Below, one piece after another: positions 1 to 64,000 of a stretch of DNA of 64,000 nt (its first letter is position 1; each line of letters opens with the position of its first letter). Below the pieces are notes generated by a model. It did not search any database. It saw nothing but the letters and a program-made list of their open reading frames with translations, and was not told where the DNA came from. Made by a program: the position numbers and the translations under genes. This DNA is from Aspidapion aeneum (taxonomy: Eukaryota > Arthropoda > Insecta > Coleoptera > Brentidae): NCBI GenBank assembly GCA_963576565.1, contig OY755048.1:2052501-2116500 (forward strand), given 5' to 3'.

Positions 1-271
1 AACTCGGCGCCGGACTAAAAATTTTTTTTTTGATAAAATGTGTAGATGAAAAATAAAATATATTATTTATATAAAAACATCTTTAAAAAATCCTTTACTA
101 ACTACCAAGATTCAACAGTCGACATGGATAGTGGATTTAACTTTACTTAACAAAAAAAAAATCAAAAAAATTGCGTAAAGGATTTTTTAAAGATGTTTTT
201 ATATAAATAAAATATTTTATTTTTCATCTACACATTTTATCAAAAAAACAAGTTTAGCCCGGCGCCGAGTT
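1..271. mobile_element. Foldback MITE with ~98-bp arms
   Basis: Bases 1-98 are the near-perfect reverse complement of 174-271, around a ~75-bp AT-rich loop. The outer ends read AACTCGGCGCC and GGCGCCGAGTT. There is no coding capacity. The element is cut by the window edge or ends there, so a target duplication cannot be tested. The outermost 11 bp match units of the GC-rich minisatellite that follows, so element and minisatellite may belong together. The class is unknown. Confidence 0.8.
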
Positions 272-360
272 GGCCGGCGCCCAGTTGGCGGCGCCGAGTT
301 GGCCCGGCGCCCAGTTGGCGGCGCCGAGTTGGCGGCGCCCAATTGGCAGCGCCCAGTTGT
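261..360. repeat. GC-rich 14-bp minisatellite
   Basis: About seven units alternate between GGCGCCGAGTTGGC and GGCGCCCAGTTGGC, with small length changes. It is a striking GC island in AT-rich surroundings. Each unit holds the palindrome GGCGCC. It joins the foldback element at 1-271 to the long inverted repeat that starts at 354. Confidence 0.85.
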
Positions 361-470
361 CCCGTTCCGACTGCGACCAGTAGGTATGAGTAGATTTAGC
401 AGTTGGGTGTTTTTTTATTTAAAGTTTTTGTTATACCTTAGAATGGCCTACCGACTGAGGGAGTGTGTAA

Positions 471-1113
471 CCACGGTGGATAGAATAGACCGGTGTTCGG
501 ATCTTATGTATATATATATATGTCAAATTTTCCACGTCACTGGTGGTCCAGCTGATTTTTGTAAACAAAAGTTAGATCTGTTATGAACAACGGAACAACT
601 AATATTTTTTGAATTTTTTGAAAACTAAGGCCATTTTCCTACTGTTTTCTAGTACATCCTTATAAAATGTAATTTTCTAGACGTATTGTTGTTAATTTTT
701 TTAGCCCGCTTTATTTTTTATTACACAGAACTTAAACTACATGTCAAACTGAATGTGATTGTTTAGTATCAAAGGTGAACCGAGGACTATTGGGTAGTAA
801 ACAAAGAGGTAGGTCAGCGGATAATTTTTGAAGCTGAAACGAACACATTATTTTCTTCGAATTTTAGTTTTTGTGTAAAGAGAAATGAAGCGGGCTAAAA
901 AAAATAACGACTGGTATGTCTGAAAAATATTATTTTATAAGAATATACTAAAAAATAGTAGAAAATATGCCTTAGTTTCCAAAAAATTTAAAAAATATTA
1001 GTTGTTCATATCATATCTAACTTTTGTTTCTAAAAATCAGCTGGACACCAGTGACGTGAAAATTCGACATATATTTATAAGATCCGAACTACGGTCTATT
1101 CTATCCACCATGG
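471..1113. mobile_element. Foldback unit inside the left arm
   Basis: The ends CCACGGTGGATAG and CTATCCACCATGG pair, and pairing continues inward for ~200 bp on each side (471-720 with 890-1113). A second, partly deleted copy of the same palindromic unit occupies about 2330-2790. I infer a non-autonomous palindromic DNA element present twice. Confidence 0.6.
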
Positions 1114-1629
1114 TGTATAACAATGTTCGCCTTCACGAGACCAAGAAATCGAAAATCCTATTAATGTCTGCACCGACCTACGTACCTACAAATATTTTTG
1201 GATTTTGAATTAATTATTTGAATTAACTTGCATATTAAATGGTGTGATAGAGTGTTAATTGTTCACCAATTTTATAAAACTTAATAAATAAAAGGCGTTT
1301 ATCTTAAACGGCGAATGGTACAAGTGGGCATAAGCTGCTTGGAAGTTTATGACGGTATAGGTAATATAGGTAATAAATTAAAAATTAATGGCCTTAGGTA
1401 CATATATAAAGCCTTTATTTACGAAAAGTGACGGGAATAGATAACAGCGAGAATATGTGGTGAATCCAGGATATCAGGCCCCATCCCGGAAAATATTTTC
1501 ATTCAGGAAAGAAAAAAATAATCAAATTATCTTCTCCTTCGTATATAAAAAGCATAGGATATCGCATGTACATTCCGATGGCAAAAAAGCGATAATAATT
1601 AAATTCCTTAAAACATTGCGTTTGACCTT

Positions 1630-2125
1630 TGAGTATATGACCCATATGCAACCGGTGAGCTTTATCATATTGAGGGGCAGATGGCGCTTATTCGTCTAGT
1701 ACGCAATATTCAGGGACTGCAAGTATGATTTAGTTGCATGTTCGAGTTTCGAGGTTCATGCCTATTCTGCCGTCCTAAGTAAGACCACCTATCTGCAAAA
1801 AATGAGTTAGGAGGGATTAATAATTTGTAACTTTTTTTTGTTTTGTTACTTAGATATTGCTCTTAGAAACTCATAAACATTTACCAATAAAAAAAATATA
1901 TTACTATGTAACTCTTGGCAAGCATTTAAACTTTAAACTCGCTTTTCTCGAAATAAGTGAAAACGTAGACAGGTGGGTTCGGTCTTACTAAGGACGGCAG
2001 TATTATACAAATACCATTAGATCATAGTAGTTGTCTCTGAATATTGGATACTAGACGAATTTATTTAAGCGCCATCTGCCTCTCAATATGATAAAGATCG
2101 CCAGTGGCTCCTCTATATGGGTTAT
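1630..2125. repeat. Inverted repeat with ~170-bp arms
   Basis: About 1630-1800 pairs with about 1958-2125 around a ~160-bp spacer. Landmarks are CAGATGGCGCTTA near 1678 with TAAGCGCCATCTG near 2068, and CTGCCGTCC near 1768 with GGACGGCAG near 1993. Both arms are diverged by point changes and small gaps. It lies in the loop of the 3-kb inverted repeat and shows no protein-like content. Confidence 0.7.
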
Positions 2126-2823
2126 TTACTCAATGACTCGGTCTAGATTTTGGTTGAAGTTTCACTAATTTTTGAAGTGAAAACTTCTTTAGGCGCGCTT
2201 AGTAGTATTTGTGGGTAGTGAATTGAACTGAGCTGTCAGGCTCGGCTATGTAACGCTCATTCGGGTGAAGTCGGCTCGAGTCGACTAACTGTGAGAGGAA
2301 CATTCAGCGAGCAGATGAAGGCCAGTACTAATATTTTTGGAATTTTTTAAAAACGAAGGTAATTGTCCCACTATTTTTTAGTATATTCTTATAAAATAAT
2401 AGATTTCAGATATACCAGTCGTTATATTTTTTAGGCCGCTTCATTTGTCTTTATACAAAAGTTAAAATTCGAAGAAAATAAATGTATTCGTTTCAGCTTC
2501 AAAAATAATCCACTGACCTACATCTTTGTTTACTTCCCAAGTCCTCGGTTCACCTTTGATACTAAACGATCACATTCAGTTTGACTTGTAGTTTAAGCAA
2601 TGTTTAATTTAAAAAAAGCGGGTTAAAAAAAATAACGACAATAAGTCTAGAAAATTATATTTTATAAGGATGTACCAGAAAACAGTGGGAAAATTGCCTT
2701 AGTTTAAAAAAATTCAAAAAATATTAGTTGTTCCGTTGTTCATAACAGATCTAACTTTTGTTTACAAAAATCAGCTGGACCACCAGTGGTTACACACTCC
2801 CTCAGTCGGTAGGTCATTCTAAG

Positions 2824-3205
2824 CAGCGGCCTAGGGTGCCCGAAAGGGCGGGGGGGCGACAGCTAAAAAGGGCGCCTCTAAAAACTGATGAAAAATCTTG
2901 TGACAAAAAAAAAACAAAAAGGTCAAAAGGGCGCCTCTCACAAATCTTGCACCAAAAAAAAAAAGGTCTTCATGTGTGAGGGGGCGGCCGATAAGTCACA
3001 AGGGCGCCTCTCACGAATCTTGCGACCAAAAAAAAAACAAAAGGTCTTCATGTCGTTAGTTTCCTTTGCCACCCACTCAATTGGCCGTTACCGGCCCGAC
3101 TTAATAAAGCTGAGGGCGCTCCGGCCACCTATGGGGCGCCACTACCCTCGGGGCGGGGGGGCCGGGGGCGACGAACCCCCCGCGCCCCCCCACGCTACGC
3201 CGCTG
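2824..3205. mobile_element. Non-autonomous hAT-type element, copy 1
   Basis: The ends CAGCGGC and GCCGCTG are flanked by the 8-bp direct repeat ATTCTAAG (2816-2823 and 3206-3213). The opposite arm of the surrounding inverted repeat (around 441-453) carries the same target once without the insert, which confirms the insertion. Termini beginning CAG plus an 8-bp duplication are typical of hAT elements. The interior (382 bp in all) is made of diverged ~75-bp units separated by A-runs, with no transposase. Confidence 0.85.
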
Positions 3206-3293
3206 ATTCTAAGGTATAACAAAATCTTTAAATAAAAAAACACCCAACTGCTAAATCTACTCGGAACTGGTCGCAGTCGGAATGGGACAACTG

Positions 3294-4094
3294 TAATATT
3301 TTGGTTTAAAAATGGTAGCAATATTTATACCTCCAAACGTCACTACGAAATGTCCATGTGTGTAAGTCTGTATCAGCTGTGCGCTATATTTTACATGTTA
3401 ATTTTTTAGACAAGTTAGCGATGATTAAACGGATGCTTTTAACAATATTGATACGTATTTACTACGGTAATGCATCTAAAGGTATAGTTTTAAGTTATTT
3501 ATGTATTATTTAGCTTTCAAAATTTTTACCGATCATGGATTATTTCTATTGCTTTTCGAACTTTAAACCACCCCTCAGGGGGTACTATAATTTGAGATTA
3601 TTTCTAACGAGAATCCTACGACTAAATTTTGTTACAAATTTTTTATGTGGTTTTTCTTTATTTTTAAAATTATTTTGAATTTTTGTAAGTTAAAACTCAC
3701 TAAGAAATGCCTATTGTGCTACTGGATGTTAGCGTAAACCAAATCTTTGCAGTAATTTGTCCTGTAAGTAAAAAAAAATACACTTAAACCAGTCGGTATC
3801 AAGTTGATAGACTCTAGTACTAGACCTTGGTCTAAGTGCTAAGTTTAAAGATCTTAGTAAGGGGCGGCAAAACCTACTCTTTCTTTTAGTCACGTGATTT
3901 TCAATTTAACTCTCTCGCATATGATCACATGCCTGAAGTAACTCGATCACTACGCCAACAGCATTCGTTTTTTGGACAGTTATTTGGTCGTTCCATCTAA
4001 CCAAAACCGTTTTAAAACAGTCCTCGTACAGAATTGCACGCGCTTTGGGATTTTTCGGACAGTTTTATGACTGTCGAACGGCCTGATTTGTTAA
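3294..4094. other. AT-rich sequence, nothing recognised
   Basis: No reading frame, RNA gene or repeat shared with the rest of the window was recognised here. Confidence 0.4.
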
Positions 4095-4258
4095 TAAAGT
4101 TAAGAGTGGTTTATAGATGTCATTAAACACTCTTCATGGTGTCCACAATAAATCTGCACAATTAGTTTTAGAAAAACTACAATTTTAATCCACAATTTGA
4201 TAAATTTTCACCCAATCAACTAGTTTAAAAAAAAAAAAATAGACATAACCGAGGGGTC

Positions 4259-4590
4259 ATCACAACAGTACCCGACAGTACCACGACAGGATCCAACAGT
4301 ACTCGACAGTACACGACAGTACTCAACAGTACTCGACAGTACCACGACAGGACCCAACAGTACTCGACAGTACACGACAGTACCCAACAGAACTCGACAG
4401 TACACGACAGGACCCAACAGTACCCGACAGTACACGACAGTACCCAACAGTACACGACAGGACCCAACAGTACACGACAGTACACGACAGTACCCAACAG
4501 TACTCGACAGTACACGACAGTACCCAACAGTACACGACAGTACGTAACAGTACTCAACAGTACACGATAGAATCCAACAGCACTCGACAC
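4259..4590. repeat. 10-bp minisatellite, block 1
   Basis: Units of the form ACAGTACNCG / ACAGTACCCA alternate, with occasional ACAGGACCCA. The regular unit creates long open frames of Val-Tyr-Cys-Arg-Val-Leu-Leu type on the minus strand. These come from the repeat and are not genes. Confidence 0.9.
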
Positions 4591-4604
4591 AACCCTCTTA
4601 CCCG

Positions 4605-4637
4605 AAACAGTGGCGTAGATGCAAAAAGACAGGATGA

Positions 4638-4668
<31 letters not shown>

Positions 4669-4712
4669 GGTCGCAAGTTTTGTGAGTGCGCGCGGGTCCC
4701 CAAAGATGATGA

Positions 4713-4743
<31 letters not shown>

Positions 4744-4935
4744 GTCGCCAGTGTTTTGAGGATGCGCTAAGGCCCGATCGGCCTTCCCCAGGATGACCTT
4801 TTTTTTTGGTCGCAAGATTTGTGAGCGCGGCGCGGTTCCCCAAAGATGATGACCTTTTTTTTTTTTTTGTTTTTTTTTTTTTTTTTTTTTTGCTCGCATG
4901 TTTTTTGAGGGCGCGCTTTGTCCCTGTCGGACCCC
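4605..4935 (-). repeat. hAT-related internal units with long T-runs
   Basis: Four diverged units, each a T-run followed by GGTCGCAAG...TTTG and ending CCCCAAAGATGATGACC, are the reverse complement of the A-run units inside the hAT-type elements at 2824, 21688 and 46939. The left edge CAGTGGCGTAGATGC (4605) resembles the hAT terminus CAGCGGCGTAGCGTG. No matching right terminus or target duplication is visible. It is a remnant, or a repeat array shared by two element types. Confidence 0.55.
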
Positions 4936-4947
4936 CCCAAGGCACGA

Positions 4948-5140
4948 CGACAGTACTCAATAGGACCCAACAGTACACCGACAGGACCCAACAGTACTCG
5001 ACAGTACACGACAGTACCCAACAGTACACCGACAGGACCCAACAGTACTCGACAATACACGACAGTACCCAACAGTACTCGACAGTACACGACAGTACCC
5101 AACAGTACTCAACAGGACCCAACAGTACACGTCAGGACCC
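4948..5140. repeat. 10-bp minisatellite, block 2
   Basis: This continues the minisatellite of 4259-4590, with the added variant ACAGTACACCG. It is separated from block 1 by the T-rich units. Confidence 0.9.
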
Positions 5141-5542
5141 AAGTCCTGTTGGACGCTGTACAAAATTTTAGGGTGCCGATGACCCCTCGGACATAACCAA
5201 TTGTCAAATAATGTTGTGACGTAACGGAGTATGTTCTAAAACCACCAAAACTGACTCATGCGCAGTAATCGAAATCCTGTTTACCCGAAAAAGGAACATT
5301 AGGAATAAAATAGGGGTCCTGGCTTCAAGAATCGCGTCTGAGAATGCATGGGTATGCTCCATATTAATGCTTAAACGTATTTGTGTATTTTATAATGAAA
5401 GATGGTTTGCCTTTAGTGAATGCAACATTCCAAGAAAAAAATTATCTTTTTTTAAAGCGGATATTGCTTTGGAAAACAGTTTTTATTTTAAACTGATTTG
5501 ATATAATTTTTTTCTCCTGCAAAAAAAATTAATATTTAAATA

Positions 5543-5938
5543 TCCCAGACCTGGCCGCTTACAAAATCAAACATGGATAAGATAACAAAAGCCCAAAGAT
5601 CAATGGAAAGACAAATGTTACATTTAAAGCTAACAGATAGAAAAAGGAATGAATGGATAAGAAATAAAACAAAAGTAAGGGATGTCAGAGGAGAAGTAGC
5701 AAAATTAAAATGGAAATTTGCCGGTTATAATATCAGACAGAAAGATGATCGATGGAACAAATGCATTGTAGACTGGAGACCTTGGAAAAATAAAAGAAGT
5801 AGGGGAAGACCCCAAATGAGATGCGCGGACGATTTGAATAAACATGCGGGGATTAGATGGATGAACAGGGAGACAGACAGAGAAGAGTGGAAGATATTGG
5901 GGGAGGCCCATGTCCAAAGACGGATCGAAGAAGGCTAA
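5543..5938 (+). pseudogene. LINE reverse transcriptase C-terminal fragment
   Basis: An open frame with no upstream start gives SQTWPLTKSN, then MERQML, RNEWIRNKTKVRDV, KLKWKFAGYNIRQKDDRWNK, WRPWKNKRSRGRPQMR and EEWKI, and ends at a TAA. This is the conserved tail after the reverse-transcriptase domain in insect non-LTR retrotransposons, including the K/RRGRP motif. Only the last ~130 residues remain, as expected for a 5'-truncated insertion. A closely related copy lies at 15069-15521. It is not a host gene. Confidence 0.85.
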
Positions 5939-5950
5939 ATAGATAGAAAG

Positions 5951-7876
5951 ATTTAAAGTTATTAGTGCTAATTATTATCATTTACGTATGACCTAATTAA
6001 AGCATACTCGTACAGTTTAGTTAGGGCTAGAATTTTCCTGTAGAGCAACGAAAAAGAGTCGTCCCAGCCCTCGTAAAATTATTGCCAAGGGATTAATTTC
6101 CTCTCTCTGTGGAACTTGGCTACTGTCACAATGGGTTAAGCTCATAAAAACTTTAAGGGTTAGTGTTATTAATAATCACATTTTAATATTTTTAAAAAAC
6201 AAAAACGTTTTTACACAAGTTTATGTAGTAACCGTAAAATTACCAGAACTCAGTGGCGGCTCGTGACTTTCGCAATAGGTGACGCAGGATTTACTTTCCC
6301 CCATTTTTTATACACAAAAAATTAAAATATACTATTATGCTAATATTGTATATACCTATTCTATAAAGAACTTATCTAAATTCAGTAAATTCAGCGAAAT
6401 CAGGTAGGTAGTAGGTTCACGATGAAAAAATTGCTATTTAATTTAAATTTTACTAGGTGTATATAAGGCAATTCTTTTTATCATCGTCGTTCCACCTCGA
6501 AAAAGATTTTTTCAGTAAAACACATACAGCATTGTACAGCTAACATTATACAAAATAATTAAAATAGAAACTCAAACAGAACCGAATGTAAACAATACGC
6601 CGACACAGATTACCAAGAAACCCAGGCGACCTAGCCGACGCCATAACAACCAACGGAGGACGCCTTTACCCCTATGCATATCGAGTAGACACAGGCGAAC
6701 GAAAAACAAAAATCGTTTCAACATGTTTGTCTGTACGCTGGGCCGCATTTTCTCAATATATTTGGTTGCCTGCTAGAAAGATAGTACAGAATCTGCGGCG
6801 GGGAAAGCTCACAGTTTTTTATCGGGTAATAGGTAGATTAATATAGACTGCTCAAAAATGTTGACATTTTTTTGGATATTATTATTAGTAAATTTATTCC
6901 TAAACGAAATGATCAATTCCCACACAATTTTCTATGTGATATAGCTTCGATTATCCTCTTATAACGTTTGGTTTTCTTAGCTTCACAGGGTGGCTACAAC
7001 GCAACTGTAACAAAAGTGCGAAAGTTTGCACGGCTCCCATTTCCGGTACGATTTGTTAAAAAAAGTGTTAATGACACAAAATGACAGTCAGCTAAATCCA
7101 AAAAAAGTAATTTCTCAGTTTTTTAAATTTCTCTTTAGTTTCCGAGATATGTTTTTTTTTCCATAAAATTGTACTTTTTCTGATTTTTAGTTTGACGTTT
7201 CTACCCGGCTTGACCCATAGCCACCAAAGTTGCTATGAGGCAACCCAAATATTGGCCTTTTCGAACCTTGTACGCCATTATACCCTAGATCACTACTGAG
7301 CACAATCAGGGGCGTGCAAAAAGAATTTTTTATAAATTCTCCTTTTTATGATCACACCTGAGTTTCACCTTCTGTAGGTGATCTGATATCAAGTCTAGGT
7401 AAATGCAAAATATGTTTTATTGAAGTTTGAACACAACAAACACCTAAAATGTTTGAATAAGATGCTCGAGGTTCTTAAATCAAATAATTTATTTACGTCT
7501 TTTCTAAATAATATTATTTTCTCTCAAACTTAACGGCGACGTATGCTTTTCAACAATATTTAATTTTTCTTGATATTTAGTTTTGAAAGAGACTCAGTAT
7601 TTCGAGGCAAAAAACTGTTTTTTAAATCAATTGAAGTTTATTAGCTACAAAAAGCTACAAATATACAAAAACAAAATATACATTTTTGTACTTATAGTAG
7701 ATATATCCAAACGCCTAATAATAATAAGTAGGTAAACATTTTTATTACATAAGCTTTTTTTGAAAATGTACTAGAAAATATTTTAACTTTTAAAACATTA
7801 AAAAATAAATAAATAAAAACATATCTATCTATAATAGCTAAATCTCCTACAACAGTATACACCCATTCCTACATAG
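5951..7876. other. Unclassified AT-rich sequence
   Basis: No gene was recognised. CAGTGGCGGCTCGTGA at about 6249 and CAGGGGCGTGC at about 7307 resemble hAT left ends, but neither has a matching right end nearby. Part of 7440-7500 resembles 11080-11140 in the same orientation. Confidence 0.4.
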
Positions 7877-8162
7877 GTACAGTCGGGAACTTAATAAATG
7901 GCCGCTGCCGTTTTCAGAAGAGCTTGGATGAGAATCCCAATACCGGGCGAGGTTTATGAATGAATGAATTATTGAACTCCACGTCGATGGGCTGTCGCTG
8001 TGCACTTTTGTGCAATGCAATTTTTGCTATTGAAATTAATAACTATTTGGAATATTGGCCGATAAACGGGCTAAGCCATACACGTTTTTTGGATACACAC
8101 ATTTCTTTTTTTAGCTGATTTCTTGTTTATTAGCATTGGATGTGTGGCCGGCCGCCCCCAAG

Positions 8163-8410
8163 GTCGAAAACTCAAGTTTATTTTTAGGACTCCAATGTCA
8201 ACAACATATGTCAAAATCGCGACTACACCACCTTTTGCAACCTAAAATTCTATAATGACTGGACTATTTAGCCACCCCCAAAAATAGTCGAAAACTCAAG
8301 TTTATTTTTAGGACTCCAATGTCAACAACATATGTCAAAATCGCGACTACACCACCTTTTGCAACCTAAAATTCTATAATGACTGGACTATTTAGCCACC
8401 CCCAAAAATA
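8163..8410. repeat. Perfect 124-bp tandem duplication
   Basis: 8163-8286 and 8287-8410 appear identical base for base, so the duplication is recent or an assembly artefact. No coding content. Confidence 0.9.
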
Positions 8411-8675
8411 GTGTTCTTGTGCATCCAGAAGTCGGGGTAGTTACACATTTAAAACAATTCAAATTTGAAAGTAAAGGCCGTCTTCACAGCTGTTTTCGAA
8501 TCGCCCTTACTCAAATAACCAATTTTTGCTTGTATTAATTTTTTTTAGCTTTACGCTTTTAAAACTTACCATTTTAAAAATAACTAGGAATACAAACATG
8601 TTGCATTTGTGTTTCTCTATGTAAAAAACAATAAATTAAAATCCTGAAAAATCACTATTATGTGTATTTTCTTTT

Positions 8676-10640
8676 TGCTATTGGATATGCGTCAAAACAA
8701 TTGTTATATTTTTATTGCTTGCCTCACAAAGTAATAAAAAAGATCCCAAAAGTTGGTCTAAAGGTTTGTGTTTGTAAGAAATAAATAAAAGTTTAAATTG
8801 CCAAAACTCAAAACTGAAGTGACTTTGGCGGCCTCTCGCAACATTATTATAAACACTTATCCCTAACCTTTAGTATGGTGATAGAATTTGAAAAGAAAAG
8901 TCAACTTTTTTGCTATTGGATATACGTCAAAACAATTGTTATATTTTTATTGCTTGCCTCACAAAGAAATAAAAAAGACCCCAAATGTTGGTCTAAAGGT
9001 TTGTGTTTGTAAGAAATAAATAAAAGTTTAAATTGCCATAATTCAAAACTGAAGTGACTTTGGCGGTCTCTCTCGGCATTATTATAAACACCTGTCCTTT
9101 AACTTTTACATCGTTATATAGAGGGGCCCGAGAAGCTTAATTTAATGTATTATAATATATATTTTTACAAAGTTAACAATTTAAAAAAATTAAAAAACTG
9201 AACTTTTTGGGTACCCCTTTGGTCAGGAAAATTTTCACCAAAAATTCAAAAAAAAATTTTTGTTGATACTGTGCCACGAAGAAGCTACCGAGTCCCTTAT
9301 ACTAACCTGAAAATATTACAGTTGTAGATGAAATGGTGTTCGAGAAAAATAAAATCAAAAGTTGTATATTTTCAAAAAATTAAAAATGTTGTCAAAAAAA
9401 GTCAATCTTTTTGCTATTGGATATACGTCAAAACAATTGTTATATTTTTATTGCTTGCCACACAAAGTAATAAAAAAGACTCCAAAAGTTGGCCTAAAGG
9501 TTTGTGCTTGTAAGAGATAAATAAAAGTTTAAATTGCCAAAACTCAAAACTGTAGTGATTTTGGCGGCCTCTCGCGGCAATATTATAAACTCTGGCCTTA
9601 ACCTTTTATATGGTGATATAGAGAGCCCTGAGAAGTTTAATAAAAAACTTAAAAAACTGCACTTTTTGGGTACCCCTTTGGTCAGGAAAATTTTCATAAA
9701 AAATTTCAAAAAAAACATTTAGTTAATGCTGTGCCACAAAGAAGCTACTGAGTCCCTTATACTAACCTGAAAATATTACAGTTGTAGATGTAATGGTTAT
9801 CGAGAAAAATATAATCAAAAGTTGAAAATTTTCAAAAAATTCAAAATTTTGAAAAAAAAGTCAACTTTTTTGCTATTGGATATACGTCAAAACAATTGTT
9901 ATATTTTAATTGCTTGCCTCACAAAGAAATAAAAAAGACCCCAAAAGTTGTTCTAAAGGTTTATGTTTGTAAGAAATAAATAAAAGTTTAAATTGCCAAA
10001 ACTCAAAACTGAAGTGACTTTGGCGGTCTCTCTCGGCATTATTATAAATACCTGTCCTTTAACTTTTACATCGTTATATAGAGGGGCCCGACAAGCTTAA
10101 TTTAATGTATTATAATATATATTTTTACAAAGTTAACAATTTAAAAAAATTAAAAAACTGCACTTTTTGGGTACCCCTTTGGTCAGGAAAATTTTCGTCA
10201 AAAATTTCAAAAAAAACATTTAGTTGATACTGTGCCACAAAGAAGCTACCGAGTCCCTTATACTAACCTGAAAATATTACAGTTGTAGATGTAATGGTGT
10301 TCGAGAAAAATAAAATCAAAAGTTGTAAATTTTCAAAAAATTAAACATTTTGTCAAAAAAAAAGTCAACTTTTTTGCTATTGGATATACGTCAAAACAAT
10401 TATTATATTTTTATTGCTTGCCTCACAAGGAAATAAAAAATACCCCAAAAGTTGGTCTAATGGTTTAAATTTGTAAGAAATAAATAAAAGTTTAAATTGC
10501 CAAAACTCAAAACTGAAGTGACTTTGGCGGCCTCTCGCGACATTATTATAAACACTTGTCCTTTACCTTTTATATTGGTGATATAGAGGGCACCGAGAAA
10601 TTTAATTTAATGTATTATAAAACATATTTTTGCAAAGTTA
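8676..10640. repeat. Tandem array of ~0.24-0.5-kb units
   Basis: The anchor TGCTATTGGATAT recurs at 8676, 8911, 9412, 9871 and 10375, giving spacings of 235, 501, 459 and 504 bp. The first unit lacks about half the sequence. Units share AATTGTTATATTTTTATTGC, a G/A-rich stretch around GACTTTGGCGG, and GGGTACCCCTTTGGTC. No unit is coding. Confidence 0.9.
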
Positions 10641-11114
10641 AGTTTTTTAACCGAACATTCAAACGGACTACAGACCAAAGCTAATTTTTTCTGCAATTAT
10701 GTGTATTTTTTTAACCGAACATTCAAACGGAATACAGACCTAAGCGAAATTTTTCATGATTAAATTTAACCCAGAAATGCGAATAAATTATATGTGTTGA
10801 ACGACGCGCCACGAAATCCGGTCAATAACCTCGGCCGGTATTGGGATTCTTATGCAAGCTCTTCTGAAAACGGCAGCGGCCATTTATTAAGTCCCCGGCT
10901 GTACATACTTTTTTGACCAAAAACCCAGAAATTCCAGAAGATTTTACTTAAAAAAACTACACCTTTTATTAGACTCACTTTTTTATACAACTTTGGAAAT
11001 ATAGAAAAACAAAAAAATCTATCTAAGAGAATATTGGTACATTTTTTCATAAAAAAACAACTACCTAATAGTAAACAGCTAAAATGTTTGAATGAAATGT
11101 TCTAGATACTTAAA

Positions 11115-11475
11115 TCCAAATACGTTAGAGCATACATATGGGGCATACCCATGCATTCTCACACGCGATGCTTGAAGCCAGGACCCCTATTTAATTCTTA
11201 ATGTTCCTTTTTCGGGTAGACAGGATCTCGGTTACTGCGCATGCGTCAGTTATGGTGGTTTTGGAACATACTCCGTTACGTCACTACATTATTTGACAAT
11301 TGTCAAATATTTAGGGTTATGTCTATTATTTTTTTCTAAAAACTAGGGGTGGTGGGTGAAAATTTATCAAATTGTGGATTAAAATTGTAGTTTTTCTAAA
11401 ACTAATTGTGCAGATTTAATGTGGACACTATGAAAAGTGTTTAGTGACATCTATAAACCACTCTTAGCTTGATTA
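11115..11475 (-). repeat. Sibling of the repeat at 4095-5385, without the insert
   Basis: The reverse complement matches both flanks of the 4250-5189 element in one continuous sequence, with the target GACATAACC present once (near 11320-11330). It serves as a paralogous empty site. Confidence 0.85.
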
Positions 11476-11776
11476 ACAAATTATAAAGAAAGATACAGGT
11501 AGTTACCTATGGAATGGCACTCCCTTACTTCTTCCGGACATTTTTCCACAAACCGCACATGTTTTACGAGAATTATTTTCCATTTTTCACAGAAAAAAAC
11601 ATAATTTTACACGACAAACGCAAAACACCGCATAATGTCAATATGGCCTCCATCCACAGAGCAGCTGTGTGTCTACATAACAAAACACACTCATGCGCAC
11701 CTAAAAATTGGCATCTGCGAATTTGAATTTGCCATTGTATCCAAAGCCAGCTATGAGTGCTTCACTTTTCGATTTT

Positions 11777-12530
11777 TAGCTCATACATATACTATACTAT
11801 AGTAGTGTGAGCTATGGTGATCCTAATTTTTTCGAGAAAAAAAAAGTTGCTCCGATTTCAAAAATTTTTATATATCTTTGCGTTTCAGATGATTTTGAAA
11901 CTTTTTTGTTGCGCCGTCTGTCTGTCTGTCTGTCTGTCTGTCTGTATGTCTGCCTGTCTGTCTGTATGTATGTCTGTAACGACCAACGCACATAACTCAA
12001 AAACTGCTTGGCCGATTTTAATGAAATTTGGTACCTAGGCTGGGTCTTGGGTCGAGATGGTCCCATTTAAAAATGAACAAAATCCACCGAACAGAAACCA
12101 AATAAAAGGGTGGGGGTAGATTTCAAAAATTAGAGTTTATGTGAAAATATGGCGTGTGTGATATCAAACGAAAGGTAATTGAGTCTGCAGTTAAACAAAA
12201 TACATTTTAATTTATTTAAAAAAAAAGGGTGGGGGTATATTTTAAAAATTAGAGTTTAAGTGAAAATATGGCGTGTGTGATATCAAACGAAAGGTAATTG
12301 AGTCCGGAGTTTAACAAAATACATTTTAGTTTTTTGTTTTTTTTTAAGGGTGGGGGTAGATTTCAAAAATTTGAGTTTAAGTCAAAACATGGCTTGTGTG
12401 GTATCAAACAAAAGGTAATTTAGTCTGGAGTTAAATAAAATATATTTCAGTTTTTAGTTATATTAGCTCACACGTACACTATAACTATAGTACCTAGTGT
12501 GAGCTTAGAGGCCCGTATATTGGCAGAGTT
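11777..12530 (+). mobile_element. DINE-1/Helentron-like element, copy 1
   Basis: This is a full-length copy of the commonest family in the window. It starts TAGCTCA in a hairpin of AGCTCACAC type, then has a block ending GTTGCGCCG, a (GTCT)n core, and a block containing ACGACCAACG and GGCCGATTTTAATG. Three ~90-115-bp tandem units (GGGTGGGGGTAGATTTC) follow, then a second hairpin AGCTCACACGT...GTGTGAGCT and the end TTGGCAGAGT. There is no reading frame or long terminal repeat. Copies sit in T-runs without a clear duplication. Subterminal hairpins plus a GTCY microsatellite core are known from DINE-1 elements mobilised by Helentrons; the class assignment is inference. Confidence 0.75.
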
Positions 12531-13789
12531 TTTAAACATGTATCTATGCTAAAACGTATTTGGTTTAGACTAAATCTTCGACATTTTTACGGATTGATAA
12601 ACTACGACCCAAGTAACATTTCTTTATTTATAGCAGAAGCTAAAAGGTTGCCAGCGCCTTTCCTTAAAACCATTAGTTTCAATGTTTGGTCGCTAGCACG
12701 TTCCCATTACCCTTATATACCCCTTAGACCTCCTAAATGGGACTCCCCAATTGGTGGTGGCAACCTATGTATTAAACTCATTATAAAACCATAAGAAATA
12801 AACGCTAGTTTCGCCCTCTAGCGGTTCCACCAGTATAGAACCTTTTAGAGCCTAAAGCTATTATGCCAGGTTCTAAAAGCAACTCAGAAACGTCCTCTAT
12901 CCTGTTATAAAACTAGATTTGGTAATTTGGTATCCTGGCAATTCTGTTGAATACCATAATACCTTTAGAGTAAAGAATTTTTCATATAAAAGCTTTAGCG
13001 ATATTTTAGATTCACAATGGCTATATAAAATAATTTAGGTCATAAAATTGCCAAAAATGTCAGAGTCCCAAAATTATTGTATCACATAAAAATATACCTA
13101 TATATGAGAAGTTTGTCGTTTTGTGGATCATCAAATTGCCTGCCAGACTTATTTTTCTGATAAAATCGTATCTGAAAAGCTCTCAAAACAAGCGCGCCAG
13201 CTCACAAATGCTTTTTAATAGTTTTTTGATAACTGAATAACAAATATTTAAAATAAAAAAAAATAATTTACACTATTCACCATTAAAAAAGTCTGTTTGG
13301 TTTACATAAATCAAAATTAAAGTAAAATTATTGTTAAAAAACACTGCTAAAACGACTAGATAAATATTTTCTGTTTACAATATTTTTAAAATAATTCTAT
13401 ATACGCCATTATCGTTTTATAGTGGTCACTTGGTTTTATTTGTTACTCTGTCGCAACAAGGATTTTTGAGTGCGCTTATGAAACCAATAAAAAAGAGAAG
13501 GTAAACATAGTGAACATAACCTCACTTAAATTTTTTGTATTTGTTTTTTAAACTGTTGTGTTAAATTTAAATGTTTTTTATCGTGTAATTTGCACACAAT
13601 CAGGAGGGCCAGTGCAATAATATCCGTTATGCCTGCAGGTTGGAGGGAAACCTCTTATATTGGCCGTTTAAACAGGCCTTATCTAGGCTTGGGTGCCCTA
13701 CTCAGGAGGATAATAAATAATCAATCTTGCAATAGGTAGGTACCAATCTGTACTAGTACTAGTAAAAACTAAAATACGAAAGTATTTAT
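12531..13789. other. Unclassified sequence
   Basis: No gene was recognised. Short phrases such as CCTCTAGCGGTTCCACC and repeated TTTATAAAACC occur. The stretch may be a diverged part of the repeat that becomes clearer at 13790-14210. Confidence 0.35.
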
Positions 13790-14210
13790 TTACTTCTGTT
13801 AGAACCCTTAAGGAAACAAAGTTTTATATGACCGCCTATTTAAATAATATTTAATATGCTGCTATGGGTAACCAAAAATACAAAAGAATTAAGTTTACCT
13901 TTAAGCCTTCCAATAAAACCTGTTTAAAATGCCTAAAAGTAATGGCAAAAACCAAAAGTTTAAAGTTTATATTTACCACTCTTAAAAACCTTAAGGAAAC
14001 TAGGTTCTATATGGCCGCCTACATAATCATATTTACTATTAAACTACTGGTAACTACAAAAACAATAGGATATAAGGTAACCTCTTAGCTCTATTATAAA
14101 ACACTTTTGTTATGACCTAAAGTAATGAAAAAAACTAAAAGACCAAAGTTTTTATTTATTTCTTTTTAAAAACTTTAGGTAAAAGGGTTTTATAAGACCA
14201 TCTTTATAAA
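13790..14210. repeat. Diverged ~180-bp tandem repeat
   Basis: The phrase AACCTTAAGGAAAC...GTTTTATATGACCGCC recurs at about 13805, 13985 and 14170 with increasing divergence. Open frames here (for example 13864-14088) come from the repeat. Confidence 0.55.
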
Positions 14211-15068
14211 TCAGAAATCAATAAAACCAAAAGTATCTAAAAAGGAACAGAAGAACACTTTTTGGTTGTATAACACCTCTTTAGGTAATTGGCAATATAA
14301 ATTACCTTTTTGTAGCCAAATTGATCCTAAAAGCCATAACAGCACCCTCTAAATAACCAAATTAATAAAACCTTGAGTGGTAATAATGTTACCTGGGGAA
14401 TCGTTTCAATTATTTTCGACTATATTGTTTTTGAAATTTTTACGGCCCGATAAAACTACGTTCCGTTTAAACTACTTTCGTCTGTTCTATTTTTGAGTGG
14501 TTTATTTTCGACCAAATTATGGTTCGATGTTTTTTTTCGACATTTCTCTATGGCGTCATTCCGATAGGTATATTGTTTTTGCGATTCATCCTGCAATTTG
14601 CCGGGACTTTTTTTTTCTTTTTAATGGAGAAAAACAAACTTCAAAGGAGACCCATAAATTAAAATTAAATCGCCTTATAATAATGAGCAGTGGGCATAAC
14701 GAACGAGCGCTTTAGCTTTCTGCACAATGCTGTGCAGCAAGCAAAGGGATGTGTAGGTATAATTCAAGTGTTTGCAGGGTGCAAGCACCACACCGTGAAA
14801 TGCTCTAGACAAGCCAATTTGAAATTTAGCATAATTATTAATATTTGGGTCGCTCAATTAACACAATTAATATACACGCAGAAATAAAAATAGTTAAAAA
14901 ACATTTTACCGACTGAAATAAAAACAAACTTAAGTAGGTACAGGGTGATTCACCATATTTTCAACCCCCAGTTACAGCCAGTGTTAGTGGTGATATCTGT
15001 TCTATCTATTTAGCCTATATATATATACCTGGGACAAATTATTAAAAAGAAAACCAAACAGCTGAAAT
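14211..15068. other. Unclassified sequence
   Basis: No gene was recognised. A single mariner-type end, TACAGGGTGATTCACC, sits at about 14939 without a partner. Confidence 0.35.
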
Positions 15069-15521
15069 CAAGAGACGAGTAAAGTGTTTAACCAATGTAT
15101 CCTTCCTGTACTTACCTATGGATCCTAGACCTGGACACTTACAAAATCAAACATGGATAAGGTAACAAAAGCCCAAAGATCAATGGAAAGACAAATGTTA
15201 TATGTAAAGCTGACAGATAAAAAAAGGAATGAATGGTTAAGAAATAAAATAAAAGTAAGGGATGTCAGAGGAGAAGTAGCAAAATTAAAATGGAAATTTG
15301 CCGGTCATAATATTAGACAGAAAGACGATCGATGGAACAAATGTATTGTAAACTGGAGACCTTCGGAAAATAAAAGAAGCAGGGGAAGATCTCAAATGAG
15401 ATGTGCAGACGATTTGAAGAAACACGCGGGAACTAGATGGATGAACACGGCGACAGACAGAGAAGAGTGGAAGATATTGGGGAGACCTATGCCCAAAGAT
15501 GGATTGAAGAAGGATAAATAG
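15069..15521 (+). pseudogene. LINE reverse transcriptase C-terminal fragment
   Basis: The frame reads SKVFNQCILPVLTYGS, then a TAG at 15126-15128 where the sister copy has Gln (SQTW), then the same ~120-residue tail as 5543-5938 with a few substitutions (RNEWLRNK, WRPSENKRSRGRSQMR). After the TAA comes an (ATAG)n run, a typical LINE 3' tail. LTYGSQTW is the conserved stretch after the reverse-transcriptase domain. The copy is 5'-truncated and has an in-frame stop. Confidence 0.85.
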
Positions 15522-15539
15522 ATAGATAGATAGACAGTT

Positions 15540-16429
15540 AACGTGTGAGCTTAAAACTATGCACAGATACAGATTGAACTGGATGGCTATTTTTTCGGAA
15601 GCCAGCTAAAAAGAAAAAGGGTTAAATCAGACTGCCTAGACAAGCAGAATTTTAAAAAGACGCATATTTTATATGCTGAGATCATTTCTAGGGCACTTGG
15701 CAAAACGAAGTTCATTTGTTTTTAAAAAAGCTGAATAAGTTTGCTGGCTCAGAAAATTCATTCCGATAATTTAAACGCATTTTTCTAACAAAAAACTTGA
15801 TTTTGCTTTCTTCTTTTTAAGAAAAAATGACGTCAAAAATAGAGAAAAATTCAACATCTATCTTTGGTGACTTTAAAAACTGTTCAAAGTATTTTTAAAA
15901 GCGGGATCTTCTGTAAATTTGTTTTACGGCGTGAAAATTAAATTAAAAACCTTGCAAGTATTAATTATTTTAATGACGAAGTAAGAAATTTTGTGGAAAC
16001 TTTTTTAATAAAATCTCAACATTGCGTTTAAACTCATAGTCTTAAAATCTTATAACCTTTACTTAGCAGAAAGGGGCTGCTGATTAAAGAGATGTTTAGT
16101 GTTTTAAAGGAACCTACCCTCTTTTCGACACAGTGTGTTTTTAATATTTAAACAATTTGTAAAACGATATTTAAATTTTTCGCACTTACAAGGCATACTA
16201 AATCTCTATTTGCTGTTCTAGAAAATATATTTGAAAAAGAATCTACTTTTTGGTTTATTCAGTATTTTTCTACGGCTACATACAAAAATTCCAAAAATCT
16301 TCAACGCCAAACTAGCACTTTTGGTTTTCTCAAGAACTTTAAATGTCGTAGGATTAAATTCTAATATTTTTACCAAACCTAAAATGTTTGCATATTATAT
16401 TAAAACTCCAATATGTATCGTAACAATTT
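15540..16429. other. AT-rich sequence, nothing recognised
   Basis: No reading frame or shared repeat was recognised. Confidence 0.35.
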
Positions 16430-16680
16430 GAAAAGTCCGAATCCGTCCTCTTATGTCAGAATCTGGCATTTGTTTTTATGAAGTCAATTCGCCCTTTTAC
16501 TAAGTCAGAATCTGCAATGTGTCATCCAAATATCCTGGATCGTCATAATTTGCCTGTGAAGTCAGAATACATCCTCTTATTATGTCACAATCTGCCATGT
16601 GTCGTCAGAATTTTACCTGTATCATCAGAATTTCTTTGTTTAGTCGAAATCCGTCCTCTTGGGGGCAATTCTTTAAAATT
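16430..16680. repeat. Short diverged tandem repeat, GTCAGAATCTGCCATG type
   Basis: Phrases like GTCAGAATCTGCCATGTGTC and GTCAGAATTTTACCTGTATC alternate with AATCCGTCCTCTT. The same phrases recur at about 25845-25985, so this is a dispersed family. Confidence 0.6.
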
Positions 16681-16981
16681 TGAAATAATTTGAAACAATC
16701 TGAAAAAATTTGACGCCTCAAATTTTACCCCTAAATCATGGCAACATCGTAAATTTCAGTTTATTATACAGCGTCTAAAACCGAAAAATGAGGAAAAATA
16801 TAATCTAAAACCTACCTTTAAACCCGATTGCTGATAATTCAATATTTTTCCGGGATTGTTGATGATGCACAGGTTCTTAAAAAATTGTATTTTTCCGGAA
16901 AAAAACAATAACAAAACCATGAGACGTTTTTCTGACTTCGTTAAAGTTGGATTCAAATAACATGCAAAGCGAACCAAAACA

Positions 16982-17005
16982 CAGCCTTCGTAACTACGAA
17001 GGCTG
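16982..17005. repeat. Perfect 11-bp-arm palindrome
   Basis: CAGCCTTCGTA and TACGAAGGCTG are separated by 2 bp. The flanks carry similar phrases, GCGAACCAAA before and GCGACCAAA after, so it may be a tiny hairpin insertion. Confidence 0.6.
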
Positions 17006-18113
17006 CGACCAAAGCGAATGGCTAAGTACAGCCGACCACAAAATCAAACGTATTATTATGTTAACGAAATCAAATGAATCTTAGGAAAAAAAACTATTAG
17101 GCTTGATAAGTTATGATATGAAAAAAAAAAATAATACCCGGATTTATTGCAACCCGTGGCCCAAAAAATAACCTTTGAATATATAAATATCAAACTTGTT
17201 GTATTATTATTATCATATAATTAAAAATAATGTTTGTCTAATATTTCTTATCAGGTATGAGAAGAGAAAGAAAAAAAGTCTGCCAAACCCAGGTTATAAA
17301 GGTTAAGTTCAGGTCTGCTACAGGGTGACCTTAAAATTTATTATAGATTTGTTTAGAAATTCTAGTTCTCTACTTAACAATAAAAAGTTGAAAATAGCCC
17401 AAAAAGTTAAACTATGTATTAACGGATTATTTCAAATTTAGGTTCAGGGGGTGAGTTACAGGGTGATATCAAAAATAGTTGTACAATTTACATTCTTAAA
17501 AACAACTTTGTCAGGAGTTTTACTTAGCAAACAAGAGTTAGAAATACCTTAAAAAATCATATCACTAACATATTGTATTACCTTTAGAGACAGCAAGTTA
17601 GCTACTGGGTGATATCGAAATTATTAGTGTATTTTTCTAAATATCACATTTTTAGAAAACAATGTTGTCAAGAGCTTTCGTTATCAGAAAATGCTTAGGA
17701 ACACGTTAAAAAATCATGACATTAACTGACTATTACCTTTAGGTCCTTGGAGTAAGGTACAGGGTGATATCAAAATTAGTAAAACACTTTTGTAAAAATC
17801 ACAATTTCAAAAATCAACTTTATCAGGAGTCTTGGTGAGCAAAAAATAGTTAGGAATTGTAAACAAACCATACTATTCACTAACTGCGTTACATTTAGGT
17901 CCAGTAGGTAAGATACTAGTAGTAAATTTTTTTATAAATCATATTTTTAAAAATAACTTTTGGCCTCACCTTACTGTTTACAAACCAAGAACATATAAGT
18001 TAGGGTTTCTTGAGCGATCTATTAAAAGAATATTACGTTAATTACTTTTCCGCACAATTTTACTTTTTCGCATCATTTTTACTTTCCTCACGATTTTTTT
18101 CCGCACGTCCAAA

Positions 18114-18416
18114 TTGCAAGAACCTTTCCGTCCACAATCGTTTTCAAATGAAAACCCGTCTTCCTACACACAAGTTTCATTTTCAAGAAGTGCTGCTGAA
18201 CCGATGCTACCAGAAGCACCGAATGAAGAATCCTGTAATGTGTTACAGCCTGTACAGACCAATATACCTTCCTCCATTCACTACAGTAGTAATTCTAAGC
18301 AGCAAACTGATCAAGGCATTTCTGTAGTGGGCCAAACACCAACCAATCAACAAACAGAAAGTTCACTTTCAATTTCAATATCTACCATCGTTAACTTTTT
18401 CGTTATTGTTAATTAA
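18114..18416 (+). other. Ser/Gln-rich open frame, possible exon or gene relic
   Basis: A ~100-codon frame is rich in Ser, Gln, Asn and Pro (for example NENPSSYTQVSFSRSAAEP and SNSKQQTDQG). Unlike most frames here it is not repeat-derived and has a protein-like composition. AATAAA lies ~40 bp after the stop. I do not recognise the protein. It could be the 3' end of a transposon accessory gene carried inside the foldback element, or chance. Confidence 0.3.
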
Positions 18417-18527
18417 ATGTTCTTTACATAAAGTTTCTTTTTAATATATCATAATAAAAAAATCCTGTTTTATTATTTTTCCGTGCATAAAAAAAATCAA
18501 GTAAAAATAAAAGTTAAAAAAACGTAC

Positions 18528-18850
18528 GGAAAAGTAACTTTTCCGCACTAGTGCTGAAAAATTTCTTTTTCGCACGATTTTTGTTTTGTTAAAAATGAAG
18601 ATATTTAGGACTCATTAAATGATTTATGTAACAATTCTATCTTACGTATCATTTTCTAGCATTATTATAAAATCTTTGCGAATTAAAACATGTTTTTTGA
18701 TAAAGAAGATGGACAAAAACACTCGTAGGAAAAACATTGTACCTAATTCTTGCGGAAACTATCTTTTCCATCCTTGACGGCTTGCCCGAACTCCGCTCCG
18801 CGTCGTTTGTGCAACTGCCGTCACGTGCGGAAAAGTACCTCTTTCCGCAC
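18528..18850. repeat. Cluster of GTGCGGAAAAGT palindromes
   Basis: CGGAAAAGT/ACTTTTCCG is a near-perfect palindrome at about 18530-18549. It runs into TTTTCCGCACTAGTGCTGAAAA at about 18540-18562, itself a palindrome with one mismatch. A third, GTGCGGAAAAG...CTTTCCGCAC, is at about 18825-18850. Single TTCCGCAC half-sites also occur near 18048 and 18100. Confidence 0.7.
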
Positions 18851-19179
18851 TTGTTAGGTAAATAACTATTGTACAAACAATTAAAAGCCTAAGCGATACA
18901 AAAAAATATTTATGTAAAAGATATTTAAAATTTAAAGGTAAAAGACCTTAAGTGGGATGAAACTACTGCTTTTGTTGATTTGGAGTTTTAAGTAAAAATA
19001 GCTAAAGAAGTAAAGAAATATATCCCTTTATCAGACAACCAAATAGCTATGTAGCGGTACATGTATTAACAGATTTTTTGAAAGAAATGCAAAATGTTGA
19101 GTCGCTTCACTTTGGAAGAAGTCTATATACAAGTAATTAAATAAAACTAAGAACGACGTACGGGACAAAAATATTTCTG

Positions 19180-20045
19180 TGCAGGTTGTTGTTTGTCAAT
19201 GTAATTAAATGTAATATTTATTATGTGTATTTGTACATTTTTATATTGAGCAAGCTTAATAATTATAAGGGTTTGATTTGGCTCGGTTTGGTTATGTTAA
19301 ATAGATAACTTGGGTGTCAAATTGTTGCCTAAAAAACATGCAAATTTGTGAAATAACAACGAAGACAGTTTCTTCCTGTAAATAAATGTGCAGATTTTTA
19401 TATTTATCGTGTATGTTTGTCAATGTTTGCATTAGGCAAGCCTAGTGAAGGCTTTCGTTTTGTTACATTAAATATATATTTTAGGGCCAAGATTCTAAAA
19501 TATCTTGTAAATTTGTTAATCAACAAATCAAACAAATGTAAAATATTTGTAAAAAAATTTTGATTTACTATTTGTATTTGTTAATTTTTATATTGACCAA
19601 CTGGTTCGGTTTGATTCTATTAATTGTATATTTTGGATGAAAAATTTTTGTCAAATAAGCATGTAAATTTGTGAATTAACAACGAAGGCAGGCAGGTTTT
19701 TCTGTAAATAATTATTGTACATTTTTATATTGACCAACCTTATTTATATGGGTTTGGTTCGGTTTGGTTATACTTGATATGTATTATAAAGCCATGATTT
19801 TTTCAAACTAACTTGTGAATTTGTAAAAGAACAACGAACCAAGATGTTGTTACGTAAATAAATGTAGGGATTTTTGGATTTCTCATGTGTATTTGTAAAC
19901 TTTTATTTTGACCAAGGTTAGTTAGGGGCTTAAGTTGATTTGGTTATATTAACTAATAAGTTTTAATGTCAAAATTTTATCATATTAACTTGTAAATTTG
20001 TCAAATAAATAGTAAAAGTTTTTCACGTAAATATATGTAAATATT
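19180..20045. repeat. ~160-bp tandem array
   Basis: About five diverged units share TTTTTATATTGACCAA, GGTTTGGTTATATTA, CTTGTAAATTTGT and GTAAATAAATGT. They sit between the interior and the right arm of the 17.15-21.0-kb foldback element. Confidence 0.7.
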
Positions 20046-21302
20046 TTTGGATTTATTTATTCATTTCACCCTGTAGCTCACCTCCCTTGTTTTTTAAAAA
20101 TGTGATTTTTCAAAATCTTTACTGCTATTTAGATATCACCCTGCAGCTTACCTACTGGAAGTAAATGAAATTTAGTAAGTGGTATGATTGCTTAACGTGT
20201 TCCTAACTATTTTTTGCTAACAAACGCTCCTGACAACGTTGATTTTTAAAAACGTGATTTTTACGAAATTTTATTACTAATTTCGATATCACCCTGTACC
20301 TCATTTCCTGGACCTAACGGTGATACAGTCAGTTAATGGTATGATTGTTTAACGTATTCCTAACTATACTTTGCTAACAAAAGCTTCGGACAACCTTGCT
20401 TTTTCAAAATGTGATTTTTAGAAAATTTACACACACTAATAATTTCTATATCACCATGTAGCTCAATTCCTGGACCTGAAGGTGATAAAATCTGATAATG
20501 GTATGATTGTGTAACGTGTTTCAAATAATTTTTTGCTAACGAAAGCTCTTGACAACATTGTTTTTTAAAAATTTGTTTTTTAGAAAATTACGCTTCTAAT
20601 TTCGATATCACCCTGTAGGTCTCTCACGTCCTGGATCTAAAAATAATACAATAAGTTCATGATACATATTTTAATGTATTTCTTACTCTTATTTGCTAAC
20701 TAAAACTCCTGACAGAGTTGTTTTTTAAAAATGTGATTTTAATTAAGATTTACTACTATTTTCGATATCACCCTGTAACTCACCTCCTGGACCAAAATTT
20801 GATCTAATCCGTAAATAGTAGTTTTTTAGGGCTATTTTCAACTTTTTATTGCTAAGTAGAAAATTAGAATTTTTTAACAAATCTATAATATTAGGCACAC
20901 AAGAAATTTTACATAATTATACAAACATTATTTTTAATTATACGAATTTATAGAAAGTTTGAAATTTATGTTTTAAAGGTTTGTTTCTTGGGTCCCGTTC
21001 ATTTTATTCATATTATGAACCTATTTTCAGGTCGGCTGTACGCAGTTCCCTGCCTATCTGTGTGGCTCCCTCTAGGGAGCGTGTCGCAAACTTAAGTTTT
21101 CCTTGCACAAAGTGACCACGTGGTCGTGGCACCCCTGAAAAATTCCGCCTTCGACTTATTTTCGTCAGATGGAGACTGTGGCGACTATTCTTAGGGTCAC
21201 TGCATCCTGAAAGCCTGGCATCTTCCAACGAGCGGATAGTTCACAACTTGCATTCCATTTGCTATTGGTTGACATAGTCAGGCGGGATTTTTAAAATTAA
21301 AA

Positions 21303-21490
21303 CTCTCCTGTCCTCGTTTTGGGAGGTTGAAATCGGTGTTAAACCAAACTGAAACAAAACCTAACCGTGGTCAATTGATGGGAAACGTATCCTGACCGGG
21401 GCGTATCTGGACAGGTTAGGATACGTTGTCGAATAATTTATCAGGGTTAGGTTAACACCGATTTCGACAGGAAAACAGGATAGGGAAGCT
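21303..21490. repeat. Small palindromic repeat, copy 1
   Basis: GGTTGAAATCGGTGTTAA pairs with TTAACACCGATTTCGAC about 100 bp further on. The centre contains GTCAATTGATGGGAAACG. A related copy is at 23925-24095. Confidence 0.6.
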
Positions 21491-21687
21491 AATTAAAAAA
21501 AAAAATAATATGTTTTTAAAAAACAATAAAAAAAAACTCATCGGCATATGCATAGATTTAGTTAAATTCAATAGGTATGTACTACACAAACCACTACTCT
21601 TTTTAGTCACTTACAACTAGTATATATTCGTATTTTACGCCGAAAGCTGTAAACATAAAGTTTGTTAAATGCTTGACTGGTGGCACC

Positions 21688-22030
21688 CAGCGGCGTAGCG
21701 TGCCCGAAAGGGCGGGGGGGGGGGGGGCGACAGCTAAAAAGGGCGCCTCTGAAAACTGATGAAAAATCTTACGGCAAAAAAAAAAAGAACCGCGCCGTAG
21801 AAATTTGAACCGCGCCGTCTCCAAAAAAAAAAAAAAAAGGTCATCATATGTCAGGGGGCGACCGATAAGTCACAAGGGCGCGTCTGACGAAATCTTGCAA
21901 CTAAAAACACCAAAAAACACAAAAAAGGTCATCATGTATGAGGGGGCGGCCGATACGACACAAGGGCGCCACTACCCTCGGGGCGGGGGGGGCGACGAAC
22001 CCCCCGCGCCCCCCCCACGCTACGCCGCTG
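21688..22030. mobile_element. Non-autonomous hAT-type element, copy 2
   Basis: The ends CAGCGGCGTAGCGTG and CACGCTACGCCGCTG (perfect 15-bp TIR) are flanked by the perfect 8-bp duplication GTGGCACC at 21680-21687 and 22031-22038. The 343-bp interior has G- and C-homopolymer stretches next to the TIRs and A-run-separated ~75-bp units, as in the copies at 2824 and 46939. It lies inside the 21230-22149 element, so it is the younger of the two. Confidence 0.9.
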
Positions 22031-22149
22031 GTGGCACCATCTCTTAATATAATATAATAATAATCTTAAACGGCAACGTTCAACATTAAAAAGTCAGCTG
22101 ACTATTTCGACCAATAGCAAACGGAATGCAAGTTGTGAACTAGCCGCTC

Positions 22150-22961
22150 TCCCAGGGGTAGCGACACCAAACATAACCTCATTTACGAAAAACTCAAATC
22201 TGACACTGTCAGGAGCATAGCTTTTTTATGTTTAAAAAAATTAAATGGTTTACAAATGTTACGTAAAGAACTGTCCGTCACATCCGGTATATAAATTTTA
22301 CTGTCCAAATAAACAAACCTAAAAAAACTAAGTTTTTTATGATTTCAAATTTATTAGGACCCTGTGTTAGGACCCACACAGCGAAGGAAACCAAAAATAT
22401 AGTTTGCATGTTTTATATATATTCTAAAATATAGAAAACTATTATGTTGGGTTTTGTATTATTTAATAAATGTTTTATGCTCTCTACGGAATAAAGGTGT
22501 ACGTTTAATCCCTTTTTTCATGGGCTAAGGTAGTATTTCTTGTCCCCAGTGATTGAAAGTAATTTCTTTAAAACCATAAAGGCAAAATATAGGTTTTTGG
22601 ATTATTTTATTTTATCATAATACAAAAAACAAAAAGGAATATATACACGATACCGATTATTTTGTTCCAGCTTGCCGTAAGCTTACTTTACTTTGCCGAT
22701 GGCTTGGTTCGTTTTGATCGTTATTGTGTCCTTAGGCATAGAATATTGCTTCCATATAAACGAAGCATTTAACTTTCTAGACTTCTCCAGGCTGTAAACC
22801 AGGAAACTGTGAAATTTTCGAAATTCTGTTTATTGCATCATTTCCATGCCCATCTCAAAGTAAGAATATGCTTTATTTTCCATCTTCGAGAAATGTAATT
22901 CGAACTTTTTCTCGAGTAAACTTAATTAGTTTGTTATGAAATAAATAATATTTTTCCACAT
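22150..22961. other. Unclassified sequence
   Basis: The first ~30 bp (TCCCAGGGGTAGCGACAC) belong to the repeat that also occurs at 25060-25115. The rest shows no gene or shared repeat. Confidence 0.35.
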
Positions 22962-23032
22962 TGTTTGTTATAAGGTCACTCATCGTCAAGCAAGCTTTAC
23001 CTTGCTTGACGATGAGTGACCTTTGTTTGTTA
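22962..23032. repeat. Perfect hairpin between 9-bp direct repeats
   Basis: Arms 22972-22994 and 23001-23023 (23 bp each) are perfect reverse complements around the loop CTTTAC. The hairpin is flanked by TGTTTGTTA at 22962-22970 and 23024-23032. This looks like a ~53-bp hairpin insertion with a 9-bp target duplication, or a template-switch product. Confidence 0.85.
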
Positions 23033-23579
23033 GCATCTGACTGACTTTTGTTTAATGTAATGCCATGACAACTATCACTGCCCACTGTTTTTTTATATAC
23101 TTGACATGCTAAAACTACAGTACGGTAAGTGGTTTAATACCTATTTATTTAGTTTATGATTATTATTATTTTTAGTATATAAAAATAAACCTTGGCATTA
23201 AAGTCCCTTTTAGTCACTTAGCAAATTATAGCCCTTCTTCCGGTCGAACATGAAAATTCCCGCCGTGGTATTAAAAGTAAACACTGCACGCTCCAGGTTT
23301 ATAATATACCTACTATTATTTTTATTATTGTTCAAAAAAAAGCGGGCGGCGAAGAAAAGGTCGAAAATAAAAAAGTCGAAAATACAAAAGTTCGAAAGTA
23401 CAAAAGGTCGAAAATACAAAAGATTGAAAAACAAAAGGTTCAAACAAAGATCGAAAGTAGCTACACTGTAATGATTGCAAAACAAAGTAGAATTAAGAGA
23501 CACACAGGTACACACACACACTCATAGAAAAGTTTTAAAAAAAATCAACATCCAATAAAAACTCAAGGTAGCAACACGA
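23033..23579. other. Unclassified sequence with purine-rich run
   Basis: An A/G-rich stretch at about 23335-23460 (repeated AAAAGGTCGAAAATACAA) gives a Lys/Arg-rich frame that I take to be repeat-derived. No gene was recognised. Confidence 0.4.
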
Positions 23580-24510
23580 CGGGTCGCAGAACTTTGTTCG
23601 AAAACATTTTCTTCGAACGGAAATTTTTATGAAAACCATTTCTTCTAATGAAAATTTGTTTGAAAACATTTTTTTTAAACGGAAATTTATTCGAACACCA
23701 TTTCTTTGAACGGAAATTTGTTCGTAAGTAATAGTTGTTCAAAAACATTTTCTTCGAATAGAAATCATTTTCTTCGAAAGCAAGTTTTTCGATAAAAGAC
23801 GCTCTAGACCTGGATTTCCAAACCTAACACAATTCATATAGTTTGACTACGGCAAGGTCTTTTTAACATATTTTTTCAAAAAAACCCTGACTTCTTTCCC
23901 GGGATCCTAAACATTCTGAAAATTTGTCTACTTTCCTCCTTTTGGAAGGTCGAAATTGGTATTTTCCTAAACTTTGTCAATTGATCGCAAACGTATCCGA
24001 ACCGGTCCAGATACCTCCTGATATGCTCAATTAAGAAAGGTTAGACTAACACCGATTTCAACCTTCCAAAATGAGGACCGGAAAGCTAATTTAGGGAAAT
24101 CATTTTTCGACAATAGGTCTCGGTTGGTTCGGTTTGGTTTCACACCCTCTAGGATCCCGGGAAAGAAGTCAGGGAAGTTTTTATTTCCAAAAATTGTTAG
24201 AAAAAAACCCCATTAGTCGAACTATATGAGTTGTGTTAAGTTTGGCAAGCCAGGTCAAATTTTTTTTTCGAAAAATTTGTTTTCGAAAAAATGTTTTTGA
24301 ACAAATTTTCATTTTAAAAAAATATTTTCGAACAAATTTCCGTTCAAAGAAAATGTTTTCGAACACATTTCTGTTCGAAGAAAATGATTTCGAAAAATTT
24401 CTGTTTGAAGAAAACGTTTTCGAACAATCTTTTGTTCGAAGAATATGTTTTAGAACAATTTTTGGTTTAAAGAAAATGATTTTCGAAGTTTATGCTTTCG
24501 AACAATAATA
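23580..24510. mobile_element. Foldback element with ~30-bp minisatellite arms
   Basis: The outer arms (about 23580-23790 and 24265-24510) are inverted arrays of a ~30-bp unit of the form TTCGAACGGAAATTTGTTCG / AAAACATTTTC. The inner arms (about 23808-23920 and 24135-24260) pair through GACTTCTTTCCCGGGATCCT and its complement. The centre (23925-24095) is a copy of the small palindrome seen at 21303. Phe/Arg/Lys-rich frames here are repeat-derived. Confidence 0.75.
23925..24095. repeat. Small palindromic repeat, copy 2
   Basis: GGAAGGTCGAAATTGGT pairs with ACCGATTTCAACCTTCC, and the centre contains GTCAATTGATCGCAAACG. It is related to 21303-21490 and forms the middle of the 23580-24510 foldback. 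Confidence 0.6.
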
Positions 24511-25844
24511 TTAAGATATTTATATGAAATGTACTATAAAAATATAAATAATTAAGCCGAACCTTACGAAAACTCGAACTGTATTTGGGCATTTTTTGTC
24601 TTTTGATAAAATGTAAAATTCGGAATAAAAAGATACTAAAAAAAACCACAATACCAAAAACACCCAAAGAAAATGGGAAAAAACCTTGGAAAATAAATTA
24701 AACAGTGCGAAAAATAGCGTATAAACATCGTGATAAAATTTTCATTTTATCCCTTGATATATTATATACTATTAATAAACTTTTAACATAGAAATGTATT
24801 TCTGTCCTGTTTGTTTATTTATTACGTATTATTTTTATACAAAAACAGAAATAATATTTAAAAGAAAATAATTTTTTGCAATAATACCTACAATAAATAT
24901 TCATAACCCAAAAACTCAAGGAACATATTTTTTATTTCTTAAGCTGTATAAAAACGAGTTATTTTTAAGTTCTATTAAAACATTTTTCTTTTCTCAGACT
25001 GTATAAAAATGAGTATTTTTCACGAACGTCTATGGAATTTTGAGTACGGTTTTGACACTCGTGTCGCTACCCCTGGGAGACGCTAGACTTCCAGGATGCA
25101 GTGACCCTAGTATTTCTAATTACACTATCCAAAACCTTATGGGGCAGCCTTCGTGTTAGTTTACGACAGAGACAATTTATTATTTTCTCTCTGGTTTACG
25201 AAGCCTGTGTCATGGGCCGTCACTGAAGAACAGCAGTTTCTATATGGGAGGACCCCCCAGAATAAAAAACTATATACGTGCCTAGCTTTTTTTAAAAGTA
25301 AAAAAATAATAACCACTTCAATAATTTGACCAGTATCATCAGACACTTGGTCAGATTTTTCTGGCAGATTTTAAAGAAATAATTTGACATTCCCTTAAAA
25401 ATCCGTTCAAATATAACGGTGGCAACAGCGTAGAGCTAATTTTGTAGCGACCCTTCCACGACATGCAGTTAGTCCCTCTTTGTTAATTTTACCGTGAAAA
25501 ACAAAGAAAGAAAGTAAACTTAGCTGACCTCATAAAGAAAACGAATAGGACTCATAAATTTGAAAGAAATGTGACGAAATGTGACGAAATTTGACATTTC
25601 AGTTTGTGTGGTTAATAGTGAATTTATTTACAATTTTTAAATTAAAAATTTTCAACAAATTACGGGTTTTTAATTAAAAACAAATATTATATCGTGACGC
25701 TACATCTATCAAAAAGTGGGAAATGGCCTTTTAGGTAAGTTTTTAAGTTTAAAAATTGCCTTTTAAACGAGAAATCTTAAGCGCCAGATTATGTCACATT
25801 TTGTCAAATTTCGCCAGATTTTTTGAAATGTAAAGAATTGACCC
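24511..25844. other. Unclassified sequence including an empty site
   Basis: About 25060-25115 is the reverse complement of the joined flanks of the 21230-22149 element and acts as its empty site. No gene was recognised in the remainder. Confidence 0.5.
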
Positions 25845-26010
25845 CCTTATATCAGAATCTGCCATGTTTTGTCAGAATTCTGCCTGTATCGTTAAATTGT
25901 TTGTAAAGGCGTAATCCGTTTTCTTCTGTCAGACTGCTATGTGTCGTCAGAATGTATGTCATGTCATGTATGTAATCTAATGTTGCAGAATCTGGAATTT
26001 TCATGCAAAG
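25845..26010. repeat. Second copy of the GTCAGAATCTGCCATG repeat
   Basis: It shares TCAGAATCTGCCATG, GTCAGAATTCTGCCTGTATC and GTAATCCGTTTTCTTC-like phrases with 16430-16680, in the same orientation. Confidence 0.6.
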
Positions 26011-26159
26011 TTTTAATATACCCTTTGACGCCAAAATTTGCTTTTTTATAACATTTAAATCTCCCAATTAACAATGGCCCCTTATTTTTCTACAAAACCA
26101 CATCTTAATATGTTTGTTATTTTATGCATTTCTTTTTAATTTATATAAAATTATTAAAC

Positions 26160-26450
26160 CCCGTGCAATGCAGTGGATTACACTCCGAATCGATAATGCG
26201 CGACACCTGGCTGCCCGCTGCTTGCTGTTGAAACGCAGTGTAAGTGGGAGGGGGTGGAATGTGTGCCGCTTGTCTGTTGGCGCCGTCGAACAGAGAGAGA
26301 GATTTTTACCGGTGGCCTATATGAGCGACAGAGTTGGACAATTTTTACGTTATATAATGAAAAGAATCAACTAAAATTCGTACCAGGCACGCTAGCCAGT
26401 TAGTGTGCAGTTAGTCGTCTTGTTGTTGTTCGTGGAGTATGTATGCTTTA
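26160..26450 (+). other. GC-richer island, possible promoter or exon
   Basis: This ~290-bp stretch is clearly richer in GC than its surroundings and is not shared with any other part of the window. It has CAGTTAGTGTGCAGTTAGTC near 26397-26416, with two insect initiator-like cores, and AAAAAGGTATCT near 26476 that could serve as a 5' splice site. A frame of 86 codons crosses it but I do not recognise it. It is the most host-like non-repeat stretch in this part of the window; gene status is unproven. Confidence 0.2.
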
Positions 26451-26587
26451 ATTTACGCCCTCTAAATTACGCAATGAAAAAGGTATCTGTATACTCTGCA
26501 TATTGTTCTATTATTTAAGTGAAAATAATTAAAATTAGCGTCTTAAAAACTCTTTAAGTGGTTTTTCTATAGAGCAAAAATGCAAGA

Positions 26588-27218
26588 ACTCTGCCAATAT
26601 ATGGGTACCTAGGTTCACACTAGATACTATAGTTATAGTGTACGTGTGAGCTAATATAACTAAAAACTGAAATATATTTTATTCAACTCCAGACAATAAC
26701 CTTTGGTTTGAACCACACAAGCCATGTTTCGACTTAAATTCTAATTTTTTTAATCTACCCCCACCCCTTTTTTTTAACTGAAATGTATGTTTTTTAACTC
26801 CAGACTCAATTACCTTTCGTTTGAAATCACACACGACATATTTTCACTTAAACTCTAATTTTTGAAATTTACTCTTACCCTTTTTTTTAAGAACTAAAAT
26901 TTATTTTGTTTAACCACAGACTGAATTACCTTTCGTTTGGTATCACACACGCCATATTTTCACATAAACTCTAATTTTTGAAATCTACCACCACCCTTTT
27001 ATTTTGCTTGTGATCGGTGGATTTTGCTAATTTTTAAATGGGACCATCCCGACCCAAGACCGAGCCTAGGTACTAAATTTAGTACTAAAATCGTACAAGC
27101 GGTTTTTGAGTTATGCGCGTTGGTCGTTACAGACAGACACACGGCGCGACAAAAAAGTTTCAAAATCATCTGAAACGCAAAGATATATAAAAAATTTTAA
27201 AATTGGATCAACTTTTTT
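26588..27218 (-). mobile_element. DINE-1/Helentron-like element, copy 2, truncated
   Basis: It starts (as the 3' end on the minus strand) at ACTCTGCCAATATATGGG, carries the AGCTCACAC hairpin and three tandem units, and the (GTCT)n core is reduced to a few repeats. It stops within the left block, so the left hairpin is missing. Confidence 0.8.
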
Positions 27219-27665
27219 CAGTCGTGCGTTTTCGAAATCTGCCACCTGGTGACAGAAAGAAATAAAATGGTTAACGTAAAACCAGACAAAAGAACGAAAA
27301 AAAAGCTGACAAGTTTTGATTTTAGTTTAATGACAACGTTGCCTTGCGAAGCAACATGGCCGCTCTAATTTCCAATATTGTTTTTCATTTTCCGACACAT
27401 CCATGAGTTCACATATCAACAACCGATTTAGGCAGAATGGCTTTTGACACTCAATATTATACAGGATTTTCCAAAGGCCAAAGACCATAAATCAACATAA
27501 CTTAAAAAACCTTTTGTTTGATTTAAGCGCCAATTTGGCTTGCCTAGTTTAGAAGCTATTTTGACTTAAAGCCAGTTTTACTAAAAATAAATTTGAACAG
27601 ACAATATTGTATAGTGTCGTTGAAAGACCATTACTTAAAAATCTTCTATTCGATTTTTATTTTAT
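27219..27665. other. Unclassified sequence
   Basis: No gene or shared repeat was recognised between the two DINE-1-like copies. Confidence 0.35.
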
Positions 27666-28381
27666 TAGCTCACACTACTACTATACTATAGTAGTGTGAG
27701 CTATGGTGATCCTAATTTTTTCGAGAAAAAAAAAGTTGCTCCGATTTCAAAAAATTTTATATATCTTTGCGTTTCAGATGATTTTGAAACTTTTTTGTTG
27801 CGCCGTCTGTCTGTCTGTCTGTCTGTATGTCTGTCTGTGTGTCTGTATGTCTGTCTGTAACGACCAACGCGCATTACTCAAAAACGGCTTGCCCGATTTT
27901 AATGAAATTTGTTATCCTGGCTGGGTTTTGGGTCGAGATGGTCCCATTTAAAAATGAACAAAATCCACCGAACACAAGCCAAATAAGAGGGTGGGGGTAG
28001 ATTTCAAAAATTAGAGTTTATGTAAAAATATAGCGTGTGTGATATCAAACGAAAGGTAATTGAGTCTGGAGTTAAACAAAATCCATTTTAATTAAAAAAA
28101 AAGGGGGGGGGGTAAATTTCAAAAATTAGTGTTTTAGTGGAAATATGGCGTGTGTGATATCAAACGAAAGGTAATTGAGTCTAGAGTTAAACAAAATACA
28201 TTTTAGTTTAAAAAAAAAGGGTGGGGGTAGATTTGAAAAATTAGAGTTTAAATCAAAACATGACTTATACTTATACTGACAATAAAATATACTTCAGTTT
28301 TTAGATATATTAGCTTTCACGTAGATACACTATAACTATAGTATCCAGTGTGAGCTTAGGTGCCCATAGATTGGCAGAGTA
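27666..28381 (+). mobile_element. DINE-1/Helentron-like element, copy 3
   Basis: A full-length copy with both hairpins, the (GTCT)n core and the tandem units. The last unit has a deletion, and the right hairpin has AGCTTTCACGTAG in place of AGCTCACACGT, as in copy 7 (38593-39340), so these two may share a source. Confidence 0.8.
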
Positions 28382-28710
28382 TTTTTCTTCGCAGCGCAAA
28401 TTTTGCCAGTGTAGTTTAGCAAACAAAATTGAAACGTAGTTTCTAAAAAACTTTCTGGATGTATTTTAAAAAAGACTTTCATGATTGACAAACAAAATTT
28501 TGTGGAATTGTATATTACATTAATTATGCATTACTAAACTTACTTACTTGTAATTTTTTTTTATACACAAATTGATTACCAAAAACAATATTTTTTTTTA
28601 TCAATGATTTAAAAAAAAATTAAATGTGCTTATATTAATATTTTCTGCAACTATTAAGGGGTCACATGTTCTTTTTTTGTGAATTTATAAACTCAAAAAT
28701 GTATAAAAAA
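28382..28710. other. Spacer between opposed DINE-1-like copies
   Basis: A ~330-bp AT-rich spacer between the 3' ends of copies 3 and 4. Nothing was recognised. Confidence 0.4.
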
Positions 28711-29499
28711 TACTCTGCCAATATATGCGCCCCTAAGCTCACACTAGGTACTATAGTTATAGTGTACGTGTGAGATAATATAACTAAAAACTAAAATATA
28801 TTTTATTCAACTCCAGACTAAATTACCTTTTGTTTGATACCACACAAGCCATGTTTTGACTAAAACTCAAATTTTTGAAATCTACCCCCACCCTTAAAAA
28901 AAAAACTGAAATGTAGTTTATTAAACTCTGGACACAATTACCTTTCGTTTGATATCACACACGCCATATTTTCACTTAAACTCTAATTTTTGAAATATAC
29001 CCCCACCCTTTTTTTTAAATAAATTAAAATGTATTTTGTTTAACTCCAGACTCAATTACCTTTCGTTTGATATCACACACGCCATATTTTCACATAAACT
29101 CCAATTTTTGAAATCTACCCCTTTTACTTGGTTTGTGTTCGGTGGATTTTGTTCATTTTTAAATGGGACCATCTCGACCCAAGACCCAGCCTAGGTACCA
29201 AATTTCATTAAAATCGGCCAAGCGGTTTTTGAGCTATGCGCGTTGGTCGTTACAGACAGACATACAGACAGACAGACAGACAGCCTAGGTACTAAATTTA
29301 GTACTAAAATCGTACAAGCGGTTTTTGAGTTATGCACGTTGGTCGTTACAGACAGACACACGGCGCAACAAAAAAGTTTCAAAATCATCTGAAACGCAAA
29401 GATATATAAAAATTTTTGAAATCGGAGCAACTCTTTTTTCTCGAAAAAATTAGGATCACCATAGCTCACACTACTATAGTATAGTATATGTGTGAGCTA
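28711..29499 (-). mobile_element. DINE-1/Helentron-like element, copy 4
   Basis: Full length, with a duplication inside. The block from GGTACCAAATTTC to GTTACAGACAGAC occurs twice, at about 29196-29281 and 29285-29360. The second version (TAGTACTAAATTTAGTACT, GACACACGGCGCAACAAA) resembles copy 2, so this may be a gene-conversion or recombination product. Confidence 0.8.
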
Positions 29500-31021
29500 A
29501 AAATCACAAAGTGACACCTACGAGTACTGCAAGGGGTATTTGGCCAAATTTTATTTCCTTCACCAAATTTTTTGGAAAAAACCAATCATAATATAATAAT
29601 CATAAGCATAATGAATCACAAAATTATTTGACATTGTCAAATTTGTCATTTTTAAAATTTTCAGTTTTCTTACACTGTTCAAACTTAACAAATGACTTGT
29701 CTAGTATTGACCTTCCCAAGTTTGGGGCATCATTTAAAATGCACCTTATATAGTACATAATTAGTTGATAACAAAAATTCCGCATGTTTTGTATTGCCCT
29801 GTATGGAAGGCTAAAAACGAAACTGGCCCGGCGATAGAAGACATCGCGTTTGGCAATTAAAATCAACTATGCACCCGAAACAAGTTGTTTAATTGTTATT
29901 GGTTTAGCCGCAAACGATGTGCAGATTATTCGCACAGCCCCAAAACGCGGTTTAACCGAAGCGGCTTGCTTGAACACTGAACACTCCATATGCAAACAAA
30001 ACCTTAGGAGTCAAGTCTTCATCCGCAAAACTTCAGTTTCCAAAAGAACTACTAACTTTAATTGAATTAAAAGTTATTCAATCGACGATAAACGAATTGG
30101 CATGGTTCACTGTGCCTGCAACTTATCACCACCAGTGGCTGCTGCTACAGGGAGGGCAACGGAGTAGTGCCCTCCCAAAACTAGACAACAAACAGTATTT
30201 TTAATTGATTTATTTAAAAAATGTTAAATCTTCCTTTACGACATTGATTGTCTAGTTCTTTTTATTATCTGTGGTTAACAACAAGCGATTAATTGGGTGA
30301 ACTTTTTTAGCGTAAATAATTACAATCCGGCAGTGCCGCGCGAATGTTTGTTTTAGTTGACGTCGGCCATCATCATCGTGCGGAAACGTTCGTTGCCCTT
30401 TCTAGTGTTGCCGGTTCTATCCTTAGTGAAGACGTATGAATTTGTTTTGATTTGGGGTTTCTCAGTAGTGAAAAGCCTTGCCGGTCGCGTGTCATTGTTT
30501 GTTTTCGTTATCGTTTGTTTATAAAATGGAAATAAATACATAATTAACTCTGCAAATTTAAATACGTTGACATATGAAATTCTATTACGAATAAAATCTT
30601 TAGGGTCACATAGACCGGACCTAAAAATTAACCAAAATTTTAGTGTAAGTAATGCCGAGGGGTGTTCCATAAAAACATATAATAGAAAATGTAATAAAAA
30701 ATTATACGATGCTGAAAACTAGTTGTGCGGTTGTGAAAAAATAAATTCTTTTTTTTTTCTTTATTTGTCTTGTTATGAACAATCCACGAAATGATCTTGC
30801 GTGCAAAGAGAAATTGTGATATCAAGCACTTTAGTGAAGAGTTAAAAAGACACAAAGTAAGTGGTATTTAATTAATACATTAATACATAGAATTTTCTAT
30901 GCTAGGCAAAACTGATAGTGCCTATAGGCAAAACATTACCGAACATAATATTCTTAGTAGGTTAATAGACTGTTTAACAATTTGTGGGATTTTTGAGGTT
31001 GCTCGACGGGGCCATAAAAAA
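29500..31021. other. Unclassified sequence
   Basis: No gene can be supported. A minus-strand frame of 105 codons (30353-30670) is not obviously repeat-derived but I do not recognise it. About 30094-30125 resembles a fragment of the ribozyme repeat (GGCATGGTTCACTGTGCCTG). A 9-10-bp hairpin, GGGAGGGCA...TGCCCTCCC, is at about 30150-30178. Confidence 0.35.
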
Positions 31022-31748
31022 TACTCTGCCAATATATGGGCCCCTAAGCTCACACTAGGTACTATAGTTATAGTGTACGTGTGAGCTAATATAACTAAAA
31101 ACTGAAATATATTTTATTCAACTCCGGACTAAATTACCTTTTGTTTGATACCACACAAGCCATGTTTTGACTTAAACTCAAATTTTTGAAATCTACCCCC
31201 ACCCTTAAAAAAAACAAAAAACTAAAATGTATTTTGTTAAACTCCGGACTCAATTACCTTTCGTTTGATATCACACACGCCATATTTTCACTTAAACTCT
31301 AATTTTTAAAATATACCCCCACCCTTTTTTTAAATAAATTAAAATGTATTTTGTTCAACAGCAGACTCAATTACCTTTCGTTTGATATCACACACGCCAT
31401 ATTTTCACATAAACTCTAATTTTTGAAATCTACCCCCACCCTTTTATTTGGTTTGTGTTTGGTGGATTTTGTTCATTTTTAAATGGGACCATCTCGAGCC
31501 AAGACCCAGCCTAGGTACCACATTTCATTAAAATCGGTCAAGCGGTTTTTGAGTTATGCGCGTTGGTCGTTACAGACAGACAGACAGACAGACATACAGA
31601 CAGAGAGACGGCGCAACAAAAAAGTTTCAAAATCATCTGAAACGCAAAGATATATAAAAATTTTTGAAATCGGAGCAACTTTTTTTTTCTCGAAAAAATT
31701 AGGATCACCATAGCTCACACTACTATAGTATAGTATATGTGTGAGCTA
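31022..31748 (-). mobile_element. DINE-1/Helentron-like element, copy 5
   Basis: Full length, with both hairpins (AGCTCACAC near 31048 and 31713), three tandem units and a short (GACA)n core on the plus strand. Flanks are A-rich on both sides and no target duplication is clear. Confidence 0.85.
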
Positions 31749-31921
31749 AAAAGAAAGGCGAATGGACTTTATCTATAAACAAATAAACTAAAAACTACAA
31801 GTAGCTGCTTGTTTGGAAAATACTAAAATAAAATTGTTTCGGTTTTTTTATCTCATTTTTCATATAATTTAAATTTCTGCCCTCCCCCCCCCCCAATTTA
31901 TAACGTCACCAGACGCCACTG

Positions 31922-32459
31922 ATCAGGACCTGTTCCATACCAGAATGATTCGTATCCTTGTGATTGGACAAAATTGCATAGTTTCATTTCGTTTCAAATG
32001 AAAACATCAAACCATAAATATCAATCAGTGTCAGTAGAGACATTTTTGTTTGGAGTAGTTGTTTGTTGGTTTAACACAGTTTGTGCTTTACATGAGGAAG
32101 GACCAATAAGACCGAGGCCGGTCGTGAATTCGCATGGATCAGTGTGTCTGCAGAATTTCAGGACGTTTCAAACAAGGATGATTCGTATCCTTGTTATTGA
32201 CGTTGGAAAGTGAAAACCAATTTGTTTCATTACATTTCCAACGAAAATATCAAACCATCAGTATAATTTAATACCGGTAGAGGTATTTTCCCTCGCAGTC
32301 GTTGTTTCTGTTGCTGGGAGGTTATGCTCTACGCAAAGCAATATCGCCTGTTTCCACCTCAGGAAGACCCAACAACGCCGAAGATTGGCGTGGATCACTG
32401 TTCCTGCAGATTTTCAGGACGTGTTCCCTCGGAGTTGTTGTTTCTGATGTATACTGGCA
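31922..32459 (+). repeat. Decayed tandem pair of hammerhead-type repeats
   Basis: Diverged relatives of the repeat at 53838-54229 are recognised by GTTGGAAAGTGAAAACCAA, CCGGTAGAGGTATTTTCCCT and TGTTTCTG. Two ribozyme regions, ending near 32123 and 32389, are 266 bp apart. The cores have decayed: the first reads ATGAGGA...GAGG and the second CTCAGGA...GAAG, in place of CTGANGA...GAAA. Stem II remains recognisable only in the first. The repeats should therefore be inactive. Confidence 0.75.
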
Positions 32460-32462
32460 GAA

Positions 32463-32940
32463 ATGCTCAAGTACGGTGTTAAAGCTGTAGTTAATACCCT
32501 CCATATTCTCCTGAATAAAATATTACAAGAAAAACTAATCCCAAACAACTGGAAAGAATCCATAACCATTATTCTACACAAGAAAGGCGATAGAGCAGAC
32601 CTAAAAAACTATCGACCTATAACTCCTCAATGTAATTTATTAGCTTTTAAAAATATACCAAACAGCTGAAATCAAGAGGCAGTGGATATACATTGGTTAT
32701 ACCTGTACTTACTTATGGATCCCAGACAGACAAGACAAATGTTACATGTAAAGCTGACAGATAGAAAAAGAAATGAATGGATAAGAAATAAAACAAAAGT
32801 AAGGGATGTCAGAGGAGAATTAGTAAAATTAAAATGGAAAGTTTCCCCCAAGAGACCTTGGGAAGAAACATGCGGGGACTAGATGGATGAACAGGACGAC
32901 AGACAGAGAAGAGTGGAAGAGGCCCTAGAAGGGGAGGTCT
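32463..32940 (+). pseudogene. Internally deleted LINE reverse transcriptase
   Basis: The first part encodes LLNKILQEKLIPNNWKESI and HKKGDRADLKNYRPIT, the conserved start of the LINE reverse-transcriptase domain. A large deletion then joins this to TYGSQT-like sequence and the tail RQMLHVKLTDRKRNEWIRNK...VRDVRGE, close to the copies at 5543 and 15069. The palm with the catalytic aspartates is missing. It lies between decayed ribozyme repeats. Confidence 0.8.
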
Positions 32941-32945
32941 ATGTC

Positions 32946-33140
32946 TATATTTTCCCTCGGAGTAGTTGTTTCTGTTGGTTTCACATAGCTTATCCACGAA
33001 GCTATATCGCCTGCGTCCACCTCAGGAAGGCCCAATAAGGCCGTAGCCGATCGTGGATTACCATAAATCACTGTGCCTGCAGCTAGAAAGGATCAAACCA
33101 TCAGTAGAATTTAAGGCCGGTACAGGCACAGTGTAGATAT
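32946..33140 (+). repeat. Decayed hammerhead-type repeat, partial
   Basis: It begins TTTTCCCTCGGAGTAGTTGT and carries CTCAGGAAGGCCCAATAAGG followed by CCGTAGCC and GTGGATTACC. Stem II is perfect (GGCC/GGCC) with one unpaired base before it, but the core is mutated (CTCAGGA, GTAG). An incomplete unit. Confidence 0.7.
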
Positions 33141-34069
33141 AAGTTATCTTTTCCCAACTAAGAACAAAAAGCGCCTGGTAATTTTGGAAAACTGCCTTTC
33201 AAAAATACCCTCCATTTCGATCAATTTTTCCAGCTCACCCTACATTTATTTCCCAACGGTTCGGCACCATTGGAATAGAGCCTCCTCCTTTATCGACGCC
33301 AGTGGGCTGTGGCTTCACTCACTTCTATTTTTTTGACAAATCTCCAACTTTTAAAGAGTACATACCTATCTAGTTTCCAAATGGAAACCAAAATATTAGG
33401 TTAGAACTATGTTGAGAAGTTATACATACAAACCTAGGTCTGTTTTGCTCCTTTCAAAACAGATTTAATTTAGAGAAAAGCATAATTTTAGACATTAGCG
33501 GATACAAATAAGGGGGATAATGGGCGGTAATTACTTTAAGTGGACAAAAGAATAAGAAAATTATTTTCTTAAAACACCCCCAACAAATTCATACAGGGTG
33601 TTACTAAATTCAACCCAGCATTTTTTTCTCAGTGTGTTTACGGTTTTTTTAAAAAGCTTTTTTGGGTATTTATCGTACGTGTATACAAAAACTCTTCACA
33701 CGTTGATTTTGTTTGCGAGGTGGACACATTTAGGCTTGAAATTTTTGTAGCACACACTCCCTTCGGTGGTCAAACTTTACCCCTATATTTTTAGTAGGGA
33801 AACTGGGTCAAGTAATAACTTGTTGAAGGTTTTTTCAATCTCTTTACAATCGTGTGAAAATATTTCGTGTTTGAGATATTTGGCACCAAATTTCCAAGTT
33901 TAACACGAACGGATAAAATAAAAATAAAATACGAAAATTATCAAAAAATAAAATAAGAAATAAAAGTGCCTGAAAAAAAATCTGAAAGCGTATGCAGAAA
34001 GAAGTTTTGAAATCGCTCTATATTTGATAAAATTATGCGAATATGGTTTTTGAATAGGGTGGGGAGAAT
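33141..34069. other. Unclassified sequence
   Basis: No gene was recognised. A single mariner-type end, TACAGGGTGTTACTAAATTC, lies at about 33594 without a visible partner. Confidence 0.35.
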
Positions 34070-34385
34070 GAATGACAGGAGGGGAGATGGGTGGGGGCAG
34101 GGAGGACTACAAAGTAACTACAGCAAATTGGAGACCATTTGCAATGGGTAATCAAATGAATTTCAATAAAATCGCCTCAAATTTAGATAATTTGTATGCC
34201 TTAAAGCCTACATCTTATGACAAAATGGCGTCTGAAGACCGCCATGTTGATTCCTGTTTAAAAAAATATAGCCTATAACACCTTCGGGATCAGTAGCAAA
34301 TCAACGCCGCCTTTTTTGTCTAAATCGGTTCAGCCGTTTAGCCTCTAGCGTGACACAAACATATTTACTTACATACATACAACAA
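34070..34385 (+). repeat. Possible RTE-type LINE 3' end with (TACA)n tail
   Basis: AAATCGGTTCAGCCGTTTAG followed by CTAGCGTGACACAAACATA and a short CATACATACA run resembles the 3' ends common to insect RTE-type LINEs and the SINEs that borrow them. No protein remains. The assignment rests on memory of the family, not on another copy in this window. Confidence 0.35.
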
Positions 34386-34509
34386 TCGAAAAACACCTTC
34401 CTTTCGCCGTGCTGCAGTTGGGTAAAAAAAGGAGAACAAACGAAAATGAGACCAAACCACAAAAGAAAACTTTTTTTAAATACATACAGATTTTCCAAAA
34501 AGAACATAT

Positions 34510-34926
34510 TGTTACGGGTTCACAACGACAAATTACAACTCGCAATTGTTGAAAACAATATGTCAATTTATTTCGATAATTATGTACAAAAAACACGCAC
34601 TTACACTTACTAATAACTCGCTGATAATTCACTACTATAATCGGTCTATTAACTTCGTGTTAATATCTCACGACCACTACAGTACGTTATCTGTGACTGA
34701 CTGACTGGTGCACGACCCCGGCCCTATATATAGGATCGTCCATCTCTCTCGAACTTTCCGGCAGCCTTCGACGTCCGGAAAGTTCTCGTATTATTTGGAC
34801 CGCAAGTCACAGATAACGCAACTAAAACCTAGACTAAGAATACAACCTTAAGATAAATCAACCTAATACTACACTAAACCTAAATAAATTCCAATTATAA
34901 AATTTAAATAACTTAAATTTGTAACA
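34510..34926 (-). mobile_element. LTR of an LTR retrotransposon
   Basis: On the minus strand it runs from TGTTACAAATTT to CCCGTAACA, ends that are short inverted repeats of TGTTAC/GTAACA type. Inside are a TATA box (34725-34732), an initiator TCAGTC ~28 bp downstream (near 34703), and AATAAA (34567-34572), in the order expected for U3, R and U5. Minus-strand sequence just before it, around 34940, contains GCGCAGGGGGAG, a polypurine tract-like run, so this may be a 3' LTR with a trace of interior. No 5-bp target duplication and no second LTR are visible. Family (Gypsy, Copia or BEL) undetermined. Confidence 0.6.
34700..34735 (-). promoter_or_regulatory. LTR promoter: TATA box and initiator
   Basis: TATATATA at 34725-34732 and TCAGTC repeats at 34695-34707 on the minus strand have the ~28-bp spacing of an insect RNA polymerase II core promoter. 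Paired repeats around it (GTTATCTGTGAC/GTCACAGATAAC; CGAACTTTCCGG/CCGGAAAGTTCTCG) may be regulatory. Confidence 0.5.
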
Positions 34927-35554
34927 AAATTATTGAATTACTCCCCCTGCGCTACCTCAAGATCAAGGAAAACACCACTGCTTTTTGGTAGCTATCCATA
35001 ATTTAATCCCAACAAACCGTAAAGGGTTTAAAGTTCCGTCACCCGCTAGCGTCTTGGAGTGGCTTCCGACATTGGTTTATTTACTTATTTATCTTTAGAC
35101 TTAGCTACTTATATCATTGCACACAGCACATCTTTAATTGCTAAGCACCTTTTGAGGACTTTTTTCTTTAAGGTCAAGTTGGTTGAGCCATATGAAATTT
35201 ATTTAAATTTGACACTGATGTATTGTACGACATTCTTTTCCAAACAAAAAAAAGGCAAATGTTAAAAAAATCATAAACAACAGTGTATGTCAACCAAATA
35301 AAGACTTGGTTAGTAAATCTTTAATACACTTTTTCTTAGAAAAAAAACTTTTGTTTTGTTGAATATGATGTCGGATTTAATGTTTAATAAGAAACAGTTT
35401 TTACCTTTAACTTCTTTTGAAATTTAAACGTTGCAAATAAGGATCAGCTTTTCGCTTTTATGTATCTCCCTTTAAACCTCTTTATTTTTAGGATAAAGCG
35501 TCTCAAAGTTAACATTTTTTTCGAGATTTTATTATAACTTTCACTCAAAGTGAA
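34927..35554. other. Possible LTR-element interior trace, then unclassified
   Basis: The first ~130 bp may be the last piece of the LTR element's interior. The rest shows no gene or shared repeat. Confidence 0.3.
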
Positions 35555-36560
35555 TATAACAAAACATTTCATGTAAAAATGCCACTTTAGTCAAACTCAG
35601 TATGTAGGTACGTGGCTACAATAGATCCATATGTGGTCACAGTGCATGGAGGTCCAGTAGGACCTGCCACCACTTTCGACTACATACAAAGCCAAGCTGT
35701 CTCCAATACAAATTTCAAAATGAAAGGTTCTTACTAGTTTGGAAATGTTTTTTTAAAGTTTGCTATTACAGCCAAATTCTTTATGTAAAATATGCGAAAT
35801 ATTGTTCAAAACCTTTCGCAATGCTTTACTAAACATTTTGAGGTCTTTTTATATTTTTCTATGGTTTTGTCATAGTTCTTATCAGCTTTCTAAAGTTGAG
35901 CTCTTTAGTGTTCCTGGAAGTAGGGAATGTTAATTTTACAAAACTTTACATTTAGTAAATTAAAATTTTGGTGTTTTTAAATTGTTTCTTGTAGTTTTAT
36001 CATAGTTCCGATCAGTCTTCCAAAGCTCAGCTCTCTAGCGTTTCTGGAAGTGGAGAATGTTACTTTTACATAACTTTATATTTATAGGGGAGGGAAGCTA
36101 ATTAAAATTTGGGGTTTTTAATTTTCTTTATTAGTTTTATCATAGTTCCTATCGAGCTTCCAAAGCTCAGCTCTTTAGCGTTTCTGGAAGTGGGCAATGT
36201 TAGTTTTACATAACTTTACATTTATAGGGGAGGGAAGCAAGTTAAAACTTTAGGGTTTTTTGATTTTTTCCAAGGGTTTGGTCACAATTTCTTTCAGTGT
36301 GCCAAATTTCAGCTTTGTAGCATGTCTGGAAGTACAGTAGAATTTTGATGATCTATACATGAGTGAGTAGATGAGTGAGTGAGTGAGTGGCAATTTCGAC
36401 GTTTTTTGAAATTTCGTAACTACTTTACTACTGTATGGAAGTACATGGACCTTGGAGGGATTGTTAACCCTATAAAGATCTACGACTGTCCCAAGTTTGA
36501 GTTTCGTAGCTCATTCCGAAGTTGAGTTTTAGATAGGTCAAATATGGGCTGAAATGTTTC
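35555..36560 (+). repeat. ~130-bp tandem-repeat family, array I
   Basis: A dispersed composite family. The head reads TCAAAATGAAAGGTTCTTAC and TTTGCTATTACAGCCAAA. Then come ~125-130-bp units marked by TTTTATCATAGTT, AGCTCAGCTCT and TCTGGAAGTGGGCAATGTTA. The tail reads GTACAGTAGAATTTTGATGA, a (GAGT)n run, and TGGCAATTTCGACG. About four units are present here. The class is unknown and nothing is coding. Confidence 0.85.
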
Positions 36561-37580
36561 AAGAAAAGGTGGTACAGCAGTTTTCGCGCGATTTTGACGG
36601 GGCAACACCAGATATGGTTATTTTTGTATGTACTATACGAACCGAAATAAATACTGTCGACTTTAGTTATTGATAAATAAATTACTTAGTTTTAAATTCG
36701 ACTTTGGTATGTCAGTATTGAAAGATCAACTGTCAGCCTGCAATGTAAATCTGTGAAAATACTATTATTGCATGCCTTTATTCCAATAAAGTTAAAAAAT
36801 GTGCCTTTAGATATGTATACTGGTAAACTTTTCTACGAGTTTCCAATGTTCGCAGTTGGCTGGGTACACAGTATAGGAAGTTAGACAACATTTTCATCAC
36901 CTTATCAATGTTGCCCGTGTCATTTCAATGGTTTGCAAACTGCTCTTAAACTTTCCACTATCTTACCATATTTACGAGTCGAACATAACCCGAGATTCTA
37001 ATAATTCAAAAGTTTCGATAAAGAAGTATTAATCTCCTCTTACTCAGAAATAGTTTGACTTGAGGAAACAGTTTCTGGCGTGTGGAAAATTAAAATCTGA
37101 ACTTCTTATCAATTAAAAAACTTTTGCTTAACAAGTCAGCCAATTCAAATAAACTTTTTTATAAAGGGGTTTTATTTCTACTTTCAAGTAAAAGTTAATA
37201 CAAAGAATGTTGAAGTTCAAAGTCGATTTTGTTTAAATGGGTGACACTTTTTAGTAAATTAGTTAAAAAAGTATATTAGTTATTTAATTTTGTTTGAATT
37301 AACTAAGGATTTTTCGAAAAATTGTAGGTAATTTAATAAGAAGTAATTGAAATTGGCAACAAAAATAAATCCTCAATTTATAATAAACGCACAGCTTACA
37401 CCACCAGAGCTGGGTGTTTATGAACTCCAAAATTTGTTGTTAAAAAATAAAAATTGAAATCAAGCAAAATTAAAGATGTAATCAGTATTGTAAAAGCTAT
37501 AAATCTACTAATTAACCAAATGCCGCCAATAGCTATTTGCTGTTTTTAGTGGAGATCCGGTTTTTTGAGAATATGTATTT
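36561..37580. other. AT-rich sequence, nothing recognised
   Basis: No gene was recognised. Part of 36690-36810 resembles the inside of the inverted-repeat element at 43586-43857. Confidence 0.35.
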
Positions 37581-38154
37581 TAGCTCACACCACTACTATA
37601 CTATAGTAGTGTGAGCTATGGTGATCCTAATTTTTTCGAGAAAAAAAAAGTTGCTCCGATTTTAAATTTTTTTTATATATCTTTGCGTTTCAGATGATTT
37701 TAAAACTTTTTTGTCTTGCCGTCTGTCTGTCTGTATGTCTGTCTGTAACGACCAACCCGCATAACTCAAAAACCGCTTGTCTGAGAAATGAGAGTTTGTG
37801 TGAAAATATGGCATGTGTGGAGTTAAACAAAATGAATTTTAAGTTATTTAAGAAACGGGTAGGGGTAGATGTCAAAAATTAGAGTTTAAGTGAAAATATG
37901 GCGTGTGTGATATCAAACGAAAGGTAAATGAGTCTGCAGTTAAACAAAATACATTTTAGTTTTTAAAAAAAGGGTGGGGGTAGATTTTAAAAATTAGAGT
38001 TTAAGTCAAAACATGGCTTGTGTGTTATCAAACGAAAGGTAATTGAGTCTGGAGTTGAATAAAATATATTTCAGTTTTTAGTTATATTAGCTCGCACGTA
38101 CAGTATAACTATAGTACCTAGTGTGAGCTTAGGTGCCCATAGATTGGCAGAGTA
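37581..38154 (+). mobile_element. DINE-1/Helentron-like element, copy 6, internally deleted
   Basis: Both hairpins are present, but ~150 bp after the (GTCT)n core are missing or rearranged (the block with GGTCGAGATGGTCCC is absent). Confidence 0.8.
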
Positions 38155-38592
38155 TTTCTTGTAATCATCCGAAACACCTCTATTTGCTGCCGTAGAAAAA
38201 TAATAAATGAGAATTTAGTCTTCCGCAAGTGTTTAAAATATAGTTGAATTGCGTAACGCTAAAGTTTAGAATTATTGACAGAATTATTGAAACCTTGCAG
38301 GGTATTTGAGTGCGATTTATGTCTGTTGTACGATTTTTGTATTTGCGCGGTAAAAACCTTGCGCGGTATTTGTCGGTAATAGAATGCGCGATTTTTGACC
38401 ATGTGCGGTAATTTTTCGACGATATTGTGCTCCACGGTTATGGCGTGCACTGTATATTTTGCACATTTAAGACAGCAAATTAAAAAAAAATCAGTAAAAT
38501 ATTGAAATTTGTTAAAATATTCACTTCAACCCCAACCTAATCTGTCGATATTACTAAATTATAGGGTTTAAAAGTTCATAAATTATGATTTT
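38155..38592. other. Unclassified sequence between DINE-1-like copies
   Basis: Short repeated phrases such as CCTTGCGCGGTATTTG and GCGCGATTTTTG occur at 38290-38420. No gene was recognised. Confidence 0.35.
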
Positions 38593-39340
38593 TAGCTCAC
38601 ACTACTACTATACTATAGTAGTGTGAGCTATGGTGATCCTAATTTTTTCGAGAAAAAAAAAGTTGCTCCGATTTCAAAAATTTTTATATATCTTTGCGTT
38701 TCAGATGATTTTGAAACTTTTTTGTTGCGCCGTCTGTCTGTCTGTCTGTATGTCTGTCTGTCTGTCTGTGTGTCTGTATGTCTGTCTGTAACGACAAACG
38801 CGCATAACTCAAAAACGGCTTGCCCGATTTTCATAAAATTTGGTACCCAGGCTGGGTTTTGGGTCGAGATGGTCCCATTTAAAAATGAACAAAATCCACC
38901 GAACACAAGCCAAATAAAAGGGTGGGGGTAGATTTCAAAAATTAGAGTTTATGTAAAAATATAGCGTGTGTGATATCAAACGAAAGGTAATTGAGTCTGG
39001 AGTTAAACAAAATACATTTTAGTTTATTTTAAAAAAAAGGGTGGGGGTAAATTTCAAAAATTAGTGTTTAAGTGGAAATATGGCGTGTGTGATATCAAAC
39101 GAAAGGTAATTGATTCTGAAGTTAAACAAAATACATTTTAGTTTTTAAAAAAAAGGTGGGGGTAGATTTGAAAAATTAGAGTTTAAGTCAAAACATGGCT
39201 TATGTGGTATCAAACGAAAGGTAATTGAGTCTGGAGTTCAATAAAATATACTTCAGTTTTTAGTTATATTAGCTTTCACGTAGATACACTATAACTATAG
39301 TATCCAGTGTGAGCTTAGGTGCCCATAGATTAGCAGAGTA
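38593..39340 (+). mobile_element. DINE-1/Helentron-like element, copy 7
   Basis: Full length, with both hairpins, a (GTCT)n core of about ten units and three tandem units. The right hairpin has the AGCTTTCACGTAG variant shared with copy 3. Confidence 0.85.
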
Positions 39341-39705
39341 TTTTATAAACCAATACAACACCAAAGTTTTAAATCAAAAGCTACAACAGCTTAGAGAGAC
39401 AATAATTAGTGTTACATGATGGAAACAGATAATAATTAGTGTGCTCGAGCTTACAAATTTTAAAAGCAAATAGTTGTATTTAATAACATCTTCTAAATAT
39501 GTGAAAATAGAATAAAATGCAGTTACTGTAATCGTCTGAAACACACCAGCAACGTATACGTATGCAGGTATGACAGGAAACATAACTATGACTTTGTTTG
39601 ACGTATAAATCCAATATGGCGACCATAAGAAATAATCCTTACTTGCTAATACAAAAGTATCAAATTTTGTTAAATTTGTATCATAACATAAACATTTCAT
39701 GTAAA
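39341..39705. other. Unclassified sequence
   Basis: A minus-strand frame of 133 codons (39374-39775) spans this stretch and the palindrome next to it. Its N-terminal part is repeat-derived, so I do not call it a gene. Confidence 0.4.
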
Positions 39706-40010
39706 AAAAAACCAAGTACGCGAAAATGACATTCCGTAAAAAGAAGTGAGATAAAAGTAAAGCCAAGTTCTCCAATCAAAATGAAAGGTTCTTACTAGTT
39801 TTGAAATGTTTTTTTAAACTTTGCTATTACAGCCAAACTTCTTTTGTTCAATTTAGCACTGTGGCCAAGAGTCTTTTACAGCCGTAATAACCAAGTTTAG
39901 AAAAACATTTCCAAACTAGTAAGAACCTTTCATTTTGAAATTTGTATTGGAGAACTTGGCTTTACTTTTATCTCAATTCTTTTTACGGAATGCCATTTTC
40001 GCGTACTTGG
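39706..40010. repeat. Palindrome at the head of array II
   Basis: About 39706-39840 is the reverse complement of about 39880-40010, sharing AATGAAAGGTTCTTACTAGT and AAGCCAAGTTCTCCAAT. The same inverted arrangement occurs at the head of array IV (about 62600-62960). Confidence 0.8.
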
Positions 40011-41235
40011 CTTTTTTTTTACATAAAATGTTTTTGTTATAATTTCACTTCTTTTTGAAAGGAATTGGATAATATTTAATTTTTAAAGTAGTAAAATATG
40101 CGGAATATTTTTCAAAACTTTTGCAATGCCTTACTTAAAATTTTGTAGTTTTTAAATTTTTTCCCATGGTTTTATCATAGTTCTTATTAGCCTTCCTGTC
40201 TGTCTTCTGTCTAGCGTTTCTGAAAGTAGACAATGTTACTTTTACATAACTTTACATGCATATGGGAGAAAAGTGAATTTTCATGTTTTTAAATTTTTTC
40301 CCATAGTTTTATCATAGTTCCTATCAGTCTTCCAATGCTCAGCTCTCTAACGTTTCTGGAAGTGGGTCATGTTACTTTTACATAAATTTGCATTTATAGG
40401 GGAGGAGACCAAATGATAATTTTGGGGTTTTTAATTTTTTTCCAGGGTTTTATCATAGTTTTTATCAGCCTTCCAAAGCTCAGCTCTCTAGCGTTTCTAG
40501 AAGTGGGCAATGTTACTTTTATATAAATTTACATTTATAGGAGAGGGAAGTAAATTAAAATATTGGTGTTTTTAAATTTTTTCTTATAGTTTTATCATAG
40601 TATCTTTCAGTCTTAAAAAGCTCAGCTCTCTAGCATTTCTGGAAGTGGGCAGTGTTAATTTTACATAACTTTATATTAATAGGGGAGGGAAGTAAATTAG
40701 AATTTTGGGGTGTTTTAATTTTTTTTCTATAGTTTTATCATAGTTACTATCGGCCTTCCAAAGCTCAGCTCTTCAGCGTCTCTGGAAGTGGGCAATGTTA
40801 CTTTTACATAACTTTACATTCATAGGGGAGGGAAGTAAATTATAATTTTTTCCATCAGTCTGCCAAAGCTCACCTCTGTAGCATCTCTTTTATATAATTT
40901 TACATGTATTTGGGGGGGGAGTAAATTAGAATTTTGGGGTTTTTTGATTTTTTCCAGGGGTTTGGTCATAATTTATATCAGTCTGCCAAATTTCAGCTCT
41001 GTAGCATGTCTGGAAGTACAGTAGAATTTTGATGATCTATACATGAGTGCGTGAGTGGCAATTTCGACGTTTTTTGAAATTTCGTAACTACTTTACTACT
41101 CTATGGAACTCCATAAAATTTGTAGGGGTTGTTAACTCCATGAAGATCTACGACTGTGCAAAGTTTGAGTTTCGTAGCTCACTCCGAAGTAGAGTTTTAG
41201 ATAGGTCAAATATCGACTTAAATATTTCAAAAAAA
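39880..41235 (+). repeat. ~130-bp tandem-repeat family, array II
   Basis: The longest plus-strand copy of the family at 35555. It has about seven units with anchors near 40171, 40301, 40448, 40578 and 40733, then the tail with GTACAGTAGAATTTTGATGA and TGGCAATTTCGACG. Confidence 0.85.
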
Positions 41236-41486
41236 GATGGTACGGCGCGCGAACTTGGCGAGGCACTGCCGTGCCCTCAGATATAAGTGGCAACAATATT
41301 TCAGTTTCTCGAAAAACACAAATTTTTGGATTTGGCTCGATACTTTAAAAGCCCCTATATTTTTAATTTTGATTCAGCATGTAATTGGGTTCGGAATGGC
41401 GCAGCTTTTTTTTATTTAACCAAAATTTAATTCTTACCGTTTCCGAAATCCCCATGTAGTTAGTTTTATCTGGGACACCCTGTGTA

Positions 41487-42951
41487 CAGCGTGTCCCATT
41501 TTCGATGGGATTTAATGGGAAACTCGGTTATTATTAAAGATATTGATTTTCTGATTGCACCTTACCGTGCTCTTTTTTTGAGCCCTTAAAAATGGCGTAA
41601 TCAGATTTTTGCTATACCCCGTAGTTTCGCTAATACAGGGAGTTTTTGAAAAAATTGTATTTTTAATAATCCCTTGTATCTCGCTTATTTTGCGAGATAT
41701 TTTTATTCTGTAAAAACCTTTTCATGTCAACTTTTTTAGAAGAAAATAATGACGTTGTCAGCTTTTTAAAATATTGTTTAGTTTTTGAGATATGGTATTT
41801 ATCATAAAAAAAATTAAATACAGACCTGGATGTTTTTTATTACTATTTTGATTGGTTTTATGCTAGTATCATAAAATAATAAAAATTTAAAAAAATTTTG
41901 TTTTTAGGCAAAAAAAGTATATAATATTTAAAAAAAAATTAGTCCGAACCTGGATATTTCCAACATAAATATAAATTAAAAATTGCTAGTTAAACAATTT
42001 TTAGTTTAACTGTTTTGATACTTAGCATATTAAAATGGTTTTAAGTTAATTTACAGATTTATTTGAAACAAAGTCTACGAAAAATACAAAAAAAAAAAAT
42101 TTCAAAAAATAACTAATTTTTCTGATTACCATTATGTGTAAGACATTGTTGGCATTTTTGAGTAATTTTTCTTAACGCATTTTGCATAAAAATATTTCTG
42201 CCATTTAAATATTGGGATTTTGTTGCTTGAATGAAGCAGTCAAACATATCACATTTTTCAAAATCTGGATATGGGCGATTTCTAGCCAGTTTAAAATAAT
42301 TGTAAGCCCAAAATGAGAATGTCAATTCCACGCTTTTGTTTTGTAAATTTCACGACCTGCAGTGCTACCATCAAATAATTAGTATGATATTATTCTTGTA
42401 ACTTTTTAACGTTTTTTACTTTATTTCGTTCAAATAGTGTGTCTTGCAATTTTTAATTTATAATTACGTTGGAAATTTCTAGGTTCGGACTATATTTTTT
42501 TTTTCAAATATTAAATAGTTTTTTTAACCTTAAATCAAAAAAATATTAAAGTTTTATCATTTTAAGGTAATAATAGCATAGAACCAATCAGAAAAATAAT
42601 AAAAAAAATCCAGGTCCGTATTTAATTATTTTATGATAAATACCATATCTCAAAAAGTAAACAATATTTTAAAAAATTGACAACGTCATTATTTTGCTCT
42701 AAAAAAGTTGCCATAGAAAGGTTTTTACAAAATAAAAATATCTTGCAAAATAAGCGAGATACAAGGAATTAATTAAAATGCAATTTTTTCAAAAACTCCC
42801 TGTATTAGCGAAACCACGGGGTATAGCAAAAATCTGATTACACCATTTTTAAGGGCTCCAAAAAAGAGCACGGTAAGGTGCAATCAGAAAATCGATATCT
42901 TTAATAATAACCGAGTTTCCCATTTAATCTCATCGAAAATGGGACACGCTG
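41487..42951. mobile_element. Mariner-type foldback element with ~430-bp arms
   Basis: The ends CAGCGTGTCCCATTTTCGAT and its complement are each flanked by TA (41485-41486 and 42952-42953). Arms of ~430 bp pair with about 85-90% identity by eye. The interior (about 41950-42450) has no transposase motif but carries a 73-codon minus-strand frame. TIRs of CAG-GTGTCCC type with a TA target are typical of mariner/Tc1 MITEs. Confidence 0.85.
42113..42360 (-). other. Open frame in the loop of the foldback element
   Basis: The frame reads through VELTFSFWAYNYFKLARN, YPDFEKCDMFDCFIQATK and KITQKCQQCLTHNGNQKN to a stop. Its composition is protein-like, with two C-x2-3-C pairs. I do not recognise it. 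It may be a captured exon fragment or chance. Confidence 0.25.
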
Positions 42952-42954
42952 TAC

Positions 42955-43585
42955 AATGCTTATGTCCAAAATAAAAATCTGTTTGCCGCATAATGTGATG
43001 CGCGGAATTGACGAATTTGGGCTGATTCAAGAACACACCGTGTGTACGTTTATAGTGATCTAACCTAATTTACTTACTTCTTATCTATGCTGTTTGCGGT
43101 TAATAAAAAGAGCTTAGTAATCAACTTGAGATCCCTCTTTTTTTAGTCGATTAATACTAATAAATAGTTGGGAGTACATCGAAAAATGGGCGATAACAAC
43201 ACGACTCTCTCTGCATTCGCCATAATACAAATATCGCTCTTATCTATATCGGTAAAGTCATTATTTTCTGTTGCAGGGTGTATCTGCCCTGTACTTTATT
43301 TTTCCATAACATTTTTTATCGATTTTATTTTTCTCCTGTAAACTTTTTGTCCACAGCCCACAACATTAACATAATAGCTGTATATAAATCTTGCAAGTTG
43401 ACACCAATGACAATTTTTACCTTCTTTTTAGGGAAGGTATTGTTTCTGATAAAAAAAAATTGAGATAATGCCGAAAATTTGTTATTCCGGTGTATTTTGG
43501 CCAATCTTAGCAATCTCATCGTGACATATGTCCGTGTGTGTGAGTCTGTGCGGCCAATTTTTATAAGATTTTCGTAGTAGTAGAC
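42955..43585. other. AT-rich sequence, nothing recognised
   Basis: No gene or shared repeat was recognised. Confidence 0.35.
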
Positions 43586-43857
43586 ACTTATTGGAATAAA
43601 ACCTGATCTTATTTAAAAATCGACCCTATGGTGACAGATTTACATATAAAAAGCAGCTACTCTGCTTCAAAATTTGGCCTTTGTGTATTTAAAAACCGGA
43701 TATATTAGTGTCGGTATTTATTAAATGGAAGTTAGCGTCGTTATTATTAAATTTGGCTTTGGAATGTCAATTTTGAGAGGTCAGCTGTTAGTTTTATTTG
43801 TAAATGCGTCAAAATAAAGTCGACTCTAAAATAAAGTCAGGTTTTATTCCAATAAGT
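43586..43857. mobile_element. Small inverted-repeat element
   Basis: ACTTATTGGAATAAAACCTG (43586-43605) is the exact reverse complement of the 20 bp ending at 43857. Pairing is weak further in. There is no clear target duplication. A MITE of unknown class. Confidence 0.65.
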
Positions 43858-43940
43858 CCCTAGTGCTCGACACTGTTACGACCTGCTCAGATTTTAATTA
43901 AAATCCATTAATGCTAATGACAGTTAAAAAAAAAATTAGC

Positions 43941-44316
43941 CACGAAAATATGGCGTGTGTGATGTCAAACGAAAGGTAATTGAGTCTGGAGTTAAACAAA
44001 ATAAATTTTAGTTAAAAAAAGGATGGGGGTAGATTTAAAAAAATAGAGTTTAAGTATAAATATGTCGTGTGTGATATCAAACAAACGGTAATTGAGTCTG
44101 GAGTTAAACAAAATACATTTTAGTTTAAAAAAAGGGTGGGGGTGGATTTCAAAAATTAGAGTTTAAGTTACACCATGTCTTGTGTGGTATCAAACGAAAG
44201 GTAATTGAGCCTGGAGTTGTATAAAATATATTTCAGATTTTAGTTCTATTAGCTCACACGAACACTATAACTATAGAACCTAGTGTGAGCTTAGGTACCC
44301 ATATATTGGCAGAGTA
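43941..44316 (+). mobile_element. DINE-1/Helentron-like element, copy 8, 5'-truncated
   Basis: Only the tandem units, the right hairpin (AGCTCACACGAACAC) and the end TTGGCAGAGTA remain. The left half and the (GTCT)n core are absent. Confidence 0.85.
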
Positions 44317-44739
44317 ATTGTTGTTGTTGATCCCACTTTTTTATTTTCAAGACCCTGTATTTTGTTCCCTACGTCTTACAAGTCAACGTCATTATAGTAA
44401 AGGGGGGGCTGGGTAATATATTACTTAAACATTAAGTGTGATGTATGTTGGTGTACTCGATTTATTTTTCGATTTATCTTATTTATAAAGAATCCTCGTG
44501 GAAATTATTCTTTAAAGGCCATGCCGTTTAATCAGTAAAACGCGTTTCGCTAACTCTAAACCGTAAAATCTATTATTTTAATGAAGTTTTTAGCCGCTCG
44601 TTTTACAGTGAGTCGTTACACCAGGAAATGGGCTTTTTATTGACCCCCGTAATTTTAACCACGATTTTATGAAAAAGCGTTCATAGGTAGTTATAAACTC
44701 TATTAATTTTTATTGGGGAAACTTATTCTTACAGAAGGC
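44317..44739. other. Unclassified sequence
   Basis: No gene or shared repeat was recognised. Confidence 0.35.
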
Positions 44740-45060
44740 AGCAGGGTAGTGCCGTGGTATGGTCGTACGTCGTACCAGGTTCGCGTCTCGAATAACGATG
44801 CAAAAAAAAAGTCTGCCCTGCCGCTCACTTCTTTTTCAGCATTCAACAGTCGCCATCGAATTAGCGTGCGATATATAAGTTGACCTTGAACATCGAGAAT
44901 ATACGCAGGTGTAGTCCAGGAGCCGACACACAGCCAGCCGAGGAACCTGGAATAATAACCCAGGAGCCTGCTATAAGTGCCATATAGTCGGTACCAGGAT
45001 TGCGCCAGCATAAATCTCCTACAGTCAACTCACGACGACCACGACTATTGCGCTGAAAAG
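44740..45060 (+). mobile_element. Possible tRNA-derived SINE
   Basis: GGTAGTGCCGTGGTATGG followed ~20 bp later by CCAGGTTCGCGTCTCG resembles the A and B boxes of a tRNA-type RNA polymerase III promoter. The B box is close to GGTTCGANTCC. An A-run and ~250 bp of GC-richer body follow. There is no second copy in the window, and neither tail nor target duplication is clear. Confidence 0.35.
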
Positions 45061-45104
45061 GAAAAAAGTCTATCGTCTATAACCAAATTCTGCTGGGACG
45101 ATGG

Positions 45105-46145
45105 CGATAGCCAAGTTTAGAAAAACATTTCCAAAGTAGTAAAAACCTTTTATTTTGAAATTTGTATTGGAGAATTTTCGCGTACTTGGCTTTTTTTACA
45201 TGAAATATTTTTGTTATGATTTCACTTCTTTTTTAAAGGAATTGGATAATATTTAATTTTTAAAGTAGTAAAATATGCGGAATATTGTTCAAAACTTTTG
45301 CAATGCCTTACTTAAAATTTTTTTCCATGGTTTTATCATAGTTCCTATCAGCCTTCCAAAGCTCAGCTCTCTAGCGTTTCTGAAAGTAGACAATGTTGCT
45401 TTCACATAACTTTACATGTATAGGGGAGGGAAGTAAATTAAAATTTTCGTGTTTTGAAATTTTTACTTATAGTTTTATCATAGATTCTATCAGTCTTGCA
45501 ATGCTCAGCTCTCTAGCGTTTCTGGAAATGGGCAATGTTACTTTTATATAAATTTACATTTTTAGGAGAAGGAAGTAAATTAAAATTATGGTGTTTTTAA
45601 ATTTTTTCTTATACTTTTATCATAGTGTCTTTTAGTCTTAAAAAGCTCAGCTCTCTAGCGTTTCTGGAAGTGGGCAGTGTTACTTTTACATAACTTTACA
45701 TTTATAGGGGAGGGAAGTAAATTAGAATTTTGCGGTGTTTTAATTTTTTCCTGTAGTTTTATCAGTCTGCCAAAGCTCAGCTCTCTAGCATTTCTGGAAG
45801 TGGGCAATGTTACTTTTATATAAATTTACATGTATAGGGGAGGGGAGTAAATTAGAATTTTGGGGTTTTTTCCAAGCGTTTGGTCATAATTTCTATCAGT
45901 CTGCCAAATTTCAGCTTTGAAGCATGTCTGGAAGTACAGTAGATATTTGATGATCTATATATGAGTGAGTGAGTCAGTGAGTGAGTGGCAATTTCGACGT
46001 TTTTTGAAATTTTTACTACATTATGGAAGTCCATGAAACTTGTAGTCGTTGTTACCTCTGTGAAGATCTACGACTGTGCAAAGTTTGTAGCTCATTCCGA
46101 AGTAGTGTTTTAGATAGGTCAAATATGGGCTGAAATGTTTCTCTA
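45105..46145 (+). repeat. ~130-bp tandem-repeat family, array III
   Basis: Same order as arrays I and II: head GAAAAACATTTCCAAA, about five units, and a tail with GTACAGTAGATATTTGATGA, (GAGT)n and TGGCAATTTCGACG. The head lacks the inverted part seen in arrays II and IV. Confidence 0.85.
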
Positions 46146-46665
46146 CCCTACTCTACTGTTAGTTTTTTTTTGCGCTTTGCCATAGTTGATAAGAGAAAAA
46201 ATCCACATCAATTAGGCTGATTTGAAAGTCTGGAATGGTTCCTGTGGGAGTTTTGTCATTATTAATAGGTCCTCTATCTCGATACACTTTTTCTCCTAAA
46301 CTAAATGTATAGATTGCGTCCCTTGTAGCGTTAAAACTAGGACACTTAATCTAAAACTTTACTGACTTGATGCAAACCTTACTAATTAATCAACATGAGC
46401 CGCATTCATAATTAGGGTTGCCATTTATATTGATGTATCGGAATTTTCACCTTTCATTATCAATTGTCAAATACCGACATTTCAACTAGACCCTAAAAAA
46501 CTCGTTTGGTGAGAAAAATGAAAACGCAATTCAATTGTAAAAAATATATTTCAAATTAAAAAAGAATTTGAAAAAACTCAAACTAATAACTTTGTTTATT
46601 GTGGTTCAGAACTTGGAACATCGCCAATTTAATAAGTACGTCAAATATTATGTGGGCAGCGAATT
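46146..46665. other. AT-rich sequence, nothing recognised
   Basis: No gene or shared repeat was recognised before the LINE fragment begins. Confidence 0.35.
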
Positions 46666-47723
46666 CAGTCCTGTGATGAGTATAAATACTTAGGTCTAAA
46701 CATTACAGCTGACGGAACACTAGACAAAGCTATAAAAGATCGAAACGTACAAGGAAGAAAAGCAATAACTTTATTAAATGGAATAATTTGGGACCAAAGT
46801 ATATCAAAACATAACAAAAAGCTTATATATAACACCATTGTAAAAAGGATTATTACATACGGCTCAGAAGTATGGCCAATCAAGGATAGAACAGAAAAAA
46901 TGCTTTCCGCTACGTAGATGGACTATTGGAGAAGAGCACAGCGGCGTAGCGTGCTCGAAAGGGCGGGGGGGGGGGCGACAGCTAAAAAGCGCGCCTCTGA
47001 AAATTGATGAAAAATCTTGTGGCAAAAAAAAAACAAAAAGGTCAAAAAGGCGCCTCTCACAAATTTTGCGACCAAAAACAAAAAACAAAAAAAGGTCATC
47101 ATGTGTGAGGGGGCGGCCGATAAGTCACAAATGCGCTTCTCACGAATCCCCAAAAAAAAAAAAAAAAAAAAAGAACAAAAAAGGTCACCATGTGTGAGGG
47201 GGCGGCCTCACGAATCTTGCGACAAAAAAAAAAAAAAAGGTCTTCATGTCATTAGTTTCCTTTGGCACCCACTCAATTGGCCATTACCGGCCCGACTTAA
47301 TAAAACTGAGGGCGCTTCGGCCACCTATGGGGCGCCACTACCCTCGGGGCGGGGGGGGCGACGAACCCCCCGCGCCCCCCCCCCCCACGCTACGCCGCTG
47401 GAAGAGCAGCAGGGAAATCAAAAAGATAAAGAGTTACAAATCAAAGAATAAGAGAAATTATGACGGTGGGGGAACGTACTTTAGTGGATGATATAAGAAC
47501 AAAGCAACTGGTGTGGTACGGACATGTACAAAGAATGAATGATGAAAGACTACCTAAACAAATACTACAATGGAAACCAACTGGCCGAAGAAAACGAGGA
47601 CGGCCAAGGAGAAGCTGGAGAGAAGGAATAGACAGTGAAATAAGAATAAGAGGCCTAGATGATGAATTATGGGCAAACAGAAACGAGTGGAGATTGGGTA
47701 TCGGAAGACGTAGAACGTTGTGA
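46666..47723 (+). pseudogene. LINE fragment split by a hAT-type element
   Basis: Before the insertion the frame reads CDEYKYLGLNITADGTLD, KLIYNTIVKRIITYGSEVWP and MDYWRRA. After it come LVDDIRTKQLVWYGHVQRMN, ERLPKQILQWKPTGRRKRGR and PRRSW. This is the conserved C-terminal region of an insect non-LTR retrotransposon. Breaks are a TAG at 46915-46917 before MDYW, the 462-bp insertion at 46939-47400, and a TAA shortly after it. If the insertion and one target copy are removed the frame is continuous across the junction. Confidence 0.9.
46939..47400. mobile_element. Non-autonomous hAT-type element, copy 3
   Basis: The ends CAGCGGCGTAGCGTG and CACGCTACGCCGCTG are flanked by the perfect 8-bp duplication GAAGAGCA at 46931-46938 and 47401-47408. 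The interior (462 bp in all) has more A-run-separated units than copies 1 and 2, so copies differ mainly in unit number. Overlapping Lys/Arg-rich frames are not genes. Confidence 0.95.
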
Positions 47724-47964
47724 AACCGATAAATATATAAATATTATGTTCAAGATATAGGTATTTATACAATGGTGTATTCACTCCTTGATCTGTCTCT
47801 CACAGTGATTAACTAAACTAAGGTTATATGTCTACTCTGATAACTATCAGTCGAACACAAATTCACGATAGTACTCTCAAATGGATAAAAATTGCAAGTT
47901 ACTGACGGGAGAACATTTTTTGTTCTTTTTTATTTGACTTTTTTTATTCAATCCACATAACACA
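47724..47964. other. Unclassified sequence
   Basis: The LINE 3' flank. Nothing was recognised. Confidence 0.35.
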
Positions 47965-48305
47965 GTGTAAATGAATCTTAAATCTCCTATTTTGCTTTAT
48001 TGGATTGTGCAAGCTTGATGTAGACCTGTAAAATGTCAAATATCATCGATCAAACGTCGTTTGTAATATGTCAGTTGTTAACTGTCTTCCTTCAATAGCG
48101 ACATAGCCTATGGAACATAGCCTATGGAACATAGGAACAGTGTCAATGAGTCTTAGATGTCCTATTTAGCTTGATTAAATTGTGCAAGCTAGATGAAAAC
48201 GTCGTTAGTCATATGTCAGTTATTAACTGTCTTCCTTCAGTATGGAACATAGGAACAACGTAAATAAATCTTAGATATCCTATTTAAGATTATTAGATTG
48301 TGCAA
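47965..48305. repeat. ~145-bp tandem repeat, about 2.3 units
   Basis: GTCAGTTNTTAACTGTCTTCC recurs at about 48072 and 48214, and ATTGTGCAAGC at about 48004, 48180 and 48296. GCCTATGGAACATA is itself doubled at about 48106-48134. Confidence 0.75.
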
Positions 48306-48434
48306 GCACTGGAAGCTAGAATACATTTATTGTGTATGCATATATATTTTCATCCTATATAGAGCCATTTCCATGGTTCGTTTGATTTTATTTCGATTAA
48401 AATCAGTGCAGAGCTGTGTAGTGGTGGTGGTATA

Positions 48435-48655
48435 CATAAAATGTCAAATAAACATACTGGAAATCGGTTATCCCAAGGTAATCGATTTTTGAATAACTAT
48501 TTACCGCCACACCTCTCTTTGATGCTCGCTTATAAAAAGCTCAATTGACAGTAGAATGGTTTTTAAAAAGCACGAAATTTTTTTATAAACGCTTGACAAC
48601 ATCCTGTTGCAAACGTGACTGAAAACTGAAAACTCTCATCAAAATTACGCTTTTC
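48435..48655 (+). repeat. Repeat shared with 58010-58250
   Basis: AAAATGTCAAATAAACATAC, GGAAATCGGTTAT and AGCTCAATTGACAGTAGA recur in the same order and orientation at 58010-58250, inside the 52-60-kb array. No coding content. Confidence 0.7.
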
Positions 48656-48662
48656 AAAAAAA

Positions 48663-49135
48663 TACTCTGCCAATATATGGGCCCCTAAGCTCACACTAGT
48701 TACTATAGTTATAGTGTACGTGTGAGCTAATATAATTAAAAACTGAAATATATTTTATTCAACTCCACACTAAATTACCTTTTGTTTGATACCACACAAG
48801 CCATGTTTTGACTTAAACTCAAATTTTTGAAATCCACCCCCACCCTTAAAAAAAACAAAAACTAAAATGTATTTTGTTAAACTCCGGACTCAATTACCTT
48901 TCGTTTAATATCACACACGCTATATTTTCACTTAAACTCTAATTTTTGAAATGTACCCCCACCCTTTTTTTAAAATAAATTAAAATATATTTTGTTTAAC
49001 TCCAGACTCAATTACCTTTCGTTTGATATCACACACGCCATATTTTCACATAAACTCTAATTTTTGAAATCTACCCCCACCCTTTTATTTGGTTTGTGTT
49101 CTAGAACTACTATAGTATAGTATATGTGTGAGCTA
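48663..49135 (-). mobile_element. DINE-1/Helentron-like element, copy 9, core deleted
   Basis: The right end and three tandem units are present. The sequence then jumps from TTTGGTTTGTGTTC straight into the left hairpin (CTATAGTATAGTATATGTGT), so the (GTCT)n core and left block are missing. Confidence 0.8.
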
Positions 49136-49502
49136 AAAACAAAAACTAAAATGTATTTTGTTAAAATTTCACTTAAACTCTAATTTTTAAAATATACCCC
49201 CACCCTTTTTTTTTAAATAAATTAAAATGTATTTTGTTTAACTGCAGACTCAATTACCTTTCGTTTAATATCACACACGCCATATTTTCACATAAACTCT
49301 AATTTTTGAAATCTACCCCCACCCTTTTATTTGGTTTGTGTTCGGTGGATTTTGTTCATTGTTAAATGGGACCATCTCGACCCAAGACCCAGCCTAGGTA
49401 CCAAATTTCATTAAAATCGGCCAAGCGGTTTTTGAGTTATGCGCGTTGGTCGTTACAGACAGACATACAGACACACAGACAGACAGACAGACAGACAGAC
49501 AT

Positions 49503-49536
<34 letters not shown>

Positions 49537-49675
49537 GGCGCAACAAAAAAGTTTCAAAATCATCTGAAACGCAAAGATATATAAAAATTTTTGAAATCGG
49601 AGCAACTTTTTTTTTCTCGAAAAAATTAGGATCACCATAGCTCACACGACTATAGTATAGTATATGTGTGAGCTA
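49136..49675 (-). mobile_element. DINE-1/Helentron-like element, copy 10, right end missing
   Basis: It starts inside the tandem units immediately after copy 9 and runs through a (GACA)n core of about sixteen units to a left hairpin. With copy 9 it forms a tandem chimera. Confidence 0.8.
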
Positions 49676-49838
49676 AAATTCTAGTTTGGAAACTATGATG
49701 AGACAGATAATATAACCAATCATTTGTAAAATTGAATTACTACTACTATGTCGGTTTAGAACGTTTTTCTACGTTGTCCGACGCCTATTCTCCACCTCCT
49801 TCGATCCTGACAATCATCCTCTGTCAGATTTTTTTGAC

Positions 49839-50255
49839 TCATTGATCTTTGGACTGTTGCCATTCCAGTTTAGGACGCCCTCTTTTTCTGCGCCCTATTG
49901 GTTGCCTTTCTAGGACCTGCTTTGGTAATCTTTCGTCCATTCGTTGTACATTGCCGTACCATATCAGTTGCCTTCTAGTGATGTCATCCGTTATGCTTCC
50001 CTCGATTCCCATTCTTTCTTTTATGATCTCATTTCTTATGTGATCTATTCTAGATATTCTCATTGATCTTCTTATTGCATCCATTTCGACACTTTCCATT
50101 TTTGTTTTGTATTTTTCTGTTACGCGACAAGTCTCTATTCCATACAACAGCGTGCTTTTGACCATTGTTTCATATATGTTAAATTTTACATTCTTTTTTA
50201 TCTCTCTGCTCCATAAAATACTGTTAAGACATCCGATAAGTTTTTTTGCTTTTTT
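49839..50255 (-). pseudogene. LINE reverse transcriptase C-terminal fragment
   Basis: The minus-strand frame reads KLIGCLNSILWSREIKKN, NIYETMVKSTLLYGIETC, MDAIRRSMRISRIDHIRNE, QLIWYGNVQRM and RQPIGRRKRGRPKLEWQQ. It ends soon after WQQ (SKDQ then stop), shorter than its sister at 50690-52050. The region before the YGIE motif is open, but the polymerase palm is absent. Confidence 0.85.
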
Positions 50256-50689
50256 TGCTAAAATTGAATTACCTACACAAAATAATTACTACGAAATACA
50301 AAAGTCGTTACATACATATTCGCACTCACTCTGCTCTACTACAAATTTATAGACTTCGTAATCATAGACGCATTTAAATCAAATAGATCATAAATTGTTT
50401 AATATTAATTATTTATTGGTCAAACACGTGTCAATTGAATTCAATTTAATTCATTTATTAGTCTTATCGATTTACAGTTGTAATTGTAAATATGGACATT
50501 GTAAAAAATGTACATAAATGAAATAGGCAAAAATCGTTAATGCAAGTCAATCGTAATTAGCTTAACTATACAGGTACTTAGGTCAATTAAACAATTGTCG
50601 AATACACAATATATCTGCCTCAACATAATGGATTTTTTTCAGAGCACAACAAAATGACAAGGCATAGTCTTGACAAAATCCTAGGTGAT
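50256..50689. other. AT-rich sequence, nothing recognised
   Basis: A spacer between two related LINE fragments, with no gene or shared repeat recognised. Confidence 0.35.
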
Positions 50690-52050
50690 ACCACGGATTA
50701 GGTGATCCGCGGTGATTGTTTTGGATCAAAATATACCACTAATATGTCGCTCATGCACCTCCTTCGATCCTGACAATCATCTTCCGTCAGGTTTTTTTGA
50801 CTCATTGATCTTTGGATTGATTGTTGCCATTCCAGTTTAGGACGCCTTCTTTTTCTGCGCCCTATTGGTTGCCATTCTAGGACCTGCTTTGGTAATCTTT
50901 CGTTGTTCATCCGTTGTACATGATCGTAACATATCAGTTGTCTTTTAGTGATGTCATCCGTTATGCTTCCCTCGATTCTCATTCTTTCTTTTGTGATCTC
51001 ATTTCTTATATGATCTGTTCTAGATATTTTCATTGCATCCATTTCGACACTTTGCATTTTTGTTTTGTATTTTTCTGTTACGCGACAAGTTTCTATTCCA
51101 TACAACAGCGTGTTTTTCACCATTGTTTCATAGATGTTAAATTACTCCATAAAATACTGTTAAGACAACCAATAACTTTTTTTGCTTTTACTATTTTTTT
51201 ACCAGTTCTTTACAGTCTGTTCCCGTCTTATTAAATGTGATACCCAAGTGTACATACATACTCATTGCATGGAGATATTGTTTATCCATTGTCTAGTTCT
51301 AACTCACTTGATTCGTTTTCAATACATACAGTACTGTGTCTTGTCCACGTTCACTGTTAACCCCCACTTTTGGTATTGTTCCGTTAACTTTCTAATCAAA
51401 TACTCCATGTCTTCTTTATCATTAGCTACAATTACTTGGTCGTCCGCAAACTGTAGTGTGTATATGGAAAATCGGTCGTTAAGTTGTATTCCCATGCCAT
51501 GTATTTTACGTTTCCAGTTTTTTAGAGCCACTGCGAAATATATTTTAAAAAGAGTTCGAGAGATACAACAAGCCTTTCCTTACCAGGAATTCTTTTAAAA
51601 CTCGATTCCCAATTTTAATCTTACATTTTGACCCTTTGTTTAGTTATTTTCAAGCATTTATATTAGTTTATTCTAATACTGTCCATAATTTTTCTACTGG
51701 AACGGTATCATATGTTTTTTGTAGGTCCACAAAGGTAACATAAGTCTCTATATTTCTGGCACTCCATTTCTCAGTTACTTGTTTAAGACAAAAAACATAA
51801 TCACTACAAGATCTGCCTGCATGAAACTCACTTTGCTCTTCTTCTCCTAGGTCATGAAAATCATTCTCTATTAGGTCTCTAAGAATCCTGCTGTACAATC
51901 TACTTAGAGTACTGGTTACCTAAATTCCTCTGTAGTTGTTGCAATATTGAGAATATGAATGCTATTGACTGATAAATATTTGTGAGATTTTCTAGTAGTT
52001 TCTCTGATCCATATTTGAGCATTTGTAAACTCTCTAGTGGGTAGAAAACT
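50690..52050 (-). pseudogene. Broken LINE with part of the polymerase domain
   Basis: In minus-strand order: NNYRGI followed by a stop, LYSRILRDLIENDFHDLGEE, FHAGRSCSDYVFCLKQ and TFVDLQKTYDTVPVEKLW (polymerase block with the first catalytic Asp). Next come LQFADDQVIVANDKED (the second block, FADD), KLTEQYQKWGLTVNVDKT, and the tail with LLYGIETCRVTEKY, HVQRMNNERLPKQ and GRRKRRRPKLEWQQ. Stops, frameshifts and a deletion after NSILWS break it. It is the most complete LINE here and clearly dead. It abuts the 52-60-kb array. Confidence 0.9.
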
Positions 52051-52530
52051 AGGAATATAATAATTAATGAATGTAACGAAATTACATGTTTTGCAAACAA
52101 AAAGTTTTTATACTAGCCCCAACAAATTGAACTTACTTTATACATCTTGGCCGCTGTGCTGTTAAAATACATTGCTTTTTACCACCACCTGAGCTAGCTT
52201 TGCTGCTACTCTAAATACTTATTTTTATTTTTAACTTTTCGAGAAAAGTTTCACCTCCAACGAAACTAGGTTTTTCTCTGACAAATTAGCGCCCTGGCAA
52301 GATAAATGTTTAAAATCTTCGACGCCCTCAGCATTCGAAATGGAAAGCAATGTTTATTTTAATTCGTTTATCCAGATATCTCTGTTTGCTCGATAAGATT
52401 AGACAATACTACAATTAATATTGATAAAACCAGGGCAAAGATTTTAAAGCTTCTTAAACTCATCTTGGTTTGCCAAAGCTTCCCTCATGGATCATGAGTA
52501 AAGCTATCGCAAGCTATCTTCGTGGCTGTG

Positions 52531-53100
52531 GGTGGGTAAGATGGTGAGGTGTGTAAGATGGCGAATTGCCTAAAATTAGGGTTTTATTTTATATTGCTTT
52601 AATGATGCTTATCTCGTCATTTCGCAAGAGTACTGTAAACTAATATTTAAGCCATTAAACAGTGTGTGGCACCACTATCGTTATTTTGTCAAAATTTGTA
52701 ATCAACAAGAAGCTGTAGTTATTTTAGAGCTTCAGAAATTAAGGTATTTTTTGACTAATTAAGTATTAGTTTAAATTTTATTAAATATATTTAATTTAGG
52801 GTAAATTTTGTACTGGTGGGTAAGTTGGCGTATAATAACAGCCAGAATATTAACCAGCACACCTCTAAAACTCAAACTTGAAGAAAAAGAACGGATTTTA
52901 ACAGAAAAAGGAAAGGAATGAGAAAAACAGTAGAGGAAAAAATAAAAATTTTGTAAAGGAAATACAGTTTCTAAAAATAAGAGAAAAGGAAACTCTTAAA
53001 TATAGTAGATTAAAATATTTACATAAATAGTTACATAAGTGAATGCAATGCAAAGCTTTTTTAGGTTCCGTACGGTTCTTCAAACGAAAATTTTTTTATT
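52531..53100. other. Sequence inside the array not shared with other units
   Basis: This ~570 bp in the first array unit has no counterpart in the others. It may be an unrecognised insertion. No gene was found. Confidence 0.4.
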
Positions 53101-53513
53101 TGTATTTTTTATGATTTTTTTCTTAGGTTCGCCATGTTACCCGTGTTTCCCCTACGCCTAGTTTGGGAACTATGACGATACATCTCTCTACACTCTAGCC
53201 AATGATACAACAAACCAATGACAAGGCGCAGTATTGACAAAATGCAAGTTGATAAGCTCTTTATATAATTTTTGATCAAAATATTTGTATACAAAACATT
53301 GTGCTGAATAATGTATATTTTGGATAGGGAACTAGGAATATTGTCGGGTACGATTTTGTTTTAAATCGAACCCTTAAACGAGGGTACCGTAGTAGATCTC
53401 TTGTGTTTATAAAATAAATATAAAACAGATTTAAAAACGTTACAAACTTTAATGATTACTAAATAAAACTCTGTTGCAATTTACAAATTGTTACAGGACT
53501 GTTGTGTGAAACC

Positions 53514-53831
53514 ACCAGAAACAACTACTCCGAGGGAAAATACCCCTACCGGCATTGAATTATACTGATGGTTTGAGGCTTTCGTTGGGAACTTATTAAA
53601 ACTGTTTGGTTTTCACTTTCTCCAACGTAGATCACGAGGATACGAGTGATCCCCGTCCAGTCAGGAACAAATGTTCCATGCCAATCCACGACCGGACCGG
53701 TTTCGACCTTTTGGGCCATCGTCAGGTGAATGTAGGCGATAGCTCCGTGTAGAGCATAAGTTGTTTGAAACCACCAGAAACAACTACTCCGAGGGAAATT
53801 ACCCCTACCGGCATTGAATTATACTGATGGT
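53514..53831 (-). mobile_element. Retrozyme-like hammerhead repeat, minus orientation
   Basis: On the minus strand this is part of one unit, a hammerhead motif (53684-53731), then most of a second unit (CATGGAACATTTGTTCCTGA, GGAGAAAGTGAAAACCAAAC, TGCCGGTAGGGGTATTTTCC). It lacks ~12 bp (CACGTCCTGATA-type) present in the plus copy. At 53831 it meets the plus-orientation copy head to head. Confidence 0.8.
53684..53731 (-). ncRNA. Hammerhead ribozyme motif, type I
   Basis: Read on the minus strand: stem I strand AUUCAC; core CUGACGA; one unpaired U; stem II GGCC-(CAAAA)-GGUC; core GAAA; stem III CCG-(GUC)-CGG; UC with predicted cleavage after C (between 53690 and 53689); stem I return GUGGAU. 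Stem I is 6 bp with one G-U pair, stem II 4 bp with one G-U, stem III 3 bp. All conserved core bases are present. The one departure from consensus is the extra U between CUGANGA and stem II. No Rfam search was possible. Confidence 0.7.
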
Positions 53832-53837
53832 TTGAGG

Positions 53838-54229
53838 TCCGGTCGTGGATTGGCATGGAACATTTGTTCCTGACTATCAGGACGTGTTCCAGACGGGGAT
53901 CACTCGTATCCTCGTGATCGACGTTGGAGAAAGTGAAAACCAAACAGTTTTAATAGGTTACCAACGAAAGCCTCAAACCATCAGTATAATTCAATGCCGG
54001 TAGGGGTATTTTCCCTCGGAGTAGTTGTTTCTGGTGGTTTCACACAACTTATGCTCTACACGGAGCTATCGCCTACATTCACCTGAGGATGGCCCAAAAG
54101 GTCGAAACCGGTCCGGTCGTGGATTGGCATGGAACATTTGTTCCTGACTATCAGGACGTGCTCCAGACGGGGATAACTCGTATCCTCGTGATCGACGTTG
54201 GAGAAAGTGAAAACCAAACAGTTTTGTTA
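53838..54229 (+). mobile_element. Retrozyme-like hammerhead repeat, plus orientation
   Basis: It starts inside stem III (TCCGGTC) with predicted cleavage after 53844. A complete 274-bp unit runs from 53845 to the next cleavage site at 54118, followed by ~110 bp of a second unit ending AAACCAAACAGTTTT. There is no reading frame. Tandem hammerhead-bounded units of 170-400 nt are the known form of animal retrozymes and of some insect satellites; mobility by circular RNA and a borrowed reverse transcriptase is inference. Confidence 0.8.
54077..54124 (+). ncRNA. Hammerhead ribozyme motif, type I
   Basis: Stem I 54077-54082 with 54119-54124; CUGAGGA 54083-54089; unpaired U 54090; stem II 54091-54094 with 54100-54103; GAAA 54104-54107; stem III 54108-54110 with 54114-54116 (loop GUC); U54117 C54118 and predicted cleavage. 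It differs from the minus-strand motif only at the variable seventh core position (G for C). All stems are intact and in the order and spacing the fold requires. Confidence 0.7.
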
Positions 54230-55010
54230 CAGGACTTTTCTTATGACCTAGAAAACAAACAAGACCCAAAATATAACAATAAAACTTTAACTTACCAAAA
54301 TAACAAACTGCAAAATATTCTTCAAACCAAAATTTTTTATGTTTCTTTACTGATAATTAGTTTAGAGGTTTTAGTTTAAATTCAACAAAATTTAGACTGT
54401 GATTACCGAAATCTCCTGAAAGTTTGGGTTTTTATTAACGGTAGGTTGGACCTAAGTAATTCATTACCCGCTGATTGATGAGCTTGGAGGAACCAAGTCA
54501 GTGGCGTTTCTAATAATCCTAAAGTTTACTTTACATTTTAGCTAATGAGACAAGTAAACCCAAACGAAAACAGAGATAAAATGACATTTTATAGACAACA
54601 CTGTCTAACCTCACAGTTTTTCCGTAGCCAATCACTTTGAATGTATTCCCACGCTTAAAGGCCTTCACACACTCCTCCGTAGCATGGTGCATAACGCGTG
54701 GCATGGGGCTTTCGACCAATCAACGATCGAATAGCAGCGGCCATAATGGTTTGGCATAAGAAAAGTCCATAAGGTTGAACTTCTATGCGCCATGCTATGC
54801 GCTATGCATTTTTGTGTGTGATCGGCTTAACCATTACAACAATCACTCTTTACTGTTTAGTAGTTTTCAGTAGATCCGAACCGATCCAAATGTTTACCAT
54901 TTTGGAGGGAGGCGGAACCACTTTCTTATCTTTACAAAACCATGTTTTGTGCTTTTCATTTTTCAAAACTGGTTTCCTACAGTGGCACAGTCAAGGATAA
55001 TTTGCATTCC
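54230..55010. other. Unclassified sequence
   Basis: CAGTGGCGTTTC at about 54500 resembles a hAT left end, but no partner is seen. No gene was recognised. Confidence 0.35.
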
Positions 55011-55523
55011 TGACAATATGACTGTAACGAAATTAAATGTTTTGCAAGCCGTTACAAATTGAATCTATTTTATTCTGCTTAGCTTCTGTACTGCTAAAAT
55101 ACATTGCTTTTTACCACCATCTGAGCTGGCTTGACTGACACTCTAAATACTAATTTTTATTTTTAACTTTTCGAGAAAAGTTTCACCTTCAAAGAAACTA
55201 GGGTCTTTTCTGAAAAATTAGCACCCGACAAGATAAATGATTAAAATCTTTGACGCCCTCAGCATTCGCAATGGAAAGCAATGTTAATTTTAATTGGTTT
55301 ATCCAGGTATCTCTGTATGCTCGATAAGATTAAACAATCGCTCTGACGCAGTTAATATACGAGTCGTTAAATACCGAGATGAATTCCAAGACGTGCGCAA
55401 GCGTTGATCTGTCACTTCTGCCAACCAATCAACTGAGAGATATTTCAGTATGGTTTTGTACAGCAAAACTTTAATAATTCCCAGTTCTTTTTGATGAAAA
55501 TTCGTCGTTTTTGTGCTGTGAAA

Positions 55524-55807
55524 ATGCCGGTGACATGCAAGTTGTGTGACAAATTATTTAGTGCCAATTTAATTTGAATAAACACTGTCAAAGTAAACAT
55601 GGCATACAAAAACAAAGGTATTCCTATGCAGAAAGTGGTTTTATGTTTAGATGCCTAGAATGTAAATGCTCCTTCCCAAAAAACTTGGATCAGTGTGATC
55701 ATTTGAAATACAAACACAATCAAGAAATACTTGAAGAAACATTGGAGTTGAGAGTCAATACTCCCATGGCAAAACAGAATAAACGTGAAATGCATAAGAT
55801 CATATAG
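55524..55807 (+). pseudogene. C2H2 zinc-finger exon of a transposon, frameshifted
   Basis: ATG at 55524 starts MPVTCKLCDKLFSANL. A 1-base loss near 55577 then shifts into the frame LNKHCQSKHGIQKQRYSYAE and FRCLECKCSFPKNLDQCDHL, KYKHN, to a stop at 55807. Allowing for the shift, two C2H2 fingers can be read: C-x2-C-x12-H-x4-H and a second of the same type. N-terminal zinc fingers are common in transposases, but here no catalytic domain follows before the other TIR. I infer a remnant of the element's own DNA-binding exon, or a captured host exon. Confidence 0.6.
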
Positions 55808-55956
55808 AAGAAATACTGCATATACCTCAAAAAATATTAATCGCAGCACATAGATATTGTATATTTTTGAAATCAGAAAGAAAAGACGAATCTTAAAATG
55901 CAAAAATATACAGGGCGTTCCCTCTCAAAAAATCGACTTCATTGTCATACCCTGTA

Positions 55957-56790
55957 CAGGGTGTCCAAAATTCGTTGTTTTTTTTTGTGGTGTCGGGTAT
56001 TTCTAGGGGAGATAGAAAAAAACTAACCCCCCTTTGCGACGCTCAAATTTCAAGAGAAGCCTAAAGGTGAAAACCACATTTGGATATAGCAAGCCGTTTT
56101 AAAGCTGCGGAGTGTTTTTGTCTGCATTTTGGGAGGGGGTCTATAGATCTTTTCTTGAAGAATTGACAGATGTAAACGGTTTTTATTAATCTCTTTTGGT
56201 TTTTAAGATATTGCATAAAGTTGTTATTTTTCTTACAGAGTAACTTTTTTTTTATTCGATTTTTAAAATCAGCTTAATATTTCCTTTAAAATGATGTATC
56301 ACACTCAATATTTTATTTTTTTATTGTTTTCTTTATTTTTATTTTTTAATCACCTCTTTATTATTTTTTATTTTTATAATATTAAAATATTTTAAACCCA
56401 TTAAGCAGACTAAAATATGTGGTAAAAATAAAAAAAATACAAAAATATAAGGAAATAAAGGAAAGAAAAATTAATTTTATGTGATATCTCAAAAACTAAA
56501 CGTGACAAATGAAATTTAATTTAACAGTTGAATTCCTCTTAAAAAAGTGTCTTAAGAATGTTTTCACAGAAATAAAAAATATTAATAAATAAACAAGTTA
56601 TAGACCCCTTCCCAAAATGCAGACTTTTTAAAAACACCCCGTCGTTTAAAAACGGCTTGTTATATCAAAATGCGATTTTCACCTTTAAGCTTCTTTTTAA
56701 ATTTGAGTGTCGCAAAGGGGGATCAGTTTTTTTTTAGCCCCTCTAGAAATACCCGAAACCCCCCAAAAACATCGAATTTGGGACACCGTG
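55957..56790. mobile_element. Mariner-type foldback element
   Basis: The ends CAGGGTGTCCAAAATTCG and CATCGAATTTGGGACACCGTG are each flanked by TA (55955-55956 and 56791-56792). Arms of ~230 bp pair (for example CAAATTTCAAGAGAAGCCTA with its diverged complement near 56690). The AT-rich centre is non-coding. It is nested in the 55359-57104 element. Confidence 0.85.
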
Positions 56791-58540
56791 TACATGGTGA
56801 CGGATAGAAAAAAATTATGTTGGCTTTTAAAGTTGTCATAATTAACCAAAAAATTCTCAATTTATTTTCAATGATAAAGTTGCTGAGTGCTCCGGTTATA
56901 AAAAACCACCCGGTACCTACATAAAATCATACCTAAAAATTAGAATTGACCATTATTTTATACCTTGAATTTTTTATTATACGTTAAGCTCTTTGATCTC
57001 CCGCCAATCACGGTAATCGCGCCAATAATTTAAATTGGACATTTTGACGTTAATTTTGGCGCATGCTCCTTTGATGGAATTCATCTCGGTATTTAACGAC
57101 TCGTGTTAATATTGCCAAAACCACTGCAAGGATGACAAAGCTTCTTAGCCCTGAAGTAATGCGTCTCAAATTCATCTTGGGTTTGGCAAAATTTCCCTCA
57201 TGGAAAATGGGGAAGCTATGGCGAGCTATTTTTTTGACTGAGAACTCTTATCGAAATTACAGATTAAAAAACACCTCCAGTTTGAGAACTATGACGATAC
57301 ATACAGGGTCATCTAAAATGCAATTTTGCTGATACATTTTTATTGTACACTTTAACCAATGGTACGTACAATAAACCAATGACAAGGCGGTCTTGACAAA
57401 ATGCTAGGTGATACGCCCTTTATGTAGTTTTGAATCAAACTAAATCGTAGACAAAACATATAGCTGTATACTATATAGTTTGGATAGGGAACAGGAATAT
57501 AATTAATGACTGTAACGAAATTAAATGTTTTGCAGCCGGCTTAGTTTTTCTGTTAGCCGTTACAAATTGAACCTACTTTATACAGCTTGGCTACTGTGCT
57601 GCTAAAATACATTGCTTTTTACCGTCACCTGCTGCTACTCTAAATACTTATTTTTATTTTTAATCTTTTGAGAATAGTTTCACCTCGAAGTAATTTAGGA
57701 TTTCTCTGAAAAACTAGCACCCAGGCAAGATAAATGTTTAAAATCTTCGACGCCCGCAGCATTTGCAATTGAAAGTAGGTAATGTTTATTTTATTTAATT
57801 TATTTATTTAGATATCTCTGTTTGCTCGATAATATTAGACAATCGCTTTGTCGTAGTACATATTGACAAAACCAGGACAATGATTTAAAGCTTCTTAGCA
57901 CTGGAGTAAAGCTGTTTGAAGTCATAGATGAAGGGAGAATATATGGCGAGGTATCCTTTAAGTTACAGACGTGGAAATGTGAGTAAGTTGAGAAGTAATG
58001 TGTACATAAATAAAATGTCAAATAAACATATACTGGAAATCGGTTATTGCAAGGTAATCGATTTTTGAATTATTTACACACTCTTTGGGATGCTCGCTTT
58101 TAAAAAGAGCTCAATTGACAGTAGACTGCTTCTTTAAAAAACTACCAAATGTAACAAGTACAAGAAGAATTTCTACAAAGCACTTAACAACTACGTGTAT
58201 AGCAAACGTGGCTGAAAACTCATCAAAATTAAGCTTTTACCATTTAGTTTTGGAACTACGACGATACAGACAGGCTCATCTAAAATGTCATGTTGCTGAA
58301 ACATTTTTATTAGTAAAATTACTGTCTACACTTCAAAAAATAGTACAATAAACCAATGCCAAAGCGAAGCAGTGACAAAATCTTTTTTTTTTTAAATCAA
58401 AATATGGGCTTTATAATGTATAGCTTGGATAGCAGACTAGGAATGTAATTAATTACTGTAACGAAATTATATGTTATGTTATGTTATCCCTTACAAAATA
58501 AACCTACTTTATTCAGCTTGGCTTCTGTGCTGCTAAGATA

Positions 58541-59183
58541 CAGGGTGTTTCAAGATAAAATTTTCATATAAACATAGGTCCTCAAACGCCTTATTTTCGA
58601 GATACAGGGTGTTAAAGTTTAGTTTTTATATAGTTTTTTGTTTATAGCTTGTGCAGATTTTGAGATATTTAGTTCAAATTTGGCACGTGTGTTAAGCTGT
58701 AGACACTACTACACACAGAGTGATACTTTTCAGGGGTCATGTTGCCTTTTCCCCGCATTTTTTTTCTTTGTAAGCCACTGGCAGGCAGAACTAGCCCAAA
58801 TTCTTATTTTATTTGTAAACTTTTTTGTTTCTCGCAATTCGTTTGCATCTTTAACCGTTTTAGAAAAAGTCGCTGCTTCACCAAAGGCTGCTATTATAAA
58901 ATAAGAAATGCGCCAGTATGGCATCGCGAGTATATCAAAATAAACAAATTAATTAAAACTTATTTGGCATGCCTAATATTGTGGTACCTATAAGTAATAT
59001 ATACGTGCCAAATTTGAGCTAAATATCTGAAAAACTGTAAGTGCTATAAAAAAAAAACAAAATTTTAACACTGTATCTTGAAAACTAAGCGTTTGTGGAC
59101 CTATGTTTATATGAACTTTTTGTCTTGAAATCACTCAAATAAATTAAGATTAAAATTATGTTATTGAATTTTGAAACACCCTG
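58541..59183. mobile_element. Mariner-type foldback element
   Basis: The ends CAGGGTGTTTCAAGATAAAA and its diverged complement ending CACCCTG are flanked by TA (58539-58540 and 59184-59185). Arms of ~180 bp pair. The matching place in sibling array units (GCTGCTAAAATACATTGC) has no insert and shows a single TA. No transposase. Confidence 0.85.
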
Positions 59184-60060
59184 TATATTTCTTTTAACCA
59201 GCATAGCTTGACCGATACTCTAAATACTTATTTTTGACTTTTCTAGAAAAGTTTCACCTGCAAAGAAACTAGGTCTTTTTCTAAAAAATTAGCACCCGAC
59301 AAAATAAATGTTTAAAATCTTCGACGCCCTCAGCATTCGCAATGGGAATCAATTGTTTATTTTATTCGTTTATCCAGATTTCTCTGTTTGCTAAATAGGA
59401 TGAAACAATCGCTCTGACGCAATACATATAGACAAAACCAAGACAAAGACTTCAAAGCTTCTTAGCACTGACTGGAATAAAGCGTCTTAAACTAATCTTG
59501 GGTTACAACGCTTCTCTCATGGATAATGATGGAAGCTATGGCGAGCTATTCTTGACTAAAAACTTTAAACAAAATTAAAGTTTTTAAAGAAAAAAACACG
59601 GCTAGTTCGGTAACTATGACGATACATGTAGGTTCATCTAGAATTTAATTTTGCTGATACATTTTTATTAGTACAACCACTGTCTGCCCTTTAAACCAAT
59701 GGTTTAATAAACCAATGACAAAGCGAAGCATTGACAAAATACTTATTTTTATTTTTACCTTTTCGAGAAAAGTTTCACCTCCAAGGGAACAAGGTTTTTC
59801 TCTGAAAAATTAGCGCCCGGTAAGATAAATGTTTTAAATATTCGACTCCCCCAGCATTCGCAATGGAAAGCAATGTTTATTTTAATTCGTTGATTCAGAT
59901 ATCTGTGTTTGTTCGATAGGATTAAACAATCGCTCTGACGCAGTACCTATATATAGACAAAACCAGGACAAAGACTTCTTAGCACTGTGTTAAGCTTCTT
60001 AAAGTCATCTTGAGTTTGCCCATTGGCCAAGAAGGGTTCAGAGCAAAGTTTTGTTAGCAT

Positions 60061-61168
60061 AAGTGTATTGGCTTGAACAGCTACCTATCAAAGCTAGGAA
60101 TATATCAAGCCTTTAGGAATACGATCCACCAAAAGGAAAAAACATAAAATTGAGATACTTTTCTATGCAGTGCCAAAGCCTTTTATGTAACAAAAAAGAA
60201 ACCAAATTGGAATATTGTAACTACAATAAAATTATTTTTATTTTAATCATTTTGCGAACGAAAAAATTTATAATTTCGGTGTATCTCAAAAACTACTTGA
60301 TTTAGAAAAAAAGTTATAAATACAAAATTTGTTTGCCTTTAAAGGGGAGTAAAATGAGATTTAAAAAGTTTAAATTGGACCACTAACTACGGAGAAACGC
60401 TTAAACCAAAAATCTGACACTATGACAGCCATTTGTAAAGATGGCGGCCAAACGACCATGATTTGGACCACGTGACCAAACTTTTTTTATACTGCTATGG
60501 GTGCTAACAAAGCTCCGCAACAAAACTGAGCACACATATTACGGCAAACGTGACATGAGCTACCACCTACACTAATAGTAAACTTCTTGGCGTCAGCCAG
60601 TAAAAAATTATACCCAGGTATCAAATAACCTCTTCCTACTACTATTAAAGCGTCTTAAGTACTATACCAGAATAATAAAAAGGATTTATTTAGTTGTGTT
60701 GGTTTGCTTCAACCCTACCCAATCATATTTATATCAGAATATCCACCTATCGGAATCGATCGATTTGCTATTCGTTAGGCAAAGTCCGTACTGGAACTTT
60801 TTACTTAATAATTATATTGTGTATATTGGCACCATTAGTTGACAATGACTCGCATATTTCGTGTCTGATGAGTTCCTCAGCCCTTTTGTTTGTCTTTGAT
60901 AATGAACTTTTGGCGTGACTCAGTAAAAAATTATCCCCAGGTTCATCGTGTAAAAATTACCACAGTTTCACATCGGGAGTTAAAACGTTGTGGCAGTCAG
61001 ACAAACAAGGGCAATTGGCAAAAACAAAAGTGGAGATAACCCTTTTTACTTGACCAATTTCCATGGCAATAAATAACGGAGTTACTGACGTGAAAACCAG
61101 CAGGCAAATCATAAAGAAAAAACCTGATTGTGACGGGAGCTTTTGAAAATTGAAGTATTATATTTCAG
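60061..61168. other. Unclassified sequence with a direct repeat
   Basis: GGCGT...CAGTAAAAAATTATACCCAG at about 60590 recurs at about 60912. The phrase GACAGCCATTTGTAAAGATG is near 60425. No gene can be supported. Confidence 0.35.
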
Positions 61169-61343
61169 GCAAACTTTTACTGTTTCCCGCTTACAACGGC
61201 ACACTGTCTACGACATTTTATAACACTTGCAATAAATTAAAAAAAAGGTTTTTGGCAAATCCACAATTGGATACAGAGCGAGCAAATGTGGCTTTAGCTT
61301 CAAGCTTGAAAATCAGTGCTTCACAAGCTATTGGATCAAAATT
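61169..61343 (+). CDS. Candidate internal exon of unknown gene
   Basis: A stretch bounded by TATATTTCAG (3' splice-like) and GTAAGC (5' splice-like) is open in one frame throughout and protein-like: KLLLFPAYNGTLSTTFYN, TCNKLKKRFLANPQLDTERA, NVALASSLKISASQAIGS. It is 175 nt long and is not part of any repeat seen elsewhere in the window. I do not recognise the protein. If real it would be one exon of a gene extending beyond what I can trace. Chance cannot be excluded. Confidence 0.3.
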
Positions 61344-61399
61344 GTAAGCTTTAACTTATTTGATACTAGGGTGTTTTTATGGTTGTGGTAAACACACTT

Positions 61400-62990
61400 T
61401 TTGGTTGTCTGTTTGGACGCACCACACTTCATATGGAGCCAGGTCCACAAAATTGCAGTGAAACATGTTAGTTACAGTGGCACTGTCGTAGATCTCCATG
61501 GAGTTAACAAACCCTCCAAGTTTCATGGAATTCCATAAAGTAGTAAAGTAGTTACGAAATTTCAAACAACGTCGAAATTGCCACTCACTCACTGATTCAC
61601 TCACTCATGTATAGATCATCAATATTCTACTGTACTTCCAGACATGCTACAAAGCTGAAATTTGGCAGACTGATAGAAATTATGACCAAACCCCTGGAAA
61701 AAATCAAAAACCCCCAAAATTTTAATTTACTCCCCTCCCCTATACATTTAAAGTTATGTAAAATTAGCATCGCCCACTTCCAGAAATGCTAGAGAGTTGA
61801 GCTTTGGCAGACTGATAGGAACTATGATAAACCTATAGGAAAATATCAAAAAACCCCAAAATTTTAATTTACTCCCCTCCCCTATACATTTAAAGTTATG
61901 TAAAAGTAGCATTGCTTTGGCAGACTGATAGGAACTGTGATAAAACTATAGGAAAAAATTAAAACACCCTAAAATTCTAATTTACTTCCCTCCCCTATAA
62001 ATGTAAAGTTATGTAAAAGTAACACTGCCCACTTCCAGAAACGCTAGAGAGCTGAACTTTTTAAGACTGAAAGACAATATGATAATACTATATGAAAAAT
62101 TTTAAAAACACCAACATTTTAATTTACTTCCCTCTCCTATAAATGTAAATTCATATAAAACTAATATTGCCCACTTCCAGAAATGCAAGAGAGCTGAGCA
62201 TTGGAATGCTGATAGAAATTATGATAAAACCATGGAAAAAATTTAAAAAGTCCAAAATTTTCATTTACTATCCTCCCCTATAAATGTAGTTATGTAAAAG
62301 TAACATTACCCACTTCCAGAAACGCTAGAGAGCTGAGCATTGGAAGACTGATAGGAACTATGATAAAACTATAGGACAAAATTTAAAAACACGACAATTT
62401 TAATTTATTTTCCTCCCCTATACATGTAAAGTTATGTAAAAGTAACATTGTGCACTTTCAGAAACGCTAGAGAGCTGAGCTTTGGAAGGCTGATAGGAAC
62501 TACGATAAAACCATGGAAAAAAATTAAAAAATCTCAAAAACTTAAGTATGGCATTGCAAAAGTTTTTAACAATATTCCGCATATTTTACTACTTTAAAAA
62601 TTAAGTATTATCCAATGGCATTCCGTAAAAAGAATTTTTCCAATACAATTTTCAAAATGAAAGGTTCTTACTAGTTTGGAAATATTTTTCAAAACTTGGC
62701 TATTACGGCTGTAAATGACTCTTAGGCACAGTGCTAAATTGAACATAAAGAAGTTTGGCTGTAATAGCAAAGTTTAAAAAAACATTTCCAAACTAGTTAG
62801 AACCTTTGTTAAAGGATTAACAATGGTTCAAGGACTTCACCCTGGAGAAATCTACAATTCATTAGTTAGAACCTTTCATTTTGAAATTTGTATTGGAAAA
62901 CTTGGCTTTACTTTTATCTCAATTCTCTTTACGGAATGCCATTTTCGCGTACTTGGCTTTTTTTACATGAAATGTTTTTGTTGTGATATA
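61400..62990 (-). repeat. ~130-bp tandem-repeat family, array IV, reversed
   Basis: Reverse complement of arrays I-III. The tail comes first (CGTCGAAATTGCCACTCACT, (ACTC)n), then about eight units (CCACTTCCAGAAACGCTAGA, GAGCTGAGCTTTGG, TATGATAAAAC), then the head with its palindrome at about 62600-62960. A short extra segment (62815-62865) interrupts the head. Confidence 0.85.
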
Positions 62991-64000
62991 CATTTATACA
63001 CTTTATTAAGGAAAGGAAATAAGGAGCTAGGTCCCTGAATATGTAATTTTGACAGATTTTAATTTATAACTTACATACTTGGTAAAGGACCACTCTTTCA
63101 ATCGGCCACATACTTTACCATTTTGTACCAAACGCCAATGTAAATAAGGAGCAAGGTCCCTGTGCATGTTTTAAGGCAAAAACTGTCAAAATTACGTAAT
63201 TACAGGGTAGTAGCCCAACTAACATTTATAGTAGCGGCTACATGTTCTAAAGGCTTTGCTACTTTCTTATAGTAGAAATGTGGTGATCCCAACCAAAATT
63301 TGTTACTTTTTAGTTCTAACTACTATTTAGTATCAGGAAATAGTAGATGTTTCGTAAAAACGACCCTCTAAACTACTTCATAGGATTGTTTCTTGATAGT
63401 CGATTCTGATTGTCTTCTCTACCACAATAGGACGTTGCTAAAGTTTTACTTTCTTTTTAGTCGTTATTTCGTAGTCGCCCTGACTTTTATATCCTACTTA
63501 ATTACCACTAAAAAGTTAAGCTTCATTGGAGTCCCAAACAAGTGTATCCGACAACTACATTATAACTTTAATTTTTACCACAAAAGTTTGTGTCATCATA
63601 GTAACATCTGATGTAACAATGTAGACAAAATAACTTTTTGGATCAACTTTAAAGCCGCAACTACTTTCAAGTAACCTTTTCGACTATCAGGGAATATAGT
63701 TTGGGACGCCATGTTTTTATGTAAGAAAGAAAATTTAATATTTTTGTTGTCGTTTTATGAGCTCATATTAAAGAGCCATACTATTTTACAAACAAATTAG
63801 TTGAAGCTTACCAAAAATGCTCTTCTTAAGCACCATTTGTTGGAGTTAACTGTCGATTATGAAAACATAACCTCCAAAATCACAACACAAAAATTCCATC
63901 AGCTACCAAAAAACGGCTCAATTTTACGGGCGCACCGGTTTTTTGCAATATATATAATGCATGTTATACAAAAAACTTTGCGTCGCACTCGAATTTTGAT
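62991..64000. other. Unclassified sequence with a small inverted repeat
   Basis: GGAGCTAGGTCCCTGAATATG (63022) and GGAGCAAGGTCCCTGTGCATG (63147) are direct repeats. TAATTTTGACAG and CTGTCAAAATTA lie inverted between about 63042 and 63197. No gene was recognised to the end of the window. Confidence 0.4.

Follow-up and report, generated by a model that had tools for sequence, protein, structure and literature searches.

Animal non-LTR retrozymes, as portrayed in the relevant passages of Cervera and de la Pena (2020, PMC7229834), carry a type I hammerhead ribozyme in units of 150-450 bp that are repeated in tandem, and have a low G+C content; their copy number is high and, when target-site duplications (TSDs) are present, these exceed 4 bp. 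Penelope-like elements (PLEs) are named there as a strong candidate helper of retrozymes, with LINEs as further candidates, and the same source states that cleavage by the axolotl hammerhead is better in the dimer. The PLE of the green anole, in purified form, was shown to cut both strands, to extend both of them and to begin at two internal sites next to each other; the start site is AC-rich and does not differ between strands, the interval between the two start sites corresponds to the 'tail' of PLE copies, and unprocessed RNA was used in vitro (PMC11167929). Rotifer PLEs, in the portion of PMC3846280 that describes them, have inverted terminal copies, TSDs of 8-10 bp and a 31-bp tail. The pDo500 satellite of Dolichopoda cave crickets is, in the corresponding part of PMC2837043, an insect satellite in which the hammerhead is better conserved than the remaining repeat sequence, as is the case here; dispersed insertions with TSDs are not mentioned in that part, and our comparison with it concerns features other than length and sequence.

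The window (the whole 64,000-nucleotide stretch of the Aspidapion aeneum genome analysed here) contains a member of a new family of animal non-LTR retrozymes with variant features. The sequence-only reading of the window had assigned it to the animal retrozymes, and this assignment holds in the features examined: there is a type I hammerhead, a 274-nt unit with 47% G+C and a TSD of more than 4 bp, and the copies number in the thousands and include a long array. The family differs from the animal non-LTR retrozymes of PMC7229834, as far as the passages on them go, by an extra base after A9 and by dispersed copies that are often divergent and two-armed, ending at two fixed internal sites. Set beside the published retrozymes, cleavage and circles are predictions here.

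The insertion and its hammerheads

Both hammerheads of the window are carried by a single 725-bp insertion (53501-54225), composed of an inverted arm of 337 bp (53501-53837, minus strand, approximately 1.3 units) and a direct arm of 388 bp (53838-54225, plus strand, 1.4 units) of the 274-nt unit. The inverted arm has unit 204 at its outer end (site S2), descends from there to unit 127 and has one 15-nt deletion compared to the direct arm, which runs from unit 268 to unit 107 at its outer end (site S1, 54225, plus strand). S2 (unit 204) is also found internally in the direct arm, at 54048 on the plus strand, and a hairpin seen in folds (unit 131-198; 53975-54042, plus strand) is predicted between S1 and S2. 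The 11-bp word GTTACAGGACT is present on both sides of the insertion (53490-53500 and 54226-54236) and nowhere else in the window. If two ambiguous T are included, the left copy becomes TTGTTACAGGACT and starts at 53488, giving a TSD of 11-13 bp. Older, diverged tandem copies with broken cores (approximately 69% identical) lie at 31922-32449 on the plus strand, followed on the same strand by an older partial copy (32948-33122, approximately 82% identical). The extra A reported earlier for this 33.0-kb copy is present (CTCAGGA-A-GGCC), in a broken core. The sequence-only reading was silent on the TSD, on the two arms being one insertion, on the older array and on how the insertion arose.

Two further features of the window were observed. 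At 32427-32968, a LINE-like fragment splits the older retrozyme array, and CCCTCGGAGT[T/A]GTTGTTTCTG stands on both sides of it, possibly as a 21-bp TSD. Arrays of a 115-119-bp unit were found at 12100-12460, 26665-27005, 28786-29121, 31093-31446 and 48738-49332, several of them near (GTCT)n or (ACAG)n runs.

The two 48-nt hammerhead motifs (minus strand, 53731-53684; plus strand, 54077-54124) have the architecture first described for them: stem I of 6 bp, stem II of 4 bp followed by GAAA, a stem III of CCG/CGG with a GUC loop closed by an A-U pair, and UC at the cleavage position. As also described, they differ only at core position 7, which is C in the minus-strand motif (CUGACGA) and G in the plus-strand motif (CUGAGGA, 54083-54089). 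In the plus-strand copy the core is followed by an extra U (54090), stem II (54091-54094/54100-54103) and GAAA (54104-54107), with predicted cleavage after 54118; the minus-strand copy also has the extra U and its predicted cleavage is after 53690. The conserved core, the three stems and the opening at stem I place both motifs in type I, and the one departure from the hammerhead consensus is the extra base after A9. A viroid hammerhead, reportedly described by De la Pena and Flores in 2001, is said to have an extra nucleotide in its consensus core as well, between A9 and stem II, and the present family resembles it in this respect.

A descriptor of all three stems gave exactly two matches in the 64 kb and none in 150 dinucleotide-preserving shuffles, while a looser hammerhead pattern gave three matches in the window vs. 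0.22 expected. At a relaxed Rfam threshold both motifs matched Hammerhead_HH9 (RF02275), with E values of 1e-4 (minus strand) and 1.6e-4 (plus strand); the match is full-length, with the internal loop of stem I and loop II both aligned, but the best score is 28.2 bits, against a gathering score of 52, and the motifs have the extra base after A9. No Rfam match was found in the window at the gathering score, literally an outcome that the sequence-only reading had named as speaking against the ribozymes; it is outweighed by the genome-wide conservation of the core. The minimum-energy fold of 58-nt pieces is not the hammerhead, and in an 80-nt context the hammerhead has -14.7 kcal/mol vs. -21.7 kcal/mol for a competing fold; this is a caution only, because folding programs ignore tertiary contacts. 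Judged by descriptor and shuffles, both hammerheads are real, their cleavage itself being predicted.

The sequence-only reading had also placed a plus-strand cleavage site at 53844, 274 nt from that at 54118. The spacing is correct, but 53844 was rejected as a second plus-strand ribozyme: only the terminal bases GGTCCGGTC (53836-53844, plus strand) are present at the arm junction (53837/53838), and core, stem II and GAAA are missing because the sequence 5' of the site belongs to the inverted arm. With one complete hammerhead per strand, no 274-nt RNA is expected in cis from the locus, and the release proposed earlier is unsupported.

Copies of the family in the host genome

In the host genome (1.29 Gb, 149 contigs), a first pattern without the extra base gave no match genome-wide, while 2767 exact core-region matches (1496 + 1271) were obtained with one extra base and none in the reversed control; the suggestion that the extra U might be a family trait was thus borne out. 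A variant with a 6-nt loop II gave 102 matches (control, 0). The window element is one among thousands of copies of a small mobile element. The exact pattern was absent from viral_contigs and genome_contigs, collections in which this genome's own records may be omitted.

A tandem array of 274-bp units is located on contig C3 within 57.780-57.840 Mb. Probes matched at 57.785 and 57.840 Mb and in three 9.9-kb stretches, which hold 108 hammerhead copies, and did not match at 57.790 and 57.820 Mb; the right end of the array, at 57,840,069, is at unit 204. Tandem units of retrozyme size with a type I hammerhead are therefore a property of the family (274-nt unit, 269-nt subfamily, C3 array), the window itself holding just 1.3 and 1.4 units. 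Of the 17 exact copies with the broken core CTCAGGA, 9 are located in one separate stretch (G000:C3:82022167-82042568), as if an array with a dead ribozyme had grown.

Three types of unit were distinguished. Type A, that of the window (274 nt), reads GAAACCGGTCCGGTC; types B and C (approximately 269-272 nt by match spacing) read GAAACCGGTC, with a stem III of one A-U pair and a CCGG loop. In this one-pair stem III with a palindromic loop, B and C resemble the axolotl hammerhead, as it is presented in the corresponding passage of PMC7229834. By sequence, A looks like B with a duplicated CCGGT. Divergence from the window unit is greater in B and C copies, which makes A probably the younger form, a point that the tree does not settle; nor does the tree trace the 5-nt duplication to one origin, and its change counts, based on a pattern that mislabelled L023 and L039, were disregarded. 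The predicted self-duplex of the stem III arm is stronger in A (-17.9 vs. -8.3 kcal/mol), and A may consequently act as a monomer, a dimer or both. The G+C content of the unit (47.4%) is under 50% and exceeds the <45% that a figure legend in PMC7229834 states. With regard to self-pairing, which is high in retrozyme RNA, the circular minimum free energy of the unit is -80.8 kcal/mol (z -2.0 in 100 shuffles), and 2 of 105 sampled 274-mers of the window were as low.

The invariant core is more conserved than its surroundings. In 33 dispersed loci found by similarity, 19 of 1295 core positions differ (1.5%), compared to 1686 of 31418 outside the hammerhead (5.4%); in the C3 stretches the figures are 0 of 904 and 212 of 20421. 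The hammerhead stems are paired in 95.3% of cells (alignment A2, 49 loci) and the hairpin at unit 131-198 in 93.6%. Covariation was not above shuffles in either case, with too little variation in the hammerhead stems, and the alignments therefore prove neither fold. One dispersed insertion (L023) has the broken core CUCAGGA in five of its six units, in both arms, and therefore the RNA that was copied had an inactive ribozyme; this would be explained if a neighbouring unit cleaved it in trans, or if uncut RNA was the template.

Runs of (TTCGG)n-type repeats were read at 8 of 20 chromosome ends (L100, L102, L104 and L107-L111). The first arthropod case of this type of telomere motif was reported from earwigs, according to the pertinent part of PMC11829193. 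Interstitial runs of this type abut the 5' side of two retrozyme insertions (L012, at 1356; L018, at 1357) and could be telomere-like ends joined to cDNA.

Ends of the insertions

The mapping of ends covered 64 loci that are not part of the C3 array, together with the window, and gave 69 insertion groups after repeated loci were dropped (L056, L064-L066, L073 and L074 repeat other places; L058 and L059, possibly related by duplication, were kept). S1 is also where the similarity query stops; a different, tandem query was used to measure the ends, and both sites appear in the pattern-found loci as well. S1 was defined as unit 96-115 and S2 as unit 192-211, together 40 of the 274 positions, for which the chance expectation is 14.6%. 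The RNA-sense 3' ends were concentrated at these sites (60/83; 32 at S1 and 28 at S2), with 23 elsewhere, while 3 of 48 5' ends were at S2 and none at S1. By source of the locus, 3' ends at S1 or S2 amounted to 19/36 in pattern-found and 41/45 in similarity-found loci. No cluster of ends was found at the cleavage site (unit 274) among the mapped insertions; a few ends at unit 268-269, in the set before all repeats were removed, are partly repeats of one place. S1 reads CAGTTTT/AA and S2 CACACAAC/TT, the slash marking the end. The A+C content is 0.64-0.79 upstream of S1 and ordinary at S2 (0.57 at unit 204).

Two-armed insertions are almost always divergent, that is, with the 3' ends outside: 19 groups among the 69 were divergent, one was convergent and one mixed. 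The first 100 exact hammerhead places listed included nine divergent and no convergent neighbours within 3 kb. Both ends were in view in 17 of the divergent groups: 11 had one end at S1 and the other at S2, one was S2/S2, none was S1/S1 and five had at least one other end; at least 11 mixed-site groups in 12 would arise under free choice with a probability of 0.003. TSDs of 10-14 bp flanked 9 of 42 insertions (6/10 two-armed and 3/32 one-armed), compared to 0/42 with mismatched flanks, and a further 12-bp TSD at lower identity was seen at L040. The end pattern is the signature of target-primed reverse transcription with its start within the RNA, at two fixed places and on each of the two target strands.

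Star-like variation among the units of an insertion was considered as proof of a circular template and rejected: the non-singleton fraction within insertions (0.08, n = 17) is like that of C3 array runs of 4, 6 and 8 units (0.05-0.12). Since the units of one insertion resemble each other but are no more star-like than C3 neighbours, circle and linear multimer are not separated by this measure. Nor is a circular template required for internal starts.

Penelope-like loci and the mobilisation of the retrozyme

The same genome contains PLE-like genes. At least 91 GIY-YIG matches were obtained with 150 of the 633 candidates scored, and five loci (L075-L079) were read, the reverse transcriptase domain being shown for L075 only. 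L075 has a 613-aa ORF with RVT_1 and GIY-YIG domains and inverted 1-kb terminal repeats (98%); its tail measures 35 nt and its TSD 11 bp. Minimal intact hammerheads are present in three of the five loci (L075, L078 and L079), and in each of these an additional base separates A9 from stem II; when the letters of the five loci were shuffled 200 times, five such matches arose in total. In L076 and L077 the cores are broken. At the relaxed Rfam threshold no hammerhead was found in the five loci, only microRNA-family matches (13 in L075 and one in the other four) that were taken for simple repeats. L077 also contains a 390-bp inverted repeat (1259-1648 and 1977-2365, 96.7%) downstream of its GIY-YIG ORF and of a decayed minimal hammerhead. 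The retrozyme and the GIY-YIG loci thus share an insertion style (in L075) and an odd ribozyme trait.

The window element is thus likely to be an animal non-LTR retrozyme insertion mobilised by a PLE-type GIY-YIG reverse transcriptase. We hold it for rather probable, with somewhat more reserve, that the RNA, perhaps a circle, has two fixed entry points used by both cut strands, that the 96-nt offset between them is a version of the PLE tail, that PLEs are the helpers and that the odd hammerhead with the extra base is common to both. Fixed ends, the use of both strands and the offset were read from insertion structure, as distinct from an enzyme assay. The features common to the retrozyme and to anole (PMC11167929) and rotifer (PMC3846280, in its descriptive part) PLEs are an internal start at two sites, both strands, inverted terminal copies, a tail and short TSDs; the right end of the C3 array at unit 204 also supports mobilisation of this type. 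Unlike PLEs, the retrozyme codes for no protein, and its sites are 96 nt apart compared to a PLE tail of 30-40 nt.

Under this model, tandem copies would be transcribed and the hammerheads are predicted to cut the RNA into monomers of approximately 274 nt (or 269 nt), which a host ligase may circularise, as the published retrozymes suggest. The retrozyme RNA would be bound by a Penelope-like enzyme that combines reverse transcriptase and GIY-YIG endonuclease, and both target strands would be cut approximately 10-14 nt apart, the spacing seen in the TSDs. Each cut end would then prime inside the RNA at S1 (unit ~108) or S2 (unit ~204), where the ends cluster. If priming takes place from both ends, in most cases at S1 from one and at S2 from the other, and the copy extends beyond one full unit, the product would be a divergent two-armed insertion like 53501-54225, and the 96-nt offset between its arms would correspond to the tail of PLEs.

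Several observations stand against the PLE reading. The retrozyme unit shares no sequence with the five GIY-YIG loci at E<=1. The AC-richness of the anole start site holds upstream of S1 and hardly at S2, and the anole strands are alike in start site while the retrozyme arms usually differ. The 23 of 83 3' ends elsewhere, the 33 of 42 insertions without a TSD of at least 10 bp and the 5 of 17 two-armed groups with another end are also against it. Against the ribozyme step are the hammerhead not being the minimum-energy fold and the copying of L023 with an inactive ribozyme.

A LINE-type enzyme could have mobilised the retrozyme, the two-armed copies arising by ordinary twin priming; we consider this unlikely. 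Twin priming also yields divergent arms and TSDs of such size, which counts for this explanation, and LINE-like sequence is recognisable by eye in the window near 32.5-32.9 kb. LINEs and PLEs are both published candidates in the passages of PMC7229834 on this subject. Twin priming should, however, leave one variable outer end, and here both are fixed and mostly different (11/17); moreover, the 3' ends lie inside the unit, no poly(A) was seen at the junctions inspected, and the PLE tail is a direct parallel.

That the family is ordinary satellite DNA, spread at the DNA level by recombination or excised circles and carrying an incidental hammerhead, is improbable. The 274-bp-unit array on C3, with its hammerhead copies, fits such an origin, and part of the copies may stem from segmental duplication, but TSDs, fixed 3' ends, scattered 5' ends and divergent arms do not, and neither does the conservation of the core over the rest of the unit in both dispersed and array copies. 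Highly improbable is a linear transcript with its own 3' end at S1, for example a Pol III stop: S1 does end in TTTT, but S2, where a T run is lacking, occurs almost as often (28 vs. 32 of 83), and a second TTTT, at unit 165-168, has no comparable end cluster. A chance resemblance to a hammerhead is scarcely credible in view of the descriptor that none of the 150 shuffles reached, the HH9 E values of about 1e-4 and the core conserved across copies, even if Rfam gave no match at the gathering score, covariation was not above shuffles and the hammerhead is not the minimum-energy fold.

Mobilisation by PLEs is thus our preferred reading: the retrozyme is a new family of a known kind, probably PLE-mobilised, with cleavage, circle and helper all predicted. 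Fixed internal start sites or divergent two-armed insertions of retrozymes were not found in the relevant portions of the open papers (PMC7229834, PMC7761336, PMC4918200, PMC11722881, PMC6155905 and PMC2837043). The literature on protein-less animal retrozymes, in the same portions, names LINEs or PLEs as candidate movers from coexistence and shared ribozymes. Insertion ends are countable mechanistic evidence, and they point to PLEs. If this is true, unit ~108 and ~204 should be the places where purified PLE protein starts on the 274-nt RNA. The 5 nt by which the hammerheads without and with a proper stem III differ also make a natural pair for comparing cleavage as dimer and as monomer.
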